Shown: positions 1 through 64,000 of the stretch, in pieces
Layout: each line of letters begins with the position of its first letter
Position numbering within the stretch: position 1 is the stretch's first letter
NCBI GenBank assembly: GCA_019637105.1
Contig: JAHBWF010000021.1
Coordinates: 1-64,000, forward strand
Source: Labilithrix sp.
GTDB lineage: Bacteria; Myxococcota_A; Polyangia; Polyangiales; Polyangiaceae
Direction: 5' to 3'
Length of the DNA stretch: 64,000 bases
The notes under the pieces: model-generated
What the model was told of the DNA's origin: nothing
Databases searched by the model: none
What the model saw: only the letters and a program-made list of their open reading frames with translations
Program-made: the position numbers and the translations under genes

Positions 1-194
1 CGCGAGGCATGGATCCATGCGCATCGACGTCCGCTGCGGCGAAGCATCACGCAGAACGCTACCAGAGCCCCAGCGCCGAAGACGGTCGGCGGTCGCGGCG
101 ACGCGCTCACGAGCTCGATCGGCGCGCTCCGCTTGACAACGAAGTGTGCGGAGGTCACTGTCTGCTCGTTCTTCTTCGGAGGAGCCGCGCGGCC

Positions 195-321
195 TTTCGC
201 CCACCTTGGGTGACGCGCGTTAGAAATATCACCCTAAGCCGTTGGGACGACCGAGCTGCTCCGTGGTGGAGCTCTTCCGGTCGGTGGCCAAAGCTGACGG
301 TGGGCGAGAAAGGTCTCGCCC
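195..321 (+). promoter_or_regulatory. Candidate riboswitch-like leader of metB-hom
   Basis: This leader can form two mutually exclusive structures. A closing helix of 9 perfect base pairs joins TCGCCCACC (197-205) to GGTGGGCGA (299-307), extendable by a G-U and an A-U pair. It encloses one hairpin with arms GGGTGA (208-213) and TCACCC (229-234) and a second with arms CGACCG (248-253) and CGGTCG (278-283) topped by a G/C-rich stem. The 3' strand of the closing helix overlaps GGGCGAG (302-308), which can instead pair with CTCGCCC (315-321). That alternative hairpin ends 2 nt before the metB ATG and holds the Shine-Dalgarno-like AAAGG in its loop. This is the architecture of a translational switch. 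I could not match the core to SAM-I, SAM-II, SAM-IV or SAH consensus motifs, so the ligand is unknown. A sulfur amino acid or SAM is a guess from the downstream genes. Confidence 0.5.
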
Positions 322-322
322 C

Positions 323-1759
323 ATGCCCACGTCGACCCCTCCGCGCTCCGTCGAGCCCGACCGTATCGCCACGATCGCCGTCCGCGCCGGCCAACCTCGG
401 CAGGACGCCTTCGACGCGGTGACGACGCCGATCGCCTGCACGGCGACGTACGCGTTCTCGTCGAGCGCCGAGCTCCGCGACCACTTCGAGGGTCGCATCA
501 CGCGCGACGAATACGGCCGCTACGGCAACCCGACGGTGCGCGCCGCCGAGCAGAAGCTCGCGGCGCTCGACGCCCCCCGCGCGTCCGGCGGCGCCACGGA
601 CGCCGTCCTCTTCGGCAGCGGGATGGCCGCGATCACGAGCGCGCTCTTCGCGCTCCTGAAGCAGGGCGATCACGTGATCTTGCCCGGCGAGGGCTACCGG
701 CGCACGCGCGCGTTCGTCACGAGCCTGCTCGCGCGCTTCGGCGTGACGAGCACCGTCGTTCCCGCCGGCGACGCCGAGGCGCTCGCGCGGGCGATCGAGC
801 CGCGCACGCGCGTCATCCTCACCGAGTCGCCGACGAACCCTTACCTCCGCGTGGTCGATCTGCCGGCGCTCGCCGCGGCGAAGCGCCGTCATCCGCGCGT
901 GAAGCTCCTCGTCGACGCCACGTTCGCGACGCCGGTGAACCAGCGCCCGCTCGAGCAGGGCGCCGACCTCGTCTTGCACTCCTGCACGAAGTACCTCGGC
1001 GGGCACAACGATCTCCTCGCGGGCGTCGTCTGCGGGGACGAGGCGCTCGTCTCGCTCGTCCGCGAGGCGCGCGACGTGCTCGGCGGCGTGCTCGATCCGC
1101 ACGCGGCCTACCTCCTCCTCCGCGGGCTGAAGACGCTGCCGCTCCGGGTCGAGCGGCAGAACGTGACCGCGCTCGGCATCGCTCGTTGGCTCGAGACGCA
1201 GCCGGGCGTCGAGCGCGTCTACTACCCGGGCCTCGCGAGCCACCCCGATCACGCCGTCGCGAAGCGCGTCCTCTCCGGCGCGGGCGGCGTCGTCAGCTTC
1301 GTCCTCCGCGCGGACCTCGACACCACCGCGCGCGCGCTCGACGCCTGCCGCCTGGCGACCATCGCGCCTTCGCTCGGCGGCGTCGAGACGCTCATCGAGC
1401 AGGTCGCCCTGATGTCGTACTACGGCCTCGCCGCGGAGGAGCGCGCCGCCATCGGGATCGCCGACGGCCTCGTGCGCCTCTCGGTGGGCCTCGAGGACCC
1501 GACGGACATCCGCGACGACCTCGCGCGCGTCCTCGAGGTGGTGCGCGCCGCGACGAAGCGCGTGGACGCCGCCCTGGAGGTGGACGCCGCCGCGCGCGTG
1601 GACGCCGCCGCGCGCGTGGACGCCGCCTTGGAGGTGAACGCCGCGACGAAGCGCGTGGACGCCGCCCTGGAGGTGGACGCCGCCGCGCGCGAGCACCTCG
1701 CGCGCGACGCCGCGGCGCAGGCCGGCGAGGCCGCGAAGGAGCCGCGCCATGCCGTTTGA
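323..1759 (+). CDS. metB: Cystathionine gamma-synthase family PLP enzyme
   Basis: This 478-residue protein belongs to the Cys/Met-metabolism PLP-dependent family and probably condenses an activated homoserine with cysteine in methionine synthesis. EYGRYGNPT lies near residues 70-80, the substrate-side motif ESPTNPYLR near 170, and the Schiff-base lysine is Lys223 in HSCTKYLGGHND. Several stretches (YYPGLASHP, IAPSLGGVE, LMSYYGL) resemble plant-type cystathionine gamma-synthase more than the E. coli enzyme, from memory rather than alignment. The ATG at 323 is chosen because family similarity begins there and the leader hairpin ends there. The last ~65 residues are an odd tail of six-residue VDAALE/VDAAAR repeats after the end of the normal fold. 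The stop overlaps the hom start by 11 bases, so the two are likely co-translated. Confidence 0.85.
   Translation: MPTSTPPRSVEPDRIATIAVRAGQPRQDAFDAVTTPIACTATYAFSSSAELRDHFEGRITRDEYGRYGNPTVRAAEQKLAALDAPRASGGATDAVLFGSGMAAITSALFALLKQGDHVILPGEGYRRTRAFVTSLLARFGVTSTVVPAGDAEALARAIEPRTRVILTESPTNPYLRVVDLPALAAAKRRHPRVKLLVDATFATPVNQRPLEQGADLVLHSCTKYLGGHNDLLAGVVCGDEALVSLVREARDVLGGVLDPHAAYLLLRGLKTLPLRVERQNVTALGIARWLETQPGVERVYYPGLASHPDHAVAKRVLSGAGGVVSFVLRADLDTTARALDACRLATIAPSLGGVETLIEQVALMSYYGLAAEERAAIGIADGLVRLSVGLEDPTDIRDDLARVLEVVRAATKRVDAALEVDAAARVDAAARVDAALEVNAATKRVDAALEVDAAAREHLARDAAAQAGEAAKEPRHAV
1558..1692 (+). repeat. 18-bp minisatellite in the metB 3' end
   Basis: About seven copies of an 18-bp unit beginning GTGGACGCCGCC encode VDAALE or VDAAAR hexapeptides. 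One copy has an extra codon (VNAATKR). The array keeps the reading frame and extends the protein beyond the end of the cystathionine gamma-synthase fold. It is a likely site of copy-number variation between strains. Confidence 0.75.
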
Positions 1760-2822
1760 GGCGAACGTCTTCGTCCTCGGCACCGGCGTCGTCGGCGGCG
1801 CGCTGCTCGAGATCCTCCGCGGCCCGCTCGCCTCGCGCGTCGGCGTCGTCGGCGTCGCGAACTCCCGCGGCGTCGTGCTGGCGCCCGCGGACGCCCCGGG
1901 CGCGATCCGTCCGGACGAGCTCGCCGCGCTCCTCGCGCGTCCGCGCGGCGTGGGGCGCGCTCGGATCGAGGACGTCGTCCTCGACCGTATCGCCGCGTCG
2001 AACGGAGTCCTCGTCGACGCGACCGCCGAGGAGACCATCGGCGAGCTCTACGAGCGCGCGCTCGCGCGGGGCGTCCACGTCGTCACCGCGAACAAGAAGC
2101 CGATCGCCGGTCCCTGGCCCTCGCGCGAGCGGCTCTTCGACGTCACGCGCCGCGCCCGCCGCGCGCGGCTCCGCTACGAGGCGACCGTGTGCGCGGCGCT
2201 CCCGGTCATCGGGACGCTCGGCGATCTCGTCCGCACGGGCGATCGCGTCCGGCGCATCGACTGCGTGCTCTCGGGGACGCTCGGCTTCCTCTGCAACGAG
2301 ATCGCCGAGGGGACGCCGCTCTCGAAGGCGATCGCGGTCGCGCGCGAGCGCGGCTTCACCGAGCCGGACGCGCGCGAGGACCTCGGCGGGGCCGACGTCG
2401 CGCGGAAGGCGACCATCCTCGCGCGCGAGGTCGGCGCCCGGATCGAGACGACCGACGTGGCGCTCGAGCCGTTCGTCCCGCGCGACGTCCTCGCGACGTC
2501 CTCCCCCGAGACGCTCGAGCGCGACGTCGCCGGGCTCGACGCCGCCTTCGCCGCGCGCGTCGAGCGCCTCCGCCGCCGGAGCGAGAAGCTCGTGTACCTC
2601 GCGCGCGTCGACGTCGACGACGGCGGCGCGGTCTCGGCGTCGGCCGGGCCCGTCGCCGTGCCGGCGGCGCACCCCGCGGCTCAGCTTCGAGGCTCGAGCG
2701 CCCTCGTGGCCTTCACGACGGCGCGCCACGCGGAGGACCCGCTGGTCGTGCGCGGCTCCGGCGCAGGCGGCGCGGTGACCGCGTCGGCGCTGCTCGCCGA
2801 CGTGTTCGCCGTCACGTCCTGA
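1749..2822 (+). CDS. hom: Homoserine dehydrogenase
   Basis: This 357-residue enzyme should reduce aspartate semialdehyde to homoserine, the branch point to methionine and threonine. The N-terminal nucleotide-binding motif LGTGVVGG is at residues 8-15. TANKKPIAG and the catalytic-domain segments EATVCAALPVIGTL and GTLGFLCNEI follow in the usual order. The length fits a protein without a C-terminal ACT domain, and the sequence resembles the dehydrogenase half of bifunctional ThrA/MetL, so simple threonine feedback through an ACT domain is not expected. It starts inside the end of metB with an 11-base overlap. No other threonine or lysine pathway gene is nearby. Confidence 0.92.
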   Translation: MPFEANVFVLGTGVVGGALLEILRGPLASRVGVVGVANSRGVVLAPADAPGAIRPDELAALLARPRGVGRARIEDVVLDRIAASNGVLVDATAEETIGELYERALARGVHVVTANKKPIAGPWPSRERLFDVTRRARRARLRYEATVCAALPVIGTLGDLVRTGDRVRRIDCVLSGTLGFLCNEIAEGTPLSKAIAVARERGFTEPDAREDLGGADVARKATILAREVGARIETTDVALEPFVPRDVLATSSPETLERDVAGLDAAFAARVERLRRRSEKLVYLARVDVDDGGAVSASAGPVAVPAAHPAAQLRGSSALVAFTTARHAEDPLVVRGSGAGGAVTASALLADVFAVTS

Positions 2823-2921
2823 GGCTCATCCGTCGCGCCGGCTCGCCTCCCGGCCGTTCGCCGTCGCGCCTCGGTCCTCCGGCCCGCCGTCGCCGCCGGC
2901 CGCCCGCGCGCCGTCCGGGAG

Positions 2922-2945
2922 AAAAAAAGCGCCGGCCGCCGGCGC
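2922..2945 (-). terminator. Terminator-like hairpin read on the minus strand
   Basis: Arms GCGCCGG (2929-2935) and CCGGCGC (2939-2945) enclose a 3-nt loop. Read on the minus strand, the hairpin is followed by seven T residues (2928-2922). On the plus strand no T-run follows it. No minus-strand gene lies just upstream of it, so it would stop antisense transcription entering hom. Confidence 0.4.
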
Positions 2946-2954
2946 GGCGGGGGC

Positions 2955-2967
2955 GACAATGCTTGTC
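2955..2967. promoter_or_regulatory. Small palindrome before the cytochrome b gene
   Basis: GACAA and TTGTC form a perfect 5-bp inverted repeat around TGC, 35 bases before the likely start of the cytochrome b subunit. It overlaps a TTGTCA element (2964-2969) that sits 17 bp before TTAAAC, a weak sigma-70-like pair. It could be an operator, but the arms are short enough to occur by chance. Confidence 0.25.
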
Positions 2968-3002
2968 AAATGAGGGCCCTGTCCCTTAAACCCCATCCTG
3001 GA

Positions 3003-3677
3003 ATGTCGTCCGCAGCAAGCACGAGCCGGCCCGTCGACACGTCGTTCATCCGCTCCCGGCTGGGGTCGCTCCTCGCCGTGGCGCCGCTGAGCATCTGGAC
3101 GGTGAACCACCTGTGGAACAACCTCGCGGCCTTCAAGGGGGCCGAGGCGTGGCAGTCGAGCGTCACGGAGTACTCGCACCCGCTGGCGTTCTTCGCGTCG
3201 TCGCTCGTCGCGCTGCTGCCGCTCGCGCTCCACACCATCTGGGGCATCGGCCGCCTGAAGACGGTCCGGCCGAACATCGAACGCTACAGGTACTTCGGCA
3301 ACCTCCGGTACGTCATCCAGCGCCTCTCGGCCGTCGGCCTGCTCCTCTTCCTCGGCGCGCACCTGTGGCTCGCGATGCTCAAGCCGCGCCTCACGACGGG
3401 CAGGCCCGAGGCGTTCACCGACATCGCCGGCGAGATGCACCACCACCTGCCGACGCTGCTCGTCTACACGCTCGGCGTGCTCGGCGTCTCGTACCACCTC
3501 GCCAACGGCCTCAACACGTTCGCGATGGGCTGGGGTCTCGCCACGAGCCGCCGCGCCTTGAAGAAGGTCGACCTCCTCGTGTGGGCCGTCTTCCTCGGCC
3601 TGCTCGCGATGGGCTGGGGCGCGGTCTACGCGCTCTGGGACGCCGGCGGACAGCTCCCCCCGCCCGCCGACCACTGA
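3003..3677 (+). CDS. sdhC: Succinate dehydrogenase cytochrome b subunit
   Basis: This is a 224-residue integral membrane protein with about five hydrophobic segments and the pattern of the single-subunit (type B) cytochrome b that anchors succinate dehydrogenase/fumarate reductase and binds two hemes. NHLWNNLAAF, ALHTIWGIGR, GAHLWLAM, MHHHLPTLLVY and VSYHLANGLNTF place histidines in successive helices, as heme ligation requires. An upstream in-frame ATG at 2970 would add 11 residues, and neither start has a strong ribosome-binding site. The flavoprotein and iron-sulfur subunits usually encoded next to it are absent on both sides, so they must be elsewhere or this is an extra copy. Confidence 0.85.
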   Translation: MSSAASTSRPVDTSFIRSRLGSLLAVAPLSIWTVNHLWNNLAAFKGAEAWQSSVTEYSHPLAFFASSLVALLPLALHTIWGIGRLKTVRPNIERYRYFGNLRYVIQRLSAVGLLLFLGAHLWLAMLKPRLTTGRPEAFTDIAGEMHHHLPTLLVYTLGVLGVSYHLANGLNTFAMGWGLATSRRALKKVDLLVWAVFLGLLAMGWGAVYALWDAGGQLPPPADH

Positions 3678-3739
3678 CCGCCCCGAGGCGGCGCGGCCGC
3701 TCGGGTGACGCCTTCGAGGTGCCGTGATATGCGCCGCCC

Positions 3740-4882
3740 ATGGTGTCCCGGCGCGACTTCGGCCTCGGCGTCGCGCTCGCCGCGTTGCTGCTCGCCGGCG
3801 GCTGCGAGAAGGACGATCCGAACGAGATCAAGGTCGGCGCCTACCTCTCGCTGTCGGGCGCCGACTCCACCTTCGGCACCGACACGCGCGAGGGGATCGA
3901 GCTCGCGGTCGAGGAGACGAACGCGGCCGGCGGCGTGAAGGGCAAGCGGATCCGCGTCATCTACGAGGACGACAAGTCGACGACGCACGAGGCGGTGCAG
4001 AAGGTCCGCCAGCTCGTCGATCGCAACAAGGTCGTCGCGCTCTTGGGGGAGGTCGCCTCGAGCCGCTCGCTCGCCGGCGGGCTCATCGCCAACACGAGCA
4101 AGGTCCCGATGATCACGCCGTCGTCGACGGCCGTGTCGGTCACCAAGAACCGGCACTGGGTCTTCCGCTCGTGCTTCACCGACGACCAGCAAGGCGCCGT
4201 CGGCGCGCGGTTCATCCTCGAGCACCTCGGTCGAAGGAGGGTCGGCGTCTTCTTCGCCGCGCAGGATCCGTACTCGTCCGGCCTCGCGCGGGCCTTCCGG
4301 GCGGAGCTCAAGCGGCTCGGCGGAGAGATCGTCGTCGACAAGGGCTACCAGAAGGGCGAGACGAACTTCCGCACGTACCTCGCGGAGCTCAAGGCCGCGA
4401 ACCCGGAGGTGCTCTTCGTCCCCAACTACTACAACGAGATGGTGCTCATCGCCCGCCAGGCGCGCGAGGTCGGCATCCCCGGCGCGATGTTCGTCGGCGG
4501 CGACGGCTGGGACTCGTCGAACCTCGTCGAGGGCGCCGGCGCCGAGCTCGAGGGGGCGCACTTCACCAACCACTACGCGCCCGACGTGCCGTGGGAGAAC
4601 TCGAAGAAGTTCGTGACCGCCTTCGCGGCCAGGTACAAGCACGAGCCGACGAGCCTCACGGCGCAAGGCTACGACGCGGCCAAGCTCCTCTTCGACGCGA
4701 TCGAGCGCGCCCCGGAGACGACGCCGGCGGCGATCCGCGACGCGATCGCCGCCACGAAGGACTTCAAGGGAGCGACCGGGACGATGACGATGGACGACCA
4801 GCACAACGCGAACAAGCCGATCGTCGTCGTGCGCATCCAGGACAAGAAGTTCGTCTACGCGACGCAGATCCTGGCGGAGTGA
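3740..4882 (+). CDS. Branched-chain amino-acid-type ABC transporter substrate-binding lipoprotein
   Basis: This 380-residue periplasmic-binding protein is of the LivJ/LivK (type I) class. The N-terminus combines a twin-arginine-like motif (SRRDFGLG, residues 3-10) with a lipobox ending at Cys22 (LLLAGGC), so it may be a Tat-exported lipoprotein. Typical features follow: IKVGAYLSLSG, then GIELAVEETNAAGGVKGK, a serine-rich ligand segment, and FVGGDGWDSSNL late in the chain. Its permease starts 8 bases after its stop. The ligand cannot be read from sequence, because the family also binds amides and aromatic compounds. No Shine-Dalgarno is visible, but TGATAT lies 9 nt before the ATG. Confidence 0.88.
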   Translation: MVSRRDFGLGVALAALLLAGGCEKDDPNEIKVGAYLSLSGADSTFGTDTREGIELAVEETNAAGGVKGKRIRVIYEDDKSTTHEAVQKVRQLVDRNKVVALLGEVASSRSLAGGLIANTSKVPMITPSSTAVSVTKNRHWVFRSCFTDDQQGAVGARFILEHLGRRRVGVFFAAQDPYSSGLARAFRAELKRLGGEIVVDKGYQKGETNFRTYLAELKAANPEVLFVPNYYNEMVLIARQAREVGIPGAMFVGGDGWDSSNLVEGAGAELEGAHFTNHYAPDVPWENSKKFVTAFAARYKHEPTSLTAQGYDAAKLLFDAIERAPETTPAAIRDAIAATKDFKGATGTMTMDDQHNANKPIVVVRIQDKKFVYATQILAE

Positions 4883-4889
4883 GCCGCGC

Positions 4890-5873
4890 GTGAACATCCT
4901 CGAGGCGGTCTTCACCGGCATCACCCAGGGCGCGATGATCGCGCTCGTCGCGCTCGGCTACACGATGGTCTACGGCGTGCTGAAGCTGATCAACTTCGCC
5001 CACAGCGAGGTGTTCATGATGGCCGCCTACTTCGGCCTCGTGTTCCTCTCCCTGTTGATCGGCGACGTGTCGGCCGTCAACGGCATCGTCTCGCCCGAGG
5101 CCGCGTCGTCGACCTTCGCCGGCGTCTTCGGCGCGCTCCGCGGGCACCCGCTCGCCGCCGCCGCGGCCGCGACGGTCCTCGCGATGCTCGCCGCCTCGGC
5201 GCTCGGCATCGGCGTCGAGCGCGTCGCGTACAAGCCGCTCCGCGGCCGCGGGAAGGGCGCGCTCGTCCGCGTCACGCCGCTCGTCACGGCGCTCGGCATG
5301 TCGGTGCTGCTCCAGAACCTGGCGCAGCTGCTCTTCACGGCGCGGTTCCGTCCGTACCCGCAGGTGCTGTCGGGCGAGGTCCAGGTCCCGGGCCTCGGGG
5401 CGATCACGAGCTCGCGCGCGCTCATCCTCGGGGCGTCGATCATCGTGATGATCGGCCTCGAGCTGATCGTGAAGCGCACGTGGTTCGGCAAGGCGATGCG
5501 CGCCCTCAGCGCGAACGAGGAGGCCGCCCGGCTCATGGGCGTGCGCACGTCGCGGGTCATCTCGATGACGTTCGCGCTCGGCTCGTCGCTCGCCGCGCTC
5601 GGCGCGGTGCTCTTCTGCCTCGACCAGTCCCAGGTCTATCCGACGATGGGCGTCGTCATCGGCACCCGCGCGTTCGTCGCCGCCGTGCTCGGCGGCATCG
5701 GGAGCATCACCGGCGCGATGCTCGGAGGGCTCCTCATCGGGATCATCGGCGAGCTCGTGAAGCTCACCGACTACTCCGGCGGCGTGGACGTCCTCGTGTT
5801 CCTCGTCCTCATCCTGGTGCTCCTGGTGCGACCCGCGGGCCTCCTGGGCTCGACGCGCACCGAGAAGGTCTGA
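4890..5873 (+). CDS. livH: Branched-chain amino-acid-type ABC transporter permease (LivH family)
   Basis: This 327-residue inner-membrane permease opens with the family signature ILEAVFTGITQGAMIALVALGYTMVYGVLKLINFAHSEVFM (broken here into its parts: an ITQGAMIALVALGYT segment followed by LINFAHSE). Later FVAAVLGGIGSITGAMLGG matches the conserved cytoplasmic loop. It starts with GTG at 4890, 7 bases after the substrate-binding protein gene, so it is translationally linked. The second permease (LivM) and the two ATPases (LivG, LivF) that complete such transporters do not follow. The complex must borrow them from another locus, or the operon has been split. Confidence 0.88.
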   Translation: MNILEAVFTGITQGAMIALVALGYTMVYGVLKLINFAHSEVFMMAAYFGLVFLSLLIGDVSAVNGIVSPEAASSTFAGVFGALRGHPLAAAAAATVLAMLAASALGIGVERVAYKPLRGRGKGALVRVTPLVTALGMSVLLQNLAQLLFTARFRPYPQVLSGEVQVPGLGAITSSRALILGASIIVMIGLELIVKRTWFGKAMRALSANEEAARLMGVRTSRVISMTFALGSSLAALGAVLFCLDQSQVYPTMGVVIGTRAFVAAVLGGIGSITGAMLGGLLIGIIGELVKLTDYSGGVDVLVFLVLILVLLVRPAGLLGSTRTEKV

Positions 5874-5923
5874 GCGCGCCGAGGCATCTCCGTTGCAGCG
5901 CCCGTCGCGCGGAGGTGTTCGTC

Positions 5924-6449
5924 ATGGAGAGCTTCAGTCGGTACCTTCCGTTCCTGTGCGGCGCGGCGGTCCTGCTCGGGGCACCGGCCTGCAAGCGGGA
6001 CCGCGCGCACGACGACCGCGCGAGCACGGCCTCGAAGACGACCACGAGCAGCGCGGATCTCGCCGCGATGGCCAAGGCGGCGAGCGAGCGCCTCGCCGAC
6101 GCGCGCTGCCGCCGTGAGGTCTCTTGCGATCGCGTCGGTCCGTCCCGTCGTCACGAGAGCCTCGAGACGTGCCGCGGCCTCTACGCGTCGGAGGTGATGC
6201 GCGAGCTCGGCCCGTCGGCGTGCTCGCGCGGGCTCGACGAGGCCCAGGTCACGCGATGTGTCGCAGCGATCGACGCGGCGAGCTGCTTCGATCCCGTCGG
6301 CGTGCTCGAGCGGATCGAGGACTGCCGCGCGAGCAAGCTTCCTGCTCGCGGGCGTGGGACTGCAGGGCCTCGCGGATCGTCGCGCTCGCGGCGCGCGGTC
6401 GCCGTGTGCGCGCCCGGCGTTCGACCGGGGCGGGAAGGCCGGGCGGTGA
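5924..6449 (+). pseudogene. DUF6184-like lipoprotein, upstream copy, 3' end decayed
   Basis: A good ribosome-binding site (GGAGG 5911-5915, 8 nt spacing) precedes a lipoprotein signal ending at Cys23 (GAPAC). The first ~140 codons keep the cysteine spacing of the next gene: RCRREVSC, then CRGLYASE, then SACSRGLDEAQVTRC, CF and EDCRASKL. After codon ~142 the resemblance stops and the frame has no stop codon until 7060, the end of the neighbouring gene. The paralogue ends ACRSGELC, so a frameshift near 6345 probably removed the normal end. A shift into the other frame would reach the stop at 6447-6449. An automatic caller would report one 378-residue fusion with an internal lipoprotein signal, which I doubt. 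Confidence 0.5.
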
Positions 6450-6568
6450 GCCCGATGCCCCCTGTGATCGCCGCCCGCCGGCGCGGATGGCCGTTGCGGC
6501 ACGCGCTTCGCGGCGCTCGCGCTCACGAGGGCACCGCGGTTGCAGGATGTCCCGCGGAGGTAATGCTC

Positions 6569-7060
6569 ATGCTCAGTCTTCGTAGTCTCGTTCCGTTCGC
6601 GTGTGTCGGTGCAGGGATCCTGGCGGTCGTCGGCTGCAACCGCGAGCGCGAGCGCGGCACCCTCGACCACGATCGCGCGCCGGCCACCGGCGAGACCCCC
6701 CCTACCACCGAGCGCGAGCCGAGCGGCGTCACCACGGTCACCGGCGCCGGGGTCGTCGCGAACACCAGCGCGATCGACCGCATCGTCGCGGCGCGCTGCC
6801 AGCGCGAGGCGCACTGCAAGAACATCGGCGCCGACAAGAAGCACGTCAGCGAGCAGGCCTGCGTCCAGAAGCTCAAGGCGGACATGAAGGACGACCTGAA
6901 CGCGAACGAGTGCCCGCGCGGCATCGACCAGAAGGAGCTCAACGACTGCCTCGGCGCGATCCACGACGAGGAGTGCAACAACCCGATCGACTCGATCAGC
7001 CGCCTGGCGGCGTGCCGCTCGGGCGAGCTCTGTTTGAAGACCACCGCGCCGACCCGGTGA
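6569..7060 (+). CDS. DUF6184-like Cys-patterned lipoprotein, downstream copy
   Basis: This 163-residue lipoprotein has a signal peptide with lipobox ending at Cys23 (AVVGC), a Thr/Glu-rich linker, then a domain with regularly spaced cysteines (RCQREAHC, QACVQKL, NECPRG, NDCLGA, EECNNP, ACRSGELC). This recalls DUF6184 lipoproteins found beside myxobacterial natural-product genes, a recollection I cannot check here. The start at 6569 is set by GGAGG at 6556-6560 with 8-nt spacing. ATG 6563 is too close to it. The gene and its upstream bases (GTTGCAG ... CGCGGAGGT ... TCATG) repeat those of the preceding copy, so the pair arose by tandem duplication. Confidence 0.7.
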   Translation: MLSLRSLVPFACVGAGILAVVGCNRERERGTLDHDRAPATGETPPTTEREPSGVTTVTGAGVVANTSAIDRIVAARCQREAHCKNIGADKKHVSEQACVQKLKADMKDDLNANECPRGIDQKELNDCLGAIHDEECNNPIDSISRLAACRSGELCLKTTAPTR

Positions 7061-7177
7061 TCGTCGCGGGCCCGCGCGCCGTCGACGACGCCGCGGTCGC
7101 GGCTCGTCGGCCCGAGCGCTCCGGCGGCTCGCGCGAGGGCTTGCTCGAGCCGGATCGCGTGCCTACGTAGAAAGAAC

Positions 7178-7474
7178 ATGGTCACGGCCGTGCTCTTCGA
7201 GCTCGTCGGCGTCGCGCTGGCCGCGGTCGCCTGCAGCGGCGCCGTCGCCGGCGTCGCGGTCGGGCGCGCGAAGACCCGGGCCCTCGCGCGCCTCGAGAAG
7301 ACCATCCCCGACGTCGCGCCCGCTCCTGGGCCGGTCGACGTCTCGCGGGGCCCTTTCCGTACACCGGGGCGGGAGTCGTCTTCGGGCGACGCCAGGCCCC
7401 GGCGCTCGCGCCGAGGGGGGAGGCTCTTTCACCACGACTACGACCTGATGATCGGCCGCACGTTCTTCCGTTGA
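7178..7474 (+). CDS. Hypothetical small membrane-anchored protein
   Basis: This 98-residue product is unrecognised. It begins with one hydrophobic helix (LFELVGVALAAVACSGAVAG, residues 6-25), followed by a basic short helix and an Arg/Ser/Gly-rich tail ending HHDYDLMIGRTFFR. A weak AGAAAG lies 7 nt before the ATG. Coding status rests on the plausible membrane anchor and the lack of a better reading frame. Confidence 0.4.
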   Translation: MVTAVLFELVGVALAAVACSGAVAGVAVGRAKTRALARLEKTIPDVAPAPGPVDVSRGPFRTPGRESSSGDARPRRSRRGGRLFHHDYDLMIGRTFFR

Positions 7475-7522
7475 GCCGAACCGCGCCCGGCGGGCGCCTC
7501 CGGCGGTCGCCGGGGCGGCCGC

Positions 7523-8185
7523 TCAATCGTGACGCGGCGCGCCGCCCTCCTCGCGGCACCACAGCTCGGCGATGCGGCGCAGCTCACCCTCCTCCGCGGT
7601 CGCTCGAGCCGCCGCCACTCGGTAGTGCCCGAGCGCCAGCACGCACTCGGCGTCCTCGGTGGTGGCCGCGCCGGTCAGCTCGGCGCTCGTGACGCGCTCG
7701 CGCGTCGGGTCGAGCCGCGCGAGCTCGCGCGCCGGGTAGCCCGGGGCGACGAGCGTGAGCGCGCCTCCCGCGAGCTCGAGCCGGACCGCCGGAGCCGGGC
7801 CCGCCGCGCTCAGCGGCCCCTCGGCGGCGAGCGCCTGCTGGGCGATGCGCGCCGCCTTCGCCGTGTCGAACCGGTGGCGGCTCGTCGGGTCTTCGTCCAG
7901 ATGGTAGAGCGAGAGGACGCCGCCGCACCCCGAGCTCTCTCCCGCGCGACAGATCGCCAGCTCGCAGTAGGCGCCGTCGCCTTTGCCGCGTCGATCGCAG
8001 AGCACCCTTCGAGTGACCGCGCGCCGAGCCGACGACCACCCGAGGAAGGTCTCGCGCACCAGCCAGGCGTCGTCGGTCGTGAGGACGGCGACGTCCTCTT
8101 CGAGCGTAGGGACACGCGCCGCGGGAGACCGCTCCGTCGTCGCTGCGACCTCGGCGCCCGCGCGCTCCGATCGCCCGCCGGTCAT
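7523..8185 (-). CDS. Hypothetical protein, possibly a lipoprotein with an unclear start
   Basis: The 220-residue product has a body of unknown family: paired cysteines (LCDRRGKGDGAYCELAICR, SGCGGVLSLYHL) and a C-terminal LWCREEGG. The first ATG is 8185, but the frame continues open upstream and reads RALALLLGCRGAAAPDAP directly before it. That looks like the end of a lipoprotein signal with lipobox Cys. No ATG, GTG or TTG lies in frame upstream of that segment, so either a rare start codon is used, the start is mis-sequenced, or the resemblance is fortuitous. It lies downstream of the DUF1269 gene on the same strand. Confidence 0.55.
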   Translation of the reverse strand: MTGGRSERAGAEVAATTERSPAARVPTLEEDVAVLTTDDAWLVRETFLGWSSARRAVTRRVLCDRRGKGDGAYCELAICRAGESSGCGGVLSLYHLDEDPTSRHRFDTAKAARIAQQALAAEGPLSAAGPAPAVRLELAGGALTLVAPGYPARELARLDPTRERVTSAELTGAATTEDAECVLALGHYRVAAARATAEEGELRRIAELWCREEGGAPRHD

Positions 8186-8288
8186 CGGCGCGTCGGGCGC
8201 GGCGGCGCCGCGGCAGCCGAGGAGCAGCGCCAGGGCGCGCGGGATGTTCCGGAGGGATCGGGAGCGCGACGAGCGGACGCGGCGCGGC

Positions 8289-8828
8289 TCAGGCAGGCGA
8301 GCCGCTCCCCGCCGACCCGCTCCCGAGCGCGTTGCGGAGGCGCTGGACGGTGTCCGGCGTCAGAGAGCTCTGCGTCAGCTTCGCGCCGGCGAAGCGCGCG
8401 AGCTCCCGCTCGAGCGCGTCGTCCTTGACGTGGCTGACGAGCAGCGCGAGCGCCGAGGTCCCCGGAGACAGGGACGCCTCGAGCTCCTTGACGGTCGCGT
8501 CGGGGATGCCGATGTCGACGAGCTTGGCGGTGAGCGCCCCGATGCCCGCGCTCAACGCGCCGCCGACGACGGTGCCGACCGGCCCCGCCACGAGCGTGCC
8601 GATCAGCGCGCCCCAGAGGCCGGAGCGCGCCGCGCTCTCGGCGGGCTGCACGTCGACGGTCTCCGTGACGTTGCTGCGGCCTTCGGCGGTCTTGTCGAGG
8701 AAGACCGCGTCGTGGAGCAGGATGCTCTGCTCGGTCTGGAGTCGCTGGAACGCGAGGAACGCCTCGCGCGACTTGAGGGGCGAGTCGAACGCGATGACGA
8801 GGAGGTGGTTCGGTTCAGTTTGGCTCAT
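8289..8828 (-). CDS. DUF1269-family membrane protein
   Basis: This 179-residue protein begins NHLLVIAFDSPLKSREAFLAFQRLQ. A glycine-rich hydrophobic hairpin (GLWGALIGTLVAGPVGTVVGG, residues ~70-105) follows, then an amphipathic C-terminal half. This is the layout of the DUF1269 family, small proteins of unknown function with a glycine-zipper-like membrane segment. The ATG at 8828 is clear, because similarity to the family starts within the first ten residues. Confidence 0.75.
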   Translation of the reverse strand: MSQTEPNHLLVIAFDSPLKSREAFLAFQRLQTEQSILLHDAVFLDKTAEGRSNVTETVDVQPAESAARSGLWGALIGTLVAGPVGTVVGGALSAGIGALTAKLVDIGIPDATVKELEASLSPGTSALALLVSHVKDDALERELARFAGAKLTQSSLTPDTVQRLRNALGSGSAGSGSPA

Positions 8829-8884
8829 GTCGCGAGCAGTTTTGCCGATCGTCGCGACATTGCAAGCGTCGTCGTCCCGACGCG

Positions 8885-9577
8885 TCAGCCGGACGAGCCG
8901 GGGGCGCGCGCCGCGGCGCCCGCGTGGCGCGCCCGATCGACGAAGAGCGTCGCGACCACGACGAGGAGCATGGTCGGGAACACGTAAAACGCGGGGGTGT
9001 CCCACGCGGCGCCTCGCGGGCGGTACACGCCGCCCGTCGCCGCGCAGACCGCGAGGTAGAGCGCGAGGATCACGACGCCCGAGCGCTGCCAGAGCCGCCG
9101 GTCGATCGAAGGCTCGGGCTCGGGCGCCTCGTGCGCGCGTCGCGGCGCGAGGACGGGGCGCCACGCCGGCCGGTCCCAGACGAGGAGGGCCAGCGTGCCC
9201 AGCCCGATCAGCGTCACCACGCTGGCGGTCGGGTAGACCTTCGTGCTCCAGCAGAGGGCCGAGATGGTCGTGAAGATCGGCGCCGCCAGGAGCGCTCCGA
9301 GCGTCGCGAAGCGCTGCGTGACGAGCAGCGTCGCCGCCACGAGCTGAACCGCGCCGACGAGCTGGTAGAACGCGCCGGTCGCGTGGAACGCGTGGAGGAA
9401 GTCGTGGAACGGACCGTGGAGGTGCGGATCCGTGAACGGCTCGGCGAGCACCTTCTTGAGCCCGGCCGGGAAGAGCGAGAACCCCACGAAGATGCGCAGC
9501 ACGGCGCCCGCGAGGTGGAGCGATCTCTCGCGGCGCGCGCGGAGGACGAGGTCGTCGAGCGTCGTCGCCAGCGCCAC
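8885..9577 (-). CDS. DoxX-like integral membrane protein
   Basis: The protein has about six hydrophobic helices. The N-terminal segment LRIFVGFSLFPAGLKKVLAEPF, followed by FHDFLHAFHATGAFYQLVGAVQLVAATLL, is typical of DoxX/DoxD-like proteins, a broad family of small membrane proteins with poorly defined roles. The start is uncertain. GTG at 9577 begins just before the family similarity. An ATG at 9667 would add 30 mostly Arg/Gly residues that look like translated non-coding DNA, so I prefer the GTG. Confidence 0.65.
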   Translation of the reverse strand: MALATTLDDLVLRARRERSLHLAGAVLRIFVGFSLFPAGLKKVLAEPFTDPHLHGPFHDFLHAFHATGAFYQLVGAVQLVAATLLVTQRFATLGALLAAPIFTTISALCWSTKVYPTASVVTLIGLGTLALLVWDRPAWRPVLAPRRAHEAPEPEPSIDRRLWQRSGVVILALYLAVCAATGGVYRPRGAAWDTPAFYVFPTMLLVVVATLFVDRARHAGAAARAPGSSG

Positions 9578-9891
9578 GGCCGAGACGCTACGTCGCGCGC
9601 TCCGTCGTCGCAAGCCGCCGCCCGCGCGCGGGCGCCGAGGTACGACATCCTGGGGAAGGATCTCCACGGACGAGCGTAAACGAGTCCGGACGGCCCCACG
9701 GTGGGGGGCCGGGTCGAAGCTGTCCTCGCCGACGACTGTCGCTCCCGCGGTCGGTCGGCCGACACCTGTGCGACCCGGCGCGTCCGCCCTCTGCCCGTCG
9801 ACGACGCGTGAGCCTTCGGCGCGCGGCCGTCGACGTGCGCGTCGAAACCCGTGTGCTCGAGCGCGTCGCGCTCGCTCTCTTGGAGCTCGTC
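9578..9891. other. Divergent intergenic region, nothing specific seen
   Basis: About 314 bases lie between the DoxX-like gene (minus) and the proline-linker lipoprotein (plus). If the DoxX-like gene starts at 9667 the gap is 224 bases. Apart from the TTGGAG ribosome-binding site before 9892, I see no convincing promoter, hairpin or repeat. Confidence 0.5.
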
Positions 9892-10932
9892 ATGAAGAAG
9901 ATCCTAGGTCTCGCCGCGATCCTCGCGCTCTCGTCACCGCTCGCCTGCGTCGAGGACGTCGACGAGAGCGTCGAGAGCGCCGACAGCGCGCTCGACGGCG
10001 CGAAGATCCAGCAGCTCGGGACGATCGCCTACGGCGAGACGCGGACCGCGAGCTACTCGAACCCGCTCCGCTACCGCGCCTTCAAGATGACGGGCACGAA
10101 GGGCGATCAGGTCCGCGTCGTCGTGAGGTCGACGACGGGCGGCGCGCCGATCGCGTGGCTGCTCGGGCCCGGCTTCGGCGTCGTCGCGACCGACGACGGC
10201 AACGGAGAGAGCACGAACACCGCGACGGTGAAGAAGACGCTCGTCACCACGGGCACCTACTACGTCGCGTTCCGCGAGATCGACCTCGCGGACTCGACCT
10301 TCGAGGTCAGCGTCCACGACGATCGACCGGCGCCGCCGCCCCCGCCGCCTCCGCCGCCCCCTCCGCCGACGCCCGACGGCGACGTCTTCGATCCGGCTTG
10401 GTGCTCCGGCGCGGATCTCTCGAAGGCCGACCTCGTGGCGCGCTTCCCGCTCGCCGCCAGCAAGGTGAGCCTCGGTCCCGTCCGCCTCCGCGCCAAGACG
10501 CGCCTCTGCCAGGACCAGACCGGCTGCCAGGAGTGGCAGAACGCGAGCGAGGTCCCGTTCTACAAGGTGACGTGGTCGAGCAACCGCTACACGACGAGCT
10601 CGCCGACGACGATCGCGGTCCCGGCGACCGGCGCCGCCGAGCTGTCGATCACGACGAGCTCCACGGCGATCGCCCTCGAGGTGGGCGGGCTCTCGCTCGG
10701 CGCCTCGACGGCGCTCTCGAACACGCCGTCGTGGGACCTCCGCATGCCGACGCTCGACGGCGCGTCGGTGCAGGTCGGGAGCTGGCTCCCGTCGGCCGGC
10801 AGCTACCTGTCCTTCACCAAGAAGAACGTGACGAACCACTGCCTCCAGGCGCTCTCGACCGGCCGCGTCTACGCGCCGTCGGGCGACGGCCGGTACACCG
10901 AGTACGCCGCGTCGTTCAACAGCCAGTACTGA
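9892..10932 (+). CDS. Two-domain lipoprotein with polyproline linker
   Basis: This 346-residue protein has a lipoprotein signal ending at Cys19 (SSPLAC). The first domain (residues ~40-145) has the feel of a beta-sandwich pre-peptidase C-terminal-like domain (YRAFKMTGTKGDQVRVVV, then TGTYYVAFREID). A linker of twelve consecutive prolines separates it from a second beta-rich domain with four cysteines, ending EYAASFNSQY. No catalytic motif is visible. The start at 9892 has GGAG 6 nt upstream. In-frame sequence upstream of the ATG is not signal-like, so the longer reading is rejected. Confidence 0.75.
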   Translation: MKKILGLAAILALSSPLACVEDVDESVESADSALDGAKIQQLGTIAYGETRTASYSNPLRYRAFKMTGTKGDQVRVVVRSTTGGAPIAWLLGPGFGVVATDDGNGESTNTATVKKTLVTTGTYYVAFREIDLADSTFEVSVHDDRPAPPPPPPPPPPPPTPDGDVFDPAWCSGADLSKADLVARFPLAASKVSLGPVRLRAKTRLCQDQTGCQEWQNASEVPFYKVTWSSNRYTTSSPTTIAVPATGAAELSITTSSTAIALEVGGLSLGASTALSNTPSWDLRMPTLDGASVQVGSWLPSAGSYLSFTKKNVTNHCLQALSTGRVYAPSGDGRYTEYAASFNSQY

Positions 10933-11002
10933 TCGAGAAGCGAGGCCGGCCGCGCTCCCGAGCACGACGCGCGTTCGCGCGTCGGCTCGGCGCCGGTCTC
11001 CG

Positions 11003-11899
11003 CTACGACGCCTTCGGGTGCGACGGCGGCGCGAGATCGGGGCGCGCGACGGGCTCGTCGCCCTGCGTCGCGGGCTCCTCGCGCCGTCCGTTCGTGGCGC
11101 TGTCGACGGCGTCGACGAGGTCGTCCGGGCCGATCTCCTGCAGCGGGCTCTTCTCCTCGTCCTCGAGGCGCATCGCCTCGAGGACCAGGGCTCCGACGGA
11201 CGCGCGCGGCGCCGGCAGGCTCCGGCTCTCCCTCGGCTGGAACGAGAAGCGGCCGGCGCGCCACGCGAGCACCTCGCGCAGCACCTCGAGGGCCGGTCGA
11301 GGCGCCCCGGCGATCTCGGTGCTCGCGAACAGCCCGTCGGTGAGCGTGAGCGACGCGCGCTTGCCGCTCGTCGCGACGACCTCGACGAGCCCGCTCCGCC
11401 GCTCCATCTCGAACATCATGAGCAGGCTCGCCAGCGGGAAGGCGGAGAGGTCCCCGCGGATGGCCGCGGCCACCGAGGTCGACGACGGCGAGCCCTCCGC
11501 GTCTCGGCCGTCGAGCCGCCGCGCCATCGCGATCAGCGCCCCGATCTGAGCGACGATCTCGTCGTTGGAGATCGGGCGGTCGAGGAAGACATCTGCGCCT
11601 ACGTTCAGCGTTCGGGCGCGGGCGCTGCGGTCTTCGCTCAGGTCGCCGACGAACAAGATCGGGACCTTGGAGAGCGCGCCCGCCTCGGTCCGGACCTTCC
11701 GCGCGACCCAGGCGCCGTCGATGTCGGGCAGCTCGGGGCTGAGGACGATGCAGTCCGGCGTCGTCTCGCTCGCTTTGCGAAACCCGGCGACCGCCTCACC
11801 GGAGGCGTCGACGACGTAGCCTTTCTCCTGAAGGGCGCGGACGAGGGCGCTCGCGACCCACTCGTCCCCGTCGATCACGAGCACGCGGCCTCGGATCAC
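11003..11899 (-). CDS. Degenerate receiver fused to a DUF4388 domain
   Basis: This 298-residue cytoplasmic regulator has an N-terminal receiver-like domain (residues 4-120) and a DUF4388/PATAN domain (residues ~145-245). The receiver keeps the acidic pocket (VIDGDE, residues 8-13), but the phosphoacceptor aspartate is replaced by Ser54 (CIVLSPELPD) and the conserved lysine by arginine (FLDRPIS). It probably does not take phosphate in the usual way and may be a constitutive or protein-binding module. The GTG start at 11899 has TAAATA 6 nt upstream (11906-11911) and no Shine-Dalgarno, so the transcript may be leaderless. Confidence 0.8.
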   Translation of the reverse strand: MIRGRVLVIDGDEWVASALVRALQEKGYVVDASGEAVAGFRKASETTPDCIVLSPELPDIDGAWVARKVRTEAGALSKVPILFVGDLSEDRSARARTLNVGADVFLDRPISNDEIVAQIGALIAMARRLDGRDAEGSPSSTSVAAAIRGDLSAFPLASLLMMFEMERRSGLVEVVATSGKRASLTLTDGLFASTEIAGAPRPALEVLREVLAWRAGRFSFQPRESRSLPAPRASVGALVLEAMRLEDEEKSPLQEIGPDDLVDAVDSATNGRREEPATQGDEPVARPDLAPPSHPKAS

Positions 11900-11908
11900 T
11901 CGTCGTAT

Positions 11909-12700
11909 TTAGCATGCGCGTTCGCCAGCCGCGAAAACCCTGACGAAAGTCCGAGGCGCGCGCTTCCTCCGCCGGCACGTCGTGGCGCCGTCCATGTAGC
12001 AAACGCTGAGCGCCCGGCGCGCGCGCCCGGTGCGAGACCGGCCGGAGCGGTGCCACACGTGGTTGTGGATGAGGAGGACCTCGCCGGCGACCGCCGGGAG
12101 CGGGAGGGCGAGCGCCTCGGCGTCGATCTGCTCGAGCTTGTCCTTCGGCACGACGCCGCCGAGCGGGGTCGCCAGCCCGGCCGCGTGCGTCCCGGGCGCG
12201 ACCTCGACGCAGCCTCCGCCGGTCGGCGCGTCGTCGAGCGCGGTCCAGATCTGCAGCGTCGGATGGCGGTCGAGGCCCCAGAAGTCGCCGCCGTCCTGGT
12301 GCCACGGCAGGTCCGAGCCGCCGCCGGCGTGCTTGTTCATCAAGAACGCGCGGTAGAGCGTGACGTCGGCGTCCGGATAGACCCGCGCCGCGACGCGTCG
12401 GAAGACGTCGCTCGCGATCCAGCCCCAGAAGAGCGGATCGAGCTCGAGCTTCTCCACCTTGCGGTACGCGAGGGACGGTCCCTTCCACCCCTTGCCGTAC
12501 TCGAGGTCCTCGTAGCGGCCCGACTCCGAGTCGTGCTGGAAGAACAGGCCGGGGTACGTCACCTCGCCGAGCATGATGGCGTCGGCGCGCTCGCGGAGGC
12601 GCGCGACCGTCTCGTCGTCGGCGACCTTCCCGAGCCGAGCCCAGCCGTGCTCGCGGTAGTGGGCGATCGCGTCGTCGAGCGCTCGATCGTCGAGGATCAT
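11909..12700 (-). CDS. Phytanoyl-CoA dioxygenase family protein
   Basis: This 263-residue Fe(II)/2-oxoglutarate oxygenase of the PhyH family carries the iron-binding HxD in LPWHQDGGDFWG near residue 130. The distal histidine and the 2OG-binding arginine are in HNHVWHRSGRSRTGRARR near residue 220. The substrate is unknown, because PhyH relatives hydroxylate lipids, antibiotics and ectoine. Its ATG overlaps the stop of the aldo/keto reductase (ATGA, 12697-12700), so the two are one transcript with coupled translation. That suggests consecutive steps on one small molecule. Confidence 0.85.
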   Translation of the reverse strand: MILDDRALDDAIAHYREHGWARLGKVADDETVARLRERADAIMLGEVTYPGLFFQHDSESGRYEDLEYGKGWKGPSLAYRKVEKLELDPLFWGWIASDVFRRVAARVYPDADVTLYRAFLMNKHAGGGSDLPWHQDGGDFWGLDRHPTLQIWTALDDAPTGGGCVEVAPGTHAAGLATPLGGVVPKDKLEQIDAEALALPLPAVAGEVLLIHNHVWHRSGRSRTGRARRALSVCYMDGATTCRRRKRAPRTFVRVFAAGERAC

Positions 12701-13716
12701 CCGCGCACGTACTTCGTGTCGGTCCCGGTCCACGCCTGGTGCAGGGCGTCGACGGCGCCCCGCACCTCGGGCGGGAGCGCGCGGGCGCACGCGCGCACGC
12801 CCTCGTCGAGCTGCGCGACGCTCGCGGGACCGAGCAAGACGGAGTCGACGCCCTCGGCGCCGGCGAGCCACGCGTAGGACAGCTCGAGGAGGCTCAGGCC
12901 CGCGGTCTTCGCGACCTGCGAGAGGGCGTCGACGCGGTCGAACATGGCGTCCGTGAAGTACCTGCCCAGGTAGAGGCGGTTCTTGTCGAAGCGCGAGCCT
13001 CTCTGCGTGGAGCCGTCGCGCGCGTGCCGGCCCGAGAGGAGCCCGCCGGCGAGCGGGTTGTAGACCACGGTGTGGAGGCGGTAGCGCCGCGCGAAGGCGA
13101 ACCACTCGACGTCGAGCTGCCGGATCAGCACGTTGTAGAGCTGCTGGGCGACCACCGGCCGCGGCAAGCCGCGCCTCGCGAGCGCGTCGCTCGAGGCGAG
13201 GTGGATCATCTCGAGCACCTGCCACGCGGCGTAGTTCGACACGCCCCACGAGAGGATCTTCTTCTCCTCGAGCAGGCCGGCGAGGGCGTCGAGCGTCGCC
13301 TCGATCGGCGTGTCGCGGTCGGGGACGTGGAGGTAGTAGACGTCGACGCGGTCGGTGCCGAGGCGCTTCAAGCTCTCGTCGATCGCCGCGCGGAGCCGCG
13401 CGGGGCTCAGGCCCTCGGGCTTGCCGCCGACGCGGCCGAAGCCGCACTTGGTCGCGAGCACGACCTCGTCGCGCTTGCCCGCGAGGGCCTCGCCGACGAT
13501 GCGCTCCGAGGCGCCCTCGCCGTAGGCGTTCGCGGTGTCGACGTGACGGACGCCGAGCTCCAGCGCCCGCGCGATGATCCGCTTCGACTCGGCCTCGTCC
13601 GTGCGGCGTCCGAAGTTCATCGCGCCGAGGCAGAGCGGCGCACCCACCGCGCCGGCGCCGCTCGCGTTTCTCTCGGGCCGGAGCGCGAGCACCTCTCGGA
13701 GGAGCGGAGTTTCCAC
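12697..13716 (-). CDS. Aldo/keto reductase
   Basis: This 339-residue NADPH-dependent (beta/alpha)8-barrel oxidoreductase has the catalytic tetrad in order: Asp in VDTANAYG (~residue 60), Tyr in the same motif, Lys in LATKCGF (~89) and His in YYLHVPD (~129). The late loop LLGPASVAQLDE contacts the cofactor phosphate. The sequence fits the general aldo/keto reductase group with no specific subfamily assigned. It is the first gene of a two-gene unit with the PhyH-type dioxygenase and diverges from the phosphofructokinase gene across a region holding a 22-bp palindrome. Confidence 0.87.
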   Translation of the reverse strand: METPLLREVLALRPERNASGAGAVGAPLCLGAMNFGRRTDEAESKRIIARALELGVRHVDTANAYGEGASERIVGEALAGKRDEVVLATKCGFGRVGGKPEGLSPARLRAAIDESLKRLGTDRVDVYYLHVPDRDTPIEATLDALAGLLEEKKILSWGVSNYAAWQVLEMIHLASSDALARRGLPRPVVAQQLYNVLIRQLDVEWFAFARRYRLHTVVYNPLAGGLLSGRHARDGSTQRGSRFDKNRLYLGRYFTDAMFDRVDALSQVAKTAGLSLLELSYAWLAGAEGVDSVLLGPASVAQLDEGVRACARALPPEVRGAVDALHQAWTGTDTKYVRG

Positions 13717-13823
13717 CCGGCTCGATTAGCACCGCGCCGGCCGCGAGCGGAGAGGACGTGGCCGCGCCCGCGTTTCGCCGCGTTTCTCGCGGTCGAGCGC
13801 GCCTCCGCGGCCGCAGGCTGGAA

Positions 13824-13845
13824 CGTAACTCATAAATGAGTTACG
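13824..13845. promoter_or_regulatory. 22-bp palindromic operator
   Basis: A perfect inverted repeat has 10-bp arms (CGTAACTCAT and its complement ATGAGTTACG) separated by AA. It is AT-rich in very GC-rich surroundings and lies between the divergent aldo/keto reductase (start 13716) and phosphofructokinase (start 13921) genes. Length and symmetry fit a TetR-type dimer site. No TetR-family gene is in the neighbourhood. Confidence 0.75.
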
Positions 13846-13920
13846 GTTTGAGGGTCGATCACGGCTCGCGGAGAGCCTGTGGCGGCGAGTAGACTCCTGG
13901 CCGAACTCCTTCGGACACCC

Positions 13921-15240
13921 ATGACGAACGACAAGCTCGCGATTCTCGTCGGCGGAGGCCCCGCGCCCGGCATCAACAGCGTGATCGGCGCCGCGACCAT
14001 CCGCGCCAGCCTCTCGGGCGTCGAGGTCATCGGCGTCCAGGACGGCTTCCGCTGGTTGATCGAGGGCGACACCTCTCGCGTCTCCCCGCTCTCGATCGCC
14101 GACACGAGCCGCATCCATTTCCGCGGCGGATCGCACCTCGGCATCTCGCGCGCCAACCCGACCAAGAGCCCGGAGCTGCTCGCGCGCTGCCTCGACACGC
14201 TCGAGCGCCTCGGCGTCGGCATGCTGGTCACGATCGGCGGCGACGACACGTGCTTCAGCGCGTCGAGCCTCGCCAGGTCGTCGAAGGGCCGGCTCCGCGT
14301 GGTCCACGTGCCGAAGACGATCGACAACGACCTCGATCTGCCGCAGGACGTGTACACGTTCGGCTTCCAGACCGCTCGGCACATCGGCGCCGAGATCGTG
14401 AAGAACCTGATGGTCGACGCGAAGACGACGTCGCGCTGGTACTTCACGGTCGCGATGGGCCGGAAGGCCGGGCACCTCGCGCTCGGCATCGGCAAGGCCG
14501 CCGGCGCGACGCTCTCGCTCGTGCCCGAGGAGTTCACCGCGCGCGCGAACAACGGGACGGTGCGCCTCCGCGACATCGTCGACACGCTCGCCGGCGCCGT
14601 GATCAAGCGCCTCTCGCACGGCCGGCCCGACGGCGTCGCGGTCCTCGCCGAGGGCCTCGTCGAGGTCGTCGACACGGCGGACATCGAGGGGCTCGAGGGC
14701 GTCGAGCGCGACGCCCACGGCCACATCCGCATCGCCGAGGTCGACTTCGGCAACATCGTCAAGGCCGCCGTGCAGCGTCAGCTCGCGGACCTGCGCATCA
14801 AGACCACGATCGTCTCGAAGAACATCGGCTACGAGCTCCGCTGCGCCGATCCGATCCCCTTCGACATGGAGTACACGCGCGACCTCGGCTACTGCGCGGC
14901 GCGGTACGTGATCGAGGGCGGCGACCAGGCGCTCATCAGCATCCAGCGCGGCCGCTTCGTCCCGGTGCCCTTCGACAAGATCATGGACCCGAAGACGGGG
15001 CGCATGCGCGTCCGCATGGTCGACGTCGAGTCCGATCGCTACAAGATCGCGCGCAGCTACATGCTCCGTCTCCGCGCCGAGGACTTCAAGGACAAGGTCG
15101 AGCTCGCGCGCCTCGCGCAGGCGGCGAACATGAAGCCGTCCGAGTTCGTCGAGCGGTTCGGCTACCTCGCCGAAGGCGACACGCGCACGAGCCTCGCGCC
15201 GATGCGCGCCGCCACGCCGAGCAGCTCGCCCGGCGCCTGA
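13921..15240 (+). CDS. pfp: 6-phosphofructokinase, probably PPi-dependent
   Basis: This 439-residue member of the PfkA family phosphorylates fructose 6-phosphate in glycolysis. The phosphoryl-donor motif reads GGDDT (~residue 110) and the catalytic segment PKTIDND (~residue 132). In the established rule, Asp at the second position and Lys before TIDND mark pyrophosphate-dependent enzymes, while ATP enzymes have GGDGS and PGTIDND. The length also exceeds that of bacterial ATP-PFK (~320). ATG 13921 is chosen because family similarity begins at KLAILVGGG. An upstream in-frame ATG at 13879 adds 14 residues without similarity. Confidence 0.85.
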   Translation: MTNDKLAILVGGGPAPGINSVIGAATIRASLSGVEVIGVQDGFRWLIEGDTSRVSPLSIADTSRIHFRGGSHLGISRANPTKSPELLARCLDTLERLGVGMLVTIGGDDTCFSASSLARSSKGRLRVVHVPKTIDNDLDLPQDVYTFGFQTARHIGAEIVKNLMVDAKTTSRWYFTVAMGRKAGHLALGIGKAAGATLSLVPEEFTARANNGTVRLRDIVDTLAGAVIKRLSHGRPDGVAVLAEGLVEVVDTADIEGLEGVERDAHGHIRIAEVDFGNIVKAAVQRQLADLRIKTTIVSKNIGYELRCADPIPFDMEYTRDLGYCAARYVIEGGDQALISIQRGRFVPVPFDKIMDPKTGRMRVRMVDVESDRYKIARSYMLRLRAEDFKDKVELARLAQAANMKPSEFVERFGYLAEGDTRTSLAPMRAATPSSSPGA

Positions 15241-15242
15241 GA

Positions 15243-15358
15243 TCGGCGCGTCGCCGCGGCCGTCACGACGTCGCGCGGGAGGCCGTGCGCCCGAGGTCGG
15301 CGCGTCGCCGCGGCCGTCACGACGTCGCGCGGGAGGCCGTGCGCCCGAGGTCGGCGCG
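15243..15358 (+). repeat. 54-bp tandem repeat just after pfp
   Basis: Two perfect copies of a 54-bp unit (15243-15296 and 15297-15350), beginning TCGGCGCGTCGCC, are followed by the first 8 bases of a third. The array starts 3 bases after the pfp stop codon. 54 is a multiple of 18, the unit size seen at the ends of metB and of the TPR gene at 63 kb. Confidence 0.9.
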
Positions 15359-15361
15359 CCG

Positions 15362-15706
15362 TGGCGGCGGCAGGACTGCGTCCACGCGCACGGCCGCGCT
15401 CGAGAGCGCGACGGGGTCCCGTCCGCGTTCTCGCTCCAGGAGCGGCTCGGCGGGCTGACGTTCGCGCGCGACCTCGTCGAGGCGATGCGGAGCTGCGGCG
15501 TCGCGGTGCGCGCCGGCGTGGTCACCGGCGACATCGACGGGCGTGAGGGCGACGGCGCCGCGGCCAGCGTCTTCGCCGCGCGCAGCCTCGCGGCGTCCGC
15601 GCCGGCGGGAGAGGTGCGCCTCTCTCGCGGCCTCGCGGGGGTCTTGGCCGGCACCGGCGTCGAGCTCGAGGCCGCGGCCGGCGACGGCGTTCGCGTTCGC
15701 GCCTGA
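15362..15706 (+). pseudogene. Remnant of a class III nucleotide cyclase-like domain
   Basis: The open frame reads VAVRAGVVTGDIDG, then FAARSLAASAPAGEVRLSRG, then LAGTGVELE, before a stop at 15704-15706. This matches the last third of a class III adenylate/guanylate cyclase fold (compare the usual RAGLHTGE ... AARVAALAGPGEVLVS ... GSGIEFE). No start codon lies in front of a plausible N-terminus, and the frame runs back into the 54-bp repeats. The catalytic aspartates of the missing N-terminal part are absent. I read it as a decayed gene end, though a short non-catalytic protein starting at 15485 is possible. Confidence 0.5.
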
Positions 15707-15825
15707 TCGTCGAGCCCGGCGCGCAGGCGAAGCGCGCGGCCCGTCCGCGGATGACGGCGTCGGCGGCCCGCGGTCGGCGGCGCGCGTCGGCCGTGGAGCC
15801 CGAGCCGCCGAGCGCCGCGCCGACG

Positions 15826-16266
15826 TCACTCCGCGTTCGCGGCCGTCGCCTCGAGGAGCGGCGCGGCGAGCGGCGTCTTGCGAGGACGGCCGCGCGGGCG
15901 TCGCGGGGCTTCGTGCTCGGCGGAGAGGGCGAACGCCTCCGCGTCGCTGGGACGCGGGCGGCGCGCAGGGCGCGGCAGCGCGATCGCCTCGAGCCGCGCG
16001 CTCAGCGAGGCGTTGGACTCGGCGTAGACGCGCGCGTAGGCGAGCGCGCGCTGCGCGTGCTGGAGGAGGGTCTCTTGGCGCTCGAGGAGGCGACCCCGGG
16101 CCTCGTCGACGAGCGTCTGGGCGGCGGCGACGGCCTCCTCGGCCGCGTCGGCTTCCGAGGCGAGCCCGGCGAGCGTCGTGGCGTCGAGCTCGCCGAAGCG
16201 GACGTCGGCGAGCTCGTTCGCGAAGAGGTCGAGGAGGGACTGAACGGCGGAGGAGCGAGCGGACAT
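15826..16266 (-). CDS. Coiled-coil protein with AT-hook-like tail
   Basis: This 146-residue protein has an Ala/Glu-rich helical middle (residues ~25-85, likely coiled coil). Its basic C-terminal segment RRPRGRPRKTP carries the GRP core of an AT-hook, a minor-groove DNA-binding motif, so a nucleoid or DNA-bound role is plausible. The family is unrecognised. Upstream on the same strand TTGGCT (16301-16296) and TACGTT (16278-16273) lie 17 bp apart, and the -10 ends 6 nt before the ATG, so the mRNA may be leaderless. Confidence 0.7.
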   Translation of the reverse strand: MSARSSAVQSLLDLFANELADVRFGELDATTLAGLASEADAAEEAVAAAQTLVDEARGRLLERQETLLQHAQRALAYARVYAESNASLSARLEAIALPRPARRPRPSDAEAFALSAEHEAPRRPRGRPRKTPLAAPLLEATAANAE

Positions 16267-16462
16267 GAACTGAACGTACGATCAGTATCGGCGGAAGCCA
16301 AAGCTTTTCGTGGCGGCTCCGTGGCCGCTCCCGACCGCAGCTCGCGCAGCGCGTCCGAGCCGCGCGCCTCCGCGCGCCCTGGCGAATCCCCACGCACGCG
16401 TGGACGCGCCGAGGCGCGACGAACCGTGGCCGACGCTCACGACGCGGGCCCACGGCCGGGCG

Positions 16463-18502
16463 CTATTTTTTGAACAGCTTGCCGAAGAGGCCGCCGATCG
16501 TCTCTTGCGGCGCGGGCTTGGTCGAGCCGCCGGACAGGCCGGGCGGCGGCTTGCTCGCGCCGCCGCGCATGTTGTGGAGGCGGACCTCGCGCATCGCGTC
16601 GAGGTTGCGCGGGTTGAGCTCCGCGGCCTTCTTGAAGTCCTTGAGCGCCTTGTTCGGCTCTTCGGCGCGCTTGTAGAGCATGCCGCGGTAGAAGAACGCG
16701 CGCTCGCAGTTCGGGTTCTTCTGGATGCAGCGATCGAGCAGGAGGGCCTTCTCGAGCGTCTTCTCGCGGCTCAGCCACTCGGGCTTCTGCGCGTCGAGCC
16801 ACGCGAGCGTCGCGAGGTAGTCGGCCTGCTCGCCGTCGAGCGCGACGCATCGCTTGACGATCTCGTACGCCTGCGGATCCCCCATGTTCCGCTTCAGCAA
16901 GAACTCCGCCTTCTGGAACTCCGTCGCGGCCTCGAGCACCGCCTGGATCTTCGCCTGATCCTCGGGCGTGGCGCCGCCGTCCTTCAGCAGCGTCATGTAG
17001 TCGTGGCGCTTGGCCGGATCCATGAGGGTCGCGTGCGCTTCGGTCAGGTGCGTGAACACCTTGCTGCACGCGTCCTTCACGTCGACGAGCGCGGGCGGGA
17101 GGCGGTCGGGGTGCCACACCTTCGCCAGGCCGATGAAGGCCTTCTGCACGGCCTCGGGCGCCGCGTCTCGTTCGAGGCCGAGCATCTGGAAGTAGTCCTG
17201 CGCGTTGATCTGCTCGGCGCGCTCGAGGATCTTCGTCTTCAGCGCGTTCTGCTCGGCGGTGAGCTGGCGCGAGCTCGACGGCGGCGCGACCGAGATCGGA
17301 CCCGACGAGGCCGGGGGCTCGGACGCGGCCACGATCTGCGGGACGCTCTCGGGCGCCGGCACGCTGGGCGCGGATCCGCTCGGCATCGCCGGAGGGATCG
17401 CCGACTGCTGGATCGTCTGCGTGATCATCGAGCCGATGTCCATCGGGAGCCCCGCGGCCTGCGCGCCGCCCATCGGCTCGGGCGGCGCGCTGATCACCGG
17501 CTCGGGCGGCGCCGAGGGCGAGGCGCCGATCGGCGACGGCTGCGCGCCGAACGCGTTGGTCGGCGCCCGCATCCCCGGGCTCGACGCGCGCTCGTCGTTC
17601 GCGCCCGACGCGGCGACGTGCTCCTCGACGACGAGCGGGCTCCGCGACGCCTGTCGCTGGAGCTGCACGCGCGCGAACGCCTGGCCGCTCGACGAAGGCG
17701 GGGGGTTGGCCGGCGCCTGACGCGCGGCGGCGACGTTCACCGACGCCGGCTGCGGCGCCGCGGCCGGCCCGTCGCTCAGCTCGACCTGCTTCATGATCAG
17801 GAGGAAGTAGACGAGGATCTGACCCAGCCCCGGGCCGATCACGCTCGAGACGTCGACGACGCGCGCGGAACGCTGGCGGAGGAGCTCGACCGCCTGCTGC
17901 TCCTGCGGGTTGAACGCGAACCGCTGGAGCTGGGCGTTCGCCGAGACGCGCAGGTGCGCGCCGCCGATCCGTCGGAGCGTCGCGTCCACGTGCTCCCACG
18001 CGGGCTTCTCGCGGACGCCTCGCCAGAGCACCGGGAACGGATCGATCGGCGTCGGAGGTCCGCCGACGGATTGGAGGAGATCGAGGTTGTCGTAGTACGC
18101 GAACGTCGTGTCGCCCGAGAGGCCGAAGAGGTGCTCGACCTTGAGCTCCACCTGCGAACGCAGCCCGGCGTCGAGCCGCGCCGGGTCGATCGCGCCCATC
18201 TCGAGGAGGACCTGGCCCTGGAGGCGCGGGCCCTCCTGCATCCGAGCCAGCGACGCCGCGAGCTGGTCGGGCGTGATCATCCCGAGCTCGCTCAGCACCG
18301 TCCCGAGGTAGTGGATCGGCTCGGCCGTGCGGATCTTCGCCGGGCATCCGCCGATGACGAGCATCGTCGCGATCGGGGCGGCGCCGAGCGACAGCTCGAA
18401 CGTCCCCGTCAACCGACGCTCCAGGGCATAGACCAGGAGGTGCGGAAACGGCGTCTTGACGAACGACCCAGACGCTGTCGGTGCCGGAAGCGGATTTTGC
18501 AT
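16463..18502 (-). CDS. DUF4388 - J-domain - TPR protein
   Basis: This 679-residue cytoplasmic protein is assembled from three parts. An N-terminal DUF4388-like region (residues ~10-280) begins LVYALERRLTGTFEL. A Pro/Ser/Ala-rich linker (~290-420) follows. The third part is a DnaJ-type J domain (~430-495) with DYFQMLGLERDA and the diagnostic HPD in VWHPDRLP, then TPR-like helices to the end (YLATLAWLD, AFFYRGMLYKR, ALKDFKKAAELNP). The HPD motif predicts stimulation of an Hsp70 partner. This architecture is common in myxobacteria as an uncharacterised signalling adaptor. The ATG at 18502 is chosen because similarity starts at once. Longer in-frame sequence lies in a purine-rich leader. Confidence 0.8.
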   Translation of the reverse strand: MQNPLPAPTASGSFVKTPFPHLLVYALERRLTGTFELSLGAAPIATMLVIGGCPAKIRTAEPIHYLGTVLSELGMITPDQLAASLARMQEGPRLQGQVLLEMGAIDPARLDAGLRSQVELKVEHLFGLSGDTTFAYYDNLDLLQSVGGPPTPIDPFPVLWRGVREKPAWEHVDATLRRIGGAHLRVSANAQLQRFAFNPQEQQAVELLRQRSARVVDVSSVIGPGLGQILVYFLLIMKQVELSDGPAAAPQPASVNVAAARQAPANPPPSSSGQAFARVQLQRQASRSPLVVEEHVAASGANDERASSPGMRAPTNAFGAQPSPIGASPSAPPEPVISAPPEPMGGAQAAGLPMDIGSMITQTIQQSAIPPAMPSGSAPSVPAPESVPQIVAASEPPASSGPISVAPPSSSRQLTAEQNALKTKILERAEQINAQDYFQMLGLERDAAPEAVQKAFIGLAKVWHPDRLPPALVDVKDACSKVFTHLTEAHATLMDPAKRHDYMTLLKDGGATPEDQAKIQAVLEAATEFQKAEFLLKRNMGDPQAYEIVKRCVALDGEQADYLATLAWLDAQKPEWLSREKTLEKALLLDRCIQKNPNCERAFFYRGMLYKRAEEPNKALKDFKKAAELNPRNLDAMREVRLHNMRGGASKPPPGLSGGSTKPAPQETIGGLFGKLFKK

Positions 18503-18790
18503 CGCGGCTAGCTCTCCCAGTCTACACGCATCGCGAACCCCGAAAAGTACCATCCATCGGACTTCGACGTCTCCGACCTTCGCGCCGATTTTGTCCTCTC
18601 GCCGTCGTCTCCTTTGTCTTGTTGGCGTCCCGTTGGCGTCCTGTTTTGTCTTGTCCTCTCGGTGTCTTCTTTCAATCGTTTCGTCGTTGCTGTTTCGTCC
18701 GTGTTTCGTCCTTCGTCCTCGGGCGCGTCCCGCGCGTGTCCGCGCGCAGGGCGTCGGGCCTCGTGCTCCTTCCTCGCCCTCGGTGTGTGG
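18503..18790 (-). promoter_or_regulatory. Purine-rich repetitive leader region
   Basis: Read on the minus strand, roughly 280 bases upstream of the DUF4388-J-domain gene are strongly A/G-rich and lower in GC than anything around. GACGAAAC occurs three times (complements at 18678, 18692 and 18703), GGACGCCAAC twice in tandem, and CGAGAGGACAA twice about 60 bp apart. It cannot be coding in a sensible way. It looks like a long unstructured 5' leader or a protein-binding region. Confidence 0.5.
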
Positions 18791-18854
18791 GGCTTGGCCC
18801 ACCCCGCCGTCGTCCCTCCGACCGAGGAGTCGGGCCACCTGTCCGGGTCGCGCC

Positions 18855-19484
18855 TCAGCTCTTCCGCGCGACGCCGCGGATGGTCGTCCGGACGATGGGG
18901 AGCGACTTGCGCATGCTCTCCCGGAGGAGCGTCTCGAACGCGAAGCCGGCGCGCTCGATCGCGGCGCCGGTGTCCCGCGTGAGGTGGCAGTTGCCCGCGA
19001 CGCGCGACCAGAGCGGCTCGAGGCGGCGCTGCCACCGCAGCCGGGACGGCGCGTCTTCGGCGGCGACGTGCTCGAGGAAGATCAGCGCGCCGCCCGGCCG
19101 GAGCACCCGACGGACCTCGCCGAGCGTCGCCGCTTGATCCGGCACCGAGCAGAGCACGAGCGTCGAGACGACCGCGTCGAAGGACGCGTCGTCGAACGGG
19201 AGCTCATCCGCGCCCGCGCGCGCGACCTCGGCGCGTCCGAGCTCCGGCCGCCGCCGGAGGCGGGCGAGCATGTGCGGGTCGGCGTCGGTCAGGACGAGGC
19301 GCTCCAGCGTGCGCGGATAAAACGCCAGGTTCGCCCCGGTGCCGGCGCCGATCTCGAGCACGCGCGCGCCGCTCGCCGGCAGCGAGGCGAGGAGATCGCG
19401 CCGCCAGGCCGAGAGGCAGGCCCGCTCGGTCCTCCGCATGAACGGATCGTACGCCGTCGCGAAGAGCCAGCTCATCACGGTCAT
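18855..19484 (-). CDS. Class I SAM-dependent methyltransferase
   Basis: This 209-residue protein has the SAM-binding motif VLEIGAGTGANL (~residue 45), the acidic ribose contact LTDADPHML (~68), DELPFDDASFDAVVS (~95) and LRPGGALIFLEHV (~125). These are the motifs of a Rossmann-fold methyltransferase resembling UbiE/METTL7-type enzymes. The substrate is unknown. The start is set at ATG 19484 (MTVMSWLF). A slightly later ATG at 19475 is equally possible, and an earlier in-frame start would add an Arg-rich stretch without similarity. Confidence 0.82.
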   Translation of the reverse strand: MTVMSWLFATAYDPFMRRTERACLSAWRRDLLASLPASGARVLEIGAGTGANLAFYPRTLERLVLTDADPHMLARLRRRPELGRAEVARAGADELPFDDASFDAVVSTLVLCSVPDQAATLGEVRRVLRPGGALIFLEHVAAEDAPSRLRWQRRLEPLWSRVAGNCHLTRDTGAAIERAGFAFETLLRESMRKSLPIVRTTIRGVARKS

Positions 19485-19639
19485 CGTCGCCGAAGCCCGC
19501 CGCCGTGGGGAAGCCCGCCGGTCGCCGCAGGCGCTGGGCGTCCTCGCCGCAGGCACACACGGCACGACCGATGTGACTCCGCGGCCGCGGCGCGCCTGTC
19601 CGCCGGCCGCGCCTGTGGCACAATCCGGCGATCGAACCG

Positions 19640-24100
<4,461 letters not shown>

Positions 24101-24264
24101 TCGAGGCGCGCGCCGCGTCGCACGTTGGTTTTTGATCGAGCTTTGCGCTCGCTGATTTAGACTGGCCGGGAGGACTTGCGCGCCGGAGCCTCCCGGCCCG
24201 ACGGCTCAGCTCGGCGCCCGGACGCCGGGCGGGGTCCTCGCCCAAGGAAATCGACTCCCGATAC

Positions 24265-25554
24265 ATGACGACGACGGCTCTCAAAAATAGGCCGAGCCGC
24301 CGCACAGCGATGATCCTCTCCGGAGGCGGTGCTCGCGGCGCGTACGAGGTGGGGGTCCTCTGGTACATCTTCGACGATCTCTCGCGCATGCGCGGGGCGC
24401 CGCCGAAGATCGACATCTTGTGCGGGACGAGCGTGGGCGCGATCAACGCGTGCTACCTCGCGGCGCACCTGACCGATCCGGTGCTCGGCATGCGCCGGCT
24501 CGTTCACCTCTGGAGCGAGCTCCAGATCACGCGCGTGCTCGGCTTCGGGCCGCGGCAGTTCGTGGGCATCCCGCGCCTGCTCCTCGGCGGCGGCGAGGGC
24601 ACGGGCCTGTTCGACGTGCGCCCCATGGCCGAGCTCGTGCAGCGCGAGATCAGCTGGCGCGCGCTGGCGCGGGCGCTCCGGCGCAAGCAGCTCCGCGCGC
24701 TCACCGTCTCGACGACCGAGGTCGGCACGGGCCGAACGGTGGTCTTCATGCAGACGGCGCCCGACGTCGACATCCCGCGGACGGCGCCGCCGCGGACGCT
24801 CTTCCGGTCGGACCACATCGGCCCGCACCACGCGCTCGCCAGCGCCGCGATCCCCCTGCTCTTCCCGCCGGTGCGGATCGACGACGAGCTCTACCTCGAC
24901 GGCGGCCTCCGGCAGAACACGCCGATCGCCCCCGCGCTCCGGCTGGGCGCGACGCACATCTTCGCCATCGGCAGCTCGAGCGAGGTCAAGGGGATCCGCG
25001 CCCACGAGGGCGCGCGCGACATCAAGGCGCCGGGCGCGGCGTTCCTCCTCGGCAAGGTCCTCAACGCGTTCCTGCTCGACCACGTCGACGTCGATCTCGA
25101 GCTCCTCACGCGCCTCAACAACGTGATCCGCGACGGCACCAAGCACTACGGACCGGGCTTCCTCGACGCGATGTCCGAGCAAGCGCAGAAGCGGAACGCG
25201 CCCGCCTACCGGCTCGTGAACGCGTTCACGCTTCGGCCCACCGAGGACATGGGCAAGCTCGCGAGCGATCACGTCCGCCGCGGCAAGCTCATCGGCAACC
25301 CGTTCTTGACGAAGCGGCTTTTGAACGCGCTCGACATCGGCGTCGGCGACGAGGCCGACCTCGCGAGCTACCTCCTGTTCGACGGGCATTTCTGCCGCCA
25401 GCTGGTCGAGATGGGCCGCGCCGACGCGCACGCCCGCCGCGACGAGATCCTCGCGTTCTTCGGCGACGCCGACGACGACGGCGGCGGGTCGATGGAGTCC
25501 GAGGACTCGGGGATATGGGACAAGCCCTCGCTCACGCTGCCGATCGGGACGTGA
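24265..25554 (+). CDS. Patatin-like phospholipase
   Basis: This 429-residue protein is of the patatin/RssA group of lipid acyl hydrolases. The oxyanion loop GGGARGAYEVG is near residues 20-30, the nucleophile Ser in GTSVGAINACYL near 56, and the dyad Asp in LDGGLRQNTP near 213. There is no signal peptide, so it acts in the cytoplasm or is delivered otherwise. A long C-terminal region (~residues 250-410) of unknown fold follows, and the chain ends in a short Asp/Gly-rich tail. The 164 bases before it hold TACAT abutting the ATG and no ribosome-binding site. Confidence 0.85.
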   Translation: MTTTALKNRPSRRTAMILSGGGARGAYEVGVLWYIFDDLSRMRGAPPKIDILCGTSVGAINACYLAAHLTDPVLGMRRLVHLWSELQITRVLGFGPRQFVGIPRLLLGGGEGTGLFDVRPMAELVQREISWRALARALRRKQLRALTVSTTEVGTGRTVVFMQTAPDVDIPRTAPPRTLFRSDHIGPHHALASAAIPLLFPPVRIDDELYLDGGLRQNTPIAPALRLGATHIFAIGSSSEVKGIRAHEGARDIKAPGAAFLLGKVLNAFLLDHVDVDLELLTRLNNVIRDGTKHYGPGFLDAMSEQAQKRNAPAYRLVNAFTLRPTEDMGKLASDHVRRGKLIGNPFLTKRLLNALDIGVGDEADLASYLLFDGHFCRQLVEMGRADAHARRDEILAFFGDADDDGGGSMESEDSGIWDKPSLTLPIGT

Positions 25555-25616
25555 GCGCGCTCGTTCGGCCGGAGGCCGGGAACAAATCGGGGCGCGGCCC
25601 GGTTGTCGCTCGAGTG

Positions 25617-26174
25617 ATGGAGCGCGGAGGCGCGGTGCGGTGGCTCGTCGTCTCGTGCGTGCTCGCGGGGGCCGCGCTCGTGGGGTGCGAACGCAAGCCC
25701 GCGCCGAGCTCGGAGGCGAGCGAGGCGCGACCGAAGGCCGGCTCGTCCGAGGGCGCCGCGAGCGCGCCGAGCGGCGCGGCGGCGGCCGACGAGAAGGTCG
25801 AGGTGCCCGAGGTCCGCGTGCGGCCCGACGCCGACACGACCGTGCGCGTGACGTGGGTCACGCCGCACGGCACCGCGGTGAACGACGAAGCGCCGTTCCG
25901 GGTGCGCTGGAACCGGAGCGACGGCCTGGCGGACGCGCCGAACGACGTGAGGTCGACGGGCAGCGACGTGAAGGACGGCTTTCGCGTCACGGTCCGCCCG
26001 ATGGCCGGCGCGCCGAACGCGACGCTCGGCGGCGAGATCAACATCGTCGTCTGCGATGCGCAGACGCACAGCGTCTGCGTCCCGGTGCGCCGCTCCGTCG
26101 AGCTCGGGTTCATCTCCGCCAAGGACGCGGCGGCCGAGGCCACCGTCGCGATCCCGCTGCCCGCCGCGAAGTGA
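25617..26174 (+). CDS. Hypothetical lipoprotein
   Basis: This 185-residue protein has a signal peptide and lipobox ending at Cys25 (GAALVGC), a Ser/Ala/Glu-rich linker, then a beta-rich domain from residue ~65 (VEVPEVRVRP, VRVTWVTPHGTAVNDEAPFR). The two cysteines in INIVVCDAQTHSVCVPVRR could form a disulfide. The latter segment loosely recalls the N-terminal domain of DsbD-like proteins, but no active-site pair is evident. The ATG at 25617 overlaps a GTG at 25614 in another frame. It follows the patatin gene by 62 bases and may be co-transcribed. Confidence 0.7.
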   Translation: MERGGAVRWLVVSCVLAGAALVGCERKPAPSSEASEARPKAGSSEGAASAPSGAAAADEKVEVPEVRVRPDADTTVRVTWVTPHGTAVNDEAPFRVRWNRSDGLADAPNDVRSTGSDVKDGFRVTVRPMAGAPNATLGGEINIVVCDAQTHSVCVPVRRSVELGFISAKDAAAEATVAIPLPAAK

Positions 26175-26276
26175 CCTCGGCGGTCCTACGGCTGTGCGAC
26201 GGCGGGAGCGCTCCTCCCCTCGCCGGAGGCGGACGTACCGGTCGAATTCACGGTGCGCGGGTACTAGGCTTCGGGC

Positions 26277-26714
26277 GTGAGCAAGGCGTTTACCAAGGAG
26301 GACGACGCGGCCGGGGTCTCGCTCTCGAGCTCGAGCCTCGCGATCCCGCCGGGGCCGTTTCGATTGACCGCGACCGGTGCGCGCGCGGCCGCGGCGCGCT
26401 CGGATCCGCGCGTCGACGAGGCGCTCGCGCGGGCCGAGACGCTCGAGCCGGTCGTCCACCCCGAGCGCGCGGCGCTCGGCGTGACGGTGCGCGCGCGGAA
26501 CGAGCAGGACGAGGAGCGGGCTTACCGACTCGTGTCCCCGGAGGAGCTCGTGCTGCTCGGCACGTCCCGGCCCGACGTCGCGGCGACGAGCGTCGCGAGC
26601 CCGGTCGGCCGCGCCTTGCTCGGCGCCCGCGTCGGCGACGTGCGCGAGGTCGTCCTCCCTCGCGGCAAAGAGGAGCTCGAGGTCGTCGCGCTCGAGGGCG
26701 AGAGCGCGACGTGA
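26277..26714 (+). CDS. Truncated Gre-like transcription factor
   Basis: The 145-residue product begins MSKAFTKEDD, exactly as many GreB proteins do, and ends with a Gre C-terminal (FKBP-like) domain: YRLVSPEELVL, then ASPVGRALLGARVGDVREVVLP. The N-terminal coiled coil that reaches into the RNA polymerase secondary channel is much shortened, and the acidic tip residues needed for transcript cleavage are not seen (the segment reads DPRVDEALARAETLEPV). It may bind polymerase without cleavage activity, like other non-cleaving channel-binding factors. It starts with GTG at 26277, with TACTAG 10 nt upstream. Confidence 0.75.
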   Translation: MSKAFTKEDDAAGVSLSSSSLAIPPGPFRLTATGARAAAARSDPRVDEALARAETLEPVVHPERAALGVTVRARNEQDEERAYRLVSPEELVLLGTSRPDVAATSVASPVGRALLGARVGDVREVVLPRGKEELEVVALEGESAT

Positions 26715-26726
26715 TCACGTCCCCGC

Positions 26727-26754
26727 TTGACGTTCCCGCCGGCGGCCCCATAGT
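26727..26754 (+). promoter_or_regulatory. Sigma-70-like promoter before the EF-G-like gene
   Basis: TTGACG (26727-26732) and CATAGT (26749-26754) are separated by 16 bp. The predicted transcript would start near 26761, at the ATG of a 17-codon open frame and about 220 bases before the EF-G-like start. Confidence 0.5.
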
Positions 26755-26761
26755 TGGGCCG

Positions 26762-26815
26762 ATGAGCGAGCATCGCGTGATCGTCGAGCTTCCGCGGCGC
26801 GGAGGAGGTCCGTAG
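26762..26815 (+). CDS. Possible 17-residue leader peptide
   Basis: ATG 26762 lies 7 nt after a good -10 (CATAGT) and reads MSEHRVIVELPRRGGGP before a TAG stop. It could be a leaderless regulatory peptide in front of the EF-G-like gene, or the remains of a longer gene. It has no recognised homologue and codon evidence is too short to judge. Confidence 0.25.
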   Translation: MSEHRVIVELPRRGGGP

Positions 26816-26914
26816 GCGAAGTCTCGACGCATTCCGACGACGACGTCTCCTACGAGGCCGGCTCCGCACCCCCGCGAGCGCCGGCCTTCGTCATTTCGTG
26901 CGCGTGTCCGCACG

Positions 26915-26975
26915 TCCTGCCGAGGTCGCAACCTCAACCACAACGAGCCGCCGAACGGCGGTGCTCGGGCAGGAG
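26915..26975 (+). promoter_or_regulatory. Three-way-junction leader occluding the EF-G-like ribosome-binding site
   Basis: TCCTGCC (26915-26921) pairs perfectly with GGCAGGA (26968-26974), which contains most of the AGGAG ribosome-binding site (26971-26975). Inside this helix are two hairpins: GAGGT/ACCTC (26922-26935, 4-nt loop) and GAGC-CGCC/GGCG-GCTC (26945-26966, GAAC-containing loop, two unpaired bases). The fold would hide the ribosome-binding site until disrupted, so translational control is likely. No known riboswitch class is recognised. Confidence 0.45.
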
Positions 26976-26981
26976 ACGTCC

Positions 26982-28184
26982 ATGCAGCGCGACATCGCGT
27001 GTCTGAGGAACATCGGGATCATGAGCAGCGTCGACGTGGGGTCGACGACGTGTCGAGAGCGCATCGTCGGCGTCGCCGACGACGCCCGGAGGTCCGACGG
27101 AGAGCGCGCGCGCGGCGCGAGCGTCCCCGCCCTCCCGGCGATCACGCTCTCGTGGACGCCCCTCTCCGGCTGCTTGGCGGGCGAGGAGACGAGCGTGACG
27201 CTCCTCGAGACGGACGCCCTCGCCGCGCTCGACGGCGCGCTCTTCGCGCTCGACGGCGCGAGGGGGAGCGTCGAGTCCAGGGAGGCCGCGTTCCGCGCGG
27301 CGCGCGCGCGCGGGGTGCCCGCCGTGGCGTTCGTCGACGACGTCGGGGACATCGCGGATCTCGAGGCGACGGCGGCGGCGCTCGAGCAGGAGCTCGCGTC
27401 GCCGGCGGTCCTCGTCCACGTCCCGTGGCGGGACGACGACGGCGTGCACGTCGTCGACGTCCTCGAGCAGCGCCTCGTCGTCGAGCGCGGCGGCGGGCTC
27501 GGCCGCGAGCTGCGCCGCGTTCCGCCCGCCGCGCGTCACGTGGTCGCCCGGATGCGCCGGCGGCTCGTCGACGTGTGCGCCGAGCTCGACGAGGCCGTCC
27601 GGGGCGCGTCCGCCGTGGGCGTGGACGTCGGCGCCTACGAGCTGGCGCGGGTCCTCCGCCGGGCGACGCGCGCGAGAGAGGGCAGCGTGATCCCCGTCAC
27701 CTGCGGCTCGCTGCGCGCGCGGCGCGGCGTGGGCCTCTTGCTCGACGCGCTCGTCTCCTACTTGCCGTCGCCGGCCGAGCGCCCGCCCGCCCTCGGCGCC
27801 GATCCGCGTCGAGGCGTGACGGTCGCGCGATTCGCCTGCGGTGAGGACCCCGTCTCGGCGTACGCGTTCGCGTCGACGGACGATCGCGCCCTCGGCCGGC
27901 TCACCTGGCTGCGCGTGCAATCGGGCACGCTCCGCGCGCGCGAGCCGTTGCTCGTGCTCCCGCGGGATCGGCGAGGTGCGTTCGAGCAGCTGTTCATCTC
28001 GGCGCGCGAGGGCTTCGAGCGCATCGAAGAAGCAGGCCCGGGCAGCGTCGTGTGCGCCACCGGGTTCCCCGAGGTCTCCGCGGGCGAGACCCTCTCGGAC
28101 CTACGCGCGCCCGTCGTCTTCGCGCAGACGCCGTCGTCGGGCCCGAAGCGAAGGTCCGCCGCCGCCGGGACGCACGCCACCTGA
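26982..28184 (+). CDS. EF-G-like pseudo-GTPase lacking domains III-V
   Basis: The 400-residue protein starts LRNIGIMSSVDVGSTTCRERI, clearly the G1 region of elongation factor G (usual RNIGI-AHIDAGKTT-TERI), but the P-loop lysine is replaced (GSTT). The following LETDALAALDGALFALDGARGSVESR matches the segment after switch II. The NKMD specificity motif has become VDDVGD. A domain II-like beta barrel follows (SAYAFASTDDRALGRLTWLRVQSGTL), and the chain then ends, without the tRNA-mimicking domains of true EF-G (~700 residues). GTP hydrolysis is therefore unlikely. It may bind the ribosome or another factor. AGGAG 6 nt before ATG 26982 sets the start. Confidence 0.75.
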   Translation: MQRDIACLRNIGIMSSVDVGSTTCRERIVGVADDARRSDGERARGASVPALPAITLSWTPLSGCLAGEETSVTLLETDALAALDGALFALDGARGSVESREAAFRAARARGVPAVAFVDDVGDIADLEATAAALEQELASPAVLVHVPWRDDDGVHVVDVLEQRLVVERGGGLGRELRRVPPAARHVVARMRRRLVDVCAELDEAVRGASAVGVDVGAYELARVLRRATRAREGSVIPVTCGSLRARRGVGLLLDALVSYLPSPAERPPALGADPRRGVTVARFACGEDPVSAYAFASTDDRALGRLTWLRVQSGTLRAREPLLVLPRDRRGAFEQLFISAREGFERIEEAGPGSVVCATGFPEVSAGETLSDLRAPVVFAQTPSSGPKRRSAAAGTHAT

Positions 28185-28257
28185 ACGGGGCGCGGGGCGC
28201 CGGAGCGCGGCCCTGAGGGTCACCCCCAGGCCGACCAGCGGCTATAGTCACGGGCCG

Positions 28258-28650
28258 ATGAACACGTGGACCGCGACGATCGTGCTCGGCGTTCTCGCCT
28301 TCGGCTGCGACCGCGGGGGCCCTCCGCCGCCGGAGGCGAAGACGGCGACCTCGGCGGAGCCCGGCGCCGCGCAGGCGACGATCGGCGGCGCACGGGCGCG
28401 CGAGCTCGTGGCCGGCGGGGCCAAGCTCGTCGACGTGCGGAGCGCGGCCGAGTTCGCCGACGAGCACGTCGACGGCGCGGAGAACGTGCCCGTCGACGCG
28501 ATCGGCGAGCGCGAGCTCGGCCCGACGGACACGCCCATCGTCGTCTACTGCCACTCCGGCCGGCGCTCCGCGCGCGCGGCCAGCGCGCTCCGCGCGCGCG
28601 GCTACACCAACGTCTACGACCTCGGCGGGATGTCGAGCTGGTACGAATGA
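28258..28650 (+). CDS. Rhodanese-domain lipoprotein
   Basis: This 130-residue protein has a lipobox ending at Cys17 (GVLAFGC), a short linker, then a single rhodanese domain. It includes KLVDVRSAAEFADEHVDGAENVP and the active-site loop VVYCHSGRRSARAA, whose Cys can carry a persulfide. The final DLGGMSSWYE is characteristic. It would transfer or handle sulfur in the periplasm. TATAGT (28243-28248) lies 9 nt before the ATG with no ribosome-binding site. The thioesterase gene starts one base after its stop, so the two form an operon. Confidence 0.85.
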   Translation: MNTWTATIVLGVLAFGCDRGGPPPPEAKTATSAEPGAAQATIGGARARELVAGGAKLVDVRSAAEFADEHVDGAENVPVDAIGERELGPTDTPIVVYCHSGRRSARAASALRARGYTNVYDLGGMSSWYE

Positions 28651-28651
28651 C

Positions 28652-29068
28652 ATGCCGCGGATGAACGCCCCGGAGCTCCTCGCGTTCCTCGCGCGCGAGT
28701 TCCCGCAGTCGCGTCCCGAGCGCTATCGGATCGACGCGGTCGAGGACGGACGGCTCGTCTTTCGCTATTCGACGACGGACGCGGACCTCCGTCCGGGCGA
28801 CACGATCGCCGGCCCGACGCTCATGAGCCTCGCCGACGTCGGGATGTACCTCGTGGTCCTCTCCGCGATCGGTCCGGTCGCCCTCGCGGTGACCACGAAC
28901 CTCGGCATCAACTTCCTGCGCAAGCCGTCGCCGGGCGAGCTCACCGTGGAGACGCTCCTCCTCAAGCTCGGCAAGCAGCTCGCCGTCGGCGAGGTCTACG
29001 TTCGGAGCGCAGCGGGCGACGTGCTCGCGCACGCGACGGTCACGTACTCGATCCCGCGCCGCCGCTGA
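28652..29068 (+). CDS. PaaI-type thioesterase (hotdog fold)
   Basis: This 138-residue hotdog-fold protein has GDTIAGPTLMSLADVGMYLV forming the central helix. ALAVTTNLGINFLRKPSPGEL is the classic PaaI-family strand after it, and the chain ends with ATVTYSIP. Such enzymes hydrolyse acyl-CoA thioesters, and the acyl group is unknown. It is the second gene of a pair with the rhodanese lipoprotein (1-base gap). ATG 28661 is an alternative start. Confidence 0.82.
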   Translation: MPRMNAPELLAFLAREFPQSRPERYRIDAVEDGRLVFRYSTTDADLRPGDTIAGPTLMSLADVGMYLVVLSAIGPVALAVTTNLGINFLRKPSPGELTVETLLLKLGKQLAVGEVYVRSAAGDVLAHATVTYSIPRRR

Positions 29069-29230
29069 CGCGCTCGGAGCTGCTCACCCTCCCGCCGCTG
29101 GACGCCCGCGAGGGGCGAGCCTCGTCGAGCCGCTCGGAGGCGCACCGACGGTGATCTGTGCACGCGCGCTCAGGCGCGCCCCCGAACTTGCACAGGGCGC
29201 GAGGCACGGACGGCGCCTACAGTGGAGCCC

Positions 29231-30229
29231 ATGACAGCCCTGCTTCGAGCGTCCTTTCGCGCGGTGCTCGCCGGCGCCGCGCTCCTCCTCGCGTCGGCGT
29301 CGGGATGCGCGTCCGCCGACGAAGGCGCCGACGCCTCCTCGGACGAGATCGTGCAGCGCGTCCCGTGCGGCGACCTCCCGGCCACGTGGCTCGAGACGAC
29401 GCGCCTCCCGGCCGACGGCGGCGACGTTCAGCTCCGCGTCGGTCAGGCGCGGCCCGTCGGGGCCGTCCGCGGCGACATCCTCTTCTTTCACGGGTTCTCG
29501 GATCGCCTCGACAACCACCGCCCGCTCTTCGAGGCCTGGACCGCGCGAGGCTTCCGCGTCGTCTCCTTCGAGTATCCGTCGCACGGTGAGACCTGCGGGA
29601 AGAGCCTCGCGTTTTACCTCTATCCGAGCCTCGCGCGCCTCGCGGTGGAGGTGGAGCGCGCGACGCGGGAAGACGAGGAGCGCCCGCTGCTGCTGGCGGG
29701 CTGGTCGATGGGCGGCCTGCTGGCGACACGCATCCTCCAGGGCCTCGAGCCGCTCGACCGGCCCGTCCGCGGCGCGATCCTGTTCACGCCCGGCGTCGCG
29801 GTTCACCTCTTCCTCGACCGCGTCCGGCGGGAGACGCTCACGCGCAACGAGCAACCGCCGCACACAGGGCCGATCACGCCGACGCGTCCGGCGCTCTACC
29901 CGATCGCCGCGAACCTGCTCGTTCACGCGTCGCGCGCGCGCGACGCGGTGCTGCCGGCCGGCGTCCCCGTCCTCACGATCACGGGCGGCGACGAGGAGGA
30001 CGTCTACGCGAAGAGCGCGGAGGTTCGCTCCTGGGTCGGCGACCAGCGCCGCCGCGGGGCCTCCACCCACGGCCTCGACTGTCCGGGCGGCTTCCACGAG
30101 ATCGACAACGAGCCGGCGCCGATGGGGCCGAGCGTCCGGAGCGCGGCGGCGACGTTCGCCGAGGACGTCGTCACGGGTGGACCGCGCGAGCCGGACGGCT
30201 ACTCCGCCGCCCCCTGCGCCGGCTATTGA
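29231..30229 (+). CDS. Alpha/beta-hydrolase lipoprotein
   Basis: This 332-residue protein has a lipobox ending at Cys26 (ASASGC). The hydrolase fold of the monoacylglycerol-lipase/serine aminopeptidase (Hydrolase_4) type has ILFFHGFSDRLDNHRPL at the oxyanion strand, nucleophile Ser in LLAGWSMGGLLATR, a probable acid in ITGGDEED and catalytic His in CPGGFHEID. It would act on an ester or lysolipid at the cell surface. TACAGT (29219-29224) lies just before the ATG. A GTG at 29222 would add three residues. Confidence 0.82.
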   Translation: MTALLRASFRAVLAGAALLLASASGCASADEGADASSDEIVQRVPCGDLPATWLETTRLPADGGDVQLRVGQARPVGAVRGDILFFHGFSDRLDNHRPLFEAWTARGFRVVSFEYPSHGETCGKSLAFYLYPSLARLAVEVERATREDEERPLLLAGWSMGGLLATRILQGLEPLDRPVRGAILFTPGVAVHLFLDRVRRETLTRNEQPPHTGPITPTRPALYPIAANLLVHASRARDAVLPAGVPVLTITGGDEEDVYAKSAEVRSWVGDQRRRGASTHGLDCPGGFHEIDNEPAPMGPSVRSAAATFAEDVVTGGPREPDGYSAAPCAGY

Positions 30230-30266
30230 GCGGGCAGCGTCGCGCGAGGGGGTACCATTGCGATCC

Positions 30267-31109
30267 ATGCACTGGGACGATCTGCGCCTCGCGCTCGCCG
30301 TCGCCGAGACGGGCTCCGCCGCGAGCGCCGGCCGCCGGCTCGGCGTCGCTCACACCACCGTGTCGAGGAGGCTCGCCGCTCTCGAGAAGGACGCCGGCGC
30401 GCTCTTCTTCGAGCGCGTCGGCGCGCGCATGGTCCCGACCGACGCCGGGCGCGCGGTCCTCACCGTGGCGGCCGACTTCGCGCAGCGCATCGGCGAGCTC
30501 GATCGCGCCCTCCGCGACGAGGGCGCCGACGCGGCCGGCCTCGTGACGGTCACCTGCCCGGAGCTGGTCGCCGGGGTCCTCGTCGGCGTGCTCCCACGCC
30601 TGCGCGCTCGTCATCCGGCGCTGCGGATCCGGCTGCGTGTCACGGCGCAGGAGCTCGACCTCTCCCGCCGCGAAGCGGACGTCGCGGTCCGCGTCAATCC
30701 CGATCCCGACTCGAGCCTGGTGGGCCAGCGCGTCGGGTCGACGGAGCTCGCGCGCTACGGCACCGCGGAGGTGATCGCGCGCGACGATCCGCCGTGGGTC
30801 TGCCTCGACGAGGACCTCGCCGGCACGCCCCAGGCGGCGTGGGAGGCCGCGCACGTGCCGGCCGAGCGCGTCGCGCTGCGCACCAACTCGCGGTCGGCGT
30901 TCATCGAGGCCGTTCGCGCGGGGGTCGGCGTGGGGCTGTTGCCGCGCGCGTATGCGCAGAGCGACCCCTCCCTCGTGGAGTCCGGCGAGCCGATCTCGGA
31001 GCTCCGCGCCGGCGTCTGGGTCATCACCCACGAGAGCACGACGAAGGTGCCGCGCGTTCGGGCCGTCGCTCGCTTCCTCGTGGCGGCGCTTCGCGAGATC
31101 GTGATCTGA
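30267..31109 (+). CDS. LysR-family transcriptional regulator
   Basis: The 280-residue protein has an N-terminal winged helix (LRLALAVAETGSAASAGRRLGVAHTTVSRRLAALE). A periplasmic-binding-protein-like effector domain is shorter than usual. RLAALEKDAGALFFERVGARMVPTDAG is the standard linker start. The first hydrolase-side neighbour is upstream on the same strand, so LysR autoregulation of a divergent gene is not obvious here. TACCAT (30253-30258) lies 8 nt before ATG, again with no ribosome-binding site. Confidence 0.88.
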   Translation: MHWDDLRLALAVAETGSAASAGRRLGVAHTTVSRRLAALEKDAGALFFERVGARMVPTDAGRAVLTVAADFAQRIGELDRALRDEGADAAGLVTVTCPELVAGVLVGVLPRLRARHPALRIRLRVTAQELDLSRREADVAVRVNPDPDSSLVGQRVGSTELARYGTAEVIARDDPPWVCLDEDLAGTPQAAWEAAHVPAERVALRTNSRSAFIEAVRAGVGVGLLPRAYAQSDPSLVESGEPISELRAGVWVITHESTTKVPRVRAVARFLVAALREIVI

Positions 31110-31285
31110 AGGGAGCGGCGAGAGTCTCGCCCGAGGAAGACCTCCAGGCGGCGTGGTCGAGCGGCCGTTCGCGAACGAGGATCGAACGAACGCCGAGCGA
31201 GCACGTCTCTTTCAACGAGATCCGGATACGACCGAGCCCCCCTCGCGTCGCCGCCGGGGGCGCGTCGAAACGCGCGCGGTGCGGC

Positions 31286-32452
31286 TCAGTTGGGTGGACG
31301 ACAGCCGATGACGACGTCGACGCGTCCGGACGGCGCGCCCGTGGTCACCGAGCACGACCGTCCGCGCAGCACGATCTTGGAGGGGTTCGCGGGCTCGTCG
31401 AAGGACCAACCGTCCGTGTCGTCCTTCGGGATGGGGGTCACGTTGCCGTCCGCGTCGGTGACGGTGACGGTGACGTCCCGTAGATCGGTGAACGGATTCG
31501 TCTTGAAGTGGAACTCGCACGAAGCGCTGAGCGCGCGGATCTCGTCGAAGGCAGCGGTGAGCGCGTTCGTCGTCGCCTCGACGTCCGCTCCGGGCGTGAT
31601 CTGGTAGTGGCAGACCTCCATGGGATCCGTCGCCCGAGGATCGCAGCCCGCGCGGGCCGTGCCGCCGTTCTGCGCGAGCCGGCTCATGAACACGGGATCG
31701 TAGGCTGCGCCACCTTGCGGGAACGGACCGATGCCGATGGCGAACGTCCGGATCGGGTCCTTGGGCGGCACGCTGTTGTACCTCTCGGCGGCGAGCCGCT
31801 GGCACCGCTCGGGCCCATCGGTGGGCCGACCGTCGCTGAAGAGCACGACGACCCGCTTCGTCTCGTCGGAGAAGAAGCCTGCATCGGTCGGAGGACGAAA
31901 CTCCTCGACGATTCGATACGCGCTCTCCAGCGCCGCCGCGGTCGGCGTATGGGAGCCCGAAGGAGAGCCGACGTTGACCGCCCTCACGACGTCGTCGTAG
32001 TGAGCCGCGTCGACGAGCGATCGCGGCGGAAGTTTGTCGTTCTTCGGATAGAGATAGATGCCGACGAAGGTCGCTTGGTCAGCGTCCGCGCGTATGTCGG
32101 CGAACATGGCGAGGAGCGCCTCGCGCGCCGCCTTCCACTTGTTGAGGTCGCGCATGCTGACCGACTCGTCCACGAGGAATTCCATCACGACCGGCACCCG
32201 CTCGATGGTCGTCGCCGAGGACGAGCAGGAGGTGGGCGCGGCGCCTGCGTCCAGATGCCCGTCGCCTCCGAAGTCGTCGTTCGGGGACTCGAACCCGTCC
32301 CGCGACGTCGTGCACGACGCCGATAGCGCGGCGAACATCGTGAGCGCGAGCGCGCAGCAGCGGATCGGCGCCGGGCCGAGCCTCGGCGGATCGTTCGCCG
32401 TGATGAGGTGATCTTCGTGTGGCGCACGAGCGACTCGCGACGAGCGGAGCAC
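31286..32452 (-). CDS. von Willebrand factor A-domain lipoprotein
   Basis: This 388-residue lipoprotein has a lipobox ALSASC near residue 47. The vWA domain (~residues 85-290) has the metal-ion-dependent adhesion motif DESVSMRD, followed by the conserved Thr (TPTAAAL) and Asp (LFSDGRPTDG). A beta-rich tail follows (FTDLRDVTVTVTDADGNV). The GTG start overlaps the previous gene's stop by one base (TAGTG), so it is the last gene of the minus-strand envelope operon. Its likely role is adhesion or complex assembly at the cell surface, with a ligand that cannot be inferred. Confidence 0.8.
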   Translation of the reverse strand: MLRSSRVARAPHEDHLITANDPPRLGPAPIRCCALALTMFAALSASCTTSRDGFESPNDDFGGDGHLDAGAAPTSCSSSATTIERVPVVMEFLVDESVSMRDLNKWKAAREALLAMFADIRADADQATFVGIYLYPKNDKLPPRSLVDAAHYDDVVRAVNVGSPSGSHTPTAAALESAYRIVEEFRPPTDAGFFSDETKRVVVLFSDGRPTDGPERCQRLAAERYNSVPPKDPIRTFAIGIGPFPQGGAAYDPVFMSRLAQNGGTARAGCDPRATDPMEVCHYQITPGADVEATTNALTAAFDEIRALSASCEFHFKTNPFTDLRDVTVTVTDADGNVTPIPKDDTDGWSFDEPANPSKIVLRGRSCSVTTGAPSGRVDVVIGCRPPN

Positions 32453-33645
32453 TAGGGGGCAACCTTTCGAAGAGCGATGTCCTGTCCGACGACCCAGACG
32501 TCGCCGTCCTCGGAGGCCCAGATCGCGTAGAAGGGTTTGACGACGGGCATGACGTCGTCGAGGGCGATCCGCGCGAGGCGCCAGTCGACGCCGTCCCAGT
32601 GGCGCAGGCGACCCAGATCGCCCGCGAGCCAGACGTCGTTCGGCGCCGAGGCCCGAACGGCGCGGTGCGCGAGGCCGCCGACCGTGAAGTCGGCGTGTGC
32701 CGTCCAGGTGAAGGAGAGCCCGTCGTTGGCGCTGACGCCTCTGTAGTAGTCCCTGGACCCGAGCAGATAGACCTCGGAGCGCGAGACGGAGCAGCCTCCG
32801 TTCATCTGCAGGACATTCCTCGGGACCGTCGGCCTCCAGACCAGCTGACCGGCTCCTTCGCGCCGGCCGTGGATCACCTGGAGCGTTCGGATCGCTCCGA
32901 CTTCGGCGCCGAGCCAGACGTCGTCGCTGCTCGTTCCCCACACCTTCACGTAGCGCGCAGGGAACGCGGTCGAGACCGGATCGACGACCCAACCTGTGCC
33001 GGCGTCGCCGTCGCCGGGGTCTCCGCCGTCGACCGCGTCCGGCGCGGCGGAGAGATGAAGGACGGTGCCCTCGGTGTCCGTGGCGGCCTCGGCGACGACG
33101 GCCCAGACGTCCGAGCCGCTCGCTCCCCAGATGGAACGCACCGGGCCCGGCGCGGGTACCGCCGTCCAGACGAGCGTGCTCGCGCTCGCGCCAGTGCCGT
33201 GAAAGAGCCCGGCTTCGCCGCCCACCCAGAGATCGGTGGAGCTGCTTCCCCACACCGCGTAGAGGGGTGTGCCGGCTGCGAAGCTCTGGACCCACGCCGC
33301 GCCGTTCCAGCGAAGGACGTTCCCCTCGGCGCTGACCGTCCAGGCGACCCCCTCCGTGTCGCCCCACACGTCGCGAAGGGTTTGGCCGCCCGGCACGTCG
33401 GTATGGCAGAAGCCATCGTCCGAGCACGTCCGCGCCGGCGGGCCGGCGTCGCCGTCGGTCGACGCGGCGTCGACGCCCGCCTCCGACTCGTCCGGAGGGT
33501 CCGCGGAAGGAAGAGGTTGCTCGCCGCCGGCGTCGACGTCCTCCGCCATCCACAGGTCGGCGTCGCCCGCGCGGCTGCACGCCATCGCGACGGGCACGAG
33601 CGACACCAGGAGAAACGTACCTCGTAGATACCACACCGACTTCAT
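32452..33645 (-). CDS. Seven-repeat beta-propeller-like lipoprotein
   Basis: This 397-residue lipoprotein has a lipobox ending at Cys23 (PVAMAC) and an Asp/Ala/Gly-rich linker. About seven units follow whose clearest copies read AVWGSSSTDLWVGG, SIWGASGSDVWAVV, KVWGTSSDDVWLGA and AIWASEDGDVWVVG. The even spacing and count of seven predict a seven-bladed beta-propeller. It is paralogous to the next gene upstream and overlaps it by 4 bases (ATGA). Function is unknown, and the family is typical of myxobacterial surface lipoproteins. Confidence 0.75.
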   Translation of the reverse strand: MKSVWYLRGTFLLVSLVPVAMACSRAGDADLWMAEDVDAGGEQPLPSADPPDESEAGVDAASTDGDAGPPARTCSDDGFCHTDVPGGQTLRDVWGDTEGVAWTVSAEGNVLRWNGAAWVQSFAAGTPLYAVWGSSSTDLWVGGEAGLFHGTGASASTLVWTAVPAPGPVRSIWGASGSDVWAVVAEAATDTEGTVLHLSAAPDAVDGGDPGDGDAGTGWVVDPVSTAFPARYVKVWGTSSDDVWLGAEVGAIRTLQVIHGRREGAGQLVWRPTVPRNVLQMNGGCSVSRSEVYLLGSRDYYRGVSANDGLSFTWTAHADFTVGGLAHRAVRASAPNDVWLAGDLGRLRHWDGVDWRLARIALDDVMPVVKPFYAIWASEDGDVWVVGQDIALRKVAP

Positions 33646-34847
33646 CGACCTGCTCCTCGCGCGCGCGCCTTGGGGCCGGAGTAGTGCAGCACGAGCCCGT
33701 CACCGACCGCCCAGACATCGCTCGGTCCGCTGCCCCATACACCGAACAGACGCGGTCTCGTCCCCGACGGAAACGTCGCCGTCGATGCCGCCCATGCGAC
33801 CCCGTCATAGTGAAGCAGGGTGCCCTCGTCGCCGACGGCCCAGACGTCGTCCGGCGCCGAGCCCCACAGGCCGCGGAGGGTCTTCGTCGTGGGGGACGCG
33901 ACGGCGATCCATCGCGGTCGCCCGCGGCCTCCGTGACGGATCGTCCCGAAGTCACCGACGGCCCAGACGTCGCTCGGCCCGCTCCCCCAGACTGCATGGA
34001 GCGTCCCCGTCGATTGGGTGTCGACGGCGGTCCACGCCAAAAGTCCCTCTTCCGTCAACGCTCCGTCCGTGTGCGCCGAGCTCGCCCCGGCGTCCCCCAG
34101 CTCGCCCGACGCGCCTCCCACGATCCAGACGTCGTTCGGTCCGCTGCCCCAGATGGCGCTGACGGCGCGGGGCGAGGTCCCGGTCCACGCCGCGCCGCTG
34201 CCGGCGGCGGCGCTCCTCCACAGGCCCCATCGCGTCGAGGACGACGCGCTCGCGAAGAGGTCACCACCCACCCAGACGTCGCTCGGTGACGTGCCCCAAA
34301 GGGCGCGCAGGACCTTGCCGCGCGCGCCCGGCGCCTCGACGATGGCCGGCGCCAAGGACCACCGCGCCGCGCCGTCGACGGCGCCGGCCTTACGGAAGAT
34401 CACGCTCGGAGAGCTCGCGATCCAGACGTCGTTCGGCCCCGTGCCCCACACGGCGTAGAGCGACTGGCTCGTCCCGACCGACGCCGCGGTCCATGCGCTG
34501 CCGTCCCAGTGAAGGACGCTGCCGGCGGCTCCGACCGCCCAGACGTCGCTCGGACCGCTGCCCCAAACGCTGGCGAGCCCGAGGGCCGGGTCGAGCGGCG
34601 TCGTCACGGGACACCACTCGTCCTCGCACGCGCCGGCGCGGCTCGGACACGCATCGACGTCCCCGTCGCCCTCGCATCCGTCGCTCGCGTCCGGTCCGGC
34701 GTCTCCGTTCGCGGCGGGGATGGTCCTGGGCTCGTTCGTCGATCCCGCGCCCTCGACCTCGGATCCGGCGCAGCTCGCGACGGCGAGGGCGAGAGCCCCG
34801 ACCCCTAGCGTCGCCACGGCGAGCGCAGCGCGGCGCGCGCTCCTCAC
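33642..34847 (-). CDS. Seven-repeat beta-propeller-like lipoprotein, second paralogue
   Basis: This 401-residue lipoprotein (lipobox ending VASC at residue 26) has seven clear repeats: SVWGSGPSDVWAVG, AVWGTGPNDVWIAS, ALWGTSPSDVWVGG, AIWGSGPNDVWIVG, AVWGSGPSDVWAVG, GLWGSAPDDVWAVG and GVWGSGPSDVWAVG. They are better conserved than in its neighbour. Each is followed by a G-x-x-x-H-W/Y-D-G strand (VLHWDGSAW), as in propeller blades. It overlaps both neighbours by 4 bases. The near-perfect repeats suggest recent internal duplication or strong structural constraint. Confidence 0.8.
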   Translation of the reverse strand: MRSARRAALAVATLGVGALALAVASCAGSEVEGAGSTNEPRTIPAANGDAGPDASDGCEGDGDVDACPSRAGACEDEWCPVTTPLDPALGLASVWGSGPSDVWAVGAAGSVLHWDGSAWTAASVGTSQSLYAVWGTGPNDVWIASSPSVIFRKAGAVDGAARWSLAPAIVEAPGARGKVLRALWGTSPSDVWVGGDLFASASSSTRWGLWRSAAAGSGAAWTGTSPRAVSAIWGSGPNDVWIVGGASGELGDAGASSAHTDGALTEEGLLAWTAVDTQSTGTLHAVWGSGPSDVWAVGDFGTIRHGGRGRPRWIAVASPTTKTLRGLWGSAPDDVWAVGDEGTLLHYDGVAWAASTATFPSGTRPRLFGVWGSGPSDVWAVGDGLVLHYSGPKARARGAGR

Positions 34848-36070
34848 TGCGTCACCGGCCCTGCATCACACTCCACCGTCCGGCACGCGCCGTTCACGCA
34901 GGGCTGCCCCGCGTCGGCGTCACACCGGTGACCGCACGCTCCGCAGCTGTTCGGGTCGCTGTCGATCTTGGTCTCGCAGCCGTTGGAGAGATCTTGATCG
35001 CAGTCGGCGTAGCCGGCTTCGCATCCGTACTCGCAGTAGCTCTTCGTGCAACGAGGAAATCCGTGATACTCGGGCCCCGTCGGGCCTGGACACGCGTGCC
35101 CGCAGACTCCGCAGTTCTCCTGGTCGATCAGCAGATCGGCGCAGTAGCCGTTCACGACCTTTCCGTCTCCGTCGACCGACGTCGGACAGAGCGTCTCGCT
35201 GGGATCGCAGACGCACGCTGGCGTGCCTCCTGGCGCGGTGAGGCAAATCTGGCCCGCGCCGCACTTGATCCCGCAACCTCCGCAGTGCTCCGGGTCGTCG
35301 ACGATCCGGACCTCGCAGCCGTTCGACGCGACGTCGCCGTCGCAATCGGCCCAGCCGGGCTGACAGCGGAGCTTCCCGCATTCGCCCCCGCCGCAGCCGT
35401 AGACCGTGTTCGGCGGAGGGGGCCCGGCGTCCGTCGGAGGCCTGCACCGGGTACCGCAGGCTCCGCAGTTGTTGTCGTCGACCTTGGTGTCGGTGCACCC
35501 GGAGTTGGCGCACCCGCCGATCGAGCCGCCGGCGCATCCGCAGTGGGTCATCCCGGCCGGGCATCCGCACTGGCCTTCGATGCACACCGCGGTGCCTTCG
35601 GGGCACTTGTTTCCACACGCGCCGCAGTGGTCGACGTCCGAGAGGATGTCGACCTCGCAGCCGTCATCGACCACGCCGTTGCAGTCCCTGTAGTCCGCGC
35701 CGCCGGTGCTCACGCACTCGCGCTGACAGGTTCCGCCGACGCAGCGCGTGCCCATCCGCAGGACGCCGAAGACGGTCGCCCCCGGGCACTCGTTCCCACA
35801 GGCTCCGCAGTTGAGGCCGTCGGAGCTCAGATCCACCGAGCATGGAAACGGATTGCCGGGGCACGTCGTTCGGTCGGACGGGCACTCGCTCGTCGGACAC
35901 ATCGCGAGCGCCGGCGAAGCCGCGTCCTCGCTCGCGGAGAACGGCGGGTCTTCCTCGGGCGTCGGCGAGAGGCGTGTCCCGACGTCGACCCGCTCGGAGG
36001 AGCAACCCATCCACGACGTGAACACGACGCTCGCCGTGAGCAACAACCAGGAGAGCTTCTTCGCATTCAT
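34844..36070 (-). CDS. Cys-rich repeat lipoprotein
   Basis: This 408-residue lipoprotein has a lipobox ending WMGC at Cys23. Six cysteine modules follow, with cores NCGACGNEC, HCGACGNKC, NCGACGTRC, HCGGCGIKC, NCGVCGHAC and SCGACGHRC. Some are followed by C-x-x-G-x-x-D-C-D and NGCE, a disulfide-rich surface repeat common in myxobacteria. CGCPAGMTHCGCAGG forms an extra cysteine cluster in the middle. The start at 36070 has AGG a few bases upstream, and a GTG at 36076 is also in frame. It overlaps the next gene by 4 bases and lies 60 bases after the anti-sigma-like gene. Confidence 0.75.
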   Translation of the reverse strand: MNAKKLSWLLLTASVVFTSWMGCSSERVDVGTRLSPTPEEDPPFSASEDAASPALAMCPTSECPSDRTTCPGNPFPCSVDLSSDGLNCGACGNECPGATVFGVLRMGTRCVGGTCQRECVSTGGADYRDCNGVVDDGCEVDILSDVDHCGACGNKCPEGTAVCIEGQCGCPAGMTHCGCAGGSIGGCANSGCTDTKVDDNNCGACGTRCRPPTDAGPPPPNTVYGCGGGECGKLRCQPGWADCDGDVASNGCEVRIVDDPEHCGGCGIKCGAGQICLTAPGGTPACVCDPSETLCPTSVDGDGKVVNGYCADLLIDQENCGVCGHACPGPTGPEYHGFPRCTKSYCEYGCEAGYADCDQDLSNGCETKIDSDPNSCGACGHRCDADAGQPCVNGACRTVECDAGPVTQ

Positions 36071-36130
36071 GGGCACCTGATTCGATATCGTCGGCGACGA
36101 ATGGATTGCCGGCGGGCTCGAGCGAGCCGC

Positions 36131-36886
36131 CTATTCCTTGGATCGTCGCTCGACGGCGGAGCGCAGGACGCTGTTCGGATAAGTCTCGTGAAACTGCTTC
36201 GCGTGGGCGCTGGCGGCCGCCTTCTGGCCAGTATCCTCGAGGAGCCAGACGCGCAGCGCTTCGCGCTCGGTCACGAGCTGTCCATGTGGGAACGTGGCCT
36301 CGTGCTTGCTCAAGAGACGCGTCGCTTCGTCGAAATGGCGAGCGAGCAGCGCCGTGCGCAGGCTCGCGATGAGCTCTCTCTCTTCGGCGAGGCCGTCTCG
36401 CGCAGGCGCGCTCGAGCGCCCAGGCGCTGCGGCCGCTACCGTCTTCGGCGAGCTCGCGACGCTGGGCCGAGCGTCCGGGAGGGCGGAGACCTCGAGCGTC
36501 GGCGTCACGGCTTCCGGTGAGTCGTCTACGCTCGCGGCCATGGCCGAGGCCGGCGCGACGGCGACCATCCCCTCCGGGCGGAGGTCGACGCCCGGTCGCA
36601 TCGATGCGCGATGGATCAGGATCGTCGCCGCCGCCACGGCGAGCGCCGCGAGCGGGAGGACTCCCTTCGTGACGAGCTTGCCCTCCGTCGGCGAGGCTCC
36701 ACCGCCGCCGGCGGCTCCGCCACCCGGACCGCCCTCGGGCGGAAGCTCGAGGGTCCGCTCGAGCTTCCGCAGGATGCGCGCCTTCTGCGCGGAGGGCATG
36801 ACCTCCGCGGAGCACTGCTCCTCCGACAGCAGGTCGCGAACGTCGGGATCCAGATCTTGGAGTTGTTCCTTCGACGTCACCGTCAT
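36131..36886 (-). CDS. Membrane-anchored anti-sigma-like protein
   Basis: This 251-residue protein is encoded directly after the ECF sigma factor with an ATGA overlap (36883-36886), the usual place for its regulator. An N-terminal cytoplasmic part (residues 1-75, LDPDVRDLLSEEQCSAEVMPS) is followed by one transmembrane helix (LPLAALAVAAATILI, ~80-95), an Ala/Pro/Ser-rich stretch and a C-terminal helical, TPR-like outer domain (ASLRTALLARHFDEATRLL). The zinc-binding HxxxCxxC motif of classical anti-sigma factors is absent, so the assignment rests on position and topology. Confidence 0.7.
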   Translation of the reverse strand: MTVTSKEQLQDLDPDVRDLLSEEQCSAEVMPSAQKARILRKLERTLELPPEGGPGGGAAGGGGASPTEGKLVTKGVLPLAALAVAAATILIHRASMRPGVDLRPEGMVAVAPASAMAASVDDSPEAVTPTLEVSALPDARPSVASSPKTVAAAAPGRSSAPARDGLAEERELIASLRTALLARHFDEATRLLSKHEATFPHGQLVTEREALRVWLLEDTGQKAAASAHAKQFHETYPNSVLRSAVERRSKE

Positions 36887-37428
36887 GGTGTCCTCCCGCG
36901 CAGGAGGCGCTCGAGCGCCCCCCGAAACTGCTCGCGCGCGAGACGGAGGCGCGAGTACCCGGTGCTCGACAAGATCGAGAGGGCGCTCGCGATCTCCGTC
37001 ATGGTCATCCCGTCGATGTCGTGCATGATGAAGACCTGTCGGATCTCGAGGTTGCCGATCGCCTGCAGCGCGGTCAGGACCTTCGCCTGTCGCCAGCGCA
37101 GGTCGAGCGCGGCCTCGGGATCGGGCGTCGCGGCGATGGCCTCTTCCTCGGCGATGGCGTCGGGCGCCTCCGCGCGAACCTTGGCGCGTCGCCGGTAGTT
37201 CGAGGCCGCATAGAACGCGAAGGTGGCGAGCCAAGGTCGCGGCGAGCGGGAGGGATCGAGCTCGTCGAGGCGCTCGTACACGGAGACGAAGATGTCGTGC
37301 ATGATGTCCTCGGCGTCGGCGCGAGGAACGCCGAGGCGGAGGAGCGCGCGATGGACGTAGGCCGCGTGCGCCGCGAAGAGCTCGCGAAAGCGCGCCGCGC
37401 GTACGTTGGCCGTTGCCGCCATCCTCAT
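36883..37428 (-). CDS. ECF-type sigma-70 factor
   Basis: This 181-residue sigma factor has a sigma2 domain (residues ~10-80) ending in RPWLATFAFYAASNYRRRAKV. Its sigma4 domain (~115-175) carries the helix-turn-helix MTMTEIASALSILSSTGYSRLRLAR. There is no sigma3 region, which defines the extracytoplasmic-function class. ATG 37428 follows TTG 37431, and ATG 37422 is also possible. It lies 27 bases after an outer-membrane-like gene and starts a chain of genes overlapping by 4 bases, so it probably controls its own operon. Confidence 0.87.
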   Translation of the reverse strand: MRMAATANVRAARFRELFAAHAAYVHRALLRLGVPRADAEDIMHDIFVSVYERLDELDPSRSPRPWLATFAFYAASNYRRRAKVRAEAPDAIAEEEAIAATPDPEAALDLRWRQAKVLTALQAIGNLEIRQVFIMHDIDGMTMTEIASALSILSSTGYSRLRLAREQFRGALERLLRGRTP

Positions 37429-37455
37429 CAAGTAAGCGTCAGCGAGCCCGATCCA

Positions 37456-38553
37456 TCACCGGAAACGTACCGCGACGTTCGCGCGCGCCATCGCACCCAG
37501 GGAGGGTTGCGCCCACACGGTCTCCTGGTCGACGGCGAAGACGTTCTGCGTCAACGGCCCCAGGGCCTCCACTTCGAGCTCGAAGCGGATCGGACCGAGC
37601 ACCTCGACGCCCGCGCCGAGACGGCCTCCGAGCGCGATGCTCGTCGCCGAGCCCATGCGAGCAAGCGGGAGCGATTGCCCGACCCCCCGGAGGAGAAGCG
37701 GGGCGACGACGGGGCAGGCGCGGAGGTCGAGGCGCTCGCCCCATCCGACGTGCCAACAGGCCGTGATTTCGGCCGCGCGCAGCGAGACCGCGACACCTCC
37801 GCCGTGAATCGACGTGACGGTCGACGGCGCGAGGAGCACGCCCTCGAGCCCGGCGGACGCGGCGCCGAGACGTACCCTGGCGCCGAAGGCCGTCCCTGCG
37901 GACGCGCCCGGAGTCATGTTGACCGCCGCGACGGCTCCCGCGACGCTGCTCAGGTGGACGCGCGGGCTCGGGGGCGGTCGGGTCGCGGGTGACGGGCCGG
38001 GTCGGCGGGTCGACGGCGCTCGATTTCGTCTGCCCGCGGCCGTAGAGCTCTGCGCGGGTGGCGGTGGTGCGGCCGGCCGGGCGAGCGTGCTCGTCGGCGC
38101 CGGCGGCGCGGCCCCGTCCGGGTCGGCGGCTCCCGCATGCTGAGGTCGAGCGCGCCGAAGCCGCTCGATGGCGACCGTGATCACGAGCGCGAGCGTGCTC
38201 GCGAGCTCGCCGCAGTCGCTCGATCGTATCGTCTGTTCGCCGCCCCACGGCAGGTCGGGGTCGTCGGTCGACGCCCCCGAGAAGACGACGCGCCCCTCCC
38301 GACCTCGCTTCGCGTCCTCACGGATCTCGACGCGCACCCGGAACGGCGCGTCCGCGCGGAAGGGATCGACGCCGAGCAGGCGCTCGACCTCTCTGCCGAA
38401 GTCCTGCTCGGAAGGGCACGCGCTCGGAGACGATGCGATCTCGTAGCTGAGAGCGATCGAAGGTGGAGCCTCGTCGTCGGCGTCCGCCGGTCGAGCGATG
38501 CTCGTCATGACGAGCGCGGTGAGCACCGACCGCACGAAGAGCACGCGCCGCAT
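37456..38553 (-). CDS. Exported protein with Pro-rich linker and C-terminal beta-barrel-like domain
   Basis: The 365-residue product has a signal peptide (residues 1-26, ending ARPADA). An N-terminal globular domain has three cysteines (SPSACPSEQDF, RSSDCGELAS), followed by a Pro/Arg/Ser linker (~residues 135-190). The C-terminal alternating-hydrophobic region ends in Phe-Arg (ANVAVRFR), with strand-like LGGRLGAGVEVLGPIRFELEVEAL, as in small outer-membrane barrels. It is the first gene of the operon that continues with the sigma factor. TATCCT lies 6 nt before its ATG on the minus strand. Confidence 0.65.
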   Translation of the reverse strand: MRRVLFVRSVLTALVMTSIARPADADDEAPPSIALSYEIASSPSACPSEQDFGREVERLLGVDPFRADAPFRVRVEIREDAKRGREGRVVFSGASTDDPDLPWGGEQTIRSSDCGELASTLALVITVAIERLRRARPQHAGAADPDGAAPPAPTSTLARPAAPPPPAQSSTAAGRRNRAPSTRRPGPSPATRPPPSPRVHLSSVAGAVAAVNMTPGASAGTAFGARVRLGAASAGLEGVLLAPSTVTSIHGGGVAVSLRAAEITACWHVGWGERLDLRACPVVAPLLLRGVGQSLPLARMGSATSIALGGRLGAGVEVLGPIRFELEVEALGPLTQNVFAVDQETVWAQPSLGAMARANVAVRFR

Positions 38554-38897
38554 GCTCCGAGGATACCTCGGCGATGCAGACGAGGACGCTGCGTCGACTC
38601 CCCGCCTCTGCCGCGCGCCTTCTACCCCATCGGCTGGCGGAGCGCGGTCCTCCGGTTCGACGTCGTCGAGCGCGACGGCGCGCGGTCGCCGAGGCGGGCG
38701 GCGCGGTCACGGCGCGCGTGGAGGCCGACGTGCGTTCTCGGTGATGGAACCGGCTCGTTCACGCTTATCCACGGTGAGGCTCGCATCGCGACCCCTCCGG
38801 GAGGTCGTTCGTGACACGCAAACCGAGGTCGGACGCCGGGCGCTCGCACGTCCGCTCTCCGAAGGAGCTCCGGGTGGGAACGCCTGGTGTTTGATCG
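38554..38897. other. Divergent intergenic region between the ECF operon and the TIGR03790-like gene
   Basis: This region is 344 bases. The minus-strand side holds the -10-like TATCCT (complement 38560-38565) of the envelope operon. The rest shows no clear ECF-type -35 (GGAAC is not found at the right place), hairpin or repeat. A start-like GTG near 38810 opens only a short frame. Confidence 0.4.
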
Positions 38898-40394
38898 ATG
38901 ACCATTCGCCTTCGTTCGCTCGTGCCGGCGCTGATCCCCATCTCCCTCTTCCCGCTGATCACGATCGGCGCGTGCGGCACCGACTCGGACTCGAGCACCG
39001 ACCTTCGTGAGACGCGCCAGGCGGGGACGCTGGCGGACGGATCCGTCGGACGTGACGGCGGCAGGACCGACGCCGCCACCGACGCGATCGCGCCCGGCTC
39101 GCCGGCGCCAACGGTCATCCTCCCGAAGACCGGGCTCGACGCGAGCGAGCTCGGCGTCGTCGTCAACGTGAACGATCCGCAGTCCGTCGCGCTCGCCGCC
39201 TACTATGTGCAAGCGCGAAACATTCCGCCGCAGAACGTCGTCGAGCTGGCCTTCGCCACCAACGTCCACACGCTCACTCCCGAGGCGTTCGCGCCCCTGT
39301 ACACGCAGACGAACGCGGCGATGCCGGCGACGGTCCAGGCGCTCGCTCTGACGTGGACGCGGCCGTTTCGCGTCGGAGGCATGTCGATCACCTCGGCGTT
39401 CGCGCACGGCTACGACGCGTCGTACGACGTCGGATGCGACGCCGGCAGGGCACTCCCGACGTACGACTCGGACACGCGAGCGCCGTTCACCGACTTCGGC
39501 ATCCGGCCGACCATGATGATCGCCGCCGGGAGCGTCGCCGACGGCGAGACGTTCATCGACCGCGGGGTCTCCGCCGACGGGACGATGCCGTCCGTGAAGG
39601 CCTGGCTCGTCCGCACGACCGACTCTGCTCGCAGCGTCCGCGCGAGCAGCTATCCGGTGGTCGTGGCCCAGTGGACCGGCTCGACGTTCATCGACGCCAC
39701 GTTCGTCGATGCCACGGCGCCCGGGATGCCGCCGGGGTCGAACTGGATCCAGAACGAGACGGACATCGGTTTTTACTTCACCGGTCACTGGGACGTTCAG
39801 GGCATCGACACCAACACCTACCTCCCTGGCGCCATCGCCGACCATCTGACGTCCTACGGTGGCTGGGTCCCCGACGGGCTCGGCAACCAGATGAGCGCCC
39901 TTCGTTGGCTGGAGGCCGGGGCGACCGGCAGCTACGGCAGCGTGTCCGAGCCGTGCGCGTATACGAACAAGTTCTCGTCGGCGCCGATCGTGATGCGACG
40001 GTATGTCGGCGGCGAGCCCCTCATCGAAGCGTACTGGAAATCGGTCCTCGCGCCCGGCCAGGGGCTGTTCATCGGAGAGCCGCTCGCGAGGCCTTGGAAG
40101 GACGCCTGGAGCTACGACGGCGGAGTCCTCACGATCCGGGCGGTCTCTCTCCGGCCCGGAAGAACCTACGAGGTTCGAGCCAAGCAGGACGCCGCCCCGG
40201 AGGCGCCGTACACGGTCGCGACGACGATCACCGTCTCGCAAGCTCCACCCGTCGTGCAAGACACGACGATCATCGTGGAGAACGCGACGGCGCCGTTCTA
40301 CGAGCTCGCGCTCCTACCGCACGTGCCCCCCTGCGATCAGCCGCCGTGTGAACGGCCCGACGGTGGTGGAGGCGGATTCGCCGAGAGCCGATAG
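38898..40394 (+). CDS. TIGR03790-family lipoprotein
   Basis: This 498-residue lipoprotein has a lipobox ending at Cys26 (ITIGAC). The body starts LGVVVNVNDPQSVALAAYYVQARNIPPQNVVELAF, matching the TIGR03790 family of uncharacterised proteins seen in myxobacteria and planctomycetes, as I recall them. Later blocks (TSAFAHGYDASYD, GYYFTG-like FYFTGHWDVQG, GNQMSALRWLEAGATGSYGSVSEPC) look caspase/gingipain-like in layout but no catalytic His-Cys pair is certain. It ends Gly-rich. It is monocistronic, diverging from the envelope operon. Confidence 0.75.
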   Translation: MTIRLRSLVPALIPISLFPLITIGACGTDSDSSTDLRETRQAGTLADGSVGRDGGRTDAATDAIAPGSPAPTVILPKTGLDASELGVVVNVNDPQSVALAAYYVQARNIPPQNVVELAFATNVHTLTPEAFAPLYTQTNAAMPATVQALALTWTRPFRVGGMSITSAFAHGYDASYDVGCDAGRALPTYDSDTRAPFTDFGIRPTMMIAAGSVADGETFIDRGVSADGTMPSVKAWLVRTTDSARSVRASSYPVVVAQWTGSTFIDATFVDATAPGMPPGSNWIQNETDIGFYFTGHWDVQGIDTNTYLPGAIADHLTSYGGWVPDGLGNQMSALRWLEAGATGSYGSVSEPCAYTNKFSSAPIVMRRYVGGEPLIEAYWKSVLAPGQGLFIGEPLARPWKDAWSYDGGVLTIRAVSLRPGRTYEVRAKQDAAPEAPYTVATTITVSQAPPVVQDTTIIVENATAPFYELALLPHVPPCDQPPCERPDGGGGGFAESR

Positions 40395-40568
40395 GCCTCT
40401 CCGGTCGCGTCTCTGCTTTTACGCCGATACGCGTGTTCGTATGGCGGGAGAGGGAGGCATGTTCCGGAGCGCCGCTCGCCGCGTTCGGCCGGCAGGTGCC
40501 GGCCGCGAGGGAGACCTGCCAGGCGAAGCGGGCCTCGCGATTCCCCGACGAACCATGGACTCGGGACG

Positions 40569-41300
40569 CTAGAGCATGTCGAGGGTCAAGACGAGCCGGC
40601 GCTCGCCCGTGAGCTCGATCGGCGGCGAGCGGTGGATGGCCCCGCGGCCCTCGTTCCCGGCGTGAAGCTCGCCCTTCAGCAAGAGGACGTCGCCGGCGCC
40701 GGTTCGGTGGACGCGCGCGCCGCGGCGGACGACGCGCGCGTTCGCCGCCTCGATGCTCGGGTGCTGGCGTCGCAGCGCGTCGCGGTCGACGTCCCGATCG
40801 TCGAGCCACTCGGTCCCTGGCCCCGCGTACGTGCAGACGAGGCGGACGCGCTTGTAGTCCGAGTGGAGCTTGCGGCACTTGTCGGTGACGACGGTGGCGA
40901 GCGACGCGCGGAGCGAAGGCGCCCCGACGACGCCGGCGAAGCGCGTCGCGAGCGAGGCCACGTCGGCGGCCCACGCCCTCGCCTCCGCGCCGTCGGGGAG
41001 CCCGGCGAAGAGGTCGCTCACCGAGGGCCGCGCGGCCGAGACGTCGCACGCCGCGTCGTGAACGAGCCCGCGGCCGAGCTGGGCGAGCCATTCGAGGAGG
41101 CGCGGCGCGAGCGCGCGCCTCCAGACGCACACGTTGATCTCGGGCCGGAGGATGGTCGCGAGGCCGTCGCCGCGCCTCACGATCGCGGACGACGCCGGCG
41201 CGCGCGCCACCCGCGGGCTACGATCCATCGACGCCATGACGGCGCCGGAGGTCCTCGGTGCCGGGGTCGCGCGAGCGCTGGCGCGTGAGCTCATCGTCAT
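40569..41300 (-). CDS. DUF1826 protein, copy 1
   Basis: This 243-residue protein is of the DUF1826 family, repeatedly found in zinc-starvation (Zur) operons. Residues [22 protein letters not shown] and later GDVLLLKGE ... AIHRSPP give an HxD...H pattern on a beta-rich scaffold. That is compatible with a cupin or Fe(II)/2-oxoglutarate oxygenase-like fold (inference). It overlaps the S18 paralogue by 4 bases (ATGA 41297-41300) and is last in the operon COG0523-rpsR-DUF1826. It is 26-30% alike by eye to copy 2 at 44.3 kb over the shared motifs, not measured. Confidence 0.8.
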
Positions 41301-41605
41301 GTGTTGGAGACGGTGAACGGGAGCAGGGCGATGTTGCGCGCTCGCTTCACCGCGGTGGCGAGGTCGCGCTGCTGGCGCGCGGACAGACCGGAGATGCGCC
41401 GCGGGACGAGCTTCCCTCGCTCGGTGATGAAGTGCCGGAGCGTCTGGACGTCTTTGTAGTCGAAGCGGTAGCTCCCGCTCAGGCCGAGCCGGTTCGCGAG
41501 TCGTTTGCGCGCCTTCGGGCCGCGATCGAGCTCGGCGTTGACGATGCCGCCGGTGCCGAACTCGTCCTCCTTGCGCTGCGGGTCGATCTGCTTGTCGTCG
41601 ATCAT
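41297..41605 (-). CDS. rpsR: Zinc-free paralogue of ribosomal protein S18
   Basis: This 102-residue S18 protein has the conserved core [50 protein letters not shown]. The N-terminal cysteines that bind zinc in the standard form are absent, and the whole protein has no cysteine. Such C-minus paralogues replace zinc-binding S18 when zinc is scarce and free metal for other uses. The start at 41605 (MIDDKQ) is preferred over the longer frame. It is the second gene of the operon that starts behind the palindrome at 42957. Confidence 0.9.
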
Positions 41606-41684
41606 GGGGTCTCCTCCGTGGTCTCGAGTCGTCCGCGAGGTCACCGGCCGCGCGCCACGAGCGAGCGCGCCGTCGGTCGGTCGT

Positions 41685-42926
41685 TCACGCGCCCTCCGCG
41701 GCGACCGAAGAAGGCTCGCGCGGCTCGGCGAACGGGACGGGGCCCCAGTGCGGGAACGGATCGGGCAGCCGCGCCCAACGCGCCGCTCCGCCGGCCATCT
41801 CGTCTTCGTCGAGCAAGCAGCGATCGAAGCCGGCGCGGAGCGCGGGCTCGTCCATCCCGATGCCGATGAGCACGATCTCCTGCCGGCGATCCCCGTACGG
41901 GCCGCTCGTCACCGACCGGATCTCGGACAAAGCGTCCGGATCGGTCGGCCACGCGGCGCGAGGGACGGCCGCCCACCAGAAGCCGGTGCGCGCCGTCCGG
42001 CACACCGCGCCGGCCTGGGACCACGAGCCCACCTCCGCCATCCGGGAGGCGAGCCAGAAGAAGCCCTTCGAGCGGATCACGCCCGGCCACTCCGTCGAGA
42101 AGAACGCGGAGAGGCGCGCGGGGTGGAACGGCCTCCGCGCGCGGTAGACGAAGCTCGCGATCCCGTACGCCTCGGTCTCCGGGGTGTGGAGGCCCGCGAG
42201 CTCCCGGGCCCAGCCCGCGCGGGTCGCGGCCTTGCCTTCGTCGAAGAGGTGGGTGTCGAGGACGGCGTCGAGCGGCGCCGCCCCGTGGAGCGCGCGCACG
42301 ATCCGCGCGCCCGGGTTGAGGTGGTGGAGGATCGCTTCGAGCCGGCCGAGCTCTTCTTCGGCGACGAGATCCGTCTTCGACAGGACGAGGACGTCGGCGA
42401 ACTCGACTTGCTCCACGAGCAGATCCGCGATCGTCCTTCGATCCTCCAGCCCGAGCGCCAGGCCGCGGGCGTCGAGGTCGTCGACCGAGCCGTAGTCCTG
42501 GAGGAAGCCCGCCGAGTCGACGACGGTGACCATCGTATCGAGGCGCGCGACGTCGGAGAGGCTCTCCCCCGCCTCGTTCCGGAACGAGAACGTGGCGGCG
42601 ACGGGCATCGGCTCGGAGATGCCCGTCGACTCGATGAGGAGGCTGTCGAACCGCCCTTCGCGCGCCAGCCGCGCGACCTCGAGGAGGAGGTCCTCGCGGA
42701 GCGTGCAGCAGATGCACCCGTTCGACATCTCGACGAGCTTCTCCTCGCGCCGATCGAGCGAGGCGTTGCCGCGCTGGACGAGCTGGGCGTCGATGTTGAC
42801 CTCGCTCATGTCGTTGACGATGACCGCCACTCTGCGGCCCTCGCGGTTCGCGAGCACGTGGTTCAAGAGCGTGGTCTTCCCCGCGCCGAGGAAGCCCGAG
42901 AGGACCGTCACCGGGAGTCGCTTCAT
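41685..42926 (-). CDS. COG0523 GTPase (zinc metallochaperone family), copy 1
   Basis: This 413-residue GTPase of the COG0523/ZigA (CobW-like) family has Walker [12 protein letters not shown] (residues 11-21), metal site [10 protein letters not shown] (~70), ESTGISEP, and guanine specificity in LSKTDLV. The C-terminal CobW domain begins ~residue 250 ([14 protein letters not shown]). Such proteins deliver zinc to client enzymes under starvation. Its promoter overlaps the predicted Zur box: -35 TTGCAT (complement 42956-42961), 17 bp, then TACAGG (42938-42933) 6 nt before ATG. It leads the operon with zinc-free S18 and DUF1826. Confidence 0.9.
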
Positions 42927-42932
42927 CGTCGT

Positions 42933-42971
42933 CCTGTAGCGCGCGCCGGATGCTTATGCAATCAAATTGCA
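42933..42971 (-). promoter_or_regulatory. Promoter with predicted Zur box 1
   Basis: TGCAATCAAATTGCA (42957-42971) is a perfect 6-bp inverted repeat around CAA. It covers the -35 TTGCAT of a minus-strand promoter whose -10 is TACAGG (17-bp spacer), in front of COG0523 copy 1. Related palindromes occur at 45994 and 46156. Assignment to Zur comes from the genes controlled, because no Fur-family gene is in the window. Confidence 0.7.
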
Positions 42972-43036
42972 ATTAAGGCTCGCGCGGCCCGCCCTCGCCG
43001 TCCGGCCTCGCCGGACGTGGCCCGCCGGCGCGCCGG

Positions 43037-44278
43037 TCAGTCGTCGAAGGTCCACTCGGGGAAGGGATCGTCGAGCGCGGTCCAGCCCGCCGGCCCGGCG
43101 GCGAGCTCGCCGCTCGTGAGGAGCGCCGCGTCGAGCCGCGCGCGGAGCGCGGCCTCGTCCACGTCCACGCCGATGAACACGAGCTCCTGCCTGCGGTCGC
43201 CCCACGGCTCCCGCCAGAGGCGTTCGAGCTCGGCGCGCTGGTCGTCGTCGTCCGGCCGCTCGTCTTCGGGGAGCGCCGCGTACCAGATGCCGGCCGCCTC
43301 GCACCGCCCCGAGCCGCCGGCTTGAGACCAGAGCCCCGTCACGGCCATGCGCGACGCGAGCCAGAAGAAGCCCTTCGAGCGCAGGACGCCGCGGAAGGTC
43401 GCGGGGTCGTGGAGGAGGCGCCAGAAGCGCCCCGGGTGGAAGGGCACGCGCGCGCGATAGACGAAGCTCGCGATCCCGTACTCCTCGGCCTCGGGCGAGC
43501 GCGCCCCCCGGAGCTCGGCGAGCCAGCCCGGCGCGGCCGCGGCCTTCTCGAAATCGAACAGGCCCGTGTCGAGGACGGAATCGAGCGGTACGCGGCCGTG
43601 CGAGGCGCGGACGATGCGCGCGCCGGTGTTCAGGCTCCGGAGGATCGCCTCCAGGCGGTCGCGCTCGTCGCTCGAGACGAGATCGAGCTTGGAGAGCACG
43701 AGGACGTCGGCGAACTCGATCTGCTCGACGAGGAGGTCCGCGACCGTCCGGTCGTCGTCGTCGCCGATCGCGGCCCGGCGCTCGCGGAGATCGTCTTCGC
43801 TCTGCCAGTCGGCGAGGAAGCGCTCGGCGTCGACGACGGTCACCATCGTGTCGAGGCGCGCCACGTCCGAGAGCGCCCGCCCCGCCTCGTCGGTGAAGGT
43901 GAACGTCTCGGCGACGGGGAGCGGCTCCGAGACGCCCGTCGACTCGACGAGCAGGTAGTCGAATCGTCCCTCGCGCGCGAGCTTCGCGACCTCGACGAGG
44001 AGGTCCTCCCGCAACGTGCAGCAGATGCACCCGTTTTGCATCTCGACGATCTTCTCGTCGACGCGCGAGAGCGACGCGGCGCCGCTCCTGACGAGCTGCG
44101 CGTCGACGTTGACCTCGCTCATGTCGTTGACGATGACCGCGACCTTGAGGCCCTCGCGGTTCGCGAGCACGTGGTTCAGGAGCGTGGTCTTCCCGGCGCC
44201 GAGGAAGCCCGAGAGGACGGTCACGGGCAGCCTTCGAGGGCCGGACGGGGTTCCGGAGGTGAGCGTCGACGAGGCCAT
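43037..44278 (-). CDS. COG0523 GTPase (zinc metallochaperone family), copy 2
   Basis: This 413-residue paralogue of the copy at 41.7-42.9 kb carries a short extra N-terminus ([16 protein letters not shown]) before [20 protein letters not shown]. Motifs [18 protein letters not shown] and LSKLDLV are intact, and the C-terminal domain follows ([14 protein letters not shown]). The two copies match closely through the G domain and less in the tail, so they probably serve different clients. The start is 2 bases after the stop of DUF1826 copy 2. It is the last gene of the lipoprotein-L33-DUF1826-GTPase operon. Confidence 0.9.
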
Positions 44279-44280
44279 GT

Positions 44281-44982
44281 CTATCCGAGCGGGTCGATGG
44301 TGAGGAGGAGGCGGGGGACGGAGCGCCGGCAGGGGGAGCGATGGATCGCGCCGCGCGCCTCGTTCTCCGGCCAGGCGGCGCCCTTCAGGAGGACGACGTC
44401 GAGCGGAGCGCAGCGCTGAATCACGGCGTCGCGCCGGACGGCGGCGGCGAGGGGGAGCGGCGGGTGCATCGTCAGGACGGAGCGGTCGACGTCGCGCTCC
44501 TCGAGCCATTCGCTCGCGTCTCCGGCGTAGGTGCACAGCAGGCGGACGGTGACGTGGTCGACGTGGAAGCCGGGGCACATCGGCGCGTCGAGCCGGACGA
44601 GGCGGACGCCGACGCGTCGGGCGCCGGTCAGCTGCGTGACGACCTCGATCCAGTACGCGAGGTCTTCGACGAGGACGTCGCGCGCGTCGTCCGGCGGGAG
44701 CCGCGCGGCGAGCTCGTCCAGCGCGTCGAGGCCGCCCGCCTGCTCGAACGCGGCCGTGGCCTTGAACGAGAACGCTCCGTCACGCGCGAGCCGTGACGTG
44801 TAGGCGGAGAGCGCCGCGTGCGCTCGACGCCGCAACACCACGACGTTCACGTGCGGCTCGAAGATGGCCGCGAGATCGATCGTCTCGTCGACCCAGACGG
44901 TGCTGGACGCCGCTCCGTCGGCGCGCCGAGCGGTGACGACGTCCTCCCGCGGGGAGGCGGAGTGCCGGCTGCGGTCCTTCAT
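44281..44982 (-). CDS. DUF1826 protein, copy 2
   Basis: This 233-residue DUF1826 family protein has [27 protein letters not shown], then [23 protein letters not shown]. The HxD (His-Val-Asp) and distal His align with those of copy 1 (His-Ser-Asp, IHRSP), supporting a metal-binding triad. Each DUF1826 gene in this window sits next to a COG0523 gene, so the two families are linked in function. It follows the L33 gene by 85 bases and precedes COG0523 copy 2 by 2 bases. Confidence 0.8.
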
Positions 44983-45067
44983 GAGCCTCGCCGAAGGCGC
45001 TCGCCGGAGCGCCGCCGTGCCCCGCGTCGACCGGCGCGGCCGGCGGGGGCGGGACGATCGATCGGCG

Positions 45068-45229
45068 TCACCCCTTCGAGATCTTCTTCTCGACGAAGAC
45101 GACGTGCTTGCGCGCGATCGGGTCGTACTTCTTGAGCTCCAGCTTGTCGGGCATGGTTCGCTTGTTCTTCGTGGTCACGTAGGCGTAGCCGGTGCCTGCG
45201 GTCGATACGAGCTGGATGGTGTCACGCAT
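45068..45229 (-). CDS. rpmG: Zinc-free paralogue of ribosomal protein L33
   Basis: This 53-residue L33 protein reads [20 protein letters not shown], then [20 protein letters not shown] and a basic end KISKG. It has no cysteine, so it lacks the two CxxC zinc pairs of the zinc-binding form and is the type that replaces it in zinc limitation. It sits between a Zur-box lipoprotein and DUF1826 copy 2 on the same strand. It is too short to be picked up by a length-filtered gene search and easily missed. Confidence 0.92.
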
Positions 45230-45274
45230 GAGATGTCCTCGTGGCGTTCGGTTGGCGTTGGAGGTCGGACCGGA

Positions 45275-45976
45275 TCACTCCGGGATGCAGCGCATCGCGT
45301 CCGCCGGGTCGGGGACGTATCCGTCGTCGCAGTGGCAGTGGTCTCCGTGGGCGTGCCCGTGGCCGCTGCACTCCTCCTCGCCGGGGGCCTCGGTCATCGT
45401 GGCGCCGAACTCGTGCGCGGAGACGCAGAGCGTCTCTCCGTTCGGCACGGGGGTGGTCGCCCCGTCGCGTCCGATCGTCACCTCGCGGAGGACGAGCTCG
45501 TCGAGCGTCCCGGAGAGCGCGCCGTCCGCCTTCATTTCGACGGCGGAGAGCGAGACGGTGCCGCCCTCGACGGGCATGAAGGTCTTGTCGCACTCCACGC
45601 CGCCGCCCGCGCTCTTGCAGCCCGTCTCGAGGACGACGCAGAGGCCGCACGTCTCGTAGCTGACGTCGTCCGCGCCGATCGTGTGGGTCTTCGCGCTCAT
45701 CGGGCCTCCGGCCGCCGCGTACCCTTCGATCGAGAGCACCGACCCGGCGTCCTTGCTCCGGAAGGCCCACGCCTGCTTCCCCGTCGCGTCCTCGCCGAAC
45801 GCCGCGATCGCGCCGCTGGAGGGAGGCGTGGTCGGAGCGCAGGCGGGCGACGGCTCGCCCGTGTCGTCGCCGGGCGCCGTCGCCCCGGCGTCGGTCGGAG
45901 CGGCGCCGGGCGACGACGTGGAGGTGGCGCAGGCGGAGAGGAGCAGCGCGGCGAGGACGAGGCCGTGAGTGTTCAT
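45275..45976 (-). CDS. Zinc-island lipoprotein with His/Cys-rich C-terminus
   Basis: This 233-residue lipoprotein has a lipobox ending LLLSAC at Cys16, then a Pro/Thr/Asp linker. The central beta-rich domain (residues ~55-195) contains CGLCVVLETGCKSAGGGVEC. The last ~30 residues read CSGHGHAHGDHCHCDDGYVP. Alternating His and Cys of this density predicts zinc or other transition-metal binding at the cell surface. A 15-bp palindrome lies 18 bp before the ATG. It is the first gene of an operon with zinc-free L33, DUF1826 and COG0523. The same His/Cys motif recurs in the divergent HAF-repeat lipoprotein. Confidence 0.75.
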   Translation of the reverse strand: MNTHGLVLAALLLSACATSTSSPGAAPTDAGATAPGDDTGEPSPACAPTTPPSSGAIAAFGEDATGKQAWAFRSKDAGSVLSIEGYAAAGGPMSAKTHTIGADDVSYETCGLCVVLETGCKSAGGGVECDKTFMPVEGGTVSLSAVEMKADGALSGTLDELVLREVTIGRDGATTPVPNGETLCVSAHEFGATMTEAPGEEECSGHGHAHGDHCHCDDGYVPDPADAMRCIPE

Positions 45977-45993
45977 CGGGAGGGACGAACAAA

Positions 45994-46008
45994 TGCAACT
46001 GAACTGCA
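45994..46008. promoter_or_regulatory. Predicted Zur box 2
   Basis: TGCAACTGAACTGCA (extended on both sides to AA..TT symmetry) lies 18 bp before the His/Cys lipoprotein gene on the minus strand. It directly abuts a CATAAT hexamer (complement 46008-46013). It matches the boxes at 42957 and 46156 at most positions. Confidence 0.65.
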
Positions 46009-46155
46009 TTATGGTCAAGGGGCGATCGGCGAGGTCCGCCGGTTCATCGGTTGATGAAGCGGCGCGCGCGGGAGTGAGGCGGACGCGCACCGAACGCTCA
46101 CAGGAGGACGGTTGAACGATTGAGCCGACGTCGACGCCGCGCCTCGTCATGGATT

Positions 46156-46170
46156 GGCAATTGAGTTGCG
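46156..46170. promoter_or_regulatory. Predicted Zur box 3
   Basis: GGCAATTGAGTTGCG holds the 13-bp core GCAATTGAGTTGC, symmetric except at the centre. It lies 54 bp before the plus-strand HAF-repeat lipoprotein. It shares GCAA..T.A.TTGC with the other two boxes and is the weakest of the three at the ends. Confidence 0.55.
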
Positions 46171-46223
46171 TTTATCGTGCGCGCCTTCCCCGGCCGCGCC
46201 GGGCACCACCTCGGAGGAAACGT

Positions 46224-47690
46224 ATGTCGTCGCCCGCTCCCCGCACGTCCCTTCACGCCGTCCTCGCCGCCTTCGCCGCCCCGGTGCTGGCCGCGGCGGC
46301 CTTCGTCGCCTGCGGAGGAGACGACCCGAGCGACGTCTCGGCGGACGCAGGCGCCGCCGACGTGGGGGCGCAGGACGAAGACGCGGGCGAGACGTCCGAC
46401 GGCCCCGACGCCTCGGAGTCCGACGCCGACGTCGACGCGGCGTCGGACGCAGGGCTCGATTGCGGGCCGAACGGCGAGGCCCACGGCGATCACTGCCACT
46501 GCGCGCCCGGCTTCCGCGAGGGCGACGGCGGCTGCGAGGAGGAGGCGGACGGCGGGGGCGATGCGGGCGACGCGGGCGCCGTTTGCGGCGGCCACGGCCA
46601 CCTCCACGGCGCGACGTGCCACTGCGACGCCGGATACGTCGCGTCGGGCGACACGTGCGTCCCCGCGCCGGTCGCCGACGCCGGGGCGCCGCTCGAGCTG
46701 CGCTACGGCATCTCCCGCGTCGGCTTCGACGACACCCTCGCGACCTACGCGCGGTCGCTCAACGCGAGCCGGCAGGTGACGGGCAACGGGAACGCGCCCG
46801 GCGTGACCGGGCTTCGCGCCTACGCGTGGGACCCGACGCCCGCGCCGGCCGGCACGATCACGAACCTCGGCGTCCTCCCGGGGAGCAACGACTTCAGCCG
46901 CGGCTACGCGATCAACGCGGCGGGCGTCGTCGTCGGCGAGAGCGACAACAACACGTCGCGCGCGTTCCGCTGGGAGGCCGGCGTCATGACGGACCTCGGC
47001 ACCCTCGGCGGGGCGTCGGCCGTCGCCACCTCGATCAACGACGACGGGGTGATCGTCGGAGCCTCGAGCAACGGCGCGACGAGCCGCGCGTTCAAGTACG
47101 TGGCGGGGACGATGAGCGCGCTCCCGTCGCTCGACGGCTCGACGACGACCCCCTCTCGCGCGACCTCGATCAACGCCGCCGGCGACGTCGTCGGCTACTC
47201 GCGCAACGCGAGCGGCGTCACGCGCGGGACGATGTGGCGCGCCGACGGCACGATCGTCAACCTCGGCTACCTCGTCGCGGGGAGCCTGAGCTGGGCGTTC
47301 GACGTGAACGCCCACAGGACGGTCGTGGGATCGGCCGTGGTCGGCGTCACGCCGAGCAACTCGAGCATCTATCACCCGTTCCTCTGGGACGACGGCGCGA
47401 TGCGCGATCTCGGCACCCTCGGAGGCTTCACCCACGCCGAGGCGATGGCGATCAACGACGACGGCTGGGTGGTCGGCTACTCGGGGAACTTCTACAACTC
47501 TCCGACGACCGGCGCCGCGGCCGCCGTGCTCTGGGTCGGCGACGAGATCTACGATCTCAACGTGGTGCTCCCGGCGAACTCCGGCTGGACGCTGCTGGCG
47601 GCGATGGACATCAACGCCCACGGCGACATCGTCGGGTACGGCCGCAAGGACGGCGTCATCGCGTCGTTCTTGCTCACCCGCGAGCCCTGA
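46224..47690 (+). CDS. HAF-repeat lipoprotein with His/Cys metal-binding-like motifs
   Basis: This 488-residue lipoprotein has a lipobox ending FVACG near residue 31 and a long Asp/Ala linker. Two His/Cys motifs follow, HGDHCHCAPGF (DNA 46479-46514) and GGHGHLHGATCHCDAGY (DNA 46587-46635). The C-terminal ~300 residues contain about six HAF-type units (INAAGVVVGES, INDDGVIVGAS, INAAGDVVGYS, INDDGWVVGYS, INAHGDIVGYG) with partner strands such as GVMTDLGTLGG. These probably form a beta-propeller. GGAGGAAA sets the start at 46224. A predicted Zur box lies upstream. The His/Cys motif shared with the divergent lipoprotein suggests zinc capture at the surface. Confidence 0.75.
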   Translation: MSSPAPRTSLHAVLAAFAAPVLAAAAFVACGGDDPSDVSADAGAADVGAQDEDAGETSDGPDASESDADVDAASDAGLDCGPNGEAHGDHCHCAPGFREGDGGCEEEADGGGDAGDAGAVCGGHGHLHGATCHCDAGYVASGDTCVPAPVADAGAPLELRYGISRVGFDDTLATYARSLNASRQVTGNGNAPGVTGLRAYAWDPTPAPAGTITNLGVLPGSNDFSRGYAINAAGVVVGESDNNTSRAFRWEAGVMTDLGTLGGASAVATSINDDGVIVGASSNGATSRAFKYVAGTMSALPSLDGSTTTPSRATSINAAGDVVGYSRNASGVTRGTMWRADGTIVNLGYLVAGSLSWAFDVNAHRTVVGSAVVGVTPSNSSIYHPFLWDDGAMRDLGTLGGFTHAEAMAINDDGWVVGYSGNFYNSPTTGAAAAVLWVGDEIYDLNVVLPANSGWTLLAAMDINAHGDIVGYGRKDGVIASFLLTREP

Positions 47691-47756
47691 TCCGGCGCGC
47701 GCGCGTGATCCTCGAGCGCGCGCCGGTCAGCCTTCCGTCACGAGGGCGCTCGCGCT

Positions 47757-47797
47757 CCCGGGCCCCGAAAGAGCGCGGTCTCTCTCGGGGCCCCGGG
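47757..47797. terminator. Long hairpin between convergent genes
   Basis: Arms 47757-47773 and 47780-47797 form about 17 base pairs with one mismatch and one extra base, around a 6-nt loop. There is no T-run on either side. It sits between the end of the HAF-repeat gene (47690) and the end of nrdB (47818), as expected for a bidirectional transcription barrier. Confidence 0.5.
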
Positions 47798-47817
47798 CTC
47801 GCGCCGCGAGCTCCGGT

Positions 47818-48840
47818 TCAGAACGACGCGTCGAGCGCGACCTCGCCGGTGACGCCGACCTGGTAGGCCGAGACCCGCCGCTCGAAGAAGTTGGCGAGCT
47901 CCTGCACGTCCTGGAGGTCCATGAACGGGAACGGGTTCTTCGAGCCGTAGCGCTTGGCGAGGCCCAGCGTCGCGAGGCGCTGGTCGGCGACGACCTCGAG
48001 GTACCGCCGGACGTCGCGCACCGAGAGCCCGGCGATCCCGCCGGCGAGGAGGTCCTCGGCGAACGCGGTCTCGCAGTCGATGGCCTCCGCCATCATCCGC
48101 GCCACGTCCTCCTCGAACGAGGCGTCGAACAGGTCGGGCTCCTCGCGGCGCACGGTCGCGACGACCTCGAACGCGAACGCCATGTGGGCGCTCTCGTCGC
48201 GGAACACCCAGTTGGTCCCGCCGGCGAGCCCGTGCAAGAGGCCGCGCGATCGGAGGAAGTAGACGTAGGCGAAGGCGGCGAAGAAGAAGAGGCCCTCGAT
48301 GCACGCCGCGAAGCAGACGAGGTTCAGGAGGAACTGGCGCCGCTTGGCGCACGAGTCGAGCGCGTCGAGCTCGCCGATCGCGTCGATCCAGCGGAAGCAG
48401 AACTCCGCCTTCTTCTTGATCGAGGGGATGTTCTCGACCGCGGCGAACGCGCGGAAGCGCTCCTCGGGATCGGGGACGTACGTGTCCAGCAGCGTCAGGT
48501 AGAACTGGACGTGGAGCGCCTCCTCGTAGAGCTGCCGCGACAGGTACATCCGCGCCTCCGGCGCGTTCACGTGCTTGTAGAGGTTCAAGACGAGGTTGTT
48601 CGCGACGATGGAGTCGCCCGTCGCGAAGAACGCGACGAGGCGCTGGACGAGGTGCCGCTCCGCGGCGGTCATCTTGTTCCGGAGATCGCCGAGGTCGGTG
48701 GAGAAGTCGATCTCCTCGACGGTCCACGTGTTCTTGATCCCGGCGCGGTACATCTCGAAGAACTTCGGGTACGCCATCGGCCTGAGCGTCAGGCACATCC
48801 CCGGATCGAGCAGCCGCGACGGGCGGGTGACGGCGCTCAC
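47818..48840 (-). CDS. nrdB: Ribonucleotide reductase class Ia beta subunit
   Basis: This 340-residue subunit houses the diiron-tyrosyl radical. Metal ligands are visible in FFATGDSIVANN (Asp), EEALHVQFY (Glu and His) and DESAHMAFAF (Glu and His). The tyrosine four residues after the first His (HVQFY) is the expected radical site, so this is not a tyrosine-free class Ic variant. The GTG start at 48840 overlaps the nrdA stop by 4 bases (GTGA), and LRPMAYPKFFEMYRAGIKNTW then lines up with the family N-terminus. Confidence 0.93.
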   Translation of the reverse strand: MSAVTRPSRLLDPGMCLTLRPMAYPKFFEMYRAGIKNTWTVEEIDFSTDLGDLRNKMTAAERHLVQRLVAFFATGDSIVANNLVLNLYKHVNAPEARMYLSRQLYEEALHVQFYLTLLDTYVPDPEERFRAFAAVENIPSIKKKAEFCFRWIDAIGELDALDSCAKRRQFLLNLVCFAACIEGLFFFAAFAYVYFLRSRGLLHGLAGGTNWVFRDESAHMAFAFEVVATVRREEPDLFDASFEEDVARMMAEAIDCETAFAEDLLAGGIAGLSVRDVRRYLEVVADQRLATLGLAKRYGSKNPFPFMDLQDVQELANFFERRVSAYQVGVTGEVALDASF

Positions 48841-51389
48841 TGGCACGCCTCGCAGGTCTCGGGGTTCTCGAGCGAGCAGGCCACGGCGGCGGCGTCCTTC
48901 GTCGCCGTCGGCGAGGCCTCCGCGGCGGCACCCGGCGCCGGGGTCCACCCGGCCGCCGCGCGCGGATCGCCCTCGCTCGGCTTGGGCGCCGGCGACTCGA
49001 CCGTCGCCTTGGCGATGCGCGTCGCCGGGCGCGAGCGCAGATAGTAGGTCGTCTTGAGCCCGCGCTTCCAGGCGTAGAAGTACATGCTCGAGAGCTGACC
49101 GATGTTGGGGTTCTCGATGAAGAGGTTCAGCGACTGGCTCTGGTCGATGAACGCACCGCGGTCGGCGGCCATGTCGATGAGCGAGCGCATCGGGATCTCC
49201 CAGGCCGTCCGGTAGACCGCGCGGAGGTCCGCCGGAAGCTCCTCGAGCGACTGCACGGAGCCCTCGGCCAGCTTCAAGCGCGCGCGCATCGCGTCGTTCC
49301 AGAGGCCGAGGCCCTTGAGCTCGGCGACGAGGTAGCGGTTCACCTGGAGGAAGTCGCCGGAGAGCGTCTCGCGCTTGAAGAGGTTCGAGACCTGCGGCTC
49401 GATGCACTCGTAACACCCGGCGATCGACGCGATCGTCGCGGTCGGCGCGATCGCGACGATGAGCGAGTTGCGGAGCCCCTGCTCGCGGACGCGCCGACGG
49501 AGCGCGTCCCAGCGGGGGGCGTCCGCGGGGACGACGCCCCACGCGTCGAACTGGAGCTCGCCGCGGGCGGCGCGCGTCTCGGCGAAGGCGGGGTGAGCGC
49601 CCTTCTGCGCCGCGAGCTCGACCGACGTCGACAGCGCGTGGAAGTAGACCTCCTCGGAGATGCGGCGGGAGAGCTCGCGCGCCTCGGGCGCGTCGAAGGG
49701 CAGGCGCATCTGGAAGAAGAGGTCCTGGAGGCCCATGAGGCCCAGCCCCACGGGGCGCCACCGCTCGTTCGACGCGCGCGCCGACGGGATGGCGTAGTAG
49801 TTGAGATCGATCACCTGATCGAGCTGGCGGACCGCGACGCGCACGGTGCGCGCGAGCTTGTCCCAGTCGAGCTCCGCCCGGCCGCCGTCCGTCTTCACGT
49901 GGCGCGCGAGGTTGATCGAGCCGAGGTTGCACACCGCGGTCTCGCCCGCCGAGGTGACCTCGAGGATCTCGGTGCAGAGGTTCGAGAGGTGGACGACGCG
50001 CCCCGGCAGCGCGGTCTGGTTGCACGCCTTGTTGGACTTGTCCTTGAACGTCATCCAGCCGTTGCCGGTCTGGGCCAACGTCCGCATCATCCGCGCGTAG
50101 AGGTCGCGCGCCTTGACCTTCTTGTGCGCCAGGCCTCGGTCCTCGGCGTCGACGTACGCGGCCTCGAAGGCCTCGCCGAAGAGATCCGGAAGCTGGGGGA
50201 CGATCTTCGGATCGAAGAGGCTCCACTCGCCGTCGAGCTCGACGCGGCGCATGAACAGATCGGGGATCCAGTTCGCGAGGTTCAGGTTGTGCGTGCGGCT
50301 CGCCTCGTCGCCGGTGTTGTCGCGGAGCTCGAGGAACTCCTCGATGTCCGCGTGCCACGGCTCGAGGTAGACGCAGCACGCGCCCTTGCGCTTGCCGCCC
50401 TGGTTGACGGCGGCGACCGACGCGTCGAGCGTCTTCAGCCACGGGACGATGCCGTTCGAGTGTCCGTTCGTGCTCTCGATGAGCGAGCCGCGGGAGCGCA
50501 CGCGGTGGTACGCGAGCCCGATGCCGCCGGAGAACTTCGAGAGCATCGCGACGTCGGCGTAGCGCTGGTAGATCGTCTCGAGGTGATCGTCGGGCGAGTC
50601 GAGCAAGAAGCAGCTCGACAGCTGCTCGTGGCGCGTGCCCGCGTTGAAGAGGGTCGGCGAGCTCGGGAGGTACGCGAGCGACGAGAAGAGGTCGTAGAGC
50701 TCGACGGCCTCGCTCACCGTGTCCGAGAGCGCGCAGGCGATGCGCAGGAAGAACTGCTGCGGCGTCTCGATGACGAGGCGCGTCTCGGGGTGCTTGAGCA
50801 GGTAGCGGTCGTAGACCGTCCGGAGGCCGAAGTACTCGAACTCGCGATCGCGCTTCGGGTCGATGGCGTCGTTCAGCTTGCGCGCGTTCGCGGCGACGAA
50901 CTCCGACAGGCGCTCGGCGACGAGGCCGAGGCGCTGCCCGGCGGCGATCGACTGCGAGAACGACTGGATCTCCTGACCGCGGACCTCTTTGTCGATGTAC
51001 GTCGCGAGCAGGCGCGCCGCGAGCTTCGCGTACTGCGGCTCTTCGACGATGTACGCCGCGGCCGTCTGGATCGAGAGGCGATCGAGCTCGCTGGTCGTCG
51101 CGCCGTCGTAGAGGCCGCTGATGGTCCGGGTGGCGATCCGCATCGCGTCGACGTCGGCGAGGCCAGCCGCGCAGCGACCGACGGCGCGCACGATCTTGTC
51201 GAGGTTGACGGGCTCGGTCCGGCCGCTGCGCTTCGTGACGCGCATCGACGTCGACGCGAACGCGCCGCTCTCGGGCTCGCTGTCCGGCGGGCAGCTCGGC
51301 GTGATCGACGGGCGCACGGAGTCGTGCGTCGGGGCAACGTGAGACCGCAACGACGACGTGCCGTTGCTCGGGATCCGATCGATGTTCAT
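48837..51389 (-). CDS. nrdA: Ribonucleotide reductase class Ia alpha subunit
   Basis: This 850-residue catalytic subunit reduces ribonucleoside diphosphates. An ATP-cone (residues ~48-140, VTKRSGRTEPVNLDKIVRAV) gives allosteric overall control. The redox cysteine pair is in SSCFLLD and AVCNLGS, with NLCTEILEV holding the radical cysteine. PTATIASIAGCYECIEPQ is the usual late motif. The extreme C-terminus ends in CSLENPETCEACQ with the shuttle cysteines. AGGAG 8 nt before ATG 51389 sets the start. An in-frame ATG at 51443 would lengthen it by 18 residues. It is preceded by a cobalamin riboswitch. Confidence 0.95.
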   Translation of the reverse strand: MNIDRIPSNGTSSLRSHVAPTHDSVRPSITPSCPPDSEPESGAFASTSMRVTKRSGRTEPVNLDKIVRAVGRCAAGLADVDAMRIATRTISGLYDGATTSELDRLSIQTAAAYIVEEPQYAKLAARLLATYIDKEVRGQEIQSFSQSIAAGQRLGLVAERLSEFVAANARKLNDAIDPKRDREFEYFGLRTVYDRYLLKHPETRLVIETPQQFFLRIACALSDTVSEAVELYDLFSSLAYLPSSPTLFNAGTRHEQLSSCFLLDSPDDHLETIYQRYADVAMLSKFSGGIGLAYHRVRSRGSLIESTNGHSNGIVPWLKTLDASVAAVNQGGKRKGACCVYLEPWHADIEEFLELRDNTGDEASRTHNLNLANWIPDLFMRRVELDGEWSLFDPKIVPQLPDLFGEAFEAAYVDAEDRGLAHKKVKARDLYARMMRTLAQTGNGWMTFKDKSNKACNQTALPGRVVHLSNLCTEILEVTSAGETAVCNLGSINLARHVKTDGGRAELDWDKLARTVRVAVRQLDQVIDLNYYAIPSARASNERWRPVGLGLMGLQDLFFQMRLPFDAPEARELSRRISEEVYFHALSTSVELAAQKGAHPAFAETRAARGELQFDAWGVVPADAPRWDALRRRVREQGLRNSLIVAIAPTATIASIAGCYECIEPQVSNLFKRETLSGDFLQVNRYLVAELKGLGLWNDAMRARLKLAEGSVQSLEELPADLRAVYRTAWEIPMRSLIDMAADRGAFIDQSQSLNLFIENPNIGQLSSMYFYAWKRGLKTTYYLRSRPATRIAKATVESPAPKPSEGDPRAAAGWTPAPGAAAEASPTATKDAAAVACSLENPETCEACQ

Positions 51390-51604
51390 GGCGTCTCCTC
51401 GGACAGGCCGCGCGCGAGACCCGCTCGCGCGCGGACGTTTCATCGCCGCGCTCTCGCGTCGACCTCGTCCCCGCGGACGTCGAGCGCAGCGCGGAGGGCG
51501 AGTCGAGCCGTGACGGCAGCGCCGAACGGCGCCGCGCGACGGACCTCCTCACCCTCCCACGAGGTGCTCAGGTCGAGCCGCCCCGGGGTTTCTCTCCCGA
51601 CGGC

Positions 51605-51790
51605 GGATGACGGGCAGGTTTTCGGACTTCGAGCGCGTCCGGACGACGCCGGCTTCCTACTGTCCGTCGCTTCCCAGCCCCGGAGGAGCCAGTGCATGGC
51701 ACGGAGGTCGTTCTCGTTACCGCTGCGGGGCAGTCCCGGACTCCCACCGGGTTCCCTTGCAAGCCTGAGCGAATGCCCAGGCGCCAGTCA
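51605..51790 (-). ncRNA. Cobalamin riboswitch controlling nrdAB
   Basis: Read on the minus strand, the diagnostic blocks appear in order: GGGAACCCGGTGGGAGTCC and CTGCCCCGCAGCGGTA (consensus GGGAAnnnGGTGnnAnnCC ... GCCCCCGCnACTGT), then CACTGG, then GGGAAG, and finally AGTCCGAAAACCTGCC (51628-51613), a match to the B12 box. It lies ~215 bases before nrdA. It should lower expression of this cobalamin-independent reductase when B12 is plentiful, as described for Streptomyces nrdAB. That implies a B12-dependent class II enzyme elsewhere. The expression platform between 51605 and 51389 was not resolved. Confidence 0.88.
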
Positions 51791-51798
51791 CGAACCAC

Positions 51799-51828
51799 AA
51801 TATACGGGCACACGTCCGTTCAGGTCAA
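51799..51828 (-). promoter_or_regulatory. nrdAB promoter
   Basis: On the minus strand TTGACC (51828-51823) and TATATT (51804-51799) are separated by 18 bp. This places the transcript start near 51791, at the 5' edge of the cobalamin riboswitch. It is the best sigma-70-like promoter in the window. Sequence from 51830 to 51964 shows nothing else. Confidence 0.75.
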
Positions 51829-51964
51829 CAAGATGTTGTAGGTATCTGCCTTCCTCAACGTTTCCCAGAGGTTGGTCGGGGCGGCGGCGCACTGAGCGCA
51901 CGTACACGGTGAACGCAGGCTGGGGTCGCCCGTCGCGGGCGCCCCGGAGCGTCCGGCGCGGCGG

Positions 51965-52978
51965 TCAGACCACCATGTGGCGGAAGAGCTCGCGCGCGCG
52001 ACCGTCGTGTCCGAGGCCTTGCAAGAGCTCGAACATCGCGTCCCCGAACTCGCGCCCTTCCTGGATGCGCCTCCGCGCGAGCTCCGGGTCCTTCAGCGCC
52101 TCGAGCAGCGCGCTCTTCTCTTGATCCGTGGTCTTCAAGAACTGCTCGTACAGCCGCAGCAGCGTCTCGACGTGCCGCTCGACGCGATCGCGGGACGGGC
52201 CCGAGGCCGCGCGCAGCGCTCGGAGGCGCTCGACCGGCGTGCGCCGGATGACGTCGAGCACCGCCTCCTTGCTCACGCCGCCCTCGGCGGTGACCGCGAG
52301 CAGCGAGGCCAGCACGGAGAAGCACGTCATGCAGCGGCTGAAGCGGAGCTTGTAGCTCCGCAGCGCGCGTTGGGCGTCGCGCTCGCTCTGGCTCTCGCGC
52401 AGCGTCTCTCGCTCGGCGTTCTTGGCGACGTAGTTCAAGAGCAGGATCCGCCAGTAGCGCACGACGTCGTTGACGAGCGCGAACGGCTGGAACGTCTCGG
52501 CCCGCGCCGCCGCGTCCGTCCAGTAGGCCTCGAGCACGACGTTCACGAGCACGCCGTACGCCTCGGCGCCGAGCAGCGGCTGGCTCTCGAGGAGCAAGAG
52601 CATCCTCGCGGTCAGCGTGTTGCCCGCGTCGTCCTCGGGCGTGCCGAGGCGCCTGCGCAAGTCCTCCGCGGTGTGCATCTTCAGGAACGAGCCGCCCTGA
52701 GAGGGAGGCGGAAGGCCGAGCTTGAACAGCGCCCGCGCGATCGCCTGCCGGACCAAGAACGCGTCGACGTCCGAGGGATCCCGGCGGACGCGCGCCACGA
52801 ACAGGTCGGCGTCGCTGTGCCTCGACATCTCCCCGCGCCCGCCGGAGCCCACGACGTAGATGCAGGTGTCGGCGGCGAGCACGCGCTCGGCGTCCTCGCC
52901 GAGGTCGTCCTCGATCCTCCGCGCGAGGTGCTCGAGCGTCGTCCGCGTGCTCGCGGCGCGGTCGTCGAAGAAGTTCAC
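51965..52978 (-). CDS. Nucleotidyltransferase-domain protein
   Basis: This 337-residue protein has GSGGRGEMSRHSDADLFVAR near residues 40-60, the G-S-x-x-R-x-E...S-D-x-D motif of the Pol-beta nucleotidyltransferase superfamily (GlnD/DUF294 type). The metal-binding aspartates are intact. The helical remainder (residues ~100-330) resembles no family I can name. It may transfer a nucleotide to a protein or small molecule, or act as a nucleotide sensor. The GTG start overlaps the exonuclease stop by 4 bases (GTGA), so the two are co-translated. Confidence 0.75.
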   Translation of the reverse strand: MNFFDDRAASTRTTLEHLARRIEDDLGEDAERVLAADTCIYVVGSGGRGEMSRHSDADLFVARVRRDPSDVDAFLVRQAIARALFKLGLPPPSQGGSFLKMHTAEDLRRRLGTPEDDAGNTLTARMLLLLESQPLLGAEAYGVLVNVVLEAYWTDAAARAETFQPFALVNDVVRYWRILLLNYVAKNAERETLRESQSERDAQRALRSYKLRFSRCMTCFSVLASLLAVTAEGGVSKEAVLDVIRRTPVERLRALRAASGPSRDRVERHVETLLRLYEQFLKTTDQEKSALLEALKDPELARRRIQEGREFGDAMFELLQGLGHDGRARELFRHMVV

Positions 52979-53664
52979 CGTCCGTCCCAGGCGAACAGCC
53001 GCGCGAGGATGTCGGCCTGCTCGATCGCGTCGTCGATCGCGCGGTGCGTGTGCGGAAACGTCGTCCGAAGAGCCTCGGGCAGCCTGTCGTGGCCGGACGC
53101 CGTGACGGTGCGACGGCCTCGGACCGCGATGGCCGTCTTCAGGTCGAAGCACCGCGAGTGACGGAACGGAGATCCCCCCGCGAAGCGCACGAAGTACCAG
53201 TAGAGCCACGTCCAGTCGAAGCTCAGGGGGTAGGCGACGAGCACCGGAGTGCCGCCGTCCGCGTGCGCTCGGATCCACTCCGCGGCTTCGGTCATCGCGC
53301 TCGCGGGGTCGCGGCCCTCGCGCGCGAGCTCCTCGCGATCGAGACCGTTGACGTCGAGGGCCGCCTGCTCGAACCGCGCGGAGATGGGGCGCAGCGTCGC
53401 CTCGAACGTGGTGGAGTAGCCGGCGGGCCGCTCGAAGCTCTCGCCGTCGAAGCGACCCGCGTAGACGAGGGCGAACGACAGCATCGAGAACTCGCCGGGG
53501 ATCGGGCCGTCGGTCTCGACGTCGGCCGAGAAGTAGATGTCCGCCTTCGCCGACGAGGTCACGGTGTTCGCGCTCGACGCCGAGCCCGCCGGCACGCCTC
53601 GCACCTCGGATGCATCGCGCGTCATCTCCGCCGGAACGATGGTCGACCCGTCGACCTGAGTCAA
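52975..53664 (-). CDS. DnaQ-like 3'-5' exonuclease
   Basis: This 229-residue protein is of the RNase H-like DEDD exonuclease group. Motif I is IYFSADVETDGPIP (~residue 45), motif II is YPLSFDWTWLYWYF (~150) and motif III is HTHRAIDDAIEQADIL (~205), with the H-x-A-x-x-D spacing of the DEDDh subtype. It would degrade nucleic acid ends or short oligonucleotides. The start is uncertain, because the first ~40 residues before the exonuclease fold are low-complexity and an in-frame GTG further in is possible. It lies 118 bases downstream of the Omp85-like gene. Confidence 0.78.
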   Translation of the reverse strand: MTQVDGSTIVPAEMTRDASEVRGVPAGSASSANTVTSSAKADIYFSADVETDGPIPGEFSMLSFALVYAGRFDGESFERPAGYSTTFEATLRPISARFEQAALDVNGLDREELAREGRDPASAMTEAAEWIRAHADGGTPVLVAYPLSFDWTWLYWYFVRFAGGSPFRHSRCFDLKTAIAVRGRRTVTASGHDRLPEALRTTFPHTHRAIDDAIEQADILARLFAWDGR

Positions 53665-53782
53665 CGACCGGCTGCGCTCCGCTGCGGCGCCCGGGAACCA
53701 GGCTCCGAGAGCGCGGCCGGCGGTCCGCGGCGGCCTGCGACCGCCACGCCGGCGGGCCGGCGCCGGGACGGGCCGTCGGAGC

Positions 53783-55231
53783 CTAGAACGGGTGGCCGAA
53801 GTCGACGTAGAGCGCGGTCGCCTCGCGGCTCACGCCGAAATCGAGCGCGACGATCGTGGCCTGGTTCCAGGCGACGCGGAGGCCCGCGCCCTGTCCGTTG
53901 CGGAAGCGGCGGAGCTCGAAGTCGTCGAGCGTGTCGAAGACGCGGCCGACGTCGAAGAACGGCGCGAGGATGAAGGCGAAGCGTTGGTTGCGCGCCGCCG
54001 CGAGCTGCCAGAACGTCCACCGGACCTCGACGTTCGCCAGCGTGACCGCGCGCCCGACGAACCGGCTCTGCTTGAAGCCGCGGATGGTGCGGAGCCCGCC
54101 GAGGCCGCGCGCGTTCACGTCGGTGAACGAGAGCTCCGGCATCGTGAAGAACGGGACGTCGCGCGTCTGGGCGCTGGCGACGAGCCTCCCGGCGACGACG
54201 ACGTCGGCGAGCTTGGGCGCCGGGCTCCAGTACGCGCGCGGAGAGAAGGTCACGCGCGCCCAGTCGAAGTCGGAGCCGAGCGGACGCCCCGCGAGCTCGG
54301 TGGTGAGGTCGACGAAGAAGCCCGCGTTCGGGTCCGGCTCGAAGTCGCGCGTGTCGAACGCGACGCCGAGCTTCAGCGCGTTGTTGAAGCCTCCGCCGCA
54401 GCCCTTCACGAGCCCGCGCGCGCAGTCTTCGTCGAGGCGCGTCGTCGCCTGGCGCGCGGCGGCGTCCTCGCCGGTCGTGGGGTCCGTCGCGCTCACCTCG
54501 CGGCCCGTCCACTGCCGGACGCCGACGTACGACGCGGTGAAGCCGAGCAGCCCTCGGACCACGCCGCCGAAGAGGTCGCGCTCGAGCGTGGCGGCGAGCG
54601 TCGGGCGCTCGACGATGTACTGGTTGTAGCGGGTGTACGCGGTCCCGTCCGGGCGCGCCTGCCGGAGCGCCTCGGTGTACTCGCCGAGCGAGCCGTAGCG
54701 CCGCTCGGAGCCCGGGAAGGCGAGCCGGTCGAGCGAGCGCGGCCCCACGCCGAAGTAGTTCGCGGCGACGTTCTTCTCGAACGTGACGCTCGCGCGGAGG
54801 CGCAGCGGCTCGTCGAGGAGGTACGGCGCGTCGTAGTCGACGGTGTGGTGCTGGTAGCCGTTCGTCGTGAAGAAGGCCTGACCGAAGACGCGGTGACGGT
54901 AGGGCGTGTACTCGAACATCCGGTCGGCGCGCGGCCCGTTGGCGAAGTAGAGCGCGCGCGCGCCGAAGCCGAGGCCGGTGTCGGGATCGCCGTTCACGAG
55001 CGGGAGGCCGGTGACGTACCCGCCCTCGACCTTGTCCTCGAGGTCCTCGTCGCGCATGCGCCGCTTCTGGCGCATGAAGCCCGGGAGGGTCGCCGGATCG
55101 CGCGGCGGATCGGGCGCTCTCCTCGTCGCGGGCGCGTCGTCGGCTCCGGACGCGCCGTCGTCCGGGTCGGCGCGCGCGGGCAGGGCGCGGAGGAGGAGGG
55201 CGAGGGCGACGCCCGCCCGCGCTCGGTTCAC
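53783..55231 (-). CDS. Omp85/BamA-family outer-membrane protein
   Basis: The 482-residue outer-membrane protein has a signal peptide (VALALLLRALPARA), a charged linker, then a long beta-barrel (from ~residue 80). It contains LRTIRGFKQSRFVGRAVTLANVEVRW, the Omp85 loop-6 R-G-F/Y motif, and ends YVDFGHPF with the C-terminal phenylalanine used by the BAM machinery. There are no visible POTRA domains, so it is a short 'surface antigen' (D15) type, not BamA itself. Its cargo or role is unknown. The GTG start overlaps the VOC gene stop (GTGA), linking the two. Confidence 0.83.
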   Translation of the reverse strand: MNRARAGVALALLLRALPARADPDDGASGADDAPATRRAPDPPRDPATLPGFMRQKRRMRDEDLEDKVEGGYVTGLPLVNGDPDTGLGFGARALYFANGPRADRMFEYTPYRHRVFGQAFFTTNGYQHHTVDYDAPYLLDEPLRLRASVTFEKNVAANYFGVGPRSLDRLAFPGSERRYGSLGEYTEALRQARPDGTAYTRYNQYIVERPTLAATLERDLFGGVVRGLLGFTASYVGVRQWTGREVSATDPTTGEDAAARQATTRLDEDCARGLVKGCGGGFNNALKLGVAFDTRDFEPDPNAGFFVDLTTELAGRPLGSDFDWARVTFSPRAYWSPAPKLADVVVAGRLVASAQTRDVPFFTMPELSFTDVNARGLGGLRTIRGFKQSRFVGRAVTLANVEVRWTFWQLAAARNQRFAFILAPFFDVGRVFDTLDDFELRRFRNGQGAGLRVAWNQATIVALDFGVSREATALYVDFGHPF

Positions 55232-55563
55232 GCCGCCTGGACGAGCGCGAGCGAGTTCGCGTCGGGATCCTGGAAGCGCGCGACGACGCGGCCCTCCGTC
55301 CGCTCGATCGTGAACGACACCCCGCGGTTTTCGTAGATCGCGATCGCCTCGTCGATCGGCACCTTCGGGTAGAGCTGCACCGAGGCAGACGGCGCGCCCG
55401 CGCCGCCCGCGGAGAGCGCGATCTGGAAGCCCTCTCCCGCGTCGACGATCGCCGAGCCGTCGGGAGCCTCGCGCACGAGCTTCATGCCGAGCGTCTCGAC
55501 GTAGAAGCGCACCGCGCGCCCGACGTCGCTCACGCCCAGCGCGACGGCGCCCCCGCGGATCAT
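55228..55563 (-). CDS. VOC (glyoxalase/bleomycin-resistance) family protein
   Basis: This 111-residue protein has one vicinal-oxygen-chelate beta-alpha-beta-beta-beta pair: VALGVSDVGRAVRFYVETLGMKLVRE at the start and VVARFQDPDANSLALVQ at the end. It likely works as a dimer. No clear four-ligand metal set can be read (the early His is Ala or Val), so it may be a non-catalytic binder. It lies 2 bases after the Tudor-like gene and overlaps the Omp85-like gene. Confidence 0.8.
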   Translation of the reverse strand: MIRGGAVALGVSDVGRAVRFYVETLGMKLVREAPDGSAIVDAGEGFQIALSAGGAGAPSASVQLYPKVPIDEAIAIYENRGVSFTIERTEGRVVARFQDPDANSLALVQAA

Positions 55564-55565
55564 CC

Positions 55566-55853
55566 CTACGCCTGCTGCCCGTGTCCGAGCTTCTTCTTCC
55601 CTTCCTGGAAGAGGATCTCGACACGCGACGCGTCGGCGTCGGTCACGACGCCCTTGCCGAACTTGGCGTGCTGGACGAGCTGACCCTTCGCGTAGCGCTC
55701 GGAGAGCACGTAGGCGGCGAAGGCGTCATCGGGCTTTCCGTCGGTCAGTTCTTCCCACGACTTCTCGGGCTCGGCCGGCTTCGCCCAAAAATCGGTCTCG
55801 TTGTCCTTGTCACGGCCCCCCGCCGAGCGAGACTTCGTGCGCTTCATCGACAT
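55566..55853 (-). CDS. Small Tudor/UvrD-C-like domain protein
   Basis: This 95-residue protein has a C-terminal half reading QLVQHAKFGKGVVTDADASR, then VEILFQEGKKKLGHG. That matches the Tudor-like domain at the C-termini of UvrD/PcrA helicases (G-x-x-V-x-H-x-x-F-G-x-G) known to contact RNA polymerase. The N-terminus is charged and probably disordered. It may be a free-standing polymerase or nucleic-acid binder. ATG 55847 is an alternative start. Confidence 0.65.
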   Translation of the reverse strand: MSMKRTKSRSAGGRDKDNETDFWAKPAEPEKSWEELTDGKPDDAFAAYVLSERYAKGQLVQHAKFGKGVVTDADASRVEILFQEGKKKLGHGQQA

Positions 55854-55990
55854 GGTGAGCCCCTCTTCTACCAGAGCCCGGACGCGTTCGCATCAGGTCC
55901 CGGCGGCTCGACCGAGGCGCCGCGAGGTCGGGACGCGGCGCGGCGTGAGACGGGGCGCCGGCCGCGCCGACCGCGTGTAGCATCCTCGGA

Positions 55991-56773
55991 ATGGTCGCGC
56001 TGTTCATCATCGGAGGCGTTCTCTTCGTCATCGGCGTCGTCGTCACGTTGTCGAACGTCAAGAACTTCAAGCGCCGCAAGCGCATCCTCGCGACGCCGAC
56101 GTCGCCGATCATCCAGGCGCCGGGCAACGGCGTCGTCGAGATCAAGGGGCGCATCGTGCCCAGCGAGCAGGGCCTCGTGCAGACGCCCTTCAGCGGTCGA
56201 CACGCCGTCTGGTGCCGCGTCACCGTGCAGGAGCTCCGGTCGTCGGGCCGCAACCGCTACTGGCACACGCTCCTCACGGAGGTCGACGCGCGGCCGTTCC
56301 TGGTCGACGACGGCTCCGGTCAGATGGCGCGCGTCGCGCCGCACGGCGCGAACGTCATGCTCGACAAGCAGAGCGTCGCCTCGAGCGGCACGTTCAACGA
56401 CGCGGCGTCCCACCTCGAGGCCTTCCTCCAGTCGCGCGGTCTGAAGAGCACGTCGTGGCTCGGCTTGAACAAGAGCATGCGCTACGAAGAAGAGGTCCTC
56501 GCGCCGAACGATTCGCTCTACGCGCTCGGCCCGTCGCGTCGCGAGGCCGGCCCGCCGGTGCACGACGGCTACCGCATGGTGCCGAGCACGCAGCTCGTCA
56601 TGTCCCACGAGATCGGGCCGGAGGGCGAGCTCTTGCTCACCAACAAGTCGGAGGAGGAGCTCGTGGGCAAGCTCCTCACCGGCTTCGTCGTCGGCCTCGT
56701 CGTCACCGGCCTCGGGGCGCTGGCCGGTCTCGCGGCGGTCGCCGTGGGGGTCGTCGAGTTCCTCGAGCTCTGA
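55991..56773 (+). CDS. Bacterial GIDE-domain membrane protein
   Basis: This 260-residue protein has a transmembrane helix at residues 1-22, a GIDE/BAM-type beta-rich domain (~40-225: VVEIKGRIVPSEQGLVQTPFSGRHAVWCRVTVQ, FLVDDGSGQMARV) and a second hydrophobic segment near the end (FVVGLVVTGLGALAGLAAVAVG). The domain is best known from the mitochondrial ubiquitin ligase MULAN/MAPL. Here there is no RING finger. TAGCAT (55978-55983) lies 7 nt before ATG with no ribosome-binding site. Confidence 0.75.
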   Translation: MVALFIIGGVLFVIGVVVTLSNVKNFKRRKRILATPTSPIIQAPGNGVVEIKGRIVPSEQGLVQTPFSGRHAVWCRVTVQELRSSGRNRYWHTLLTEVDARPFLVDDGSGQMARVAPHGANVMLDKQSVASSGTFNDAASHLEAFLQSRGLKSTSWLGLNKSMRYEEEVLAPNDSLYALGPSRREAGPPVHDGYRMVPSTQLVMSHEIGPEGELLLTNKSEEELVGKLLTGFVVGLVVTGLGALAGLAAVAVGVVEFLEL

Positions 56774-56795
56774 GCGCCTCGCGCCGCCGAGGTCG

Positions 56796-58766
56796 TCAGC
56801 GGCGCCGCGGAGGCGCGTGCCGGCTCTCGAGCACCTCGATGTCGCTGCCGTCGAGCTTCATCGTCTCCTCCGGGTTGAACGGGGCGTCGCGAACGCGCGC
56901 CTGCGGTCGGCCTTGAGGGCCGAGCGCCGCGGGGAGCCGTGACGGCGGGAGGAGATCGGGGCGCTTCACGACGGTCTCGCCGTCCCAGTCGTCGGGGGCG
57001 CTCGGCGCCGGGGAGCGCACGTCTTGCGGCGGGGCGGGGGCCGTCCGACTCGAGCGCTGCGCGGGCGAAGGCGCGCGCGGCGCTCGGTGCTTGCCGGGGT
57101 GGAAGACCTCGGTCGGGTCCTCCTCGTCGAGCGGCACGTCGTCGTCGTCCGGCGACATGGTGACGTGGATGGGGATGTCGATCGAGTCGTCGCTCGGCGG
57201 TCCGGAGACGAGCGGCGGCAGGCTCGGTTCGGAGTCGCGTCCGAGCGAGTCGAACGGCGACGGCGCCAGCTTCACCTTCACGTCGAGGCGGGTCGAGCGA
57301 TCCACGCCGCGCGACGGAGGCCCGTCGGCCATCCGGCTGCGCAAGGTCGCGCTCGGTCCGTCGGGGCGATCGAGCGGCTCGCGGTACGCGCGAGGATCGC
57401 GGGCCTCCGATCGACGGTCGAACGAGGATGCCTTCCCGAGCGCGCCGCGATCCGCGCGCGATCCGTGCTCGATGCGGGTCTCGTCGGTGCGGCCGCCCGC
57501 GGCCGGGGGCTCGGAGCGCCCGCGCCGATCGCCGAGCGCGGGCGGCTCGGAGCGGCTGCGCCCGCCGCCGAGGACCGGAGCGCGCTTGCGCTCCTCGGCG
57601 GTCGGCGGCGCGGGGACGCGCGCCCCCTCCGCGAGCGCGGCGCTCGACGGGACGAGATCGCGGAGCATGTGCTTGGCCGTCGCGTAGCGGCTCGCCCGGT
57701 TCTTCTCCATGGCGCGCCGGATGATCGTCTCGAGCTCCGGCGGCGTGGCGGGCCGGAGCTCGCGGATCGGCCGCGGCGTGGTGTTGATGATGGCGAGGAG
57801 CAGCGCGTTGTAGTTGGGCGCGAGGAACGGACGCTTGCCCGCGATGGCCTCGTACATCACGACGCCGCAGGCGTAGACGTCGACGCGCCCGTCGAGGTTG
57901 CGCTCGCCGCGAGCCTGCTCCGGCGACATGTAATAGGGGGTGCCCATCACCATGCCGGTGCGCGTCAGGTCGAGCGCGTCGTCGCCGGTCTGGAACTCGG
58001 CCATCATCTTGGAGACGCCGAAGTCGAGGAGCTTGATGATGGGCGGGCAACCCAGACGTCGCGCGAGGAAGATGTTCTCGGGCTTGATGTCGCGGTGGAC
58101 GATGCCCTTCTCGTGAGCCGCGATCAGGCCGGAGAGCACCTGGCTGACCACGTCGACGACGTCGTCGAACGGGAGGCCGCCCTCCTTCGCGATGCGCTCG
58201 GCGAGCGTCTGGCCGACGAGCTTCTCCATCACGAGGTACGGGCTGCCGTCGTCGAGCAGGCCGAGGTCGTAGACCTCGCAGATGTTCGGGTGCCCGATCG
58301 CGCCCGCGGCGCGGGCCTCTTGCTGGAAGCGCTTCACGGCGACGCGCTTCTTCGCCTGCGAGGGGCTCAGCACCTTGATCGCGACCTGGCGGCTCAGGCC
58401 CAGGTGCTCGGCGTCGTAGACGGTGCCCATCCCGCCCTCGCCGAGGACGCCCTTGATCATGTACCGGCCGCCGACCGTCTGGCCGAGCAGCTCGCGCTGG
58501 AGATCGCGCGTCGGCGGGATCGTCCTGGAGACCTCGCCGGCGTGCGCGCCCGACCGCCCGCGCACGCGGTCGCGCTGCGGGTCGAACGCCAGGGGCTCGG
58601 GGCGCCGCGACGGCGGGGGCAGCTCGCTCATCCGGCTCCGCACGTCCGCGTTGCGCGCGGCGGGGCGCGGGTTCTCGGGCATGCGGAGCCCGGTGTTCGG
58701 GCACACTCGCTCGGCTGCGTCGTGCGGCGTTCTGCAGTGCGGGCAGCGAACGAAACGATGGCTCAT
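56796..58766 (-). CDS. Ser/Thr protein kinase with N-terminal zinc ribbon
   Basis: This 656-residue soluble Hanks-type kinase starts with CPHCRTPHDAAERVCPNTG, a four-ligand CxxC...C zinc-ribbon-like segment, at residues 8-26. The kinase domain (~100-370) is complete: LGEGGMGTVY, Lys in VAIKVLSPS, HRDIKPENIF, DFG and YYMSPEQARGE. The last ~280 residues are disordered, Arg/Pro/Ser/Asp-rich, with a short acidic-hydrophobic run (DSIDIPIHVTM) and end without a membrane helix or sensor. The substrate is unknown. It is convergent with the GIDE gene. Confidence 0.9.
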   Translation of the reverse strand: MSHRFVRCPHCRTPHDAAERVCPNTGLRMPENPRPAARNADVRSRMSELPPPSRRPEPLAFDPQRDRVRGRSGAHAGEVSRTIPPTRDLQRELLGQTVGGRYMIKGVLGEGGMGTVYDAEHLGLSRQVAIKVLSPSQAKKRVAVKRFQQEARAAGAIGHPNICEVYDLGLLDDGSPYLVMEKLVGQTLAERIAKEGGLPFDDVVDVVSQVLSGLIAAHEKGIVHRDIKPENIFLARRLGCPPIIKLLDFGVSKMMAEFQTGDDALDLTRTGMVMGTPYYMSPEQARGERNLDGRVDVYACGVVMYEAIAGKRPFLAPNYNALLLAIINTTPRPIRELRPATPPELETIIRRAMEKNRASRYATAKHMLRDLVPSSAALAEGARVPAPPTAEERKRAPVLGGGRSRSEPPALGDRRGRSEPPAAGGRTDETRIEHGSRADRGALGKASSFDRRSEARDPRAYREPLDRPDGPSATLRSRMADGPPSRGVDRSTRLDVKVKLAPSPFDSLGRDSEPSLPPLVSGPPSDDSIDIPIHVTMSPDDDDVPLDEEDPTEVFHPGKHRAPRAPSPAQRSSRTAPAPPQDVRSPAPSAPDDWDGETVVKRPDLLPPSRLPAALGPQGRPQARVRDAPFNPEETMKLDGSDIEVLESRHAPPRRR

Positions 58767-58956
58767 GACCTTGAGGCGCGGGTGCGAGAGCGTCGGAGCC
58801 GCGTCCGTCCGCGTTCCGGGACCGAGACTCGAGCGTCTCCTCAGGTTATCGAGTTTGCGGTCCGGCCCGCAACGGCTCGCTCGTGTGGGTGGTCGTCCTC
58901 CAGGCGCCGTCCTCCTCGACGGCGCGCGTCGCGCCCGTCGCTCCGCGGCCTCCCGA

Positions 58957-59478
58957 TCACGAGGTCGGCGAGGCGGGGGCTTCTGGAGCGACGCCGCCGC
59001 CGCGCGGCGTCGAGTCCGTCCGCCCGGCGCGGATGCCCGCCCAGCCGCAGGCGATCAGGAGCACGCCGAGGCCGATGAAGCCGAGGTCCCAGGCCAGCTC
59101 CGAGGCGCCGGGGTGCACGTGATGGACGCCGAGGATCTGGTGATCGACGACGCCCTCGATCGTATTGAACAGCCCCCAGCCGAGGAGCAGCGAGCCGGCG
59201 AAGGTGCGTCCGGACCACGGGACGTCGCTGCGCGCGCCCGCGCGCCACAACTTCGAGAGACCGAGGGCCGTCGCCGTCCAGGTGAAGGCGTGGAACAAAC
59301 CGTCCCAGACCATGTTGTATTTCATCGAGACGAGGTCGACCGGCGGCCGCACGCTCGAGAGCATGTTGTGCCACTGGAGGATCTGGTGCAGCAAGATCCC
59401 GTCGACGAAGCCGCCCATGCCCGTACCGAGCAGGATGCCGGCGGAGACGAGCGCGCCCTGGTGCCGTGCCGTCGTCAC
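58957..59478 (-). CDS. DUF2243 membrane protein
   Basis: This 173-residue protein of the DUF2243 family has about four hydrophobic helices. The signature is GTGMGGFVDGILLHQILQWHNMLS (residues ~17-40), with histidines HHVHPG later. These proteins are often near cytochrome oxidase genes and may bind heme or copper, but the function is not established. The GTG start overlaps the previous gene's stop (GTGA). Confidence 0.8.
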   Translation of the reverse strand: MTTARHQGALVSAGILLGTGMGGFVDGILLHQILQWHNMLSSVRPPVDLVSMKYNMVWDGLFHAFTWTATALGLSKLWRAGARSDVPWSGRTFAGSLLLGWGLFNTIEGVVDHQILGVHHVHPGASELAWDLGFIGLGVLLIACGWAGIRAGRTDSTPRGGGVAPEAPASPTS

Positions 59479-59750
59479 GCCTCCACCTCCTCTCGCTCGC
59501 GCCGCGCGGCCGGCCTCCCGATTCGCTCGGCCGCTCGGCTGACGAGCCCGATCACGAGGAACGGGAAGAGCGCGATCATCAGGTTCGTGCCGAAGTCCTG
59601 ATCGAAGACGTCCTGTCGCGCCGCGCGACCGACGGGGCAGCTCGGGCAGGCCGAGCTCACCGACGCGATCAGAAGATGAGGTGCGCTCGCGAGGGCCACG
59701 GCGGCGAGGCGCCTCGCGCGGCTGGGATCTCGACGCCGACGCGTGTTCAT
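59475..59750 (-). CDS. Small membrane protein with CPSC motif
   Basis: The 91-residue product starts with an Arg-rich N-terminus and a hydrophobic signal-like helix (VALASAPHLLIASVSSA), followed by CPSCPVGRAARQDVF. A second helix (LMIALFPFLVIGLVS) and a basic tail follow. The CxxC just after the first helix would face the periplasm and could bind metal or form a disulfide. It is translationally coupled to DUF2243 (GTGA), suggesting a joint role. ATG 59768 would add 6 residues. Confidence 0.65.
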   Translation of the reverse strand: MNTRRRRDPSRARRLAAVALASAPHLLIASVSSACPSCPVGRAARQDVFDQDFGTNLMIALFPFLVIGLVSRAAERIGRPAARREREEVEA

Positions 59751-59959
59751 GAACCGGCGACCATGCAAGCGCGCGGCCGCGCGCGGGGCGATCGCCGCTG
59801 CCGCGCGGTCGATCGACGCCCCCCCGACGCGCCGTCGACGGCGACCGGCTCACTCGCGCGCGCCCGAGATCTGGCCCGCCGGCCGGCCCGGGGTGGCCCG
59901 CGCCGGCGCGCGGGGGCGTCAGGTCTGCGAAAGATCGAGGGCGTCGCCTGGCCCGTTCG

Positions 59960-62518
59960 ATGCAGCCGCGTGGAGCCGTGGCCGTCGACGCGAGGAGGGA
60001 GGGCGCGCGGCGCGATCCGGTCTTCTGGATAGCCTTGGCCTCGTGCGCGGGGTCGCTCGCGCTCGTCGCCCCGTGGGCGACCCTCGCGGCGGCCGTGGTC
60101 GTCGCGGCGCTCCTCGCGCGCGCGGGCGCGCGCTGGCTCATGCTGGCGGCGCTGTTCGCGTTCGCGGTGGGAGCGACGCGGGCGCATCGGGCGATGTCGC
60201 GCTACGAGCGGGCGCGGAGCGCGACGATCGACGCCGGGAGCTGGCCCGCCCGCTGTACGGCGCGCGGGGTGGTGTCGCGCTCTCCGGTGAGGATCGGCGG
60301 CGCCGCGCGCGTCGAGGTCGAGGCCGACGAGCTCTCCTGTCGCGAGGGACCGCCTCTGCGCGGGCGCGTGACGTTGCACGTGCCGAGCGACGAGCAGGAC
60401 GGCGACCTCGAGCTCGCGCGCGGAGACACGGTCTCCGTGCTCGCGTCCCTCGCGCCGCCGTACCGCTTCTGGAACGACGGGGCGGGCGATCCGCGCCCGC
60501 TCTCCGCGCGTCGCGGCGTCGTCCTCTCGGGCGCCGCCGAGGACGTCGTCGTCGAGCGGGCCGGCGCGGGGATCTCGGCCGCGATCGATCGCGCGCGAGC
60601 GCACGTCCGTAGGCGCATCCTCGCGACGTTCCCGGCGGAGACGTCGGCGATGGCGCGCGCGCTCGTGCTCGGCGAGGACGACCTGCCCGCGGACGACCAG
60701 CGCGCCTTCCGGCGGAGCGGGCTCGCCCACCTCCTCGCGGTGTCCGGCATGCACCTCGTCCTCGTCGTCATGGGGATCGTCGCGGCGCTGCGCGCGCTGC
60801 TCGTCCGCGTCCCGGCCGTGGCGGCGCGGAGCGACGCGGCGCGCGTCGCGGCGGGCGCGGGCCTGCCCGTCGCCTGGATCTACGCCGAGATCGCCGGCGG
60901 GAGCGGCTCCGCGGTGCGGGCCGCGTGGATGTGCACGGTGGCGCTCCTCGCGCGCGCGCTCGCCCGGAGGCCGGCGCCGTGGCGCGCGCTCGGGCTCTCC
61001 GTCCTCGCGATGTCGGTCGTCGATCCGCTCGTCGCGTTCGACGTCTCGTTCGTGCTGTCGGCGCTCGCGACCGGCGGCCTCGTCGCGCTCGCGCGTCCGA
61101 TCGAGGGCGCGATGTCGACGCACCTGCGCGTCCGCGGGCGGACCTTGCCGGTGTTCGTGGCGCGTCCGCTCGCCACCAGCGCCGCGGCGACGATCGCCTG
61201 CGCGCCCGTGCTCGCGACGATGGCGCCGGAGCTGCCGCTCGGCGGGCTCGTCGCGAACGTCGTCGCCGTGCCCCTGGGCGAGGCCGCCGCGCTGCCGCTC
61301 TGCCTCGTGCACGCGCTCCTCGTCGGATGGCCCGCCGCGGAGAGCGGCTGCGCCGCGGCGGCGTCCGGCGCGCTCCTGCTCGTTCGGACGGTCGCGCGCT
61401 CGTTCACGTGGGGCGGGCTCCCGGTGCCGGCGCCGACGGCCGGAGAGCTCGCGGTCCTCGCGGCGTCGGCCGCGGGCGTCGCGCTCGGCCGCCGGGCCGC
61501 GGCGCCGCGCGAACTCGGCGCCGCGCTCGACCGTCCGGGCGCAGCCGCGCCGGGGCGTTCAGGCCTCGCGCTCGGCGGGCTCGGTGGGCTCGGCGCCGCG
61601 CTCGGCCGCCTGCGCGCCTCGCTCGATCGACCCGGCGTCGTGCTCGGCCTCGGCGCGACGACGATCGTGCTCCTCGAGATCGTCGCGCGCGCGGGCGGCG
61701 CGCCCCGGGGCGTGCTCCGCGTGACGTTCCTCGACGTCGGGCAGGGAGACGCCGCGCTCGTCGATCTGCCGGACGGCTCGTCGATGCTGGTCGACGGCGG
61801 CGGCCTCGTCGGCAGCCCGATCGACGTGGGCGAGCGGGCGGTCGCCTCGGTCCTCGCCGCGCGCCGCCGGAGCCGGCTCGCGGCGGTCGTGCTCTCGCAT
61901 CCGCACCCCGATCACTACCTCGGGCTCGCCTCGGCGCTCGCGCGCGTTCGCGTCGACTCCCTCTGGGACACGGGGCAGGGCGAAGACGAGGGCGTCGGAG
62001 GCGCCTACGCCGAGCTGCTCACGGACCTTCGCCGCCGCGGCGCGATCGTGCTCCGGCCGGCCGAGCTCTGCGGCGCGAGGACGATCGGCGGCGCGGTCGT
62101 CGAGGTGCTCGCGCCGTGTCCGGGCGTGGTCGCGGATCGCGGCGCGAACGACAACTCGCTCGTCGTCCGCGTTCGCTTCGGCGGGCGCGCGATCCTCTTC
62201 ACCGGGGACGCGGAGCGCGACGAAGAGGCGGAGCTCGTCGAGCGGCTGGGCGCGCGCGGCGGGCTGCGCGCGGACGTCCTCAAGATCGGTCACCACGGCA
62301 GCCGGACGTCGACGACGGCGCCGTTCGTCGCGGCGGTGGACCCCGAAGTGGCCGTGATCTCGTGCGGCGTCCGCAACCGCTTCGGGCACCCGCACCCGTC
62401 GACGCTCGCCACGCTCGCGCGCGCGCAGGTGCGCGTGCTCCGGACCGACCGCGTCGGGAGCGTCGTCGTCACGACGGACGGCCGATCGCTCGACGTCCGC
62501 GCGGCGTCCGCGGATTGA
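59960..62518 (+). CDS. comEC: ComEC/Rec2 DNA-uptake channel protein
   Basis: This 852-residue competence protein has N-terminal membrane helices and an extracytoplasmic DUF4131-like domain (~residues 60-190). The competence domain has the signature LAHLLAVSGMHLVLVVMGI (~255), and many transmembrane helices follow. The C-terminal metallo-beta-lactamase domain (~590-850) has FLDVGQGDAALV, SHPHPDHYLGL (HxHxDH) and KIGHHGSRTST. It moves single-stranded DNA into the cytoplasm. A Gly/Leu/Arg/Asp-rich repeated stretch (ALDRPG, ALGRLRASLDRPG) sits between the two domains. No other competence gene is adjacent. Confidence 0.92.
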   Translation: MQPRGAVAVDARREGARRDPVFWIALASCAGSLALVAPWATLAAAVVVAALLARAGARWLMLAALFAFAVGATRAHRAMSRYERARSATIDAGSWPARCTARGVVSRSPVRIGGAARVEVEADELSCREGPPLRGRVTLHVPSDEQDGDLELARGDTVSVLASLAPPYRFWNDGAGDPRPLSARRGVVLSGAAEDVVVERAGAGISAAIDRARAHVRRRILATFPAETSAMARALVLGEDDLPADDQRAFRRSGLAHLLAVSGMHLVLVVMGIVAALRALLVRVPAVAARSDAARVAAGAGLPVAWIYAEIAGGSGSAVRAAWMCTVALLARALARRPAPWRALGLSVLAMSVVDPLVAFDVSFVLSALATGGLVALARPIEGAMSTHLRVRGRTLPVFVARPLATSAAATIACAPVLATMAPELPLGGLVANVVAVPLGEAAALPLCLVHALLVGWPAAESGCAAAASGALLLVRTVARSFTWGGLPVPAPTAGELAVLAASAAGVALGRRAAAPRELGAALDRPGAAAPGRSGLALGGLGGLGAALGRLRASLDRPGVVLGLGATTIVLLEIVARAGGAPRGVLRVTFLDVGQGDAALVDLPDGSSMLVDGGGLVGSPIDVGERAVASVLAARRRSRLAAVVLSHPHPDHYLGLASALARVRVDSLWDTGQGEDEGVGGAYAELLTDLRRRGAIVLRPAELCGARTIGGAVVEVLAPCPGVVADRGANDNSLVVRVRFGGRAILFTGDAERDEEAELVERLGARGGLRADVLKIGHHGSRTSTTAPFVAAVDPEVAVISCGVRNRFGHPHPSTLATLARAQVRVLRTDRVGSVVVTTDGRSLDVRAASAD

Positions 62519-62520
62519 CG

Positions 62521-62649
62521 CGGCGCGAAGGCCGCCGCTCGAGCTCGGTGCCGGCCGACGCCGGTCGCCGCGCGAGGTCGTCGATCGGGCGGCGCGAAGG
62601 CCGTCGCTCGAGCTCGGCGCCGGCTCGACCGTCACGCCGCGCGAGGCGG
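62521..62649 (+). repeat. Imperfect 69-bp repeat after comEC
   Basis: Two diverged copies of a 69-bp unit begin CGGCGCGAAGGCCG at 62521 and 62590, with shared GCTCGAGCTCGG inside. The array starts 3 bases after the comEC stop and runs to the end of hpt. It is the fourth 3'-end tandem repeat in the window. Confidence 0.6.
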
Positions 62650-63177
62650 TCAGCTGCGCTCGACGACGCCGATGTACGGGAGGTTGCGGTAGCGCTCGGC
62701 GAAGTCGAGCCCGTAGCCGACGACGAACTTGTCTTCGATCGTGAAGCCCAAATAATCGACCTTCACCTCGACCCGCGCGCGCGCGGGCTTGTGGAGCAGC
62801 GCGCACACCTTGACGCTGCGTGGCTGGCGCGTCCGGAAGAGGTCCATCAAGTGAGCGATCGTCAGCCCGGTGTCGACGATGTCCTCGACGATGACCACGT
62901 CCTCGCCGGCGATCGGCTTGGAGAGGTCCTGCGTGATCTGGACGACGCCGCTGGTCTCGGTGCCCTCCCCGTAGGAGCGGACGCCGAGGAAGTCGACGCG
63001 CAGGTTGGTCATCTCGATGGAGCGGCAGAGGTCGGCCGCGAAGATGAAGCTGCCCTTCAGGACGACCACGAGGACGACGTGACGGTCCTTGTACTCCGCG
63101 GCGATCTGCGCGCCGAGCTCCTTGACGCGGGCGGCGATCTGCTCCTGGGAGAGCATCGTGACGAGACGTTCGCTCAT
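62650..63177 (-). CDS. hpt: Hypoxanthine phosphoribosyltransferase
   Basis: This 175-residue purine-salvage enzyme converts hypoxanthine and guanine to their nucleotides with PRPP. It has the PRPP-binding motif VVIVEDIVDTGLTIAHL (~residues 95-112), the upstream VVVLKGSFIFAADLCR, and the flexible catalytic loop SYGEGTE (~70). The C-terminal VVGYGLDFAERYRNLPYIG completes the fold. On the minus strand TAAATC lies ~14 nt before the ATG. It is divergent from the TPR gene. Confidence 0.95.
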   Translation of the reverse strand: MSERLVTMLSQEQIAARVKELGAQIAAEYKDRHVVLVVVLKGSFIFAADLCRSIEMTNLRVDFLGVRSYGEGTETSGVVQITQDLSKPIAGEDVVIVEDIVDTGLTIAHLMDLFRTRQPRSVKVCALLHKPARARVEVKVDYLGFTIEDKFVVGYGLDFAERYRNLPYIGVVERS

Positions 63178-63226
63178 GGGTGTGCTTTCGATTTAACCGC
63201 GCCCGAAGTAAAGAGGGACCCGCACC

Positions 63227-63544
63227 ATGACCGAGTCGAAGCGCCTGGCGTTCCTGCAGAAGACGACCGCCGAGGGATCGAGCGACCCGCTCGCCTGGTA
63301 CGGCCTGGCGATGGAGTACCGCAAGCTCGAACGCTGGGACGAGGCGCTCCAGACGTTCACGTCGCTCCGCTCGATGAAGCCGGACTACGTGGCGATGTAC
63401 CTGATGTGCGGGCAGATGCTCGAGGGCATCGCCCGGCAGGACGAGGCCCGCGAGTGGCTCGAGGCGGGGATCGAGCAGGCGCGCCAGAAGGGCGACAGCC
63501 ACGCGCTCGGCGAGCTCGAGTCGGCGCTCGACGCCCTCGACTGA
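63227..63544 (+). CDS. Small TPR protein
   Basis: This 105-residue all-helical protein consists of about two and a half tetratricopeptide repeats (DPLAWYGLAMEYRKLERWDEA, DYVAMYLMCGQMLEGIARQDEA). There is no signal peptide, so it is a cytoplasmic protein-interaction module. It lies beside hpt, divergently. A repeat array follows its stop by 10 bases. Confidence 0.75.
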   Translation: MTESKRLAFLQKTTAEGSSDPLAWYGLAMEYRKLERWDEALQTFTSLRSMKPDYVAMYLMCGQMLEGIARQDEAREWLEAGIEQARQKGDSHALGELESALDALD

Positions 63545-63554
63545 GCGGGGGGGC

Positions 63555-63612
63555 GCACCGTCGGCGCGTCGCGCACCGTCGGCGCGTCGCGCACCGTCGG
63601 CGCGTCGCGCAC
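63555..63612 (+). repeat. 18-bp tandem repeat after the TPR gene
   Basis: Three perfect copies of GCACCGTCGGCGCGTCGC (63555-63608) plus four bases of a fourth start 10 bases past the stop of the TPR gene. The unit length equals that of the metB-tail repeat. Confidence 0.92.
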
Positions 63613-63646
63613 GAACGGCCGGGCCCGCGCCCGAGCCGCCCGCGCG

Positions 63647-64000
63647 TCAGGCGCTGCGCTGGGCGCTCCCGGAGACGACCGACTTGATCGTCACGCTCAG
63701 CTCGTCGAAGTCGACCGGCTTGTGAAGGTAGCGGTCGAACCCGGCGGCGAGCGCGCGCGCGCGGTCCGAGCTCGCGGCGTAGGCCGACACGGCGATGATC
63801 GGCGTGAGGCCGCCGCCGTCCGGCGGGAGGGCGCGGAGCCGGCGCGCGAGCGCGAAGCCGTCCTCGTCGGGCATCGCGATGTCGGAGACGATGACGTCGG
63901 GCGCCGTCCCTCCGAGCAGCTCGAACGCGCGCGCGACGCTCGCGGCCGCCGCGACGGTGGCTCCGCGCTGCTCGAGGACCGCTTGCATCAACTCGCGCGC
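63647..64000 (-). CDS. Response-regulator receiver domain, partial at window edge
   Basis: The visible ~117 residues are the C-terminal part of a CheY-like receiver. The phosphoacceptor Asp is in VIVSDIAMPDEDG, the switch Ser in IIAVSAYAA and the Lys in YLHKPVDFDEL. The frame is open to the right edge (ARELMQAVL), so the true start is beyond 64000. The early acidic residues are missing. The end of the chain matches the receivers at the C-termini of hybrid histidine kinases, so the full gene could be a hybrid kinase. Confidence 0.85.
   Translation of the reverse strand, partial: ARELMQAVLEQRGATVAAAASVARAFELLGGTAPDVIVSDIAMPDEDGFALARRLRALPPDGGGLTPIIAVSAYAASSDRARALAAGFDRYLHKPVDFDELSVTIKSVVSGSAQRSA

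Follow-up and report, generated by a model that had tools for sequence, protein, structure and literature searches.

Zinc starvation responses controlled by Zur have been described in Streptomyces, Bacillus, Acinetobacter, and others (PMC6103462). These regulons contain a COG0523 GTPase, zinc-free ribosomal paralogues, and TonB-dependent receptors, with a palindromic box before the genes and Fur-family genes beside the boxes. Zinc-free paralogues of S18 and L33 are a hallmark of zinc sparing (PMC3087516). ZnuABC is usually, but not universally, under Zur, as it is not Zur-regulated in Francisella novicida (PMC5786701). In F. novicida (FTN_0880/FTN_1758), DUF1826 and one COG0523 gene are Zur-regulated, and clusters of Zur, COG0523, and DUF1826 (PMC2770081) likewise place the latter two under one zinc regulator. 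In Caulobacter, the outer-membrane TonB receptors ZnuK/L/M are key zinc scavengers in the Zur regulon, which also has an ABC importer, znuGHI (PMC4176598). The Nur regulon of Streptomyces has a nickel sensor over sodF and sodN.

Here, we describe an island in Labilithrix sp. (Bacteria; Myxococcota_A; Polyangia; Polyangiales; Polyangiaceae in GTDB) that is very probably one arm of a Polyangiales zinc-starvation regulon of the Zur type with its own box. The analysis itself establishes which genes are present, the box and how far it is conserved, and that it is linked to Fur-family genes. The island shares with the Zur regulons the kinds of target gene, the palindromic box, and the Fur-family genes beside boxes; it also shares the probable joint control of COG0523 and DUF1826 by one zinc regulator and, with Caulobacter, TonB receptors as candidate zinc scavengers. 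It differs in the sequence of its box, which nearly matches the Nur palindrome, in the added His/Cys lipoproteins and MbnP-like genes, and in that ZnuA was not found, unlike in Caulobacter with its ABC importer. At the loci read, no gene of the sodF/sodN kind was noticed. Neither PMC6103462 nor PMC8000910 contains the words Myxococc..., Deltaproteobacteria, or lipoprotein.

Organization of the Island

The window is the whole stretch of DNA analysed, 64 kb long (assembly GCA_019637105.1, contig JAHBWF010000021.1, positions 1-64,000, forward strand), and the island occupies 40569..47690 within it. Operon A, on the minus strand, is ordered His-rich lipoprotein LipA, zinc-free L33, DUF1826, and ZigA, while operon B, on the same strand, is ordered ZigA, zinc-free S18, and DUF1826. 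A second lipoprotein gene, LipB, is divergent on the plus strand, and a 15-bp palindrome, about TGCAAYTNARTTGCA, precedes both operons and LipB. The features are as follows.

40569..41237, minus: DUF1826 copy a, predicted Fe(II)/2-oxoglutarate dioxygenase (PF08856, 179.5 bits, cut-off 22)
41297..41605, minus: zinc-free (C-minus) S18 paralogue (PF01084/TIGR00165)
41685..42926, minus: COG0523 GTPase ZigA copy 2 (NF038288, 629.1 bits, cut-off 600)
42957..42971, no strand: operator box 1, TGCAATCAAATTGCA, arms perfectly palindromic, 30 bp upstream of the ZigA copy 2 start
43037..44278, minus: COG0523 GTPase ZigA copy 1 (NF038288, 637.1 bits, cut-off 600)
44281..44982, minus: DUF1826 copy b (PF08856, 173.2 bits, cut-off 22), HxD...H...R residues as in copy a by alignment
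45068..45229, minus: zinc-free (C-minus) L33 paralogue (PF00471)
45275..45976, minus: lipoprotein LipA, first gene of its operon, with an orthologue 59% identical in Labilithrix sp. ACE_MYX5
45278..45376, minus: His-rich half-EGF module of LipA, CSGHGHAHGDHCHCDDGY...C, a putative metal-binding tail found by pattern
45994..46008, no strand: operator box 2, TGCAACTGAACTGCA, 17 bp upstream of the LipA start
46156..46170, no strand: operator box 3, GGCAATTGAGTTGCG, degenerate, 53 bp upstream of the LipB start
46224..47690, plus: lipoprotein LipB, two His-rich half-EGF modules (at about 46482 and 46605), then HAF repeats (TIGR02913, 126.7 bits)

Pfam and NCBIfam matches in the window bear out the gene content and positions given in an earlier note on this DNA, including its duplicated COG0523-DUF1826 pairs (two ZigA and two PF08856 matches). 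That note had also called the S18 and L33 zinc-free, and the rest of the genome agrees. Both families are matched twice in the genome; the other S18, on contig C179, has CKFC and the other L33, on contig C314, has CxxC...CxxC, motifs that are missing from the window copies, which are therefore read as zinc-free paralogues. The genome has a zinc-sparing set of targets: COG0523 GTPases, and C-minus ribosomal paralogues whose C-plus counterparts are encoded at other places. In 20 of 35 loci of relatives, an L33 gene is found no more than 6 kb from ZigA, and the L33 is C-minus, with one Cys at most, in every one of the 20. At one relative's locus (L107), an S18 adjoining an exact box keeps CxxC, which speaks against the zinc-sparing idea there.

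The Operator Box and Its Conservation

The earlier note had placed three copies of a 15-mer, TGCAAyTgAAyTGCA, at 42957, 45994, and 46156, and had proposed a regulon with a box of its own. A search of the 64 kb for this 15-mer with up to three mismatches on both strands gave six matches, all at these three places, against 0.40 expected, and none of 100 shuffles reached six. In addition, a matrix built on 26 sites from the ZigA promoters of relatives, with the window excluded, ranks the three boxes first to third in the window (26.0, 18.5, and 13.7 bits); simulated 64-kb sequences (n = 40) held a mean of 0.05 sites at or above the weakest of them. The fourth-ranked site (13.6 bits at 44026) falls within ZigA coding sequence, and the box before LipB is weak. 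By both measures the three boxes exceed chance.

Across relatives, 28 of 40 regions upstream of ZigA, two of them from the window, carry the box within one mismatch (14 exactly) and 12 do not, while 59 scrambled palindromes on the same regions gave a mean of 0.25, a maximum of 4, and no exact match. In 145 genomes, exact TGCAAYNNNRTTGCA occurs at 104 sites against 7 for the reversed control in the 41 with ZigA, and at 68 against 28 in the 104 without it; the presence of the box is associated with that of ZigA (Fisher p 3e-7, with relatedness ignored). The orthologous operon of Labilithrix sp. ACE_MYX5 reads box, lipoprotein, L33, DUF1826, ZigA, and DUF1826, and in Sorangium cellulosum So0157-2 (L181) exact boxes precede an L33 that lacks CxxC and a DUF1826 gene.

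That the palindrome is a chance occurrence or a dispersed repeat with no relation to these genes can hardly be right. The genome does hold a repeat, GGCGCAACTCGGTTGCGCC with variants, which accounts for 9 of its 12 matches to YGCAAYNNNRTTGCR, but the boxes of the window and of a second locus on contig C79 are unlike it in both sequence and flanks, and conservation before ZigA, with the scramble and matrix controls, contradicts this explanation. Within the genome, the loose pattern (two mismatches) is not enriched: it has 257 sites, and its reversed control has 760. Sixteen sites lie within one mismatch, five of which are predicted operators; among the other 11, one is inside ZigA coding sequence, and the nine more that were read are in coding sequence, at two Fur-box-like sites, or at unexplained places.

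Fur-Family Regulators and the Second Locus

The C79 locus encodes two Fur-family regulators (FUR1 and FUR2, PF01475), a regulator of the ArsR type, and lipoproteins rich in His and Cys, as well as an MbnP-like protein whose gene adjoins that of a TonB receptor. One box stands before FUR1 and another between FUR2 and ArsR. When 34 kb of C79 were scanned, the five best matrix sites fell before FUR1, in the FUR2/ArsR gap, and before two lipoprotein genes and the MbnP-like gene. FUR1 and FUR2 alone among the five FUR genes of the genome have a box within about 1.5 kb. The box within one mismatch is present at 17 of 30 FUR1-homologue loci (this genome included) and absent from 13, whereas 59 scrambles there gave a mean of 0.68 and a maximum of 7. 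Two relatives hold parts of the window and C79 loci together: L183 in a single cluster (AztD-like, TonB, two MbnP-like, box, His-rich lipoprotein, FUR1, box, DUF1826, ZigA, and L33), and L129 with one box between ZigA and AztD-like, TonB, and MbnP-like genes. The conservation before ZigA across the order and the adjacent Fur-family genes thus support the proposed regulon and its own box.

HPHF, CxxC, CLP, and CxxC are kept in most FUR1 homologues. None of the NCBIfam models matched by FUR1 and FUR2 is a Zur model, and against known structures Fur proteins score better than those of Zur or Nur. The gene content suggests that the regulator is a zinc-sensing Zur. The znuABC genes expected in the earlier note were not found, as the genome (91.5% complete) has no match to the ZnuA family, PF01297. 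The C79 gene and the L129 gene beside the TonB receptor match the model of the zinc metallochaperone AztD (NF038015) over nearly its full length, at 58.3 and 175.6 bits, below the cut-off of 400, so they are termed AztD-like only.

A regulator of the Nur type (nickel), or another metal-sensing Fur-family protein, could use the box instead, with the genes answering nickel or several metals, but we consider this improbable. The switch appears unlike described zinc switches and resembles the Streptomyces consensus TTGCAA-N5-TTGCAA (PMC3919588); box 1 fits its form tTGCaa-N5-ttGCAA, reading ATGCAA-TCAAA-TTGCAA. COG0523 proteins are also akin to the UreG nickel chaperones of the G3E family (PMC2770081), and in two relatives (L105 and L107) NicO-family permeases near ZigA are preceded by the box. 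The zinc-free S18 and L33, the C-minus state of L33 beside ZigA in relatives, and the ZigA-level scores of both COG0523 proteins point the other way, and FUR1 is no nearer to chain 3eyy, Nur (22.2 bits), than to 2o03, FurB/Zur (22.1 bits). At the window and C79 loci read, nickel-related target genes were not noticed.

Lipoproteins LipA and LipB

LipA matches no Pfam or NCBIfam family (E up to 0.001), and its model has usable confidence in the His-rich half-EGF module only (block means 63-85). Two lipoprotein modules, HGHxHGxxCHCDxGY and HxCxHxxxGP, turn up repeatedly alongside the box or ZigA. Eight genomes of the order, besides ACE_MYX5, carry the His module, and seven of the eight have ZigA; three (G038, G048, and G068) came from inspecting ZigA loci, and the unbiased count is five genomes, four with ZigA.

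The earlier note had added surface lipoproteins to the regulon. Their membership is supported by the ACE_MYX5 operon and the two recurring modules, less so for LipB with its weak box, and with their lipobox the two proteins are candidates for a surface location. S18, L33, ZigA, and DUF1826 might be under Zur while LipA and LipB have no zinc role, either as passengers or as lipoproteins general to myxobacteria, which seems unlikely to us. Full-length LipA is matched in this genome and ACE_MYX5 only, and in G032, G069, G139, G060, and G115 the LipA match ends short of the His module or just where it begins, with no box seen at these loci. No box within one mismatch was present near the module in G048 or in the loci of G010, G011, and G017, but boxes lie upstream of it in G038, G068, and G031. 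LipA moreover heads the operon in both Labilithrix genomes, in the same place, with the box 17 bp ahead here and 15 bp ahead in ACE_MYX5.

DUF1826 as a Predicted Dioxygenase

In PMC2770081 and PMC5786701, DUF1826 is given as of unknown function or as found in predicted succinylglutamate desuccinylases. Here, the AlphaFold model of copy a (pLDDT 95.5) has a double-stranded beta-helix fold, and its Foldseek and VIA matches are 2OG oxygenases. HxD...H...R is invariant in 13 DUF1826 sequences collected without these motifs and in a set of 35, 33 of them selected with patterns that contain HxD or HRSP. In Fe(II)/2-oxoglutarate dioxygenases, HxD...H is the iron triad, and a downstream Arg also has a role. 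No PDB sequence relative was found at E up to 1. DUF1826 is newly predicted here, from its model and these invariant residues, to be an Fe(II)/2-oxoglutarate dioxygenase.

Proposed Mechanism and Implications

In the mechanism that we propose for the Zur-type regulon, zinc-loaded Fur-family repressors, with FUR1 and FUR2 of C79 as the best candidates, would prevent transcription by binding the 7-1-7 palindrome that lies shortly before the start codons. As zinc falls, the repressors would leave the boxes and the island genes would be made. The zinc-free S18 and L33 would replace the zinc-holding copies, freeing zinc, the two ZigA GTPases would hand scarce zinc to client proteins, and the two DUF1826 proteins would act as predicted dioxygenases. 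The His/Cys-module lipoproteins may bind zinc in the envelope and supply an uptake route that also involves the C79 TonB receptor and the AztD-like and MbnP-like proteins encoded there. That zinc is the signal, that the genes are repressed, that FUR1 and FUR2 bind the boxes, that the lipoproteins bind zinc and lie at the surface, and that the TonB system takes zinc up are what we infer from these loci.

A more tentative and rather doubtful extension is that Polyangiales replace ZnuABC by an envelope system, in which Zur-controlled lipoproteins with the two modules catch zinc outside the cell and pass it to the TonB receptor with its MbnP-like and AztD-like partners. DUF1826, as a new class of Fe(II)/2-oxoglutarate oxygenase made with the zinc-free ribosomal proteins and ZigA, would then hydroxylate a partner, such as the substitute ribosomal proteins, fitting the cell to low zinc.

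In 2009, genomes with paralogous S4, including Myxococcus xanthus and Sorangium cellulosum, were scanned with the then-known Zur motifs, and outside Salinispora no Zur sites near ribosomal paralogues were found (PMC3087516). A box of differing sequence could account for that result, and zinc control in Polyangiales myxobacteria now has a candidate operator that can be tested. DUF1826, a Zur-linked family with no tested function in the literature consulted, gains a specific enzymatic prediction, and the two lipoprotein modules become new candidate zinc-binding modules. His-rich lipoproteins and what is probably an oxygen-using enzyme, neither of them recognised so far as part of the zinc-starvation response, are predicted to take part in it.

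Organization of the Gene Island

The island lies on contig C124 of a genome of 8.45 Mb that is 91.5% complete. Two minus-strand operons and a divergent lipoprotein gene, each behind a copy of a 15-bp palindromic box, had been described in the earlier note, and gene order and box positions were found as described. On the minus strand, the order of transcription is LipA (a lipoprotein), L33, DUF1826b, ZigA copy 1 (a COG0523 GTPase), box 1, ZigA copy 2, S18, and DUF1826a; the gene for a further lipoprotein, LipB, is divergent from this series. The boxes are located as follows:

42957, box 1, 30 bp upstream of a start codon
45994, box 2, 17 bp upstream of a start codon
46156, box 3, 53 bp upstream of a start codon

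The S18 and L33 of the island had been taken to be zinc-free, and the cysteines present in the other genomic copies are absent from both. Labilithrix sp. ACE_MYX5, which belongs to the order Polyangiales, has the two closest named matches of DUF1826a, at 70% and 63% identity.

Conservation of the Box

The 15-mer read from the three sites gives six matches within the window, at up to three mismatches and with both strands counted, versus 0.40 expected. Upstream of ZigA, 40 regions were compared (two of the window and 38 of relatives), and TGCAANNNNNTTGCA was found at no more than one mismatch in 28 and exactly in 14, versus a mean of 0.25, a maximum of 4, and no exact match for 59 other half-site arrangements; the other 12 regions have no box at that threshold. 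A matrix built from 26 sites of relatives, with the window excluded, places the three boxes at ranks 1–3 of the 64 kb, a ranking that is not wholly independent because the training sites were chosen with the window's consensus; the scrambled palindromes before ZigA are the stricter control. The fourth-best match (44026-44040) falls within the ZigA coding sequence, and similar matches are seen inside ZigA of some relatives; upstream regions therefore need separate scoring. Counted over 145 genomes drawn from the order, exact TGCAAYNNNRTTGCA reaches 104 sites where ZigA is present (41 genomes; reversed control, 7) and 68 where it is absent (104 genomes; reversed control, 28). The box proposed from three sites exceeds chance in window count, ZigA upstream regions, and matrix ranking.

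Genes of the relatives were called by codon usage, and some were missed, including ZigA in three of the 38 loci. The named loci found with DUF1826 are not independent of those drawn from the genomes of the order because their contigs, judged by length, are partly identical (for example L187/L107, L188/L113, L189/L110, and L191/L105); L177, L178, L181, and L183 have no counterpart of equal length among the latter contigs.

Occurrence in the Whole Genome and a Mimicking Repeat

The own-genome count is the weak point of the box evidence. At two mismatches, the palindrome is not enriched (257 sites versus 760 for the reversed control), and it was dropped as a whole-genome screen for being too unspecific. 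The tighter YGCAAYNNNRTTGCR gives 12 sites versus one for its control, nine of which belong to a dispersed hairpin repeat, so that own-genome counts alone cannot define the regulon and conservation among relatives was used as the main evidence.

The repeat carries the hairpin GGCGCAACTCGGTTGCGCC and resembles an operator in motif scans. Its copies are at C4:26778, C13:43368, C43:12191, C90:41810, C90:69293, C141:3548, C302:91430, C321:6947, and C323:3658, those at C43 and C90:41810 with slight sequence differences, and in four copies GATCCTGGAACGTCAGGAGC, or a close variant, follows the hairpin. Two near-box sites (up to one mismatch), C44:1465 and C20:3439, precede what appears by eye to be a SAM methyltransferase gene, and a lipoprotein gene, respectively; they resemble Fur boxes and were not counted as members.

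A Second Locus and Its Linkage in Relatives

Three of the five Fur-family genes of the genome lie on contig C79, where the matrix scan covered 34 kb and its five best sites are the following:

37131, box upstream of FUR1
38272, box upstream of a lipoprotein series with HxCxH motifs
44882, box separating FUR2 from a divergent ArsR gene
45698, box upstream of a small His-rich lipoprotein
46693, box upstream of an MbnP-like gene

Next to the last of these genes are another MbnP-like gene, a TonB receptor (labeled by a phmmer match to an L129 gene with plug and barrel domains), and an AztD-like gene. The label MbnP-like is a putative one; for the MbnP-like proteins searched, Pfam and NCBIfam hold no family.

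Parts of the window locus and of the C79 locus are united in relatives. L183 holds, in one stretch, AztD-like, TonB, and MbnP-like genes, a box, a His-rich lipoprotein, FUR1, a box, DUF1826, ZigA, and L33, and the order in L177 is FUR2, box, LipA, L33, DUF1826b, ZigA, and DUF1826a. In L129, a single box separates ZigA from the AztD-like/TonB/MbnP-like series. Two relatives have a NicO-type permease immediately after a box in the vicinity of ZigA (L105:17876-18517 and L107:14549-15145), a candidate inner-membrane metal carrier of the regulon.

The third Fur-family gene of C79 stands just upstream of what appears by eye to be a catalase-peroxidase gene (L022:6860-9181 and 9309-9887), a region with no box at up to one mismatch, and reads as PerR-like by this neighborhood. 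At L021:11685-13975, a MopE-repeat protein region shows a frame change, perhaps an assembly error.

Regulator and Metal

Of the five Fur-family genes of the genome, FUR1 and FUR2 alone have a box no more than about 1.5 kb away. The box is present in 17 of 30 FUR1-homologue loci (scrambles: mean 0.68, maximum 7), and the motifs HPHF, CxxC, CLP, and CxxC are kept in most FUR1 homologues. PDB matches favor Fur, FUR1 scoring FurB/Zur and 3eyy (Nur) equally at 22 bits; no Zur model is among the NCBIfam matches of FUR1 or FUR2. The box has 7-1-7 palindromic symmetry, a form also described for some Zur boxes (PMC6103462), but in its letters it matches the Nur box of Streptomyces (PMC3919588); the part of PMC7055735 covered says nothing on a Nur box. 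Of the proposed myxobacterial Zur regulon with a box of its own, the conserved box beside FUR1 and FUR2 stands. The match in letters to the Nur box and the lack of a Zur model weigh against the assignment to Zur, which is still the likely one. The metal is not decided by the regulator's sequence alone, and the target genes point to zinc.

Ribosomal Paralogues and DUF1826

In Sorangium cellulosum So0157-2, exact boxes lie upstream of an L33 without CxxC and upstream of DUF1826. Among the relatives, two S18 genes lie no farther than 6 kb from ZigA, and that of L107 has CxxC. At L107:6902-7307, an exact box precedes this S18, which by its CxxC differs from the zinc-free S18 of the window; the box may serve the divergent gene. 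For the alignment behind the DUF1826 model, 38 of 80 loci were taken, and 37 gave a reading frame. A filter on HRSP and length passed 35 and removed L205 and L217; L235 and L249 were in addition left out by hand.

Lipoproteins of the Proposed Regulon

HGHxHGxxCHCDxGY-type modules, a His-loaded half-EGF pattern, are present in the tail of LipA and in LipB. The module occurs in Labilithrix ACE_MYX5 and in eight genomes of the order (G000, G010, G011, G017, G031, G038, G048, and G068), seven of which have ZigA and three of which were found by reading ZigA loci; like LipA, the proteins of G010 and G031 carry it at their C-terminal end. Full-length LipA was matched only in its own genome and in ACE_MYX5 (59% identity). 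The LipA structure model (mean pLDDT 36) was unusable save for the His-rich tail. Membership of the lipoproteins in the regulon, as claimed, is supported at part of the loci: boxes precede the module in the window, ACE_MYX5, G038, G068, and G031, but none was found upstream of it at up to one mismatch in the stretches of G048, G010, G011, and G017.

In a second family (HxCxHxxxGP), H, C, H, H, and C are invariant in the alignment. It occurs in 10 of the 145 genomes, seven of them with ZigA, and its loci have the box in 12 of 30 cases at up to one mismatch (59 scrambles: mean 1.0, maximum 8) and exactly in 6 of 30 (mean 0.1, maximum 2), a weaker test than that of ZigA because many loci overlap one another. 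The lipoproteins may bind zinc and may be displayed at the surface.

Relation to Known Zur Regulons

Control by Zur has been described before for COG0523/DUF1826 clusters and for C-minus ribosomal genes (PMC2770081, PMC5786701, and PMC3087516). In PMC3087516, the ribosomal paralogues of the remaining genomes are reported to have no Zur sites nearby, and the genomes tabulated there include Myxococcus xanthus and Sorangium cellulosum So ce 56. A literature search that covered few subscription journals found no myxobacterial Zur regulon and, in the text available to it, no description of DUF1826 as a dioxygenase; a term search of the ZepA paper (PMC10957091) gave no mention of Myxococcota, MbnP, or AztD. 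Boxes had been expected before znuABC, and this genome, at 91.5% completeness, has no ZnuA match. As far as these searches go, this lack of a ZnuA match is new, as are the box and regulon of Polyangiales, its lipoprotein and MbnP-like members, and the prediction of DUF1826 proteins as dioxygenases.
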